A stretch of 36,555 nucleotides of DNA, taken from the NCBI RefSeq assembly GCF_002006755.1, contig NZ_MVDO01000175.1, positions 1 to 36,555 on the forward strand. Direction: 5' to 3'. The position numbers and the translations under genes are program-made. This DNA comes from Wohlfahrtiimonas larvae (GTDB taxonomy: Bacteria; Pseudomonadota; Gammaproteobacteria; Cardiobacteriales; Wohlfahrtiimonadaceae). Every line of letters starts with the position of its first letter. The stretch's first letter is position 1. Of this stretch, positions 1 to 36,555 are shown piece by piece. The notes under the pieces are model-generated. The model saw only the letters and a program-made list of their open reading frames with translations. It searched no databases and was not told the origin of the DNA.

Positions 1-1
1 A

Positions 2-1873
2 GATAATGTCAGCTTTGAAATCCATAAAGGTGAAATCTTTGGATTCTTAGGCTCTAACGGTTGTGGTAAATCCACCACGATGAAAATGCTCACAGGTTTA
101 TTGCCTGCAACTGAAGGCCAAGCTTGGCTTTTTGGTAAAGAGATTAATCCCAAAGATTTGGATACACGCCGCCGCGTTGGCTATATGTCCCAAGCATTCT
201 CTTTGTATAGTGAATTAACGGTATTACAAAACTTAGAATTACACGCACGTTTATTCCATGTGCCTGAAAATGAAATCAATGCGCGCGTCAATGAAATGGT
301 TGCACGCTTTGAATTGAAAGATGTATTACACGCTTTACCGGATGATATTCCACTCGGTATGCGCCAACGGTTATCTTTAGCAGTTGCCATGGTGCATAAA
401 CCTGAATTGTTAATTTTGGATGAGCCAACATCAGGTGTTGATCCTGTTGCTCGTGATAATTTTTGGCGGTTATTGATTGATTTATCCCGTAATGATGGTG
501 TAACTATCTTTATTTCTACACACTTTATGAATGAGGCATTACGCTGCGACAGAATGTCCATGATGCATGCAGGTAAAGTGTTAGATAGTGACACGCCACA
601 AAGTTTAATCTTAAAACAAGAAACAAATACTTTAGAAGAAGCATTCATTAAATACTTAATCGATGCGGGTGCAGGTACAGATGATGAAGATCAGCCTAAA
701 TCCCTCACACAAGGTAATCCAGTACATACTTCAACAGAGCATTTTCAACGTTTCAGTTGGCAAAGATTACTCAGCTACACATGGCGAGAAGCTCTCGAAT
801 TAAAACGTGATCCCATTCGGGCAACTCTAGCCTTACTTGGCTCAATTATTCTAATGTTTGCGATTGGCTTCGGTGTAACATTGGATGTTGAAGATTTACC
901 TTATGCCATTTTTGATCGCGACCAAACAACATTAAGCCAAAATTATGCCAATGATATTTCAGGTTCCCGATATTTTATAGAGAAACCACCTATTCATAAC
1001 TATGAAGAGCTAGATAGGCGTATGCAAAGCGGTGATATTGCTTTAGCAATCGAAATACCTGGTAATTTTGCTCGAGATATCGCCAAAGGCACACCCACTA
1101 CTATTGGTGTATGGGTTGATGGTGCAATGCCCAAACGCGCTGAAACCATTCGCGGTTACGTGCAAGGTTTACATCAAGGTTGGTTAACTAGTATGGCAAA
1201 ATACGAATATGGTGTCGATCTACAACCAAGTTATAACGTCGAAATGCGTTACCGTTATAACCCTGATGTTAAGAGCATTCAAGCCATTGTTCCTGCAATT
1301 ATCCCTATATTGCTTTTACTCATTCCATCCATGTTAACTGCATTATCGGTGGTTCGAGAAAAAGAGATGGGCTCTATTATCAATTTATATGTGACACCAG
1401 TGACTAAGTTAGAATTTTTACTAGGTAAACAAATTCCTTATGTTGCAATTTCAATGCTCAATTATATATTGATGGTTATTCTTGCCATTTACTTTTTTGG
1501 CGTCCCTATGAAAGGCAGCTTCTTAGCACTATCACTCGTAACATTACTGTTCTGTATCTTCTCAACAGGCTTTGGCTTATTAGCATCGACACTCACTAAT
1601 AGCCAAATTGGTGCGATCTTCTTTACAGTCATTCTTACGTTGATTCCTGCTGTACAATTTTCAGGCTTAATCAATCCTGTGTCATCCCTGGAAGGTTTTG
1701 GCGCTATTGTTGGTCAAATTTACCCAACCTCCCATATGCTCACTGCAACTCGAGGTGTCTTTAGCAAAGCTCTACATCTTAATTCACTCACCCATGAGCT
1801 GATGGTTTTAATGATCGTTGTGCCCATCATTATTATAACGAGCGTTACCTTACTGAAGAAGCAGGAGGCATAA
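2..1873 (+). CDS. rbbA: RbbA/YhiH-type ABC ATPase-permease fusion, 3' part
   Basis: The reading frame is open from base 2, so the gene begins upstream of the window; 623 residues are visible. In view are one ABC ATPase domain and an ABC2-type permease. Walker [10 protein letters not shown] is at visible residues 17-25, the Q-loop lies in VGYMSQAF, the signature is the atypical PLGMRQRL, Walker B is [10 protein letters not shown] and the switch His is in ISTHFMNEA. The permease has a first helix near 840-880 and a hydrophobic cluster from about 1280 to 1855. RbbA proteins of about 910 aa carry two ATPase domains before the permease, so roughly 290 residues including the first ATPase should lie outside. 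The E. coli homologue is described as ribosome-associated, but the architecture is that of an exporter. It is followed after one base by the yhhJ-type permease, with which it probably forms a transporter. Family call is strong; substrate unknown. Confidence 0.9.
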
Positions 1874-1874
1874 A

Positions 1875-3005
1875 ATGAAAATTCAAAAGACTGCCAATAT
1901 TTACCACTTGGGTATCAAAGAATTATGGAGTTTAATTCGTGATCCTATTTTATTAGTCTTAATCGTTTTTGCATTCACTGGCATGGTTTATACGGCCGCA
2001 ACAGCAATGCCCGATGGTTTAAAAAATGCATCCATTGTCTTTGTAGATGAAGATCGTTCAACATTATCTAACCGTATTAAAACGGCTTTTTATCCTCCTG
2101 AATTCACAAACCCACAAGATATTAGCATCAATGAAATGGATCGAGGGCTTGATAAAGGTGATTATACCTTTGTGGTTAATATTCCACCTTATTTTCAAAA
2201 AGATGTCATGGCCGGAAAGCAACCCTCCATACAATTAAACATTGATGCCACAAGGATGTCACAAGCCTTCACAGGTAATATGATTGTAAATCAAATTATC
2301 AACGGTGAAGTGAATGAGTTTTTAGATAGAGCTCGGCTCCCTATAGAATATCCTGTTAAGATTGAAGAACGCATGCGTTTCAATCCGAACTTAACAGCAT
2401 CTTGGTTTGGCGCTCTCATTGAAGTCATTAATTTAATTACCTTATTGGCAATTGTTTTAACAGGCGCGGCACTCATTAGAGAACAAGAAAAAGGTACTGT
2501 TGAACACCTTCTTGTTATGCCTCTCACGCCATTTGAAATTATGCTATCAAAAATTTGGTCAATGGGAATAGTAGTTTTGATCTCAGCAACATTATCACTC
2601 ATATTTATTGTTAAAGGCGCACTGAGTATTCCCATTATTGGATCAATTCCGCTATTTTTATTAGGTTCTATACTACATTTATTTGCCATCAGTTCTATCG
2701 GAATCTATTTAGCTACTATTGCCCGAAACATGCCGCAATTTGGCATGCTAATGCTTTTAGTTTTAATTCCCTTACAAATGCTATCTGGCGGAATGACACC
2801 ACGAGAAAGTATGCCTGAAATTATTCAAAACATTATGTTGATCGCACCTACAACCCATTTTATAGAATTAAGTAAAGCCATCCTATTTAAAGATGCTGGT
2901 TTTACAATTGTTTGGCAACAGTTTATGATGCTGCTTCTCATTGGCATCGTGTTTTTCTACTTTGCGCATCAGCGTTTTCGATCTACAATTAGCAAAATGG
3001 CTTAA
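1875..3005 (+). CDS. yhhJ: YhhJ-type ABC-2 transporter permease
   Basis: A 376-residue inner-membrane permease, matching the usual length of the YhhJ family. An N-terminal helix (about residues 22-45) is followed by a periplasmic domain of roughly 130 residues. Five further hydrophobic segments lie in the C-terminal half, the ABC2_membrane arrangement. The start ATG lies one base after the rbbA stop and has a perfect AGGAGG at 1863-1868, inside the end of rbbA, so the two are co-transcribed and probably translationally coupled. In other proteobacteria this gene sits in a yhiI (HlyD-like adaptor)-rbbA-yhhJ operon; an adaptor gene would be expected just upstream of the window. Substrate unknown; drug or large-molecule export is a guess. 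Confidence 0.88.
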   Translation: MKIQKTANIYHLGIKELWSLIRDPILLVLIVFAFTGMVYTAATAMPDGLKNASIVFVDEDRSTLSNRIKTAFYPPEFTNPQDISINEMDRGLDKGDYTFVVNIPPYFQKDVMAGKQPSIQLNIDATRMSQAFTGNMIVNQIINGEVNEFLDRARLPIEYPVKIEERMRFNPNLTASWFGALIEVINLITLLAIVLTGAALIREQEKGTVEHLLVMPLTPFEIMLSKIWSMGIVVLISATLSLIFIVKGALSIPIIGSIPLFLLGSILHLFAISSIGIYLATIARNMPQFGMLMLLVLIPLQMLSGGMTPRESMPEIIQNIMLIAPTTHFIELSKAILFKDAGFTIVWQQFMMLLLIGIVFFYFAHQRFRSTISKMA

Positions 3006-3028
3006 CTGAAAATTATAAGAGGAACTCA

Positions 3029-3511
3029 ATGATTCACCCCACTCCAATAACTCATACGATATCTTCGCCCGTAGATCTCTTGAAGATTATTCAGCAAATT
3101 GAGCTATCATCTAATCACCATCTATTTTATTTAGGTTTGCACAGCCCATATGATGTTGCTAATTGCAGCCCAAAAACTGCATTAGATGTTTCTCGTAATC
3201 CACTCATTGCTCTATTTTTTGCTTGTATCGATAACAGCCCACACAATGGGGAAATTATTATTTATCATATTCCTAAACAAAAAATTAGCCGCGCATTGAT
3301 GGGCTATGATAATGATATTTTGGTTCGCACAGAACGTGGCACGTTTATCTTTGTAAATGATCAACAACATGAAGCAAGCTTGCTTGCAAAAGATAAGATA
3401 AATCAAGCGCCGATTGAAATTATTGTAAATAAAGATGCCAAACAAGCTATTATTCTTGAGCTGGAGAAATTAGGTGTATCAATGATTACACTCTATCCAG
3501 AAATGGCTTAA
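3029..3511 (+). CDS. Small FRG-like domain protein
   Basis: A 160-residue cytoplasmic protein with no signal peptide or membrane segment. The central LDVSRNPLIALFFAC (about residues 51-65) fits the core FRG-domain pattern (LLDwT-x-NPLvALyFA). The later RTERGTFIF and the ending ELEKLGVSMITLYPEM fit the distal part of the same domain. The N-terminal half of a normal FRG domain, including the namesake F-R-G residues, is missing; residues 33-50 are not the usual QHyGLPTR segment. It is therefore a compact or truncated family member. Shine-Dalgarno AAGAGGA is at 3017-3023. It follows yhhJ by 23 bases on the same strand and precedes a terminator, so it is probably the last gene of the exporter operon. 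Function unknown; the family call rests on motif resemblance only. Confidence 0.6.
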   Translation: MIHPTPITHTISSPVDLLKIIQQIELSSNHHLFYLGLHSPYDVANCSPKTALDVSRNPLIALFFACIDNSPHNGEIIIYHIPKQKISRALMGYDNDILVRTERGTFIFVNDQQHEASLLAKDKINQAPIEIIVNKDAKQAIILELEKLGVSMITLYPEMA

Positions 3512-3515
3512 AACA

Positions 3516-3540
3516 AAAACTCTGCTTTTGCAGAGTTTTT
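3516..3540. terminator. Bidirectional intrinsic terminator
   Basis: A perfect 10-bp stem AAAACTCTGC (3516-3525) / GCAGAGTTTT (3530-3539) with a TTTT loop. It has a T-run on the + side, and on the other strand the stem is followed by a T-rich run. It sits between the convergent FRG-like gene and the autotransporter gene, so it can end both transcripts. Confidence 0.85.
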
Positions 3541-3564
3541 ATATAATAGTACTTAATATTCAAA

Positions 3565-6489
3565 CTAAAAATTGTAGTTGAATCCAATCTGAAGCTCGGT
3601 ATTCTTAAATTTATTCTTACCTTTTTGATAGCCAACATGTGCAAATAGGGAGATATCTTTAGAAACATGACCCTGAGCACCAACTTTCATCTCCCAGACA
3701 TTACGACCAATACGGCTAGACTCCTTCATGTTATTAACATAAATTGCATTATCCATGCCATTATGCAACCAGTTCATTTCCACATATGGACGCAATGCAT
3801 CATTATTATCACGATAGCCATAGAAACGTGCTCCCAAACGAGTATTCAAACCTTTTGCTTTATTATTTCTGAATCTAGTTCCTGTGCCATCAACCATATT
3901 TTTCATTTTAATATAGTTGTAAGTCACTTGAGCATGCGGCTCTAACACCCAACTCGTATTATTATCATCACTTTGACCGACAATAAAACCATGGCCTGCT
4001 TCAATCGAAATAGCAAAACCATGACCATTATATGAAGTTGAGCCTGCTGTCCGCTGTCCTTCATAAGTGGCAGATTTAAGTTTATTGCGGTACTTCGCTA
4101 AGTGCCCCCACATATCAATGTATGGACCAATATCATCTTGCTTGAACCAACTATAATAAGCGCCTAATTGATATCCATGGACACGACCATCTGTCTTAGT
4201 TCCTGTTTGCAAGGAGCGATTTTTAACATCACTATACCCATATCCACCATAGATACCAAATACCTTACCTCTTTCTTCATTTTGGTCTTGATATAAATCC
4301 CAACCCAATTGAATCAATGTATTTTCAATTTTCAAGGATTGAGTATTTTCCATATGTTTAGTCTTAGTTTCGTTATATTGGATTCTTCCCCAAACAGTTT
4401 CATCTGGCTTACGAACATTATCACGACGATCCAAAATATTCTGATTAAACATATTAGCAGCAGCATATTGCATACCTAAATAAGCCCCAACAACAGGATT
4501 CTTTAATAATTCAGATGGATCTATTGGAACTTCAGGATCAGTCGGTTTTGTTGGGTCAAAATTGACTAAATAAAATCCTTGTTCACCATTACCATTGGTA
4601 TCAACTGCTGATAATTTATACTCATATAAACCATAGGTTACTGCATTTCCCAATTTGAAAGCGCGATTATCTTGTGTGCCAAGCGTTTGAATTAAGCGAA
4701 TACCATGCGCTTCTGTTTGTACTTCTGACTCTTCTATTTTAGTAATATAAATATTGCTAGCTGCATCTCCCAATTGAACATTATCTAAAATTAACATATC
4801 GCTTCGGCTAGCTTCTGCACCTTTATTTAAGGTTGTACTCAAAAGAATATCACCACCATTAGCAATAAATGTTCCCATTGCGCCATTATGACCACTAATT
4901 TTTAAAACATTTCCTGACAATCCCTCACCACGAAGGTCAATAATACCAGAGTGTTTAAATTCATTGACACCTGCTAAATGCGCTTGAACAATTCCTGTTT
5001 CTGATACAGAGATATTATTCACACCAGGAACAGCTAACTCACCAGTTTTATCCACTTGTGTGGCATTCGATTTTACAAACTTAATAGTCCCTTGATTATC
5101 AATATTACCACCAGCAAAATTAGATACTGCTACATTTTTGGTATCATTCTCAACATGTCGTAATTCAAATACACCGCCTTTTTCATTCACAAAGTCCATT
5201 TTAGCATCAGCTAAAATACGACCTGTGATTGTGCCTGAGTTCGTGATACTTGAATCTAATTGGCTCGTAGATCTAATTGCTAAATCATTTTTTGCACTGA
5301 TTTTCCCTTCATTATTAAGCTGATTACTCCCTTCAGCCAAAAATACACCAGCCTCAGATCCACCTTTAAGTACAGAATTTTGACCAAAATTTAAAACACC
5401 TTGTTGATTTGTACTTAAAACGATAGCACTTTGACCATTACTAGCATCTACAATACCATTATTCATAATAGTTGCAGCGCCTTGCGATTTATATTGAATT
5501 AAATAAATCCCATATGCATCTGATACAACATTGCCGCGATTAATGATTGTTGTTTCACCTAAGCCCTCATTTCTAGAAAAGATACCAACACCACTCCCTG
5601 TGACTTTAATATTTGCAGCAGTATCAATAGTAATTTTTGAATCTTTATCGCCTTTTGGGTTGATGGCTGCACTAACCCCATGCACCCCTTCTTCATGTAT
5701 ATGTACCTTAGATTTAGAATTTTCAACCTCAATATTAATGTCAGGATTATCTAACAAAATATTAACATTGCCTGTACCTTCTAATACTCGAGCAAAAATA
5801 GCATTACCATTATTAGTTTCAATCAAACCTTTGCCTAAAAAATAAATTGACGCATCACCATGGTGAGTGTTTGATTCAATAGCATCCGCAATACTCGAGT
5901 CCTCGCCACCAAAAACAGCATAGTTTTTAACATTCAAAGTCGCATCTCTATGAATTGTAATTGTTGAATTCCCACCTTTTTCAGAGAAATTTTCTAACAT
6001 CACTGCTGTATCAGCAAGCTTCCCAAGGACAACATTATTTTCACCAGAAAAATCCAATGCCAAATTTCCTTCCGCCGTATCTCTCAAAGATACATAAACA
6101 CCCGATGCAAAATTATTATTAATTAAATTCAAACCATCTACAGATAAAGAAACATCTCCCTGATCTGCTGTATTTAGCAAAGCAATCGCACCATCCTGAA
6201 TCCAATATCCTCCATCATGGTTTTTCTGTGCATCCATAATGACATTACTAACTTTGTATTCACCAACAGCATCTGTAACAAGAACTGATCGTAAACAAGT
6301 ACTATCTTGCATAACACCATTTGCATCAAATTCACAGGACTGCGCATAACTCATACTGATTAATATAGCCATCGTTCCCATTATCATTGGGCTTGATGAT
6401 TTTGATTTGCTCTTACTTTTCGCCAATTCTGATACAACAATACATCTTTGTGTAACAGCACACCAAATAACCTTAAAAACACTATTCAT
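3565..6489 (-). CDS. Classical (type Va) autotransporter with ESPR signal peptide
   Basis: 974 residues. Residues 1-24 (MNSVFKVIW...VVSELAKS) match the extended signal peptide region of large autotransporters. A lysine/serine run and a hydrophobic stretch (about 34-49) follow, with likely cleavage after SYA (residue 49). The passenger, to about residue 650, is rich in Asn, Ser, Thr and Gly. It contains repeated rungs such as NRGNV, NNGIVDAS, NEGKISA and NSGTITG, typical of a right-handed beta-helix. A proline-rich linker (about 645-655) leads to a C-terminal beta-barrel of about 310 residues ending in Phe, as needed for BAM insertion. I see no serine-protease or lipase motif, so adhesion or autoaggregation is the likeliest role, by inference. 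The only early cysteines are a close pair (C52, C65). It is a single-gene transcript bounded by a terminator at its 3' end. Confidence 0.92.
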   Translation of the reverse strand: MNSVFKVIWCAVTQRCIVVSELAKSKSKSKSSSPMIMGTMAILISMSYAQSCEFDANGVMQDSTCLRSVLVTDAVGEYKVSNVIMDAQKNHDGGYWIQDGAIALLNTADQGDVSLSVDGLNLINNNFASGVYVSLRDTAEGNLALDFSGENNVVLGKLADTAVMLENFSEKGGNSTITIHRDATLNVKNYAVFGGEDSSIADAIESNTHHGDASIYFLGKGLIETNNGNAIFARVLEGTGNVNILLDNPDINIEVENSKSKVHIHEEGVHGVSAAINPKGDKDSKITIDTAANIKVTGSGVGIFSRNEGLGETTIINRGNVVSDAYGIYLIQYKSQGAATIMNNGIVDASNGQSAIVLSTNQQGVLNFGQNSVLKGGSEAGVFLAEGSNQLNNEGKISAKNDLAIRSTSQLDSSITNSGTITGRILADAKMDFVNEKGGVFELRHVENDTKNVAVSNFAGGNIDNQGTIKFVKSNATQVDKTGELAVPGVNNISVSETGIVQAHLAGVNEFKHSGIIDLRGEGLSGNVLKISGHNGAMGTFIANGGDILLSTTLNKGAEASRSDMLILDNVQLGDAASNIYITKIEESEVQTEAHGIRLIQTLGTQDNRAFKLGNAVTYGLYEYKLSAVDTNGNGEQGFYLVNFDPTKPTDPEVPIDPSELLKNPVVGAYLGMQYAAANMFNQNILDRRDNVRKPDETVWGRIQYNETKTKHMENTQSLKIENTLIQLGWDLYQDQNEERGKVFGIYGGYGYSDVKNRSLQTGTKTDGRVHGYQLGAYYSWFKQDDIGPYIDMWGHLAKYRNKLKSATYEGQRTAGSTSYNGHGFAISIEAGHGFIVGQSDDNNTSWVLEPHAQVTYNYIKMKNMVDGTGTRFRNNKAKGLNTRLGARFYGYRDNNDALRPYVEMNWLHNGMDNAIYVNNMKESSRIGRNVWEMKVGAQGHVSKDISLFAHVGYQKGKNKFKNTELQIGFNYNF

Positions 6490-6653
6490 AATTCCCTATC
6501 CTCTTATTATTCTAAATATAGTGATAACAATTTTCTCCTCTATATAATTAAGTGTAGAATAGGTTTTTAATTTATTGTTGTGAGTGATAAATAAAAATTT
6601 ATATTCAATAACAGCCAACTACGTTACTAATTCATTCACTATAAAAACGCTTA

Positions 6654-7724
6654 TTATTTTTTATTTATTTGCTGATCAATTGCCCACTGGATATGATTTT
6701 TCAAAAACTCTTCATCAGTTTCTAAGTCTTGTAATGCACCAATAATTTCAGGATTATAATCTGCATTACCCAAAGCTACTGTAATGTTTCGAATGAAACG
6801 AGCATGCCCAATTCTGCGAATTGGCATTCCTTCTGTTTTTTTGAGAAAAGTGGCTTCATTCCACTTTAACAAATCCAACAAACTAATATTATTGAGCGAA
6901 TGCCTTGGCGTAAAATCCTCTAAAATCTCATGATTCGCAAAACGATTCCATGGACAAAACAACTGACAATCATCACAGCCAAAGATCCGATTACCCATTA
7001 ATGGACGTAGTTCTTCATCAATTTCACCATAATGTTCGATTGTTAAGTAAGAAATACAACGGCGTGCATCCACAACATGAGGCTCTACAATAGCCCCTGT
7101 TGGACATTTTTGAATGCATTTAGTACAGCGCCCACAGTGTTTATCCACAGGTTCACTTGGGATAACAATCGGCAATGTAATGAACAATTCGCCCAAGAAA
7201 AAGTATGAGCCTTTCTCTCGATCGATGATCAGAGTATTTTTACCACTGAATCCCAAACCTGAGCGTTCTGCTAATTCACGCTCCATAATCGGTGCGCTAT
7301 CCGTAAATGCACGAAACTCTACATCAGGAAAATGTTCACGAATCCATTCACCTAATTTTGTTAATCGTTTACGGATTACATTATGATAATCACGCCCTAA
7401 TGCATAACGGGCAATATACGCTTGCTGATCTTGCTTGAGTGTGATCATCGCTTCTTCATTATTATGATAATATGGCAATCGGAACGTCAAAATACTTTGC
7501 GTATTGTCCATCAATCGCCCGGGCTCAAAGCGAAGATCACCATGCTTTTCCATATAATCCATCGTGCCGTGATAACCTTTGGCTAACCAAGCTTCATAAC
7601 CTGCTTTCACATCCAATGGATCAGGCGATTGACTACTCACATGCGTAAACCCCAAAGATTGGGCTTTTGCTAATAATGCGTCAATAAATGTCGCATCATT
7701 ACAATTGGCAAACTGCTTATCCAC
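6654..7724 (-). CDS. queG: Epoxyqueuosine reductase QueG
   Basis: Cytoplasmic cobalamin- and Fe-S-dependent enzyme that reduces epoxyqueuosine to queuosine in the wobble position of GUN-anticodon tRNAs, the last step of queuosine synthesis. Visible hallmarks are the [11 protein letters not shown] segment with the catalytic-type Asp, [10 protein letters not shown], a first ferredoxin-like cluster [15 protein letters not shown] and a second [11 protein letters not shown]. There is no in-frame ATG at the 5' end. The frame can start at GTG 7724, overlapping the coaD stop by 8 bases (chosen, 356 aa), or at TTG 7751, which would overlap coaD by 35 bases. Neither has a strong Shine-Dalgarno. The overlap indicates co-transcription and translational coupling with coaD. 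The 3' end is followed by 164 AT-rich bases without a clear terminator. Confidence 0.93.
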
Positions 7725-8208
7725 GTAACTTACTATGTAATCCCACTTCAACGATTGGATGAATAAAATTACTCACATCACCGTGCAGGCGAAATGCTTC
7801 TTTAATCATGGATGAAGAAATGAACGAATATTTTTCTGATGGTGTTAAAAAAAGCGTTTCCACTTCTGGGCGCAAATTACGATTCAGACTTGCCATTTGA
7901 AATTCATATTCAAAATCTGAAACCGCACGCAATCCACGAATAATGACATTCGCATTCGCTTCTTTCATGTAATGCACAAGCAAAGTGCTAAAGCCTTGAA
8001 CTTCAATATTTTCATCATCCTGAAAAATTTCTTCTGCCATTGCAATGCGTTCTTCCACGGTAAACAACGGGCGTTTAGAAGGCGAAGTTTCACTCGCAAC
8101 TGCCACAATTACTTTGTCAAAGATACGTGCAGCCCTTCTTGCAATATCAATATGCCCATTTGTAATGGGATCAAATGTTCCCGGATAAACTGCAATGGTT
8201 TGTGTCAT
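7717..8208 (-). CDS. coaD: Phosphopantetheine adenylyltransferase CoaD
   Basis: 163 residues, the normal length. It transfers AMP from ATP to 4'-phosphopantetheine, the penultimate step of coenzyme A synthesis, in the cytoplasm. The nucleotidyltransferase motif [10 protein letters not shown] is at residues 10-19, and the ATP-binding ISSSMIKE motif near the C-terminus is intact. The start is an ATG with an AAGAGA-type Shine-Dalgarno. A perfect TATAAT lies 35 bases upstream on the minus strand. It is the first gene of a coaD-queG pair and is transcribed divergently from the methyltransferase-like gene at 8253. Confidence 0.97.
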
Positions 8209-8242
8209 AATAATCTCTTTATTGTCACAAAAGAAAATGGAT

Positions 8243-8248
8243 ATTATA
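8243..8248 (-). promoter_or_regulatory. -10 element for coaD
   Basis: TATAAT on the minus strand. It would start transcription near 8236 and leave a leader of about 27 nt with a Shine-Dalgarno in front of coaD. No good -35 box is seen at 16-18 bases. The same bases overlap a weaker plus-strand promoter: TTGTCA at 8222-8227, then TTATAG at 8245-8250 with 17-base spacing. Confidence 0.5.
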
Positions 8249-8252
8249 GCTT

Positions 8253-9014
8253 ATGTCGGCATTCAATCACCGAGCTTTATTGCACAAAAATCCTGATTTA
8301 TTTCAAGACCATGCTTTTTTACACCATGAAATCGCAGAAAGGCTCGTAACTTATCTGCAAGAAAATCCAAATTTTGCACCAAAAAATATTTTAGAAATGG
8401 GCAAAGTAGACCAACAATTGATGACTGTCTTTCAAGAAGCTTATCCTAATACAAATTATGCTGAGCTACATGAAGGCGATGATCAAGCACCTGCGGATCT
8501 CATCATCAGCAATCTATACTTGCAAGATTCTGCCAATATTGAAACTACGATTCAAACCATGAAGAATCATTTGAATCCCAATGGCAAAATCTTCCTAAGC
8601 ACCATTGCTGAAGGCAGTTTTGAAAATTGTATGATGGTGGATGGCCCAGAATTTAATGAATATCCTTCCATTAAGCGCTTAGGTGATTATCTACATTCAC
8701 AAGGCTTTGTGGATGTCATTATGCATTTAGAAAAAATCACTCTGCAATACAATGATCTCAAAGCATTATTGAAAGATATTCGGGTAGCAGGTGGACGATT
8801 ACAAGCACCATTGATGAAAGGTTTGCGTACTCAAAATTGGTATCAAGCTTGGGTGAATCACATGCATCAACAAGCGGATGACAACGGTATTTACGAAATC
8901 ACCATCGAGATTTTGTACGGCCATGCGCAAATGCCGCCATTGCACGCAGCACCATTGAATGAAAAGAACGAAGCTTTCTTTGATTTGAAAAAGCTCCGTA
9001 CTCAGAATTTATAA
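8253..9014 (+). CDS. BioC/NDUFAF5-like class I methyltransferase-fold protein
   Basis: 253 residues, cytoplasmic. The start FNHRALLHKNPDL...FLHHEIAERL, the central DLIISNLYLQD, the post-motif LNPNGKIFLST and the end ITLQYNDLKALLKDIR...EILYGHA follow the BioC / NDUFAF5 family layout. BioC methylates malonyl-ACP in biotin synthesis. Mitochondrial NDUFAF5 is a complex I assembly factor acting on the NuoB-type subunit. The SAM-binding glycine loop (normally DLGCGTG) reads EMGKVDQ here, so SAM binding is doubtful and methyltransferase activity may be lost. No bio genes are adjacent. There is no Shine-Dalgarno before the ATG and the candidate -10 ends only a few bases upstream, so the mRNA may be leaderless or nearly so. 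Fold call good; function uncertain. Confidence 0.68.
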   Translation: MSAFNHRALLHKNPDLFQDHAFLHHEIAERLVTYLQENPNFAPKNILEMGKVDQQLMTVFQEAYPNTNYAELHEGDDQAPADLIISNLYLQDSANIETTIQTMKNHLNPNGKIFLSTIAEGSFENCMMVDGPEFNEYPSIKRLGDYLHSQGFVDVIMHLEKITLQYNDLKALLKDIRVAGGRLQAPLMKGLRTQNWYQAWVNHMHQQADDNGIYEITIEILYGHAQMPPLHAAPLNEKNEAFFDLKKLRTQNL

Positions 9015-9037
9015 TCTTTCGATCAATTAAGTATTGG

Positions 9038-9078
9038 ATTGCTCTTCACTCAATATCAAATATGAAGAGCAATTTTTT
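9038..9078 (+). terminator. Intrinsic terminator after the methyltransferase-like gene
   Basis: An 11-bp perfect stem ATTGCTCTTCA (9038-9048) / TGAAGAGCAAT (9063-9073), a 14-base loop, and a T-run to 9078. It lies 24 bases after the stop at 9014, between convergent genes; the T-run favours plus-strand termination. Confidence 0.8.
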
Positions 9079-9089
9079 ATATTGAGCTA

Positions 9090-9905
9090 TTAGTGAACTG
9101 TTGCGCTCTTGTTATTCAACAACTCAGCCAATGTATTCCAACCATAAGCTTTCGCGTAATCTTCTGCTGTTTTGCCAAAATTATTTTTAACAGATGCATC
9201 TGCACCTTTTGCTAACAAAGTTTTCACAGAAACTAAGTTACCTGCAATCGTTTCACGAATCAGCATTGTATTGCCCATTTCATCCACATTTGTTAATTCA
9301 GCAGGATGTTCCACCAAAAACTCACCCAACGATTCTTCCGTATTTTGATCCATCGGATGAATGTCATGTTCAGCAGCATCAAATAACATCAACGACACAG
9401 AAAAATCTTCATTGAATGCTAAGCCCCAAGCTTGATCATGCTCTTTACGCTCTTTAGCACCCATTAATTTGCGAATTGCTTGAATCGAAAAACCACCACA
9501 AACTGTTTCGCCATCACTCAACAACCAATCTTCCACATCGCTCACACGAATACTCACTTGATCGCCCACTTCTACATTCGTCAATTCATTCGGCTCATTG
9601 ATCAAAGTGCCCATGATTGCTTCGCCATCAAAGTAAATATCGTTAATCCACATGTGTTCTACAATTGGCTCATCACCTTCCACATCTTGAGAGAATGCAG
9701 CTTTCACACTCGCAATCGACAATGCAGGAATAATTCTGCGATATTCCCATGATAATTCACGCCAAAAATATGGGAATGTTGCTTGTGCACGTTCAAATGC
9801 ATCCATCAAAGATTCTTCATCTTGCTCCACAAAAGTGATCAAATCTTCCTTGTTTGTATCTTCAACATCTGTATTTTTGCGCTTAAAAAAGTTAAATATT
9901 CCCAT
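9090..9905 (-). CDS. DUF2314 and ankyrin-repeat protein
   Basis: 271 residues, predicted cytoplasmic. The middle (about residues 40-140: YFWRELSWEYRR, EHMWINDI, INEPNELTNV, GDQVSI, DWLL) matches the DUF2314 pattern. The C-terminal 75 residues contain ankyrin-like helices (GNTMLIRETIAGNLVSVKTLLAKGADASVKN, then FGKTAEDYAKAYGWNTLAELL, written here in pieces). AAGGA lies 7 bases before the ATG. Such proteins are often found near toxin-immunity or stress loci, but nothing here proves that. The upstream gene on the same strand ends 45 bases before it, so the two may be one operon. Function unknown. Confidence 0.8.
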   Translation of the reverse strand: MGIFNFFKRKNTDVEDTNKEDLITFVEQDEESLMDAFERAQATFPYFWRELSWEYRRIIPALSIASVKAAFSQDVEGDEPIVEHMWINDIYFDGEAIMGTLINEPNELTNVEVGDQVSIRVSDVEDWLLSDGETVCGGFSIQAIRKLMGAKERKEHDQAWGLAFNEDFSVSLMLFDAAEHDIHPMDQNTEESLGEFLVEHPAELTNVDEMGNTMLIRETIAGNLVSVKTLLAKGADASVKNNFGKTAEDYAKAYGWNTLAELLNNKSATVH

Positions 9906-9950
9906 GAACCAATCCTTCTAAGATCTATTTTAAATTTATCGAATAATATT

Positions 9951-10424
9951 TTATTCCAAATTTCCGATCTTCTCTTGTAAAGATTCCATATCAACTTTCA
10001 AAAAAGTTTGATCATCTTCCCCTTCAACAATAAATTTAATACCGATAACTTCTTCCCCTAGTTTAAGCAATTCTATTTTTGATGTAGATGATTCCTTTGG
10101 ATTTTCTGATGACTCTTCTTTACCATTCACAAAATAGGTTATTTTGTGAGCCACTTGAGAAAACATTTGCGTTTCTTCATTAAAATCCCAAGTAAAATTT
10201 TGTCTTACTTTAAAAGAATCTTTATCATCTTTAGCTATTAATATATCTAGCCCTTCATTAGATGGTTTTAAAGCAGTTAAATTCAATAATTCCGCCTCTT
10301 CATTTTTTGCGCTATAAGCCCAAACGCCATACAAATCAGATTTTGTTATAATTTGGGTAAATCCAGCATTCATGAAGACAGCCATGATTAACAATAAAAC
10401 TAGTCTTTTCACAATTTTTAACAC
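9951..10424 (-). CDS. Small exported protein of unknown function
   Basis: I place the start at GTG 10424, because AAGGA lies 7 bases upstream and the product then begins with a clean signal peptide (LKIVKRLVLLLIMAVFMNAGFTQ). Longer readings from ATG 10469 or TTG 10484 lack a good ribosome binding site and only add a polar tail. The mature part is about 130 residues, acidic, with DLYGVWAYSA at its start. That resembles the short GxW opening of small lipocalin-like or lipoprotein beta-barrels, but no family is recognised. There is no cysteine for lipidation, so a soluble periplasmic protein is likely. It sits just upstream of the DUF2314-ankyrin gene on the same strand. Confidence 0.65.
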   Translation of the reverse strand: MLKIVKRLVLLLIMAVFMNAGFTQIITKSDLYGVWAYSAKNEEAELLNLTALKPSNEGLDILIAKDDKDSFKVRQNFTWDFNEETQMFSQVAHKITYFVNGKEESSENPKESSTSKIELLKLGEEVIGIKFIVEGEDDQTFLKVDMESLQEKIGNLE

Positions 10425-10591
10425 AATACTTTCCTTATTATTTATATTCATCATAATTTTTTTATACATTTTCGAATTTTCCAATCAAATTTGCAAACTG
10501 ATTATTTTAATTAATCACTCAGATAAAACATCTTTTTAACGCACCTATTTAAAAGTACTAAAATGATCCCCATTGATTGATGTAATTATCC

Positions 10592-10597
10592 TATAAT
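10592..10597 (+). promoter_or_regulatory. -10 element for the IscA-like gene
   Basis: A perfect TATAAT 30 bases before the start codon at 10628. The -35 region is poor (CCATTG at 16-base spacing), which is compatible with activator control; no operator is recognised. Confidence 0.5.
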
Positions 10598-10627
10598 TAG
10601 TTATTCATGTTTTACTTGGAGAATCTT

Positions 10628-10942
10628 ATGTTTTCAGTAACAGACAACGCATTCAAACAGCTCGATGCACAATTAGCCGCATCCGCTGAAAAATACATCA
10701 ACATCGCCATTCGTAAATCAGGTTGCTCTGGTTATAAATATTTCATCGAATTGTGTGATGACACAACGGACAAATTGATCCTAACAGAAAGCCCTGTAAC
10801 AATTGTTACAGATAAAGCTAACGAACCTTACATGCAAAACGTGCAATTGGATTACATTCAAGAAGGCTTAAATCGTAGCTTTAAGTTCAGCAATCCAGAT
10901 GCAAAAAGTGAATGTGGTTGCGGCGAAAGCTTCATGTTTTAA
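10628..10942 (+). CDS. A-type iron-sulfur carrier, IscA-like
   Basis: 104 residues; cytoplasmic scaffold/carrier that delivers Fe-S clusters to apo-enzymes. The three invariant cysteines are present: C33 in RKSGCSGYKY, and C96 and C98 in CGCGESF. The start is the second ATG of the frame (10628), which has TTGGAG 7 bases upstream; the ATG at 10607 would add seven residues and has no ribosome binding site. It is not next to iscS/iscU here. The CGCGESF ending resembles IscA more than ErpA, but subfamily assignment by eye is weak. The amidotransferase gene follows after 14 bases. Likely customers in this window are the complex I subunits and QueG, by inference only. Confidence 0.9.
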   Translation: MFSVTDNAFKQLDAQLAASAEKYINIAIRKSGCSGYKYFIELCDDTTDKLILTESPVTIVTDKANEPYMQNVQLDYIQEGLNRSFKFSNPDAKSECGCGESFMF

Positions 10943-10956
10943 CTAAGGAATAAATT

Positions 10957-12735
10957 ATGTGTGGAATTGCGGGGATACTAAGTTTTACAGACGTGCGCCC
11001 AGAAGCATCGCTTTTGGAGAAAATGAGTGCGCCACTTCAAAGACGTGGACCAGATGGCGGTAAAGTTTTTTGTGAAGGGCCGATTGGCTTTGCGCATCGT
11101 CGCTTGGGTATCATTGATGTAGATTCGCGTGCGGATCAACCATTTCATGATACTGAAACTGGCAACACGATGGTTTTCAACGGCACGATCTATAACTATC
11201 GTGAACTGCGTTCTGTCTTAAAAGATAAAGGCCATAAATTCCATACAGAAAGTGATACAGAAGTATTATTGAAATCCTATGCCGAATGGGGCGAAAAATG
11301 CTTAAGCCATTTGGTGGGCATGTTCGCCTTTGCCATTTGGGATCGCAAAAAACAAAAGATGTTTGTGGCACGTGATCGCATTGGCATTAAGCCTTTGTAT
11401 TTCTCACATGATTCAAAGAATTTCCTATTTGCATCGAATACTCAAAGCTTACTCGCTTCTAAACTAGTGGATACAGATATCAACCCAATTGCCTTGCAAT
11501 ATATGTATACATTGCATGCAGTTGTGCCTGCACCTTATACGATCTTTAAAGGCATTCATAAATTAAAGCCTGCCCATTATTTGTGGGTGGATTTACAAGG
11601 CAAAATTGAAGAGTTCCAATATTGGTCATTGGATGCAGAAAACAAACACAGCGATTGGACAGATGCCGATTGGACAGACGCCATCGAAGATAAACTCCGC
11701 ACAGCTGTGCGCCGCCGTTTATTGGCAGCGGATGTTCCTGTAGGCGTTTTATTATCAGGTGGATTGGATTCATCGTTGATTGTAGCTTTAGCGCATGAAG
11801 AAGGCATTAAAGATTTACAAACTTTCTCCATCGGCTTTGAAGATCAACCTGAAGAGAAAGGTTCAGAATTTGAATTCTCTGATCAAGTGGTTGAGCGTTA
11901 CCAAACCAATCACTTCAAATATTTGATTGAAAATGGTCAAGCATTAACGCGCTTACCTGAAGCAGTTTCACAAATGGCGGAACCTCTATTTGGGCAAGAT
12001 GCAATTGGCTTCTACTTATTATCTGAGCAAGTTTCCAAGCAAGTTCGTGTAGTCCAAAGCGGACAAGGCGCGGATGAAGTATTTGGCGGCTATTTCTGGT
12101 ATCCACAAATGGCAGAAAGCAAAGAGCGTGATCCTTTATTGCGTTTCAGCCAATACTATTTTGACCGCGATTATCCTGAATTATGCGATACATTTGCACC
12201 AAAATTCCAAATGGATGACATCGTGGGCGAATATGTCCGTGATCAATTAACGAAGCCTTATGCTTCCACTTATTTGGATCAAGTTTTCCGCTTTGATACC
12301 ACAGCATTGATCGTGGATGATCCTGTCAAACGCGTGGATAACATGACAATGGCGCATGGTTTAGAAGCTCGTGTTCCATTCTTGGATCATGAATTGGTAG
12401 AATTAGCAGCAAGCATGCCAGAGCATTACAAATTAATGCATGGCGGCAAAGGCATTTTGAAAGAGATTGCTCGTGGTAAGATTCCTGATAGCATCATTGA
12501 TCGCCCGAAAGCCTATTTCCCAATGCCTGCATTGAAATATGTTCGTGGTGAATTCTATGACATGATGCATTCAGCATTGACGAGCGAAAAAGCAAAATCA
12601 CGCGGCATTTTTAATCCAAAATATGTTGATCGCTTGTTGAATCATCCTGAATCACCGGATAACTTCACTCGTATCCAAGGTTCTAAATTGTGGCACGCTG
12701 CCCTATTAGAAATTTGGTTACAAGAAGTTTTGTAA
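10957..12735 (+). CDS. Asparagine synthase family amidotransferase, NAGGN type
   Basis: 592 residues. An N-terminal class II glutaminase begins with catalytic Cys2 (MCGIAGIL), with RRGPDGG and NGTIYNYREL. The synthetase domain has the ATP pyrophosphatase loop LSGGLDSS near residue 265. The C-terminal half (VKRVDNMTMAHGLEARVPFLD, DRPKAYFPMPALKY, ending SKLWHAALLEIWLQ; pieces) looks closest to the amidotransferase that makes N-acetylglutaminylglutamine amide, an osmoprotectant. E. coli AsnB is shorter (554 aa) and differs in these blocks. The NAGGN pathway also needs an acetyltransferase/ligase partner, normally adjacent, which is not in this window. It could therefore serve as the asparagine synthetase. 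AAGGA lies about 8 bases before the ATG. Confidence 0.82.
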   Translation: MCGIAGILSFTDVRPEASLLEKMSAPLQRRGPDGGKVFCEGPIGFAHRRLGIIDVDSRADQPFHDTETGNTMVFNGTIYNYRELRSVLKDKGHKFHTESDTEVLLKSYAEWGEKCLSHLVGMFAFAIWDRKKQKMFVARDRIGIKPLYFSHDSKNFLFASNTQSLLASKLVDTDINPIALQYMYTLHAVVPAPYTIFKGIHKLKPAHYLWVDLQGKIEEFQYWSLDAENKHSDWTDADWTDAIEDKLRTAVRRRLLAADVPVGVLLSGGLDSSLIVALAHEEGIKDLQTFSIGFEDQPEEKGSEFEFSDQVVERYQTNHFKYLIENGQALTRLPEAVSQMAEPLFGQDAIGFYLLSEQVSKQVRVVQSGQGADEVFGGYFWYPQMAESKERDPLLRFSQYYFDRDYPELCDTFAPKFQMDDIVGEYVRDQLTKPYASTYLDQVFRFDTTALIVDDPVKRVDNMTMAHGLEARVPFLDHELVELAASMPEHYKLMHGGKGILKEIARGKIPDSIIDRPKAYFPMPALKYVRGEFYDMMHSALTSEKAKSRGIFNPKYVDRLLNHPESPDNFTRIQGSKLWHAALLEIWLQEVL

Positions 12736-12758
12736 CTCATAGCTCAAACCATTAACTA

Positions 12759-12785
12759 AGCATCATCCCCATAAGGGATGATGCT
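12759..12785 (+). terminator. Hairpin between the amidotransferase gene and uvrC
   Basis: A perfect 11-bp stem AGCATCATCCC (12759-12769) / GGGATGATGCT (12775-12785) with loop CATAA. It is followed by AATTATTA rather than a T-run. Either a weak terminator of the amidotransferase transcript or a structure in the uvrC leader; it ends 15 bases before the uvrC start. Confidence 0.55.
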
Positions 12786-12800
12786 AATTATTAAAATAAT

Positions 12801-14609
12801 ATGGCTTTTAATTCCTCGGAATTTCTCAAAACAACACCCACAAAACCTGGCATCTACATCATGCGTGATGATAAAGATGTCATCATTTACGTGGGCAAAG
12901 CTAAAAATCTTAAAAATCGTTTAACAAGCTATTTTCGTGCGTCTGGCTTATCCACAAAAACCATGGCGCTCGTTGCGAATATTCATTCCATTGAAGTCAC
13001 AATCACCAATAGTGAAAACGATGCTTTACGGTTAGAAAGCAACCTCATCAAAAAACATCGCCCACGTTATAACGTGAGTTTGATTGATGATAAAAGCTAT
13101 CCTTATATTTATTTATCGACAGGAAAATATCCACGCTTAGCTTATTATCGCGGCAGTAAAAAATTGAAAGGTCATTATTTTGGACCTTATCCTTCATCCT
13201 CTGTTGTGCGTGAAACTTTGGATTTAATGAAGAAAATCTTCTTAGTTCGCCAATGTGAAGATTCTGTTTTTAAGCATCGCACGCGCCCTTGCCTGCAATA
13301 TCAGATCAAGCGTTGCAGTGCACCTTGTGTTGAGAAAATTTCTGCCGAACAATATCAAAAAGATGTACAAAGTGCTGTGATGTTTTTGGAAGGCAATTCA
13401 CAAGGCTTAATCTCTGAATTAGTTAGCAAAATGCAGGAATATGTGGATGCTTTAGCCTTTGAAAAAGCAGCCATCATTCGCGATCAAGTGAAAGCTTTGC
13501 AGTTCATTCAATCCAAAAATGACATCGAACAAGGCAATGCTTCCATTGATCTCATTGCTTATGTGCGTGAATCAGACATTCACGTACTACAAGTTTTAAC
13601 GATTCGTGATGGCCGTGTTTTAGGCGCACGCGCATATTTCCCGAAAGTGCCTGATGATACTGAAGCTGATGAAGTCATGCGAAGCTTCATCGAGCAATAT
13701 TATGACATTGCAAGAAAACCGCCGCGCAATATTATCCTCAATATTCCACTGCAATTAGAAGATCAAGTTTGGCTAGAAAGTAGCTTAACGGACTTGGCTG
13801 AGCGCAAAGTTGTATTGCAAAATAACGTGAAAGGTCAACGTGCGCGCTGGCTTGAACTCACCGCCAAAAATGCAGAACAAGCGATCGAGATTAAATTGGC
13901 AAGCTCAAGCAATATCACGCATCGTTTACATAGTTTAGCGAAAGTATTGGATCTCGATATTATTAAACGCATTGAATGCTTCGATATTTCCCACAGCTTT
14001 GGTGAAAAAACTGTGGCTTCTGATGTGGTTTATACGCACGAAGGATTCACCAAAAAATTCTATCGACGATTCAATATTGAAGGCATTACAGGCGGCGATG
14101 ATTATGCTGCAATGCGCCAAGCATTAACACGCCGTTTCAGTAATATTGACGATAATCCTTTGCCTGATATTTTATTAATTGATGGCGGTAAAAATCAGTT
14201 AAATGTTGGGATTGAAGTGATGGATGAACTCAATATTCATTCAGTCTTATTGATTGGCGTTGCCAAAGGCGAAGGCAGAAAAGTTGGCTTAGAAACACTT
14301 TGGAAAGCAGGCGATGACATTCCGATCCCGATTGAAAGTACAAGCGCCGCATTTCATTTGATCACACAAATCCGTGATGAAGCGCACCGCTTTGCCATCG
14401 AAGGGCATCGCTCACAGCGTGATAAATTGCGCCGCCGCTCATTATTGGAAGATATCAAAGGTGTTGGCCCACAACGCAGAGCAACTTTACTCAGCCATTT
14501 TGGTGGATTGGAAGCTTTGAAAAAAGCAGACATCGAAGCCATTGCCAAAGTTCCTGGAATCAGTGAAACTTTAGCAAAAGTGATTTATGATGCATTGCAT
14601 GAGAATTAA
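12801..14609 (+). CDS. uvrC: Excinuclease ABC subunit C
   Basis: 602 residues, normal length. The nuclease of UvrABC repair makes the 3' incision with its N-terminal GIY-YIG domain (KPGIYIM, IIYVGKAKNLKNR, residues about 15-45). It makes the 5' incision with a C-terminal RNase H-like domain (about 380-540; IECFDISH, LLIDGGKNQL, DEAHRF). A UVR motif for UvrB contact (EYVDALAFEKAAIIRDQ) is near residues 212-228, and tandem helix-hairpin-helix motifs (DIKGVGPQRR, AKVPGISE) close the protein. No Shine-Dalgarno is evident before ATG 12801; a hairpin ends 15 bases upstream. The often-seen downstream pgsA is absent. The next gene is on the opposite strand. Confidence 0.97.
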   Translation: MAFNSSEFLKTTPTKPGIYIMRDDKDVIIYVGKAKNLKNRLTSYFRASGLSTKTMALVANIHSIEVTITNSENDALRLESNLIKKHRPRYNVSLIDDKSYPYIYLSTGKYPRLAYYRGSKKLKGHYFGPYPSSSVVRETLDLMKKIFLVRQCEDSVFKHRTRPCLQYQIKRCSAPCVEKISAEQYQKDVQSAVMFLEGNSQGLISELVSKMQEYVDALAFEKAAIIRDQVKALQFIQSKNDIEQGNASIDLIAYVRESDIHVLQVLTIRDGRVLGARAYFPKVPDDTEADEVMRSFIEQYYDIARKPPRNIILNIPLQLEDQVWLESSLTDLAERKVVLQNNVKGQRARWLELTAKNAEQAIEIKLASSSNITHRLHSLAKVLDLDIIKRIECFDISHSFGEKTVASDVVYTHEGFTKKFYRRFNIEGITGGDDYAAMRQALTRRFSNIDDNPLPDILLIDGGKNQLNVGIEVMDELNIHSVLLIGVAKGEGRKVGLETLWKAGDDIPIPIESTSAAFHLITQIRDEAHRFAIEGHRSQRDKLRRRSLLEDIKGVGPQRRATLLSHFGGLEALKKADIEAIAKVPGISETLAKVIYDALHEN

Positions 14610-14641
14610 TAAAGATTACACTTTCAACCTAACTAAATTTG

Positions 14642-14676
14642 TCTAGAAATCCTGCATATTATATAAGTTTTCTAGA
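14642..14676. repeat. Inverted repeat between convergent genes
   Basis: TCTAGAAA (14642-14649) and TTTCTAGA (14669-14676), perfect 8-bp arms around a 19-base AT-rich loop. It lies between the ends of uvrC and the lipoprotein gene. A weak terminator role is possible but there is no clear T-run. Confidence 0.4.
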
Positions 14677-14709
14677 TCTAAAATTATTCCCAACATAGGA
14701 TTAATATTT

Positions 14710-15372
14710 TTATTTCTGAGCATACCTTATCTTATAAAGCATATAAGGCTCTATAAGAATCAAAGGTAATTGTCTTTTATTTAAAGCTATTGATCTATTC
14801 GGAGATGTTAGATTTGTAGATCTAGTAATAATTATACCTTCTTTTGTAATAGCATCATTATCTGCACGCCATACATATCTATCTTTAAGGTCTTTATACA
14901 TATGATCGTTTAGACCATTTTTTGCTAAATACTCATTCATTGTATTTTTTGTTCTTTCTCTTTCCTCATATGATTGGTTAAGCCATTTCGAAATTACTTT
15001 AACTTTTTCAGCAACAATTTTAAAATCTTCATCATTTCTATAGGTAACAATTGATAACCCTTGTACATAAGTTATACCTGCACTTACAATAATGTGCTTC
15101 ATTTTATATTCAATTTTTCCATCTACATTGATTTTATCAAGCCACACAAGTAAATCAGCTTCTGATCCTTCAATTTGAGGATCAACTCCTGGATAAACAG
15201 ATTTGGATTTTTCATTATAATAGTAGTATGTAATATTATTTTTATAATATTCAGATTTTCCGTTTAATAATAACTGAGCACATCCAGATAAAAATATGAA
15301 AGAAAATATAATTATTGCTATTTTAAAATAGAATTTAACTATCATATTTATTTTTATCTTATTAAATTTCAT
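14710..15372 (-). CDS. Lipoprotein of unknown function
   Basis: 220 residues. A basic N-terminus and hydrophobic stretch end in lipobox FLSGC with the lipidated cysteine at position 31; the following Ala-Gln would favour outer-membrane sorting. The mature part is Lys-, Tyr- and Asn-rich with no recognised domain. AAAGAG lies 8 bases before the ATG, supporting this start. Codons are markedly more A/T-biased (ATA, TTA, AAT) than in flanking uvrC, which may reflect weak selection or acquisition. It is transcribed alone, divergently from the monooxygenase-like gene and convergently with uvrC. Confidence 0.75.
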   Translation of the reverse strand: MKFNKIKINMIVKFYFKIAIIIFSFIFLSGCAQLLLNGKSEYYKNNITYYYYNEKSKSVYPGVDPQIEGSEADLLVWLDKINVDGKIEYKMKHIIVSAGITYVQGLSIVTYRNDEDFKIVAEKVKVISKWLNQSYEERERTKNTMNEYLAKNGLNDHMYKDLKDRYVWRADNDAITKEGIIITRSTNLTSPNRSIALNKRQLPLILIEPYMLYKIRYAQK

Positions 15373-15440
15373 TATTTACACTCTTTATCTGAATATATAG
15401 AATATTAATTATACATTGTATTAGAATTAAGAGAAAAAAT

Positions 15441-15737
15441 ATGCTCAAGCTTATTGCTGAAGATTTTATTGATCCCACAAAAATTGAGATCGTTTTGCCT
15501 TTATATCAAGAACTCGTAAATGCAACCCGAAAAGAAGCAGGTTGCATTAGTTATGAGCTTTGTCATGATCTTAAAAATCCTGGGCACTTTGTTTTTATAG
15601 AAGAATGGCAAGATTATGATGCTTTGGATACTCATGTTGCATCCGAGCATTTCCAACGTTTAGTACCGCAGATTAATGCTTATAGCATTAAAGAAGGTAG
15701 ATTCACTCACATGGAATCTGTTTTATTTAAAGATTAA
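15441..15737 (+). CDS. ABM-domain (YgiN-like) monooxygenase-family protein
   Basis: 98 residues, the usual length of single-domain antibiotic-biosynthesis-monooxygenase (dimeric alpha-beta barrel) proteins. The pattern EAGCISYELCHDL...FVFIEEWQDYDALDTHVAS, then a helix and a short final strand, is typical. YgiN-type members are quinol monooxygenases; true substrates are usually unknown. AAGAGA lies just upstream of the ATG. The 3' end of this gene holds the candidate -35 of the downstream ECF leader. Likely cytoplasmic. Confidence 0.85.
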   Translation: MLKLIAEDFIDPTKIEIVLPLYQELVNATRKEAGCISYELCHDLKNPGHFVFIEEWQDYDALDTHVASEHFQRLVPQINAYSIKEGRFTHMESVLFKD

Positions 15738-15747
15738 GCACTATAAT
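15719..15747 (+). promoter_or_regulatory. Promoter of the DUF296-ECF leader
   Basis: -35-like TGTTTT at 15719-15724, a 17-base spacer and a perfect -10 TATAAT at 15742-15747. The predicted start of transcription is near 15755, leaving a leader of about 250 nt before the first start codon at 16006. The -35 lies inside the end of the preceding gene. Confidence 0.55.
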
Positions 15748-15754
15748 AAGCAGA

Positions 15755-15974
15755 TCTTCCTCAATATCTTTTGGATATTCTCACAATGATCTTTCGCAAG
15801 CAGTGAATGACAGCTTTAGGCACTAGTTTAGTGTCACGCTTGGATGTGTTAAAGACTTAACGCTGCTGCTTGTTATCGCCTTTAGCACAACTTATTCATT
15901 CCAAAAAAGTGCTAAAGATGAATTATTATCAATATAAACATGATGTTATAGCCATTCCATGCGGATGGCTTTTT
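15755..15974 (+). ncRNA. Candidate riboswitch/attenuator leader RNA
   Basis: Structured 5' leader read directly from complementarity. Hairpin AATATC/GATATT is at 15763-15768/15774-15779. A closing stem CAAGCAG (15797-15803) / CTGCTTG (15866-15872) encloses two hairpins. These are GGCACTA (15819-15825) / TAGTGTC (15829-15835), and GTGTTAA (15846-15852) / TTAACGC (15857-15863) with loop AGAC. Together they form a three-way junction. A 9-bp hairpin CTTTAGCAC (15880-15888) / GTGCTAAAG (15909-15917) and then an intrinsic terminator (15950-15974) follow. The terminator ends 31 bases before the start codon of the DUF296-ECF operon. I do not recognise TPP, cobalamin, FMN, preQ1 or purine riboswitch cores. 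Regulation by transcription attenuation is an inference. Confidence 0.55.
15950..15974 (+). terminator. Intrinsic terminator in front of the DUF296-ECF operon
   Basis: An 8-bp stem AGCCATTC (15950-15957) / GGATGGCT (15963-15970, one G-U pair) with loop CATGC, followed by a T-run (15970-15974). It is 210 bases past the previous gene but only 31 bases before the next start codon, the position expected of a regulated leader terminator. Confidence 0.8.
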
Positions 15975-16005
15975 GTCGTGCCCGCTTTTTACCAAGGAAA
16001 TTCTT

Positions 16006-16434
16006 ATGAATCCTAATCTTCCACTTTCATTGCATGATGCAAAATTCTGCACCATTCGCTTAAAACCCGGTGATGACCTGCTCCATGAAATCAGAATCCT
16101 AGCCACAACGCACAATATCAAAGCAGGCTTCATTGCCTCATCTGTCGGTAGCTTATCTCAATTTGGATTGCGCTACGCAGGTAAACCTGATGCAACAATT
16201 CAACAAGGTTGCTATGAGATCGTTTCCTTAATCGGCACGATCGAAACCACAGGCGAGCACATTCATTTATCTGTTTCTGATGAAAATGGCGCGATGCTCG
16301 GTGGTCATGTGATGGAAGGCTGCATTGTGCGTACCACTTTAGAAATCGTCATTGGCATTTTAGAGAGTTGCCAATATAGCCGAGAATATTGTGATCTCTC
16401 GGGCTACGAAGAACTCGTTATCAAAACAATTTAA
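16006..16434 (+). CDS. DUF296 / PPC-domain protein
   Basis: 142 residues, essentially a single PPC (plants and prokaryotes conserved) domain. The metal-binding histidine pattern is visible as H85 and H87 in GEHIHLSVSD and H101 in GGHVMEG. AAGGA at 15994-15998 lies 7 bases before ATG 16006, so the upstream in-frame extension is not coding. The gene leads an operon with the ECF transporter genes: the S component begins 28 bases later. Bacterial PPC proteins have no settled biochemical role. The context suggests a function linked to the imported compound, for example binding, processing or sensing it. Confidence 0.85.
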   Translation: MNPNLPLSLHDAKFCTIRLKPGDDLLHEIRILATTHNIKAGFIASSVGSLSQFGLRYAGKPDATIQQGCYEIVSLIGTIETTGEHIHLSVSDENGAMLGGHVMEGCIVRTTLEIVIGILESCQYSREYCDLSGYEELVIKTI

Positions 16435-16462
16435 TTTCATATTTATATTTAAAGGACACAAC

Positions 16463-17041
16463 ATGGCTGTTGATCGTAAATTTTTAACCACACATATGCT
16501 CGTATTAATCTCAACTTGTATCGCCATCAACATGGTACTTGGGCAAGTGGCTTCCATAATTAAGCTCCCAATCTTTTTAGATTCCATCGGCACATTCATC
16601 GCAGCATTATTAGGTGGACCTTGGATTGCAGCATTGACAGGGTTATTGACTAACTTAATTTGGGGCTTAATCTCTTCACCTGTTGCCGCTGCATTTGCAC
16701 CCGTTGCGATTGTGATTGGTTTGTCCGCTGGCTTCTTAGCTCGCACGGGCATGTTCAACACTTGGTATAAAGTTGTGATCAGCGGTGTCATCATCACAAT
16801 TTGCTTAACATTGGTGGCAACGCCAATTCGCACATATTTATTTGCGGGCGTAACAGGCAGTGGCGCAGATTTCATCGTGGCTTATATTCATGCAACAGGT
16901 GAAAAATTATGGCAATCCGTGGCTTCAACCATCATCTTGGCAAACTTAGCTGATAAAATCATCACTGGTTTAATCGCATGGCAATTAGTGAAGCATTTAC
17001 CAAAACGTACGAAACAACAATTCCCACAACATATTCAATAA
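16463..17041 (+). CDS. ECF transporter S (substrate-binding) component
   Basis: 192 residues, an integral membrane protein with about six hydrophobic segments. The helix LGQVASIIKLPIFLDSIGT and the glycine-rich GGPWIAALTGLLTNLIWG are typical of the S component of energy-coupling-factor importers for vitamins or related micronutrients. AAAGGA at 16451-16456 precedes ATG 16463. Its stop overlaps the next start by one base (TAATG), implying translational coupling. S components define the substrate; I cannot place this one in a named vitamin subfamily from sequence alone. It is a dedicated (group I type) system, since T and both A subunits follow directly. Confidence 0.85.
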   Translation: MAVDRKFLTTHMLVLISTCIAINMVLGQVASIIKLPIFLDSIGTFIAALLGGPWIAALTGLLTNLIWGLISSPVAAAFAPVAIVIGLSAGFLARTGMFNTWYKVVISGVIITICLTLVATPIRTYLFAGVTGSGADFIVAYIHATGEKLWQSVASTIILANLADKIITGLIAWQLVKHLPKRTKQQFPQHIQ

Positions 17042-17754
17042 TGAAGAAATTACACCCTTTCACAGCGCTAACAATATGGGCAATAATTGCAGTACAAGCC
17101 CTATTGTTACTGCTTAGTATCTCCTTGATGGCTTTAGCAATCAGCACTTTATTATGTTTAATTACGTGGAAAGCTTCGCGCCATCGTTTGCGCTATGTTC
17201 TCTATTTAATGATCCCCATGGCTTTGGGAATTTATTTAGTGCATGGCGGATTATTACATTCATGGTTGGGCGGTAAATCTTCTCCCACCGCTTTACAACA
17301 TGCGATGACAATCTGGTGGCGATTATTAGCCATTTTTACAGCCGCACAAATTTGGATGCAATATGTACCAACTATCACGATGATCCAATCGCTCTTCGCA
17401 TCTCGTTTACCCATTGGCTTATCCTATTTGTTGGCAAGTCCATTGCTATTAATGCAGCAATTATCCCACCAAATCAAACACATTCAAGAAGCACAATTAG
17501 CACGTGGCGTTCGTTTGGATGGCAATCTGTTTCAACGGGCAAAAGCAATGCTAGCCATTATTTTTCCATTGATTAATAGCACATTTGCGAATCTTTCCAT
17601 CAAAATTGCAGCACTAGAATCCAAAGGATTTCGTTACCAAGCCAAGCGCACAAACTTATGGGCACCAAAAGATACAAGCGCACAAAAGTATTTCCGCTAT
17701 GGTGCAATTTTGCTATTAATCATCGAAGTGATTGGAGTTTTATTATGGCGTTAA
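17041..17754 (+). CDS. ecfT: ECF transporter T (transmembrane coupling) component
   Basis: 237 residues, inner membrane. Four to five hydrophobic helices surround a cytoplasmic helical region that couples ATPase movement to the S component. The first coupling motif LARGV is intact; the second, normally A/S-R-G, reads ESKGF. The start overlaps the S-component stop by one base and the end overlaps the first ATPase gene by 10 bases, so the four transporter genes form one translation-coupled unit. Confidence 0.85.
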   Translation: MKKLHPFTALTIWAIIAVQALLLLLSISLMALAISTLLCLITWKASRHRLRYVLYLMIPMALGIYLVHGGLLHSWLGGKSSPTALQHAMTIWWRLLAIFTAAQIWMQYVPTITMIQSLFASRLPIGLSYLLASPLLLMQQLSHQIKHIQEAQLARGVRLDGNLFQRAKAMLAIIFPLINSTFANLSIKIAALESKGFRYQAKRTNLWAPKDTSAQKYFRYGAILLLIIEVIGVLLWR

Positions 17755-18407
17755 TCATTCGTGATCTACAATTTACACCGATTGATCACCCTACATTTGC
17801 AATTGAGAATATCACATTGCATGATAATGAATGGCTTTGCATTGAAGGTGGCAATGGTAGCGGAAAAAGTACAATTGCATCTATTATTGCTGGCTGGGTA
17901 CCAACATTATTGCCAGGTGAAATCCAAGGCAATATCATATTAAATAAAGAAGATATTTTAGGACGATCCGTCATCGAGTTATCATCCAACATTCAATATG
18001 TACAGCAAGCACCGCAATGGCAATTATCAGGCTGTACATTCACAGTGGAAGAAGAATTAACCTTCGGTCCTGAAAATTTAGCAATGGATAGCACTGTGAT
18101 TCTTGAGCAGTTAGAAAAAATATTAATATTGATGGATTTGGCTCATTTACGCAAACGTGACCCTAGTACTTTATCAGGTGGAGAAATGCAGCGCTTGATG
18201 ATTAGCTCGGCGCTTATGATGCAACCTGAACTGTTAATTTTAGATGAATCCTTTAGCCGAATGACATTGGCTTATCAAATGAAAATCCTTGAGCAATTAA
18301 AATCGTTGGACTCAGGAAAATCTATGAATGTCATTATTTTAGAAAAGCGACAAAGTGAATTTATGCCATTTTGCGAACATCTTTTAATACTGCCAAAGCG
18401 AGGATAA
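17745..18407 (+). CDS. ECF transporter ATPase, first subunit (LSGGE, no switch His)
   Basis: 220 residues, cytoplasmic ABC ATPase. Walker A GGNGSGKST is at 35-43, the Q-loop lies in QYVQQAPQWQLSG, a canonical signature LSGGE is at 143-147, and Walker B LLILDE is at 163-168. The D-loop reads SRMT without its Asp. The switch histidine is replaced by Lys201 (VIILEKR instead of VTH). The protein lacks the C-terminal extension of Firmicute EcfA proteins. Start ATG 17745 has GGAG about 7 bases upstream and lies inside ecfT. It should pair with the next gene product as a heterodimer. Confidence 0.88.
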   Translation: MALIIRDLQFTPIDHPTFAIENITLHDNEWLCIEGGNGSGKSTIASIIAGWVPTLLPGEIQGNIILNKEDILGRSVIELSSNIQYVQQAPQWQLSGCTFTVEEELTFGPENLAMDSTVILEQLEKILILMDLAHLRKRDPSTLSGGEMQRLMISSALMMQPELLILDESFSRMTLAYQMKILEQLKSLDSGKSMNVIILEKRQSEFMPFCEHLLILPKRG

Positions 18408-18410
18408 TTT

Positions 18411-19064
18411 ATGTTGCAGTTAAACCATATTCATTTCGCTTGGCCCAATAGCGACACAGAATGTTTACAGGATATTCATTTGAATATCGCTAAAGGTGAA
18501 GCCATTGCTTTGGTTGGTGATAATGGCGCAGGTAAATCTACATTATTGAAATTAATCTGCGGATTACTGAAACCAACACAAGGCTCAATCACAATCCATG
18601 ATCAAGATATTGCCAAGCTTAATGCAGGTGAACGTGCAAAATTAGTGGGGTTATTGTTCCAAGAGCCTGAGCGACAATTCTTCCACAACAGTGTGAAAGC
18701 TGAAATTGCTTATGGATTAAAAATCCAGAAATATGCTACCTCAGAAATTGATGCAAAAGTTTCAGCAATTATGGATGAGTTTAATCTCACGCATCGCCAA
18801 GATGACCATCCTTTAGATTTAAATGCAGCTGAAAAGCGCATGGTAACTTTAGCATCCTTAGCTATATTAAATTTACCCGTCTTATTGCTCGATGAACCGA
18901 GCCGAGATTTAGATGATGATTGGTTATTAATCTTAGAACAATGGCTCAAAAAATCACAAATAAATGGTACAACTATCATTGCCATTAGCCATGATCCAAA
19001 GTTTATCAAAAGAAATACTCAAAAAATTATTCATTTATCTCAAGGCAGAATAATTACGGTTTGA
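18411..19064 (+). CDS. ECF transporter ATPase, second subunit (degenerate signature)
   Basis: 217 residues. Walker A GDNGAGKST is at 36-44, FQEPERQFF carries the Q-loop and typical EcfA residues, Walker B VLLLDE is at 157-162, the D-loop RDLD is intact and the switch His194 is in ISHD. The signature expected as LSGGQKR reads LNAAEKR (137-143). With the partner's intact LSGGE and missing His, one composite ATP site of the heterodimer is complete and the other is doubly damaged. The ATG is 3 bases after the previous stop. Last gene of the ECF operon; no clear hairpin terminator follows. Confidence 0.88.
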   Translation: MLQLNHIHFAWPNSDTECLQDIHLNIAKGEAIALVGDNGAGKSTLLKLICGLLKPTQGSITIHDQDIAKLNAGERAKLVGLLFQEPERQFFHNSVKAEIAYGLKIQKYATSEIDAKVSAIMDEFNLTHRQDDHPLDLNAAEKRMVTLASLAILNLPVLLLDEPSRDLDDDWLLILEQWLKKSQINGTTIIAISHDPKFIKRNTQKIIHLSQGRIITV

Positions 19065-19098
19065 TTTTAATCTCTTCTACATAAGTATTTTTTTACTC

Positions 19099-19138
19099 TA
19101 TAATCGTTATATTAGTTTCTCTATAACACCTAGGTGTT
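19099..19138 (+). promoter_or_regulatory. Promoter and perfect 14-bp palindrome (candidate operator)
   Basis: TATAAT at 19099-19104 with a weak -35 (TTCTAC, 19075-19080, 18-base spacer). About 20 bases after the -10 lies the perfect palindrome AACACCTAGGTGTT (19125-19138), just downstream of the expected transcription start. That is a natural place for a repressor dimer. The regulator is unknown. Confidence 0.5.
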
Positions 19139-19178
19139 CAATTTAATGATAATAGCAATATAAATAGGAGATTCAAGA

Positions 19179-19997
19179 ATGAGCGGAACGGGTGAAATTT
19201 TATACGATGATGGTTTTCATAAAGTCATCATGTTTTGTGATCTCGTAGAAGAAGATGATCACATCGAAGCAGTACAATCCAATCAATTCTTAATTGTCCA
19301 TGGCGATTCAGGTATTTTGCTTGATCCGGGCGGCGCGATGACTTATAACAAGCTATATATGGCGATTAGTCACTATTTTTCACCTAAAAAACTTTCCGCT
19401 ATTTTTGCCTCCCACCAAGATCCTGACATTGTGGCATCATTATCTCGCTGGCTCAGTTTTTCTGATACAAAGCTTATTATTTCAGAACTATGGACGCGCT
19501 TTGTGCCACACTTCTGCCCTGAAGGAAAAACCACTGATCGAATCATTCCCTTACCCGATAAAGGTATTTGGATGACGATTGAAGGCGCGGAATATGGATT
19601 CATTCCCGCACACTATCTACACAGCGAAGGTAACTTCCAATTGTATGATCCCATCAGTAAAATTCTTTTCAGTGGCGATTTAGGTGTTTCCTTAGTGGAT
19701 CCCAAAAAAGTCGCAACGCCCATTGAAACCTTCAAGGATTATATTCCTTATATGGAAGGCTTCCATCAACGCTATATGATTTCCAATAAAGCTTGCCGAT
19801 TATGGGCGCATATGATCCGTGAATTAGATATTGATATGATTTTGCCACAACATGGTTCGCCCATGTTAGATCAACAAGTGATTCAAGATTTTATTCATTG
19901 GGTTGCTCAATTACGCTGCGGTGTAGATTTAGTGGATCAAGATACTTATCAAATCCCTAAATTACGCATGCCAATCGAGGATATGAAAGTAGTTTAA
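19179..19997 (+). CDS. Metallo-beta-lactamase-fold diiron (ODP-like) protein
   Basis: 272 residues, cytoplasmic. LLDPGG near the start, HQDPD (about residues 74-78), PAHYLHSEGN, LFSGDLG and LPQHGSP supply the metal ligands of a flavodiiron-like metallo-beta-lactamase domain. HQDPD replaces the usual HxExDH, as in the oxygen-binding diiron proteins (ODP), which bind O2 rather than hydrolyse a substrate. There is no flavodoxin domain, so it is not a complete oxygen reductase. AGGAG lies 8 bases before the ATG. Role by inference: oxygen or redox sensing or detoxification. Its stop overlaps the stop of convergent pabA. Confidence 0.78.
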   Translation: MSGTGEILYDDGFHKVIMFCDLVEEDDHIEAVQSNQFLIVHGDSGILLDPGGAMTYNKLYMAISHYFSPKKLSAIFASHQDPDIVASLSRWLSFSDTKLIISELWTRFVPHFCPEGKTTDRIIPLPDKGIWMTIEGAEYGFIPAHYLHSEGNFQLYDPISKILFSGDLGVSLVDPKKVATPIETFKDYIPYMEGFHQRYMISNKACRLWAHMIRELDIDMILPQHGSPMLDQQVIQDFIHWVAQLRCGVDLVDQDTYQIPKLRMPIEDMKVV

Positions 19998-20569
19998 CGA
20001 TTCAAAAAATTTGCAAACATCAAGTGCCCATATTCCGTCAAGATTGATTCTGGATGGAATTGCACGCTTTCTATCGGCAAAGTTTTATGACGAATGCCCA
20101 TAATTTCTCGTGTGCCATCTTCATTTTCACACCATGCAGACACAACAAATTCATCTGGTAATGTTGCAGGATCAATGATCAAAGAGTGATAACGCGCCAC
20201 TTTAATGGGATTGGGCACACCTAGAAATACACCTTCACCATCATGATGAATGATAGAAACTTTGCCATGCATGACTTTTTTCGCATGAATGATCTTTGTA
20301 CCATAAACTTGCCCAATGCATTCATGCCCTAAGCAAATGCCTAAAATTGGTAATTGCCCTGCATATTCACGAATAATGTCTAACGTAATGCCTGAATCAT
20401 CAGGCGTTCCTGGCCCAGGTGATAAAATTACAGATTTCACAGGCAACTCTGCAAATTCATCCAACGTGATTTGATCATTTTTATAGAGCGTTAATGGATG
20501 CCCCAATTGATGGCAATACGATACAATGTTGTATGTAAAAGAATCATAATTATCGATTAAACAGATCAT
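19994..20569 (-). CDS. pabA: Aminodeoxychorismate/anthranilate synthase glutaminase
   Basis: 191 residues, class I glutamine amidotransferase. It supplies ammonia to the chorismate-using partner for p-aminobenzoate, hence folate. The nucleophile Cys lies in GICLGH and the His/Glu pair in VQFHPES. The residue after GH, usually Gln, is Glu here. The start overlaps the pabB-pabC fusion stop by 4 bases (ATGA), so the pair is translationally coupled and the PabA role is favoured over TrpG. It is the last gene of the long minus-strand run; its stop shares a TTAA with the convergent diiron gene. Confidence 0.93.
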   Translation of the reverse strand: MICLIDNYDSFTYNIVSYCHQLGHPLTLYKNDQITLDEFAELPVKSVILSPGPGTPDDSGITLDIIREYAGQLPILGICLGHECIGQVYGTKIIHAKKVMHGKVSIIHHDGEGVFLGVPNPIKVARYHSLIIDPATLPDEFVVSAWCENEDGTREIMGIRHKTLPIESVQFHPESILTEYGHLMFANFLNR

Positions 20570-22383
20570 AGCCCTGCCTTTTCTAATAACTTCACTTCCA
20601 CCAAACCACGCACTGAGTTACTCACAAAAATGCGATCAGCTTTTTGAATATCATCTAAAGTTAATGCTTTGATCGTGCATTGATCTTTCAATTCTGCGAT
20701 CAGTTCCGCTCTTTTCATACCGCCCAATAAACCTGATTCTATTGGTGGTGTAAAACATTGCCCTGCTTTCTCAATAAAAATATTGTGGCGCGAGCATTCT
20801 GTAATTTCATCATATGTATTCATAAACAGCACATCATAACAATTGTGTGCTGCTGCTTTTTGGAACTCAGTTTCATATAAACTTCGTTCTGTGGTTTTGT
20901 ATTTCAGTAAAATATTATTGGCATCAACTTTGTGATCACTCAGCATAATATATTTCACATCATCATTTGGTGCTTCTATAACAGAGTGAGTAATGTCTAA
21001 CTGCCCATCACGATGTAATAACACGCGAATTTTAGAATCTTGATGAAGATGCAATTCAACAAAATTATTTAATTTTTGTGTGAGCTCTGCAATATCCAAT
21101 TGAAAGCTCAGCGCTTGTGCTGATTCTGTTAAGCGCGCAATATGCTGATCCAATCTCAATATTTTCTGTGCTTTTGCATCCCACAGCATGGATTCAATTA
21201 ACTGATAATTCTGTACTGATGTTAAAAATTTCGCTTTTAATAGACATTCATTGTATTCATCTTCACACACTGAGCCATGAATAATGCCACCGCCCACACC
21301 CAATTCCGCACTACCATCTTTTTGTAAAATCGCAGTACGAATGGGCACATTAAAACACATATCATTTTCTGGCGTAATGTAACCAATCGCCCCCGTATAA
21401 ATACCACGAGGTGCTTTTTCAATTTGCTCGATGATTTTCATGGTGCTGATTTTCGGTGCGCCTGTGATCGAACCACACGGAAATAAATTCGTAAAAATTT
21501 CTTCTACAGAAATGTTTTCATCCACTTTACCTGTCACAGTAGAAATCATCTGATGAACGGTTTCATAGCTTTGAATTTCAAATAAATTTTTCACAGCAAC
21601 TGAACCGGGTTGTGTAATTCTGCTAATATCATTGCGGATTAAATCCACAATCATCACATTTTCAGACAGTGTTTTTTCATCATGACGCATAAAATCTACA
21701 ATGGATTTATCTTCTATGGGATCTTTTGCTCGTGGAAATGTGCCTTTCATCGGTTTGGATTCGATATATTGCCCTGTTTTCCTAAAAAACAATTCAGGCG
21801 AAATGGATAATACAGAATGCTCTGGGAACTTTAAAAATGCACCAAACTCCACTTTTTGGCGCGCACGCAATGCTTGATACAACGATAAATCACTGCCCAC
21901 ACAATCAAAATGGAATTTTGTCGTGAAGTTAATTTGGTAAGTATTACCATCTTTAATGTTCTGCTGAATGGTTTCAAAACCCTTCGCATATTCAGTTTTA
22001 CTCAAACCAAATGAAAGATTATTTAAAGCAATTTCACCTGCATTAAGCTTAATAAAATAATCATTCAATTCAGCTTGCGGAATCTTTATCACATTTTTAA
22101 AAGCATAAAGATGCAATAAAATAGCATCCTCATTATTTTGGTGAGTGATTTTAAAATCATTCTTATCCACCAAATAATAACCTGCTTCATAGCTCACATA
22201 ACCGCTGATGTAATGCCCTAATTTTCTTAATTCATCAATCTTCTGAAAACACGCACGCAAATCTTCACCCTTGTGACAAATGATCTCTGCCACAGGTTTT
22301 TCAAATAAGAAAGCATCATTATCCACTGATTTGGTATTTTCTAAGAGAATGAAGAAATCTTTCTGATCTAAATTGAATGACAT
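20566..22383 (-). CDS. pabB: Aminodeoxychorismate synthase I-lyase fusion (PabB-PabC)
   Basis: 605 residues from ATG 22383, one base after the upstream stop; an alternative ATG at 22422 would overlap the preceding gene by 38 bases and add a tail outside the family pattern. Residues 1 to about 360 are a chorismate-binding PabB domain (GYVSYEAGYYL, SPELFF, the PabB-type lysine in PMKGTFPR, then MIVDLIRNDI and GSITGAPK). The C-terminal 245 residues are a class IV aminotransferase-fold PabC domain: YKTTERSLYE with the probable PLP lysine, ECSRHNIF and SGLLGGMKR. Together they convert chorismate plus ammonia to p-aminobenzoate. Known fusion type. Confidence 0.92.
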   Translation of the reverse strand: MSFNLDQKDFFILLENTKSVDNDAFLFEKPVAEIICHKGEDLRACFQKIDELRKLGHYISGYVSYEAGYYLVDKNDFKITHQNNEDAILLHLYAFKNVIKIPQAELNDYFIKLNAGEIALNNLSFGLSKTEYAKGFETIQQNIKDGNTYQINFTTKFHFDCVGSDLSLYQALRARQKVEFGAFLKFPEHSVLSISPELFFRKTGQYIESKPMKGTFPRAKDPIEDKSIVDFMRHDEKTLSENVMIVDLIRNDISRITQPGSVAVKNLFEIQSYETVHQMISTVTGKVDENISVEEIFTNLFPCGSITGAPKISTMKIIEQIEKAPRGIYTGAIGYITPENDMCFNVPIRTAILQKDGSAELGVGGGIIHGSVCEDEYNECLLKAKFLTSVQNYQLIESMLWDAKAQKILRLDQHIARLTESAQALSFQLDIAELTQKLNNFVELHLHQDSKIRVLLHRDGQLDITHSVIEAPNDDVKYIMLSDHKVDANNILLKYKTTERSLYETEFQKAAAHNCYDVLFMNTYDEITECSRHNIFIEKAGQCFTPPIESGLLGGMKRAELIAELKDQCTIKALTLDDIQKADRIFVSNSVRGLVEVKLLEKAGL

Positions 22384-22384
22384 A

Positions 22385-22867
22385 TTAGAATGTTTCTGTG
22401 ATATCGAAGCCTGTGATTTCATAAATCATTTCATATAATAATTCTTGGCCAACATCTTCGTAAGGTTCATCGATGAACGGATAATTCAAAACATGTTCAG
22501 CAGGCAAATATTCACCCATGTTGCCTTCGATTTCTAGATCCACTTCCATCCAATGGCGTGTTAATTGCCCATTTTTATATTGTTCAAACCATAAGCCGTT
22601 TACGGAATCATTCACAGCAAACATATATAATTCATGATTTTTAGAGAGTTTTTTCAATTTTTGTGTAAAATTATCATCAAAACAGTTCTCTATATTCATA
22701 CAGACAAAGCTCCATGTTTCATATGAAACACTCACAAGCTTGTGCTTTTCAACTAAAGGATAGATATCATGATCTTGCTCGATCACTGTTACCTTCTGAG
22801 CATTTAATGAAGAAAACTGCTCTGCCAGCTCAGGAAAATTTGGGGCAAAGAGAATAACAATATCCAT
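22385..22867 (-). CDS. Unknown acidic protein between rmuC and pabB
   Basis: 160 residues, acidic, no signal peptide or membrane helix, no domain I recognise. Start ATG 22867 (MDIVILFAPNF) has AAGGA 6 bases upstream, better than the TTG two codons earlier. The middle (HELYMFAVNDSVNGLWFEQYKNG, in two pieces) and the acidic C-terminus loosely recall small immunity-type or SMI1-like proteins, but this is impression only. It ends one base before pabB starts, so it is expressed with the folate genes. A 74-base gap separates it from rmuC. Confidence 0.7.
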   Translation of the reverse strand: MDIVILFAPNFPELAEQFSSLNAQKVTVIEQDHDIYPLVEKHKLVSVSYETWSFVCMNIENCFDDNFTQKLKKLSKNHELYMFAVNDSVNGLWFEQYKNGQLTRHWMEVDLEIEGNMGEYLPAEHVLNYPFIDEPYEDVGQELLYEMIYEITGFDITETF

Positions 22868-22941
22868 GAACAATCCTTACAAGAAATAATATGTAGCAAT
22901 CTGTGTATTGTAGGCTAAGAATGATGAAACTGCTATTTCAA

Positions 22942-24444
22942 TCATGCTTCTTTGATATTAATTAAACGCTCAACTTGATGATCAGGATAAATAGCTTCCA
23001 CTTTTGGCATAGCTTTGTGGGCTTTAGCGGATAATTGATTAAATCTTTCTACTTTACCGTACAAGCCTTGTTGTCCAACCAATGCTGTGACGGTACCATT
23101 ATAATGCATGCTCACTGTATTTAATGACCCACCCAATTTTTGCAATCGCTCTGCAATAGTGCACACTTGGTTATAAATTTCTCCTGCGCGCTCGCTAATT
23201 TCTCTCGCTTCTGCTGTGCTGTGCTCGATCATCCATAAATTCGAAATGGTTCTTAAAATTGGCATGAGTGTTGTATGAGAAACCAAAATCACATTTTTTT
23301 GATAACCATAATCATAAACTTCAGGCTGATACTTCAAAACTTCTATATAAGCGGATTCAATCGGCATGAACATCAAGACAAAATTTGGGCTATGAACACC
23401 TGATAAACTACTGTAGTCCTTTCTCGACAAATCATCGATGTGACGTTTCACTGCATTCACGTGTTCTTTCATAGCTCGCTCAAAGTCTAAATCATCTTCA
23501 GCAGACATTGCGCGCTCAAATGCATTCAAGGAAACTTTACTATCAATGATGATGTGTTTGCCATCAGGTAGATTAATCAAGAAATCTGTAATCTTCTGCT
23601 TACCTTCTTGATCACGAAAACTTGTTTGAATTTCAAAGTGAGCGTCTTTCGTCAAACCACTCAATTCTAATGTTTTACGCAACTGTGCCTCACCCCAAGC
23701 ACCACGTTTTTGTGAATCACCTTTTAAGGCTGAAGCTAAGTTATTGGCCTCTTCACTCATGGCTAAACCAATTTCCATCACTTTACGAATTTCTGCATTC
23801 AATGTGGAATGATCTTTACTAGATTCCATATGCACTTCATTGACACGTTTCTGGAAGCCTTCAATTTGCTCCTTGAAAGGTTGTAACAATGATTCTAATC
23901 CTGCTTGATTATGCTCTTTAAAGATTTTTCCTTTCTCTTCAAAAATCTTATTAGCTAAATTTTCAAATTCTTGGCTTAAAGCTACTTTATTTTCTTGTAA
24001 CTGCAAAATTTGTGAATCAAAAAATGCTTCGCGCTCTTCTACATAAGTCTGAATTTTTGTCGCTTCTAATTCCAATTGCTGATTTTTTTCAAAAAGATTT
24101 CTGATTTCACTATCTTTCATTAATAGAACTTGTTCATATTTCTGCAATCGATTTCTTAAATCTTCAATGTGCTCTTTCGCAGCTTGAATATTAGCAATTG
24201 CGCGTGCCAAATTTGTTTCATGCTTATGGGCTTCTCCTTCGCTCTGCTTCAATTCTTGTGTGAGATTCTGATTAGCACTTTGTAATTGATGATAAGCATT
24301 CTGCAAATAATCATGTTCTGCACGCAAGCGAGTTTGCTTCATTGAGCCAATGATTGCCATTAACCCAATCCCTAAAAGAAAAGCTCCCCCTATCACGATA
24401 AGGAGAGCATTATTCCATTCAATTTGTTTGAATAATTCGATCAT
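22942..24444 (-). CDS. rmuC: DNA recombination protein RmuC
   Basis: 500 residues, close to family length. An N-terminal membrane anchor (about residues 13-33: LLIVIGGAFLLGIGLMAIIG) is followed by a long coiled coil (about 38-220) and the PD-(D/E)XK-like RmuC domain (GDSQKRGAWGEAQL, ITDFLINLPDGK, IIDSKVSL). RmuC limits DNA inversions between short inverted repeats and is a putative nuclease. Its ATG follows the mog stop directly (TAA-ATG), indicating coupling. No strong Shine-Dalgarno is seen. Confidence 0.95.
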   Translation of the reverse strand: MIELFKQIEWNNALLIVIGGAFLLGIGLMAIIGSMKQTRLRAEHDYLQNAYHQLQSANQNLTQELKQSEGEAHKHETNLARAIANIQAAKEHIEDLRNRLQKYEQVLLMKDSEIRNLFEKNQQLELEATKIQTYVEEREAFFDSQILQLQENKVALSQEFENLANKIFEEKGKIFKEHNQAGLESLLQPFKEQIEGFQKRVNEVHMESSKDHSTLNAEIRKVMEIGLAMSEEANNLASALKGDSQKRGAWGEAQLRKTLELSGLTKDAHFEIQTSFRDQEGKQKITDFLINLPDGKHIIIDSKVSLNAFERAMSAEDDLDFERAMKEHVNAVKRHIDDLSRKDYSSLSGVHSPNFVLMFMPIESAYIEVLKYQPEVYDYGYQKNVILVSHTTLMPILRTISNLWMIEHSTAEAREISERAGEIYNQVCTIAERLQKLGGSLNTVSMHYNGTVTALVGQQGLYGKVERFNQLSAKAHKAMPKVEAIYPDHQVERLINIKEA

Positions 24445-25008
24445 TTATTTCTTTTTCGGACGAAAAGCCTTACAAATAAATTCATCAGTTTCAATAAAAG
24501 GTGCACCAATCAAGTCTAAGCAATAAGGAATGGCTGAGAAAATTCCATGCACAATCACTTCATTATTTTCACCACGAACCCCGCCCAATGTTTCTTCAAT
24601 CGCTTTTGGTCGACCTGGTAAATTCACAATCAAAGCTTGATTACGGATTACCGCTACTTGGCGCGATAAAATCGCTGTTGGTACATAGTACAAACTGATT
24701 TGACGCATTTGCTCACCAAATCCTGGCATCTCTTTTGTGCCTACTGCCAATGTTGCTTCTGGTGTTACATCACGAATTGCAGGCCCTGTACCACCTGTAG
24801 TTAAAACCAATGAACAGTTTTCATCATCCACTAATCGAATCAATGTTGCTTCGATTTCAGATTGTGTATCTGGAATGAGCACTTCCACAAACTCAACAGG
24901 TGTTGTGATTGTTTTTACAAGCCAAGCTTTCAAGGAAGGAATCCCTTCATCTTGATAAACGCCTTGGCTTGCGCGGTCACTCACAGATACTAAACCAATC
25001 TTAATCAT
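24445..25008 (-). CDS. mog: Molybdopterin adenylyltransferase Mog
   Basis: 187 residues. It adenylates molybdopterin before molybdate insertion, in the cytoplasm. The MoaB/Mog signature LTTGGTGPAIRDVTPEA is present, with the start GLVSVSDRASQGVYQDEG typical of Mog rather than MoeA. AAGGGA lies about 6 bases before the ATG. It begins 13 bases after the nuoN stop with no terminator, so it is read from the nuo operon. No other molybdenum cofactor gene is in the window. Confidence 0.95.
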   Translation of the reverse strand: MIKIGLVSVSDRASQGVYQDEGIPSLKAWLVKTITTPVEFVEVLIPDTQSEIEATLIRLVDDENCSLVLTTGGTGPAIRDVTPEATLAVGTKEMPGFGEQMRQISLYYVPTAILSRQVAVIRNQALIVNLPGRPKAIEETLGGVRGENNEVIVHGIFSAIPYCLDLIGAPFIETDEFICKAFRPKKK

Positions 25009-25021
25009 CTTTTTCCCTTTA

Positions 25022-26470
25022 TTACATAATCAATGTTGGTACTAAACCCAACAATATAATCAATAACACATTAACAGAGAAAATTGTACGTGAACCAATA
25101 CAACTTGTAATGGAGATATTTGCATTATCATCTTGTTGATCAAAGAACATTACTTTAATGACACGTAAATAGTAGAACAAGCCCACAACTGATGCCAATA
25201 AACCAATGATGACTAAGAAGCCATAACTAGCATTATAAGCAGTTTGCAATACAAATAATTTTGCAAAGAAGCCCACAAATGGAGGAATACCGCCCATTGA
25301 TAACATGATCAATGCCATCAATACGCCTAAGTAACCATGCTGACGACCAAAGCCTTTCAAATCAGAAATGTTTTGAATGGATTGACCATCTTTATTCACC
25401 AACAAAATGAAGCCAAACGCTGCTGTTGTTGTAAATGCATAAGTGATTGCATAGAAATATGCAGCTGATGGAATGCCTGTATCATTACCTGCAAACAAAC
25501 CTAACAACATAAAACCTGCATGTGATACCGCTGAATAACCGAGCATACGGCGTAAATTTGTTTGGCGAAGTGCCACAAAGTTACCGATGATGAATGATAA
25601 CACCGCAACGATTGCCAACATTTGCTGCCATTGTAATGTCACTTCATAACCAGCCACTTTCAACAATGAATAAGCCATACTGATTGCTGCGATTTTTGGT
25701 GCTGCACCAATGAACATTGCGACCGGTGCTGGTGCCGCTTCATATACATCAGGTACCCAAGAATGGAAAGGCGCTGCACCCAATTTAAATGCAATACCCA
25801 CAACGATGAATACTAATGAGAACGTTAAAATTAAGATGTTTTGATCAAAGTTTTGAGAAGCGATTGCAACCATTGCCTTGCCAATTGTTTCTAAATTCAA
25901 CGATTGCCCCACTCCGTACAACAAGCCCATACCGAATAATAAGATCGCTGATGCCATTGCACCCATCACGAAATATTTCATCGCAGCTTCTGTTGCTTTA
26001 CCATCTTTACGATTGAATGCCACCAATGCATACATTGGCAATGACATTAACTCTAAACCTAGATATACCATTAACAATGTGTTTGCTGAAACCAATACCA
26101 ACATACCAATCGTTGATAATAGGATCAGAATATAATATTCAGAATGATTTAGGTTAGATTCTGATAACTTTGGAAAGCTGTAGATCAAGCCCAATAATAC
26201 AACCAACAACATTGCACTTTTGAGTTGCCCATTCGTACTATTCACAACAATTTCACTGTTCCAAAAATATTGGTTTTCTATTCCCGATGGAACCATCGTT
26301 AACAACAAAACAAATGCCACTAAAATTGCAGCCATACTGAAAAGATGGGTTGTCATAATACGACTTTGCTTACTAAAACATTCCAATAACAGGACACCAA
26401 TCACTGCAATTGTCAGAACTAATTCCGGCAAAATTGCAATAAAGTCCATTGAAGTTAATCCGCTACTCAT
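25022..26470 (-). CDS. nuoN: NADH-quinone oxidoreductase subunit N
   Basis: 482 residues, 13-14 hydrophobic segments, one of the three antiporter-like proton-pumping subunits of complex I. Typical motifs are GLELMSLPMYALVAFNRKD, FHSWVPDVYEAAP and LRRMLGYSAVSHAGF, with the charged residues in mid-membrane. AAGGA precedes the ATG, 16 bases after the nuoM stop. Last nuo gene of the operon. Confidence 0.97.
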   Translation of the reverse strand: MSSGLTSMDFIAILPELVLTIAVIGVLLLECFSKQSRIMTTHLFSMAAILVAFVLLLTMVPSGIENQYFWNSEIVVNSTNGQLKSAMLLVVLLGLIYSFPKLSESNLNHSEYYILILLSTIGMLVLVSANTLLMVYLGLELMSLPMYALVAFNRKDGKATEAAMKYFVMGAMASAILLFGMGLLYGVGQSLNLETIGKAMVAIASQNFDQNILILTFSLVFIVVGIAFKLGAAPFHSWVPDVYEAAPAPVAMFIGAAPKIAAISMAYSLLKVAGYEVTLQWQQMLAIVAVLSFIIGNFVALRQTNLRRMLGYSAVSHAGFMLLGLFAGNDTGIPSAAYFYAITYAFTTTAAFGFILLVNKDGQSIQNISDLKGFGRQHGYLGVLMALIMLSMGGIPPFVGFFAKLFVLQTAYNASYGFLVIIGLLASVVGLFYYLRVIKVMFFDQQDDNANISITSCIGSRTIFSVNVLLIILLGLVPTLIM

Positions 26471-26486
26471 AATGATTTAATCCTTT

Positions 26487-28007
26487 CTATGGCTGACCAA
26501 TGATTGTGATATTTGTTAAGAGGTGATCAATCGAAGCCTGCATAACATTGGCGAGTGGCGCTGGCCATACACCTAATAGAACAATCAAGATTGCTAAAAT
26601 TGCTAACAAGAAATATTCGCGAGAATTGATATCTTTTAACTCTTTCACATGTTGATGAACCGCTTCACCCAAGATGACACGCTTTGTTAACCATAAGTTG
26701 TAAGCTGCACTTAAGATCAATGATGTTGCCACAGCAATTGTGATGTAGATACCGTAATGGAAACTCGCCAATAATACCCAGAACTCACCAATAAAGCCTG
26801 ATGTACCTGGTAAACCTGAGTTTGCCATCGCAAAGAAAATGAAGAAAGCACCAAAAATTGGCATATGGTTAATCACACCACCATAATCCGCAATTTCACG
26901 TGAATGAACTCTGTCATACAGCACCCCAATGGATAAGAACATTGCTGCTGATACAAAACCATGAGAGATCATCTGCATCATACCGCCCTGAATTGCCATT
27001 TGGTTAGCAGCCAATGGTGCATCTGTGAATGCAACTGGCAACACGAAACCTAATGTCACAAAGCCCATATGTGCGATTGAAGAATAAGCAATCAATTTCT
27101 TCATATCTTTTTGTGCCAAAGCAACAAATGAGATGTAGATGATTGCGATGATGCTCATAGCGATGATCATTGGTGCAAAAAATGCGATACCTTCTGGCAC
27201 GATTGGTAACATGAAACGTAAGAAGCCATAACCACCGATTTTCAATGTAATCGCTGCCAAAATCACAGAACCACCTGTAGGCGCTTCAACGTGAGCTGAA
27301 GGCAACCATGTATGAACTGGCCACATTGGTACTTTTACCGCAAAGCCCGCTAAGAATGCCAATAACAACCATTTCTGTTGTGATAAAGATAAATCTAAAT
27401 GTGAGAATGCTTCGATACCAAATGTTTGGCCGTTAGACTGTAAGTACAAATAAATGATGGCAACCAATAAGAAGATGGACCCCAAAAATGTGTACAAGAA
27501 GAATTTCAATGCTGCAATCACACGATTTGGGCCACCCCAAATACCAATGATTAAGAACATTGGAATCAACATTGCTTCGAAGAAGATGTAAAACAATACA
27601 GAATCCATTGCTGCAAATACACCATTCATCAAACCAGCCATGATTAAGAACGCACCCAAATATTGATGGCGTTTATATGTAATCACATCCCAACCTGCAA
27701 TCACAACAATTACTGTCATGAAGCTTGTTAAGAGGATAAATGGCATAGATAAACCATCTACACCCAAATGGTAGTTAATATTCAATGCTGGAATCCAAGA
27801 TTTCAGCTCCACAAACTGCATTGCGTATGTTTCTGTGTTAAATGCGCCATATAATGGCAATGACACAATCAATGTCACAATACTCGCTGCCAATGCAAAC
27901 ATTCTTACACGGCAAGCATTTTTATCGCCAATTAGTAGTGTTGCGATCCCTGTAATGATCGGGACCCAAATCACTAAACTTAACCAAGGCATATTTTCGA
28001 TACTCAT
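26487..28007 (-). CDS. nuoM: NADH-quinone oxidoreductase subunit M
   Basis: 506 residues from the second of two adjacent ATGs (28007), which sits 7 bases after AAGGA; the first (28010) is only 4 bases away. Polytopic antiporter-like subunit with FFEAMLIPMFLIIGIWGG carrying the conserved Glu, VPMWPVHTWLPSAHVEAP and KKLIAYSSIAHMGF. It pumps protons in the membrane arm of complex I. Confidence 0.97.
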   Translation of the reverse strand: MSIENMPWLSLVIWVPIITGIATLLIGDKNACRVRMFALAASIVTLIVSLPLYGAFNTETYAMQFVELKSWIPALNINYHLGVDGLSMPFILLTSFMTVIVVIAGWDVITYKRHQYLGAFLIMAGLMNGVFAAMDSVLFYIFFEAMLIPMFLIIGIWGGPNRVIAALKFFLYTFLGSIFLLVAIIYLYLQSNGQTFGIEAFSHLDLSLSQQKWLLLAFLAGFAVKVPMWPVHTWLPSAHVEAPTGGSVILAAITLKIGGYGFLRFMLPIVPEGIAFFAPMIIAMSIIAIIYISFVALAQKDMKKLIAYSSIAHMGFVTLGFVLPVAFTDAPLAANQMAIQGGMMQMISHGFVSAAMFLSIGVLYDRVHSREIADYGGVINHMPIFGAFFIFFAMANSGLPGTSGFIGEFWVLLASFHYGIYITIAVATSLILSAAYNLWLTKRVILGEAVHQHVKELKDINSREYFLLAILAILIVLLGVWPAPLANVMQASIDHLLTNITIIGQP

Positions 28008-28017
28008 CATTATGTCC

Positions 28018-30021
28018 TTATTTAAAAATGATTACCCAAGTCATCAATACAACCAAACCAACCGCCATTAACGACGCAGAGTGGTAGAGATAACCGGTTT
28101 GAAGTTTTCTAAATACGCCACCTAATTTAGACATTAAAGCAGCAGAGCCGTATACAGCGGTTTGATCGATGATACGATCGTCCACTTTCTTCCAGAAGAA
28201 ACCACCCAATGATACAGCACCATCAGCGATGTATTTTTGGTTGATGTCATCAAAGTAGTATTTGTTCATAAATACATTCATCAAGCCAGTACGTTGCAGT
28301 GTTGCTGTGTAACGCGCTTCGATTGAAGGATTCTTCAAGTACATATACCAAGCAGCCACAACACCAAAGATTGCTAACCAAACAGGTAAAGAAACAAAGC
28401 CATGTAAGCTCATTGCCACAACGCCGTGGAACTCTTCTGCCACTTTAGCCAATGCATCATGTGCACTGCTCACTGTGATGGCATCTTGCAAGAATGAACC
28501 TGTGATGAAGTCGCCTGCGAAGAATAAACCCACTGCAAAAGATGGAATCGCTAATAAAATCAATGGACCAGTCACAACGAATGGAGATTCGTGTGGCTCA
28601 TGTGCTAAATAACCTTGTTTATGGTCATGCTCACCCAATGAGTGGTCAATTTTATAACGAGGTTTACCATGGAATACTAAGAAATAAAGTCTGAGTGAAT
28701 ACAATGCTGTGATGAATACACTCGCAATTACTGCAAAGTATGCAAAACCACTACCAAAAATAGTACTGTTTTCTACAGCTAAGATGATTGCGTCTTTTGA
28801 GAAGTAACCTGAGAAGAATGGCGTACCGATCAATGCCAATGTACCAATCAAACATGTGAACCATGTGATTGGCATCTTCTTACGTAAACCACCCATGAAG
28901 CGCATATCTTGTTCATGATGCATCCCGATAATCACAGAACCTGCAGCTAAGAATAATAATGCTTTAAAGAATGCATGAGTCATCAAGTGAAATACTGCTG
29001 CTGAGTATGCTGATGCACCCAAAGCAACTGTCATATAACCCAACTGAGACAATGTTGAATATGCAACCACACGTTTAATGTCATTTTGGAATATACCCAA
29101 AATACCCATGAACAATGCAGTGATCGCACCAATGATCATGATGAATGACAATGCCGCATCTGATAACTCAAAGATTGGTGATAAACGAGAAACCATGAAG
29201 ATACCTGCTGTCACCATTGTCGCTGCGTGAATCAATGCAGAGATTGGCGTTGGACCTTCCATCGAATCAGGCAACCAAACATGTAATGGCACCTGTGCTG
29301 ATTTACCCATTGCACCAATGAATAAGAAGATCGCTGCAAATGTTAATACATTCCATTCTGTACCTAAAAAGCTCCAAGTTTGTGATAACAAACCTGGGTT
29401 TGAGTTTACTGAACGAAAAATATCATCATAATGTAGATTACCAGTTAGATAAACTAAGCTTGCAATCCCCACAATGAAACCAAAATCACCGACACGGTTC
29501 ACAACGAATGCTTTCATGTTTGCATAGATTGCAGTTGGGCGTTTAAACCAGAAACCAATCAAGAGATATGATACTAAACCTACTGCTTCCCAACCAAAGA
29601 AGAGTTGCATTAAGTTATTCGACATCACCAACATCAACATTGAGAATGTGAACAATGAAATGTAGCTAAAGAAACGATTATAACCTTCGTCGCCCTTCAT
29701 ATAACCAATTGAGTAGATGTGAACCATCAATGATACAAATGTTACAACAACTAGCATCATCGCTGTTAAGTTATCCACAAGGAAACCCACAGCCACTGAA
29801 ATTGAGCCAACGCTCATCCATTCGTAAACATTGCCATTGAATGTTGGTACTGCGCCTGTTGCATGCATATATAGCGTATATGCTGATAAAGCTGCTGACA
29901 CAGCCACTAATCCAATTGTAATTGTATGCGCAACTTTATTAGAAATAATACGACACATTAAGCCTACTAATGCCGCACCAATCAAAGGTAGTAATGCGAT
30001 TAATAAATAGATAGTCTTCAT
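28018..30021 (-). CDS. nuoL: NADH-quinone oxidoreductase subunit L
   Basis: 667 residues. The distal antiporter-like subunit of complex I, with the long C-terminal lateral helix region. Motifs seen are FFGWEAVGLVSYLLIGFW, QVPLHVWLPDSMEGPTP and KRVVAYSTLSQLGY. AAAGGA lies 7 bases before the ATG, and the start is 4 bases after the nuoK stop. Confidence 0.97.
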   Translation of the reverse strand: MKTIYLLIALLPLIGAALVGLMCRIISNKVAHTITIGLVAVSAALSAYTLYMHATGAVPTFNGNVYEWMSVGSISVAVGFLVDNLTAMMLVVVTFVSLMVHIYSIGYMKGDEGYNRFFSYISLFTFSMLMLVMSNNLMQLFFGWEAVGLVSYLLIGFWFKRPTAIYANMKAFVVNRVGDFGFIVGIASLVYLTGNLHYDDIFRSVNSNPGLLSQTWSFLGTEWNVLTFAAIFLFIGAMGKSAQVPLHVWLPDSMEGPTPISALIHAATMVTAGIFMVSRLSPIFELSDAALSFIMIIGAITALFMGILGIFQNDIKRVVAYSTLSQLGYMTVALGASAYSAAVFHLMTHAFFKALLFLAAGSVIIGMHHEQDMRFMGGLRKKMPITWFTCLIGTLALIGTPFFSGYFSKDAIILAVENSTIFGSGFAYFAVIASVFITALYSLRLYFLVFHGKPRYKIDHSLGEHDHKQGYLAHEPHESPFVVTGPLILLAIPSFAVGLFFAGDFITGSFLQDAITVSSAHDALAKVAEEFHGVVAMSLHGFVSLPVWLAIFGVVAAWYMYLKNPSIEARYTATLQRTGLMNVFMNKYYFDDINQKYIADGAVSLGGFFWKKVDDRIIDQTAVYGSAALMSKLGGVFRKLQTGYLYHSASLMAVGLVVLMTWVIIFK

Positions 30022-30025
30022 AGTA

Positions 30026-30358
30026 TTATCCTTTTAACTCATCCATTTCATCGACATTGATGGTTTGACGTTTTCTATAAACTAGAATCAAAATAGCCAA
30101 ACCAATTGCAACTTCTGCTGCTGCAACCGCTAGTACGAAGAAAACAAAAACTTGCCCAGCTGGATCTTCTGAAGTTGGCACCAAAAAGTTACCTGAGAAC
30201 TTAGAAAATGCGACAAATAAAATATTAGAAGCTAACAACATCAATTCAATTGACATCAATAACACCACAATATTTTTGCGATTAATGAAAATACCAGCCA
30301 TACCAATACAGAATACTGCACTGGCTAGCATAATATAATCTGTTACTAATAGTTGCAT
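30026..30358 (-). CDS. nuoK: NADH-quinone oxidoreductase subunit K
   Basis: 110 residues with three membrane helices, about ten longer than the E. coli protein because of a small insert after KFSGNFL. The conserved membrane glutamates are in [10 protein letters not shown] and [10 protein letters not shown]. It bridges the quinone module to the antiporter subunits. The start is 2 bases after the nuoJ stop. Confidence 0.96.
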
Positions 30359-30360
30359 GC

Positions 30361-31026
30361 TTAGCCCTCCCCTTTCTCAGCTGTTGGTGTTTCAACTGGC
30401 AAAGCTTCCCACTGAGATGCATCCAATTTCACCACTTTTAATCTTTCTTCTGGTCTAGCTTTTAACTGCTCGCTCACTGGCATATATCTTGTGTAACTGC
30501 GGCGTGGGCGAAGCGTCAAACTGATTGCTGCGATCATACCTACTAACAAAATCAATGCCACAATTTCAAATGCATAGATATAGTGTGTATATAAATACAT
30601 ACCTAAGTTTGCTGTGTTGCTATAGCTTGCTGAAACAGCAGATGACACAACCTCTACAGCATATGGGTGTGTTTCTGAAAATACAGAATTTTTACCCACT
30701 AAAACCATGCCCATTTCCACAATCATAATCAACGTCAACACAATGCCAAGTGGCAAGTATTTAATAAAACCTTGTTTCACTAGTTCAGTAGAAACATCGA
30801 TCATCATCACAACGAAGAGGAAGAGAACCATTACCGCACCAACGTAGATCACAACAAGCGCTAAGCCTAAAAATTCAGCTTGGATCAACATCCACAAAGC
30901 AGCTGTAGTCACAAAACATAGAATCAAGTGCATCACTGCTGTCACAGGGTTACGTGCAGTAATTACACGAACTGCTGCGTAAAGTAGAATTAAAGAGAAT
31001 ACATAAAATAATATTTTTAATAACAT
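30361..31026 (-). CDS. nuoJ: NADH-quinone oxidoreductase subunit J
   Basis: 221 residues, five hydrophobic segments. The conserved third helix [19 protein letters not shown] carries the pi-bulge region that couples quinone reduction to pumping. The hydrophilic C-terminal tail of about 40 residues is longer than in E. coli. AAGGGGG-type ribosome binding site; start 12 bases after the nuoI stop. Confidence 0.96.
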
Positions 31027-31038
31027 TCTGCAGCCCCC

Positions 31039-31530
31039 TTAGCGAAATTTCGCGTCTGCTGCGCGATCCTTAGCAATTTGTGGTTCTAAACGATCCCCAA
31101 GCGCTAACAGTTTTTCTTTACACATAATATTGTCGCCTTTGGTTTCCATGTGGTAATCAAAAGTACGTGTCAATACGATTGAATCAACAGGACAAGCCTC
31201 TTCACACAAACCACAGAATACACATTTGAATAGATCAATATCGTAACGTGTTGTACGGCGAGTACCATCTGCACGTTCATCTGATTCAATATTAATTGCT
31301 TGTGCTGGACATGCTGATTCACACAATTTACATGCGATACAACGCTCTTCTCCATTTGGATAACGACGCAATGCGTGCAACCCTCTGAAACGTGGAGATT
31401 GTGGTGTTTTTTCCTCAGGATAACTGATCGTTATCTTTGGACGAAACATATAGCGAAATGTAATCGCTAAGCCTTTTCTTAATTCTAGTAAAGAGAAGGT
31501 TGCATAGATAGATTTTAATTTCTTAAACAT
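31039..31530 (-). CDS. nuoI: NADH-quinone oxidoreductase subunit I
   Basis: 163 residues, TYKY-type ferredoxin subunit. Two four-cysteine motifs, [12 protein letters not shown] and [12 protein letters not shown], bind clusters N6a and N6b that pass electrons toward N2 and quinone. The amphipathic N-terminus docks on the membrane arm. The start is 14 bases after the nuoH stop with TAGGA upstream. Confidence 0.97.
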
Positions 31531-31544
31531 TGCTAATTCCTACT

Positions 31545-32588
31545 CTATTGAAACCAATAGTTAATGCCGAGCACATACAACACGATCACAAAGAAAATCC
31601 AACCGATAGATAGTGGTATGAACACTTTCCAACCCAAACGCATGATCTGATCATAACGATAGCGAGGGAATGTTGCTCTTAACCAAATGTATGTGAACAA
31701 GAAAAATGCCATTTTCATCAACATCCAGAAAATACCATCTTGACCAATCAATGGAATATTTTGTAAACCAGGGATTCCGCTGAATGGCGATAACCATCCA
31801 CCAAAGAATAATAGCGATGCCAATGCTGAAACTAGGATCATATTTGCATATTCAGCCAAGAAGAAACATGCAAATCCTGTGCCTGAGTACTCAACGTGGA
31901 AACCTGCAACAATTTCAGATTCACCTTCCACTAAGTCAAATGGTGCACGGTTTGTTTCAGCAACACCTGCAATAAAGTACAACACAGCCATCGGTAATAA
32001 TGGGATGAAATACCATCTCAAAATACTCATACCTTGCTGACCTTCTACGATTTTCGTGAAATTCAATGAACCTGATAACATCACAACTGTGATCAATGCA
32101 AAGCCCATTGCTAATTCATAAGAGATCACTTGCGCACCACTTCGAATCGCACTTAACATTGCATATTTAGAGTTAGATGCCCAACCTGCGATGATGATTG
32201 CGTAAACCCCCAAAGAGGTCATTGCCAAAATATATAGCAAACCAGCATCAATATTGGCCCCCACCAAACCATCACCAAAGGGCACAACTGCCCACGCAGC
32301 AAACGCTGTTGTTACGATGATGATTGGAGATAATACAAAAAACACCTTATTTGCAGCAGATGGAATCACCCACTCTTTAAAGATCATTTTAATCAAGTCA
32401 GCAAATGGCTGTAGTAAACCAAATGGTCCTACACGGTTTGGACCTAAACGCGTATGCATTACTGCCAAAACACGACGCTCTGCATATGTCATATATGCAA
32501 CTGCAATTACCACAGGCAAAACAACTGCCAACGTTTTCAAAAGCGCCCAAACGAGAGGATAAAAAATAATTGCTTTAATAATTTCCAT
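31545..32588 (-). CDS. nuoH: NADH-quinone oxidoreductase subunit H
   Basis: 347 residues, eight hydrophobic segments, forms much of the quinone chamber. Signature motifs are [19 protein letters not shown] near the N-terminus, [16 protein letters not shown] and [12 protein letters not shown]. The start lies 3 bases after the nuoG stop, with GAGGGG as ribosome binding site in the end of nuoG. Confidence 0.97.
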
Positions 32589-32591
32589 TAT

Positions 32592-34892
32592 TTACCCCTC
32601 AATCGCTTCGTAATAATCAATCATTAAACCAAACTCCCTTGGAATTCTTAAGCAATTGGCAGCCATTTTTGCTGTTGAACGCACATTGAACTCTTGACCT
32701 TCCAAAATCCATTGTGTTTGCTGCACAGCTTCATTGCCTACAACACGCTTACGTGCTGCCAATGGTGTTGCTTGCAATGCAGGTGCACGACGAACGTAAG
32801 CATCTGTCGAATAGATTGATTCCATTGGTACAGCAACTAAACCTACTTGTTCGGTGGCATTCCAATTTAAATCTGTTGCATATGGCATGAAGTTTGTGTG
32901 TGCGTTTGTGACTAATTGCCCCATGCACTCTGCTAATACATCTGAGCAATGAATATAATCAAAACCTGAGAATTCAAATTCATTACCTAACACACGTAAG
33001 ATTTTCCAAAGTGGTTTAGATTCAAAACTTGGCTCTGCAGCTGCTTTCACTGTTTGCAATTGTCCTTCCAAATTCATCAAACTACCATCTGTTTCGCCCC
33101 AAGCTGCTGTTGGCAAAATAATCGTTGCAACATCACGCAATACTTCGGAAACAAATGGTGTCATTGCCACAACCAATTCAGCCTGTTTCAATGCTTTCAA
33201 TACAGATTTGCGCTCAATAAAATCATGCTCAGGATCAATTGCACCAACCAAGATGTAAGCTTTCAATGGATTTTCGATCATTGCATGCGTATTGCCTTTG
33301 GCAACGCCTGTCAATGAAGCACCTGCCATATTTGCACCTTCCGCAATATAACCAAATGTACTGTTAGAAATTTCAGCAATATTTTGACAAAGCGCTCGAA
33401 TCACAGAGAAATCAGGATTAGATACAGCATCTTTACCTAATACAATCCACTGCTTATTATCATTGCCAAACATATTTGCGATTTCAATTGATCTCGCATC
33501 ACTGCTTGCTTTTTCAACAATATTCGCTAATTCAGGTGCAACAGTTTTTTGCATTTTCTGAGACACTGCAACCAATACATTAGCCAATACATTCACCCAT
33601 TGATTAGGTGCTGCAATAACTGCTTCTGTTGGGTGCAATTGATCAGTATCATAAGTATTCAATAATGCAACTTTCGCACCGTTTTTAACAGCTTCACGAA
33701 TGTCTATTGCCAATACTGGTACTTCCATTCTTGGATCAGCACCCACTAAGAAGATGGAATCCAAAGATTTTACATCTTGAATCGCAACGCCAAGCGAACG
33801 GAATGCCGGTTCAACTGAATCACTGCTAAAATCTACTTGTCTAAAGCGAGAATCGATTTTTGTAATACCCAATTGATCAGCTAATTTCTTCGTTAAGAAC
33901 TGCTCTTCAATTGTCGCAGATGGAGAAACAAAAATACCTACTTGATCTGCACCCAATTTTTGTACAGCACCTTCAATTGCCATACGAGTTGCCTTCAAGC
34001 CGTTAATCCAATCCACTTGCTCTAAAACTTTCTTTTCATTTATGATCATTGGTGATTTTGCACGATCAACACTAAAGTTTGCTTCATAGCTGAAACGATC
34101 ACGATCTGAGATCCAAACCTGATTAATCGATTCATTTTCACGTGAAACCACACGAGCAATTTTACCGCGCAATGTATGAATTGAAGTATTTGTCCCTAAG
34201 CCATCATGAATACTGACTGAATCATTCTTTTTATATTCCCAAGGCCTTGCTTGGAATTTAGATGGTTTAGCTGTCAAAGCACCAACAGGACATAAATCAA
34301 TGATATTACCAGAAACTTCCGATGATAGAGAATGCTTCACATAAGTTGTAATCTCTAATCTATCACCACGATCAACACCGCCTAACTCACGTAAACCTGC
34401 AATTTCTTCACCATAACGCACGCAACGTGTACATTGAATACAACGATTCATAAATGTTTCTACCAATGGGCCAATATCAATTTTTTCATAATGGCGCTTT
34501 GCATCGATATACATTGAATGTTGATTACCAAAACCTACAGAATTATCTTGTAATTCACACTCACCACCTTGATCACATACAGGGCAATCTAGTGGGTGAT
34601 TAATTAACAAAAATTCCATAACTGCTTTTTGTGCAGCACGCGCTTTTTCATTGCGTGTACGAATAATCATGCCATCTGATACTTGCGTTGCACATGCAGG
34701 CATTGGCTTAGGCATTCTTTCAATATCCACCAAGCACATACGACAACTTGCTGCGATGGATAATTTATCGTGATAGCAAAAACGTGGAATTGGTACGCCT
34801 ACTTCATCTGCAACCTCAATCACAGAACGCCCTGCTTCTACATCATATTGTTTGCCATCTATTTCGATAGAGAGCATTTGTTTATCAGTCAT
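32592..34892 (-). CDS. nuoG: NADH-quinone oxidoreductase subunit G
   Basis: 766 residues from ATG 34892, which has GAAGGAG 6 bases upstream and overlaps the nuoF stop by 8 bases; the frame upstream of it is open but is nuoF shadow. The N-terminal part binds N1b (CYHDKLSIAASCRMC and a later PAC), N5 (HPLDCPVCDQGGEC) and N4 (CIQCTRC and CPVGAL). The extra N7 cysteines of E. coli and Thermus NuoG are absent: the expected region reads HDGLGTNTSIHT. The C-terminal molybdopterin-oxidoreductase-like domain is present without evident cofactor function. Peripheral arm of complex I. Confidence 0.95.
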   Translation of the reverse strand: MTDKQMLSIEIDGKQYDVEAGRSVIEVADEVGVPIPRFCYHDKLSIAASCRMCLVDIERMPKPMPACATQVSDGMIIRTRNEKARAAQKAVMEFLLINHPLDCPVCDQGGECELQDNSVGFGNQHSMYIDAKRHYEKIDIGPLVETFMNRCIQCTRCVRYGEEIAGLRELGGVDRGDRLEITTYVKHSLSSEVSGNIIDLCPVGALTAKPSKFQARPWEYKKNDSVSIHDGLGTNTSIHTLRGKIARVVSRENESINQVWISDRDRFSYEANFSVDRAKSPMIINEKKVLEQVDWINGLKATRMAIEGAVQKLGADQVGIFVSPSATIEEQFLTKKLADQLGITKIDSRFRQVDFSSDSVEPAFRSLGVAIQDVKSLDSIFLVGADPRMEVPVLAIDIREAVKNGAKVALLNTYDTDQLHPTEAVIAAPNQWVNVLANVLVAVSQKMQKTVAPELANIVEKASSDARSIEIANMFGNDNKQWIVLGKDAVSNPDFSVIRALCQNIAEISNSTFGYIAEGANMAGASLTGVAKGNTHAMIENPLKAYILVGAIDPEHDFIERKSVLKALKQAELVVAMTPFVSEVLRDVATIILPTAAWGETDGSLMNLEGQLQTVKAAAEPSFESKPLWKILRVLGNEFEFSGFDYIHCSDVLAECMGQLVTNAHTNFMPYATDLNWNATEQVGLVAVPMESIYSTDAYVRRAPALQATPLAARKRVVGNEAVQQTQWILEGQEFNVRSTAKMAANCLRIPREFGLMIDYYEAIEG

Positions 34893-36174
34893 TGCTCGCT
34901 CCTTCAACCATAGATCTACCATGTTCAATATAATATGCAAATTCATGACCAAAGTGTTTGATGAAACTCAACACTGGCATTGCTGCTGCATCCCCAAGTG
35001 CACAAATCGTACGGCCGCCGATATTATTCGCAATATGCTCTAAACGCTCCATATCTTCAGGAACACCTTTACCTTGCAAAATACGATCAACAACGCGATA
35101 CAACCAACCTGTACCTTCACGACATGGTGTACATTGACCACATGATTCGCTGAAATAGAAACGAGATAGGCAACGCAATGCTTTAACCATATCTGTTGTC
35201 TCATCCATCACAATGACTGCGCCAGAACCTAACATTGATCCTGTCACTTTAGCGATTGAGTCATAATCCATGTTTGCTTGCATCATTAAATCACCTGGAA
35301 CAACAGGTACTGATGATCCACCTGGAATCACAGCTTTTAATTTACGACCTTGCCAAACACCACCACACATATCCAATAATTCAGAGAATGGCGTGCCCAT
35401 ATTGATTTCATAGTTACCTGGTTTTGCAACATGACCCGATACTGCAAATAATTTTTGACCACCTGCACCCGGAATACCTAAACCAGAGAACCATTCAGGA
35501 CCATTACGAATGATGCGACCCACTGATGATAATGATTCAGTATTATTAATTGTTGTGGGTTTTCCATATAAACCCACAGCTGCAGGGAATGGTGGTTTGA
35601 ATCGTGGTTGACCTTTTTTGCCTTCCAATGATTCTAGCAATGCCGTTTCTTCACCACAAATATACGCACCCGCACCAATTGCAGGATGAATATCCACAGA
35701 AATACCTGTGCCTTTAATATTTTCGCCGAGTAATCCTGCTGCATATGCTTCATCTAAAGCATTCTGGAAGCGAATCGCTGGCTCATCCAAGAATTCACCA
35801 CGCATATAGTTATATGAATGGCGTGCATTCATTGCATAACTTGCGATTGCCATACCTTCAACCAAAGCATGCGGGTTAAAACGTAAAATATCACGATCTT
35901 TACAAGTGCCTGGCTCAGACTCATCCGAGTTACATACTAAGTAACGAGTGATACCTTCACCTTTTGGCATGAAACTCCATTTCACACCAGTTGGGAAGCC
36001 CGCACCACCACGACCGCGAAGCCCTGAAGCCTTCACCATATCAATCACTTCATCACGACTTAATTCACCGTTGAGAATACGGCGCCATGCGTCATAACCA
36101 CCTAATTTTTCATAAGTTTTAATCGACCACGGCTCATCATGACCAAGTGTAAAATAACAAACTTGATTCATCAT
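34885..36174 (-). CDS. nuoF: NADH-quinone oxidoreductase subunit F
   Basis: 429 residues. Carries FMN and the NADH site (GLRGRGGAGFPTG) and cluster N3 (SCGQCTPCREG plus the Cys in TICALGDAAA). NADH is oxidised here and electrons go to NuoG. The start ATG shares a base with the nuoE stop (TGATG); a second ATG follows immediately. The end overlaps nuoG by 8 bases, so E, F and G are translationally coupled. Confidence 0.97.
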   Translation of the reverse strand: MMNQVCYFTLGHDEPWSIKTYEKLGGYDAWRRILNGELSRDEVIDMVKASGLRGRGGAGFPTGVKWSFMPKGEGITRYLVCNSDESEPGTCKDRDILRFNPHALVEGMAIASYAMNARHSYNYMRGEFLDEPAIRFQNALDEAYAAGLLGENIKGTGISVDIHPAIGAGAYICGEETALLESLEGKKGQPRFKPPFPAAVGLYGKPTTINNTESLSSVGRIIRNGPEWFSGLGIPGAGGQKLFAVSGHVAKPGNYEINMGTPFSELLDMCGGVWQGRKLKAVIPGGSSVPVVPGDLMMQANMDYDSIAKVTGSMLGSGAVIVMDETTDMVKALRCLSRFYFSESCGQCTPCREGTGWLYRVVDRILQGKGVPEDMERLEHIANNIGGRTICALGDAAAMPVLSFIKHFGHEFAYYIEHGRSMVEGASND

Positions 36175-36555
36175 CAGTGTTCACCTTTCTCTGCACTTGC
36201 TGCAATTGCATCCAATATTTCATCGATCTTCTCGATCGTGATATTTTCATAATAGACATGATTGATCTGCATTGCAGGCGCATAACTACAAGCTGCCAAG
36301 CATTCTTCTTCTTTCTTCAAGTAGAAAACACCATCTTCTGTCGATTCGCCGGCTTTAATGCCAAGCTTATCTTCAACGTGAGCAAGAATTTTCTCACCAC
36401 CACGCAACATACAAGAAATATTGGTACAGATCGAAATTGAGTTACGACCACAAGGCTTGGTTTCATACATTGAGTAAAACGTCGCAACTTCATATACAGC
36501 AATTGGTGGGATTTCCAAATATTCAGCAATCGCATCCATCAACTCTGTTGTCAAA
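36174..36555 (-). CDS. nuoE: NADH-quinone oxidoreductase subunit E, 3' part
   Basis: 126 C-terminal residues; the frame is open to the window edge, and family members have about 160 residues or more, so the start lies outside. The [2Fe-2S] N1a cysteines are visible as CTNISC and EECLAAC, within VATFYSMYETKP and the thioredoxin-like fold. Partner of NuoF in the NADH-oxidising module. nuoA-D are expected beyond the right edge. Confidence 0.96.
   Translation of the reverse strand, partial: LTTELMDAIAEYLEIPPIAVYEVATFYSMYETKPCGRNSISICTNISCMLRGGEKILAHVEDKLGIKAGESTEDGVFYLKKEEECLAACSYAPAMQINHVYYENITIEKIDEILDAIAASAEKGEH

Follow-up and report, generated by a model that had tools for sequence, protein, structure and literature searches.

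A conserved leader with mutually exclusive helices, a candidate attenuator-type control region, precedes a PPC-ECF importer operon in Wohlfahrtiimonas

Does the sequence in front of the ECF importer operon of Wohlfahrtiimonas larvae encode an RNA that controls the operon, and if so, what kind of RNA is it? The window analyzed here, the whole stretch of 36,555 nucleotides (contig C85 of the W. larvae genome G000), carries a PPC/PCC (DUF296) gene followed by the genes of an ECF transporter, and an earlier note on this DNA had proposed that an unrecognized structured leader with a transcriptional off-switch precedes them. The importer genes were assigned with different degrees of certainty. The S component is a relative of the CD3073 family (NF045596) but was not called a member, its 138.6 bits lying below the curated cut-off of 180. 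The EcfT-like gene falls short of the Pfam cut-off for CbiQ (20.6 bits against 25) and occupies the position of the annotated T component in the Salmonella operon. The literature searched contained nothing on CD3073, and its sole co-mention of Wohlfahrtiimonas and riboswitches concerns histidine regulation in Gram-positive bacteria. Further upstream, between uvrC and an ABM gene, the minus strand contains a 220-aa lipoprotein-like ORF (14710-15372), for which no match was found in Pfam or NCBIfam.

The features of the leader and the operon are listed in Table 1. The perfect -10 box that had been claimed is present; no good matching -35 element was found by the promoter scan. The minimum-free-energy fold of the leader (15750-15976; -55.2 kcal/mol) contains P1-P4 and the terminator, and thus all of the previously proposed elements: five or more stems, a three-way junction, a 9-bp hairpin and an intrinsic terminator. 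The terminator scan of the window found exactly one site, where 0.5 were expected, and this terminator is conserved in W. populi (GCCATTC/GAATGGC). Compared with shuffled sequences (mean -47.1 kcal/mol, z -2.03, 5 of 200 as stable), the leader fold is modestly unusual. Folding energy alone is weak evidence, and conservation is better evidence.

Table 1. Features of the leader and of the PPC-ECF operon; positions refer to the window
Feature	Position	Strand	Evidence
-10 hexamer TATAAT, likely leader promoter	15742-15747	+	Sequence; kept in W. populi
P0 hairpin, AATATCT/GGATATT	15763-15779	+	Base-pair probability 0.89
Mini-ORF 1, ATGATCTTTCGCAAGCAGTGA, MIFRKQ and stop	15786-15806	+	Frame kept in W. 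populi and G002
P1, closing helix of three-way junction, 8 bp	15796-15803 with 15866-15873	+	8 of 8 pairs kept in G002
Mini-ORF 2, MTALGTSLVSRLDVLKT and stop	15807-15860	+	Frame kept in G002 (MAILDTSLVSRLNVLRL and stop)
P2 hairpin, 7 bp	15819-15825 with 15829-15835	+	7 of 7 pairs kept in G002
P3 hairpin	15846-15851 with 15858-15863	+	6 of 6 pairs kept in G002, one compatible change
Alternative helix, 9 bp, GTGTTAAAG with CTTTAGCAC	15846-15854 with 15880-15888	+	9 of 9 pairs kept in G002
P4, 9-bp hairpin	15880-15888 with 15909-15917	+	Base-pair probability 0.99 in the window
Intrinsic terminator, 8-bp stem and T tract (TTTTGT)	15950-15976 (stem 15950-15970)	+	Terminator scan
PPC/PCC (DUF296) gene, operon gene 1	16006-16434	+	PF03479, E 2.5e-27
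ECF transporter S component, CD3073-family relative	16463-17041	+	PF12822; NF045596, 138.6 bits
EcfT-like transmembrane component	17041-17754	+	CbiQ, 20.6 bits, below Pfam cut-off
Two ECF ATPases	17745-18407 and 18411-19064	+	ABC_tran; top NCBIfam matches are ECF ATPases, below cut-off

Among 57 related genomes searched at the DNA level, homologous leaders were found only in W. populi (G004, NZ_MVDN01000008; 93% identical) and in an uncultured Wohlfahrtiimonas (G002, CANRJJ010000093; 72%). The PPC gene lies directly downstream of the leader in all three genomes, with only its first part present in G002, near a contig end; neither this gene nor the S component occurs in the three remaining genomes of the genus. 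In the window the ABM gene (end at 15737) directly precedes the leader. In G002 a ClcA-like channel gene (L020, 4080-5426) intervenes between the two, which ties the leader to the ECF operon and not to the ABM gene.

Block 15783-15880 aligns between the window and G002 without gaps over 98 columns, with 26 differences, and the unpaired positions are more variable (19 of 56) than the paired ones (7 of 42). Each of the 21 pairs in P1, P2 and P3 is standard in G002. P1 shows one double change (G-C to A-U) and one G-U to A-U change, and P2 likewise one double change (C-G to U-A) and one G-U to A-U change. The seventh pair that P3 has in the window is lost in G002. When an equal number of changes was placed randomly within the paired columns, retention of the three helices had a P of about 0.003; drawing the mutation spectrum from the longer alignment lowered it to about 0.0006. 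With the partners displaced by 1-3 columns, pairing fell from 100% to 24-54%. The column-shuffle control, weak with three sequences, reached the junction score in 54 of 500 cases, and in 16 of 500 when the alternative helix was included. The whole comparison comprises three sequences, equivalent to two effective lineages. P4, the output hairpin, shows the lowest conservation of the helices (7 of 9 pairs kept in G002), and in the place of P0 the G002 leader carries a hairpin with another sequence (CACATAA/TTATGTG, probability 0.98). At the level of aligned sequences, then, the claim of a structured leader holds, the junction stems having kept all 21 pairs, two of them through compensatory double changes.

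The alignment also revealed a helix that is absent from the earlier note. The alternative helix shares its 5' arm with P3 and its 3' arm with P4 and excludes both, and its coexistence with P1 would require a pseudoknot. This exclusivity points to a two-state switch. In G002 the helix shows one double change (A-U to G-C) and one G-C to G-U change. Its retention alone has a P of about 0.03; together with P1, P2 and P3 (30 of 30 pairs kept, 3 double changes) the value is about 4e-5, which is optimistic because the helix was picked after the alignment had been seen. In predicted folds of the growing transcript of the window, the junction is present at 130 nt, gives way to the alternative helix at 142 nt and returns, with P4, at 172 nt.

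The way in which these helices relate to termination differs between the two lineages. The best predicted fold of G002 combines the alternative helix with a terminator-like hairpin (CAACAAAGTG/CATTTTGTTG), which is unlike that of the window and was found independently by the terminator scan. This fold (-44.7 kcal/mol) is favored over the junction with P4 (-42.0 kcal/mol); the junction with the terminator (-43.4 kcal/mol) is also near it in energy. P4 of G002 overlaps the 5' arm of the terminator and competes with it. The window terminator is positioned 30 bases farther downstream and forms in both modeled states (-55.2 and -49.9 kcal/mol), so the proposed transcriptional off-switch is not supported in the window. 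The earlier note had suggested a near-direct repeat, TGTTATCGCC/TGTTATAGCC, as a possible switching element. The repeat exists, but it yields no pairing able to open the terminator and its second copy is missing from G002; it was dropped as a switching element. In the predicted read-through fold of the window, 15904-15911 would pair with 15983-15990, near the ribosome-binding site.

We consider it fairly probable that the leader acts in cis as an attenuator-type control region for the PPC-ECF operon, with two mutually exclusive states. Transcription would start near 15750, and the RNA would then fold into one of them. In state A, the P1-P2-P3 junction would form and 15880-15888 would be available for downstream pairing as P4; in state B, pairing of 15846-15854 with 15880-15888 would destroy both P3 and P4. 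In G002 the terminator could form in state B and would be opened in state A; anything that stabilizes the junction or masks 15846-15854 should therefore switch on the operon. The window would retain this switch, with the downstream terminator forming in either state. Transcription of the leader, switching, the direction of control and the nature of the signal are what we infer from these arrangements; for the sensor, translation of the mini-ORFs through 15846-15854 is ranked slightly ahead of direct binding of a ligand.

The leader also contains two abutting mini-ORFs, which the earlier note does not mention. The conserved block opens with the ATG of mini-ORF 1, which reads MIFHKQ in G002 (two silent and one replacement codon), and the ATG of mini-ORF 2 directly follows its stop codon in both the window and G002. 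Since these frames are preserved, ribosome-coupled attenuation rivals a ligand-binding riboswitch: ribosomes on the mini-ORFs (15786-15860) would cover 15846-15854, the 5' arm of the alternative helix, which falls inside mini-ORF 2, and would thereby decide which helix forms. The retention of both frames and of the stop-start junction, as well as the lack of any insertion or deletion across the 98 columns, is consistent with this reading. However, the substitutions in mini-ORF 2 are distributed 5/4/6 among the codon positions and give no indication of coding constraint, and 6 of its 9 changed codons are replacements; moreover, neither MIFRKQ nor MTALGTSLVSRLDVLKT contains a run of regulatory amino-acid codons, and the mini-ORFs have no clear ribosome-binding site. 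We hold the reading tentatively, as rather unlikely. Like the trp, his and pheA leader-peptide attenuators of Gammaproteobacteria, the leader has short conserved ORFs overlapping alternative hairpins, and its segments 15846-54, 15880-88 and 15909-17 can pair as 2:3 or 3:4. Unlike them, it has no single-amino-acid codon run and only a weak ribosome-binding site, and hairpin 3:4 is not itself a terminator.

The leader could instead be a metabolite riboswitch, in which the P1-P2-P3 junction, or a pseudoknot of P1 with the alternative helix, would bind a small ligand related to the importer substrate and set the switch. The covarying junction, the alternative pairing and the importer operon downstream would all fit, and the position 5' of such an operon, the multi-helix junction, the exclusive alternative helix and the downstream terminator are shared with terminator riboswitches. 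In contrast to these, the leader has no known aptamer core, its junction loops are poorly conserved, the unpaired positions varying more than the paired ones, and the terminator of the window is not coupled to the switch. Searches with Rfam gave no match above any gathering threshold across the whole window, in agreement with the earlier statement that no known riboswitch core is recognizable; resemblances to SAM-II and mir-1255 were below threshold, and the weak matches as a whole lay at chance level. Relatives are also confined to one genus. With model R1 no convincing members beyond the three were found in 32 genomes of the order, nor further ones in 369 sampled Gammaproteobacteria, and a pattern scan of 84,980 genomes returned ten matches, only those in W. 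populi and G002 being genuine and the other eight looking like chance. Four weak R1 matches were judged to be chance as well: L010, L011 and L030 overlap coding sequence or its edge, and L031 overlaps a terminator hairpin between genes. The leader is thus, as far as the searched sequences indicate, restricted to three Wohlfahrtiimonas genomes. A riboswitch in this sense seems unlikely.

A possible second copy of the RNA in the same genome, upstream of dctQ (L002), was not counted as a member. Its blast score against the leader (40.1 bits) is higher than that from any of 8 simulated genomes (at most 34.6), but its own orthologs do not preserve the shared motif and under model R1 it reaches only 19.7 bits (E 0.95). 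The dctP-dctQ gap of this TRAP transporter contains a conserved stem-loop (L002 939-1023 on contig C236 of G000; L024; L025), the 5' part of which, AATGATCTTTCGCAA, resembles the ECF leader more closely than expected by chance. The stem-loop and the ECF leader each start an ORF with MIF.

The operon itself also occurs outside the genus. A PPC-S-T-A-A operon with the same gene order lies between epd and tkt in Salmonella and E. coli, with an S component about 61-62% identical to that of the window, and an orthologous operon was also found in Paracoccus. Model R1 gave no match, at E up to 5, in the leaders of the enterobacterial (E. coli, Salmonella), Paracoccus and archaeal orthologs. The leader of the Salmonella and E. 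coli operon is unrelated and has an element of its own, ACGTCCGAG..CGGAGT, and the Salmonella copy has no match in Rfam. This element is common to the regions upstream of the PPC start in Salmonella (L036, 5165-5600), E. coli (L037) and G636 (L033). Of 5426 complete E. coli genomes, 3299 contain 80% or more of the leader-PPC-S stretch of E. coli (L037, 5166-6600), and the E. coli operon is apparently uncharacterized. Haloarchaeal relatives of the S component (L039, L041) lie between two nucleoside hydrolase genes, and two bacterial relatives are flanked by genes that, from reading of their translations, are ribokinase-like or LacI-PfkB-like. These neighbors suggest a nucleoside-type substrate for the importer and, if the leader were a riboswitch, a nucleoside-type ligand. 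That it represents a new lineage-specific riboswitch class, possibly a nucleoside-sensing junction or pseudoknot controlling an ECF importer whose operon is widespread in E. coli, seems to us quite improbable.

It is quite improbable that the terminator merely ends the transcript of the ABM gene or that the region is a stand-alone small RNA: the ABM gene is indeed the direct upstream neighbor in the window and the terminator region is weakly MicA-like, but the MicA match is well below threshold (21 bits against a gathering score of 41; E 0.72), another gene separates the ABM gene from the leader in G002, and conserved helices lie inside the leader.

The proposed attenuator-type control region stands before the genes of an orphan importer, of the vitamin or nutrient type, whose ortholog is present in most sequenced E. 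coli. If the control RNA reads the substrate, it would offer a handle on the cargo of this importer; if it is a ribosome-coupled attenuator, it would be an unusual one, lacking a codon run. At minimum, the leader is an undescribed control region in Wohlfahrtiimonas, a genus that includes an emerging human pathogen.
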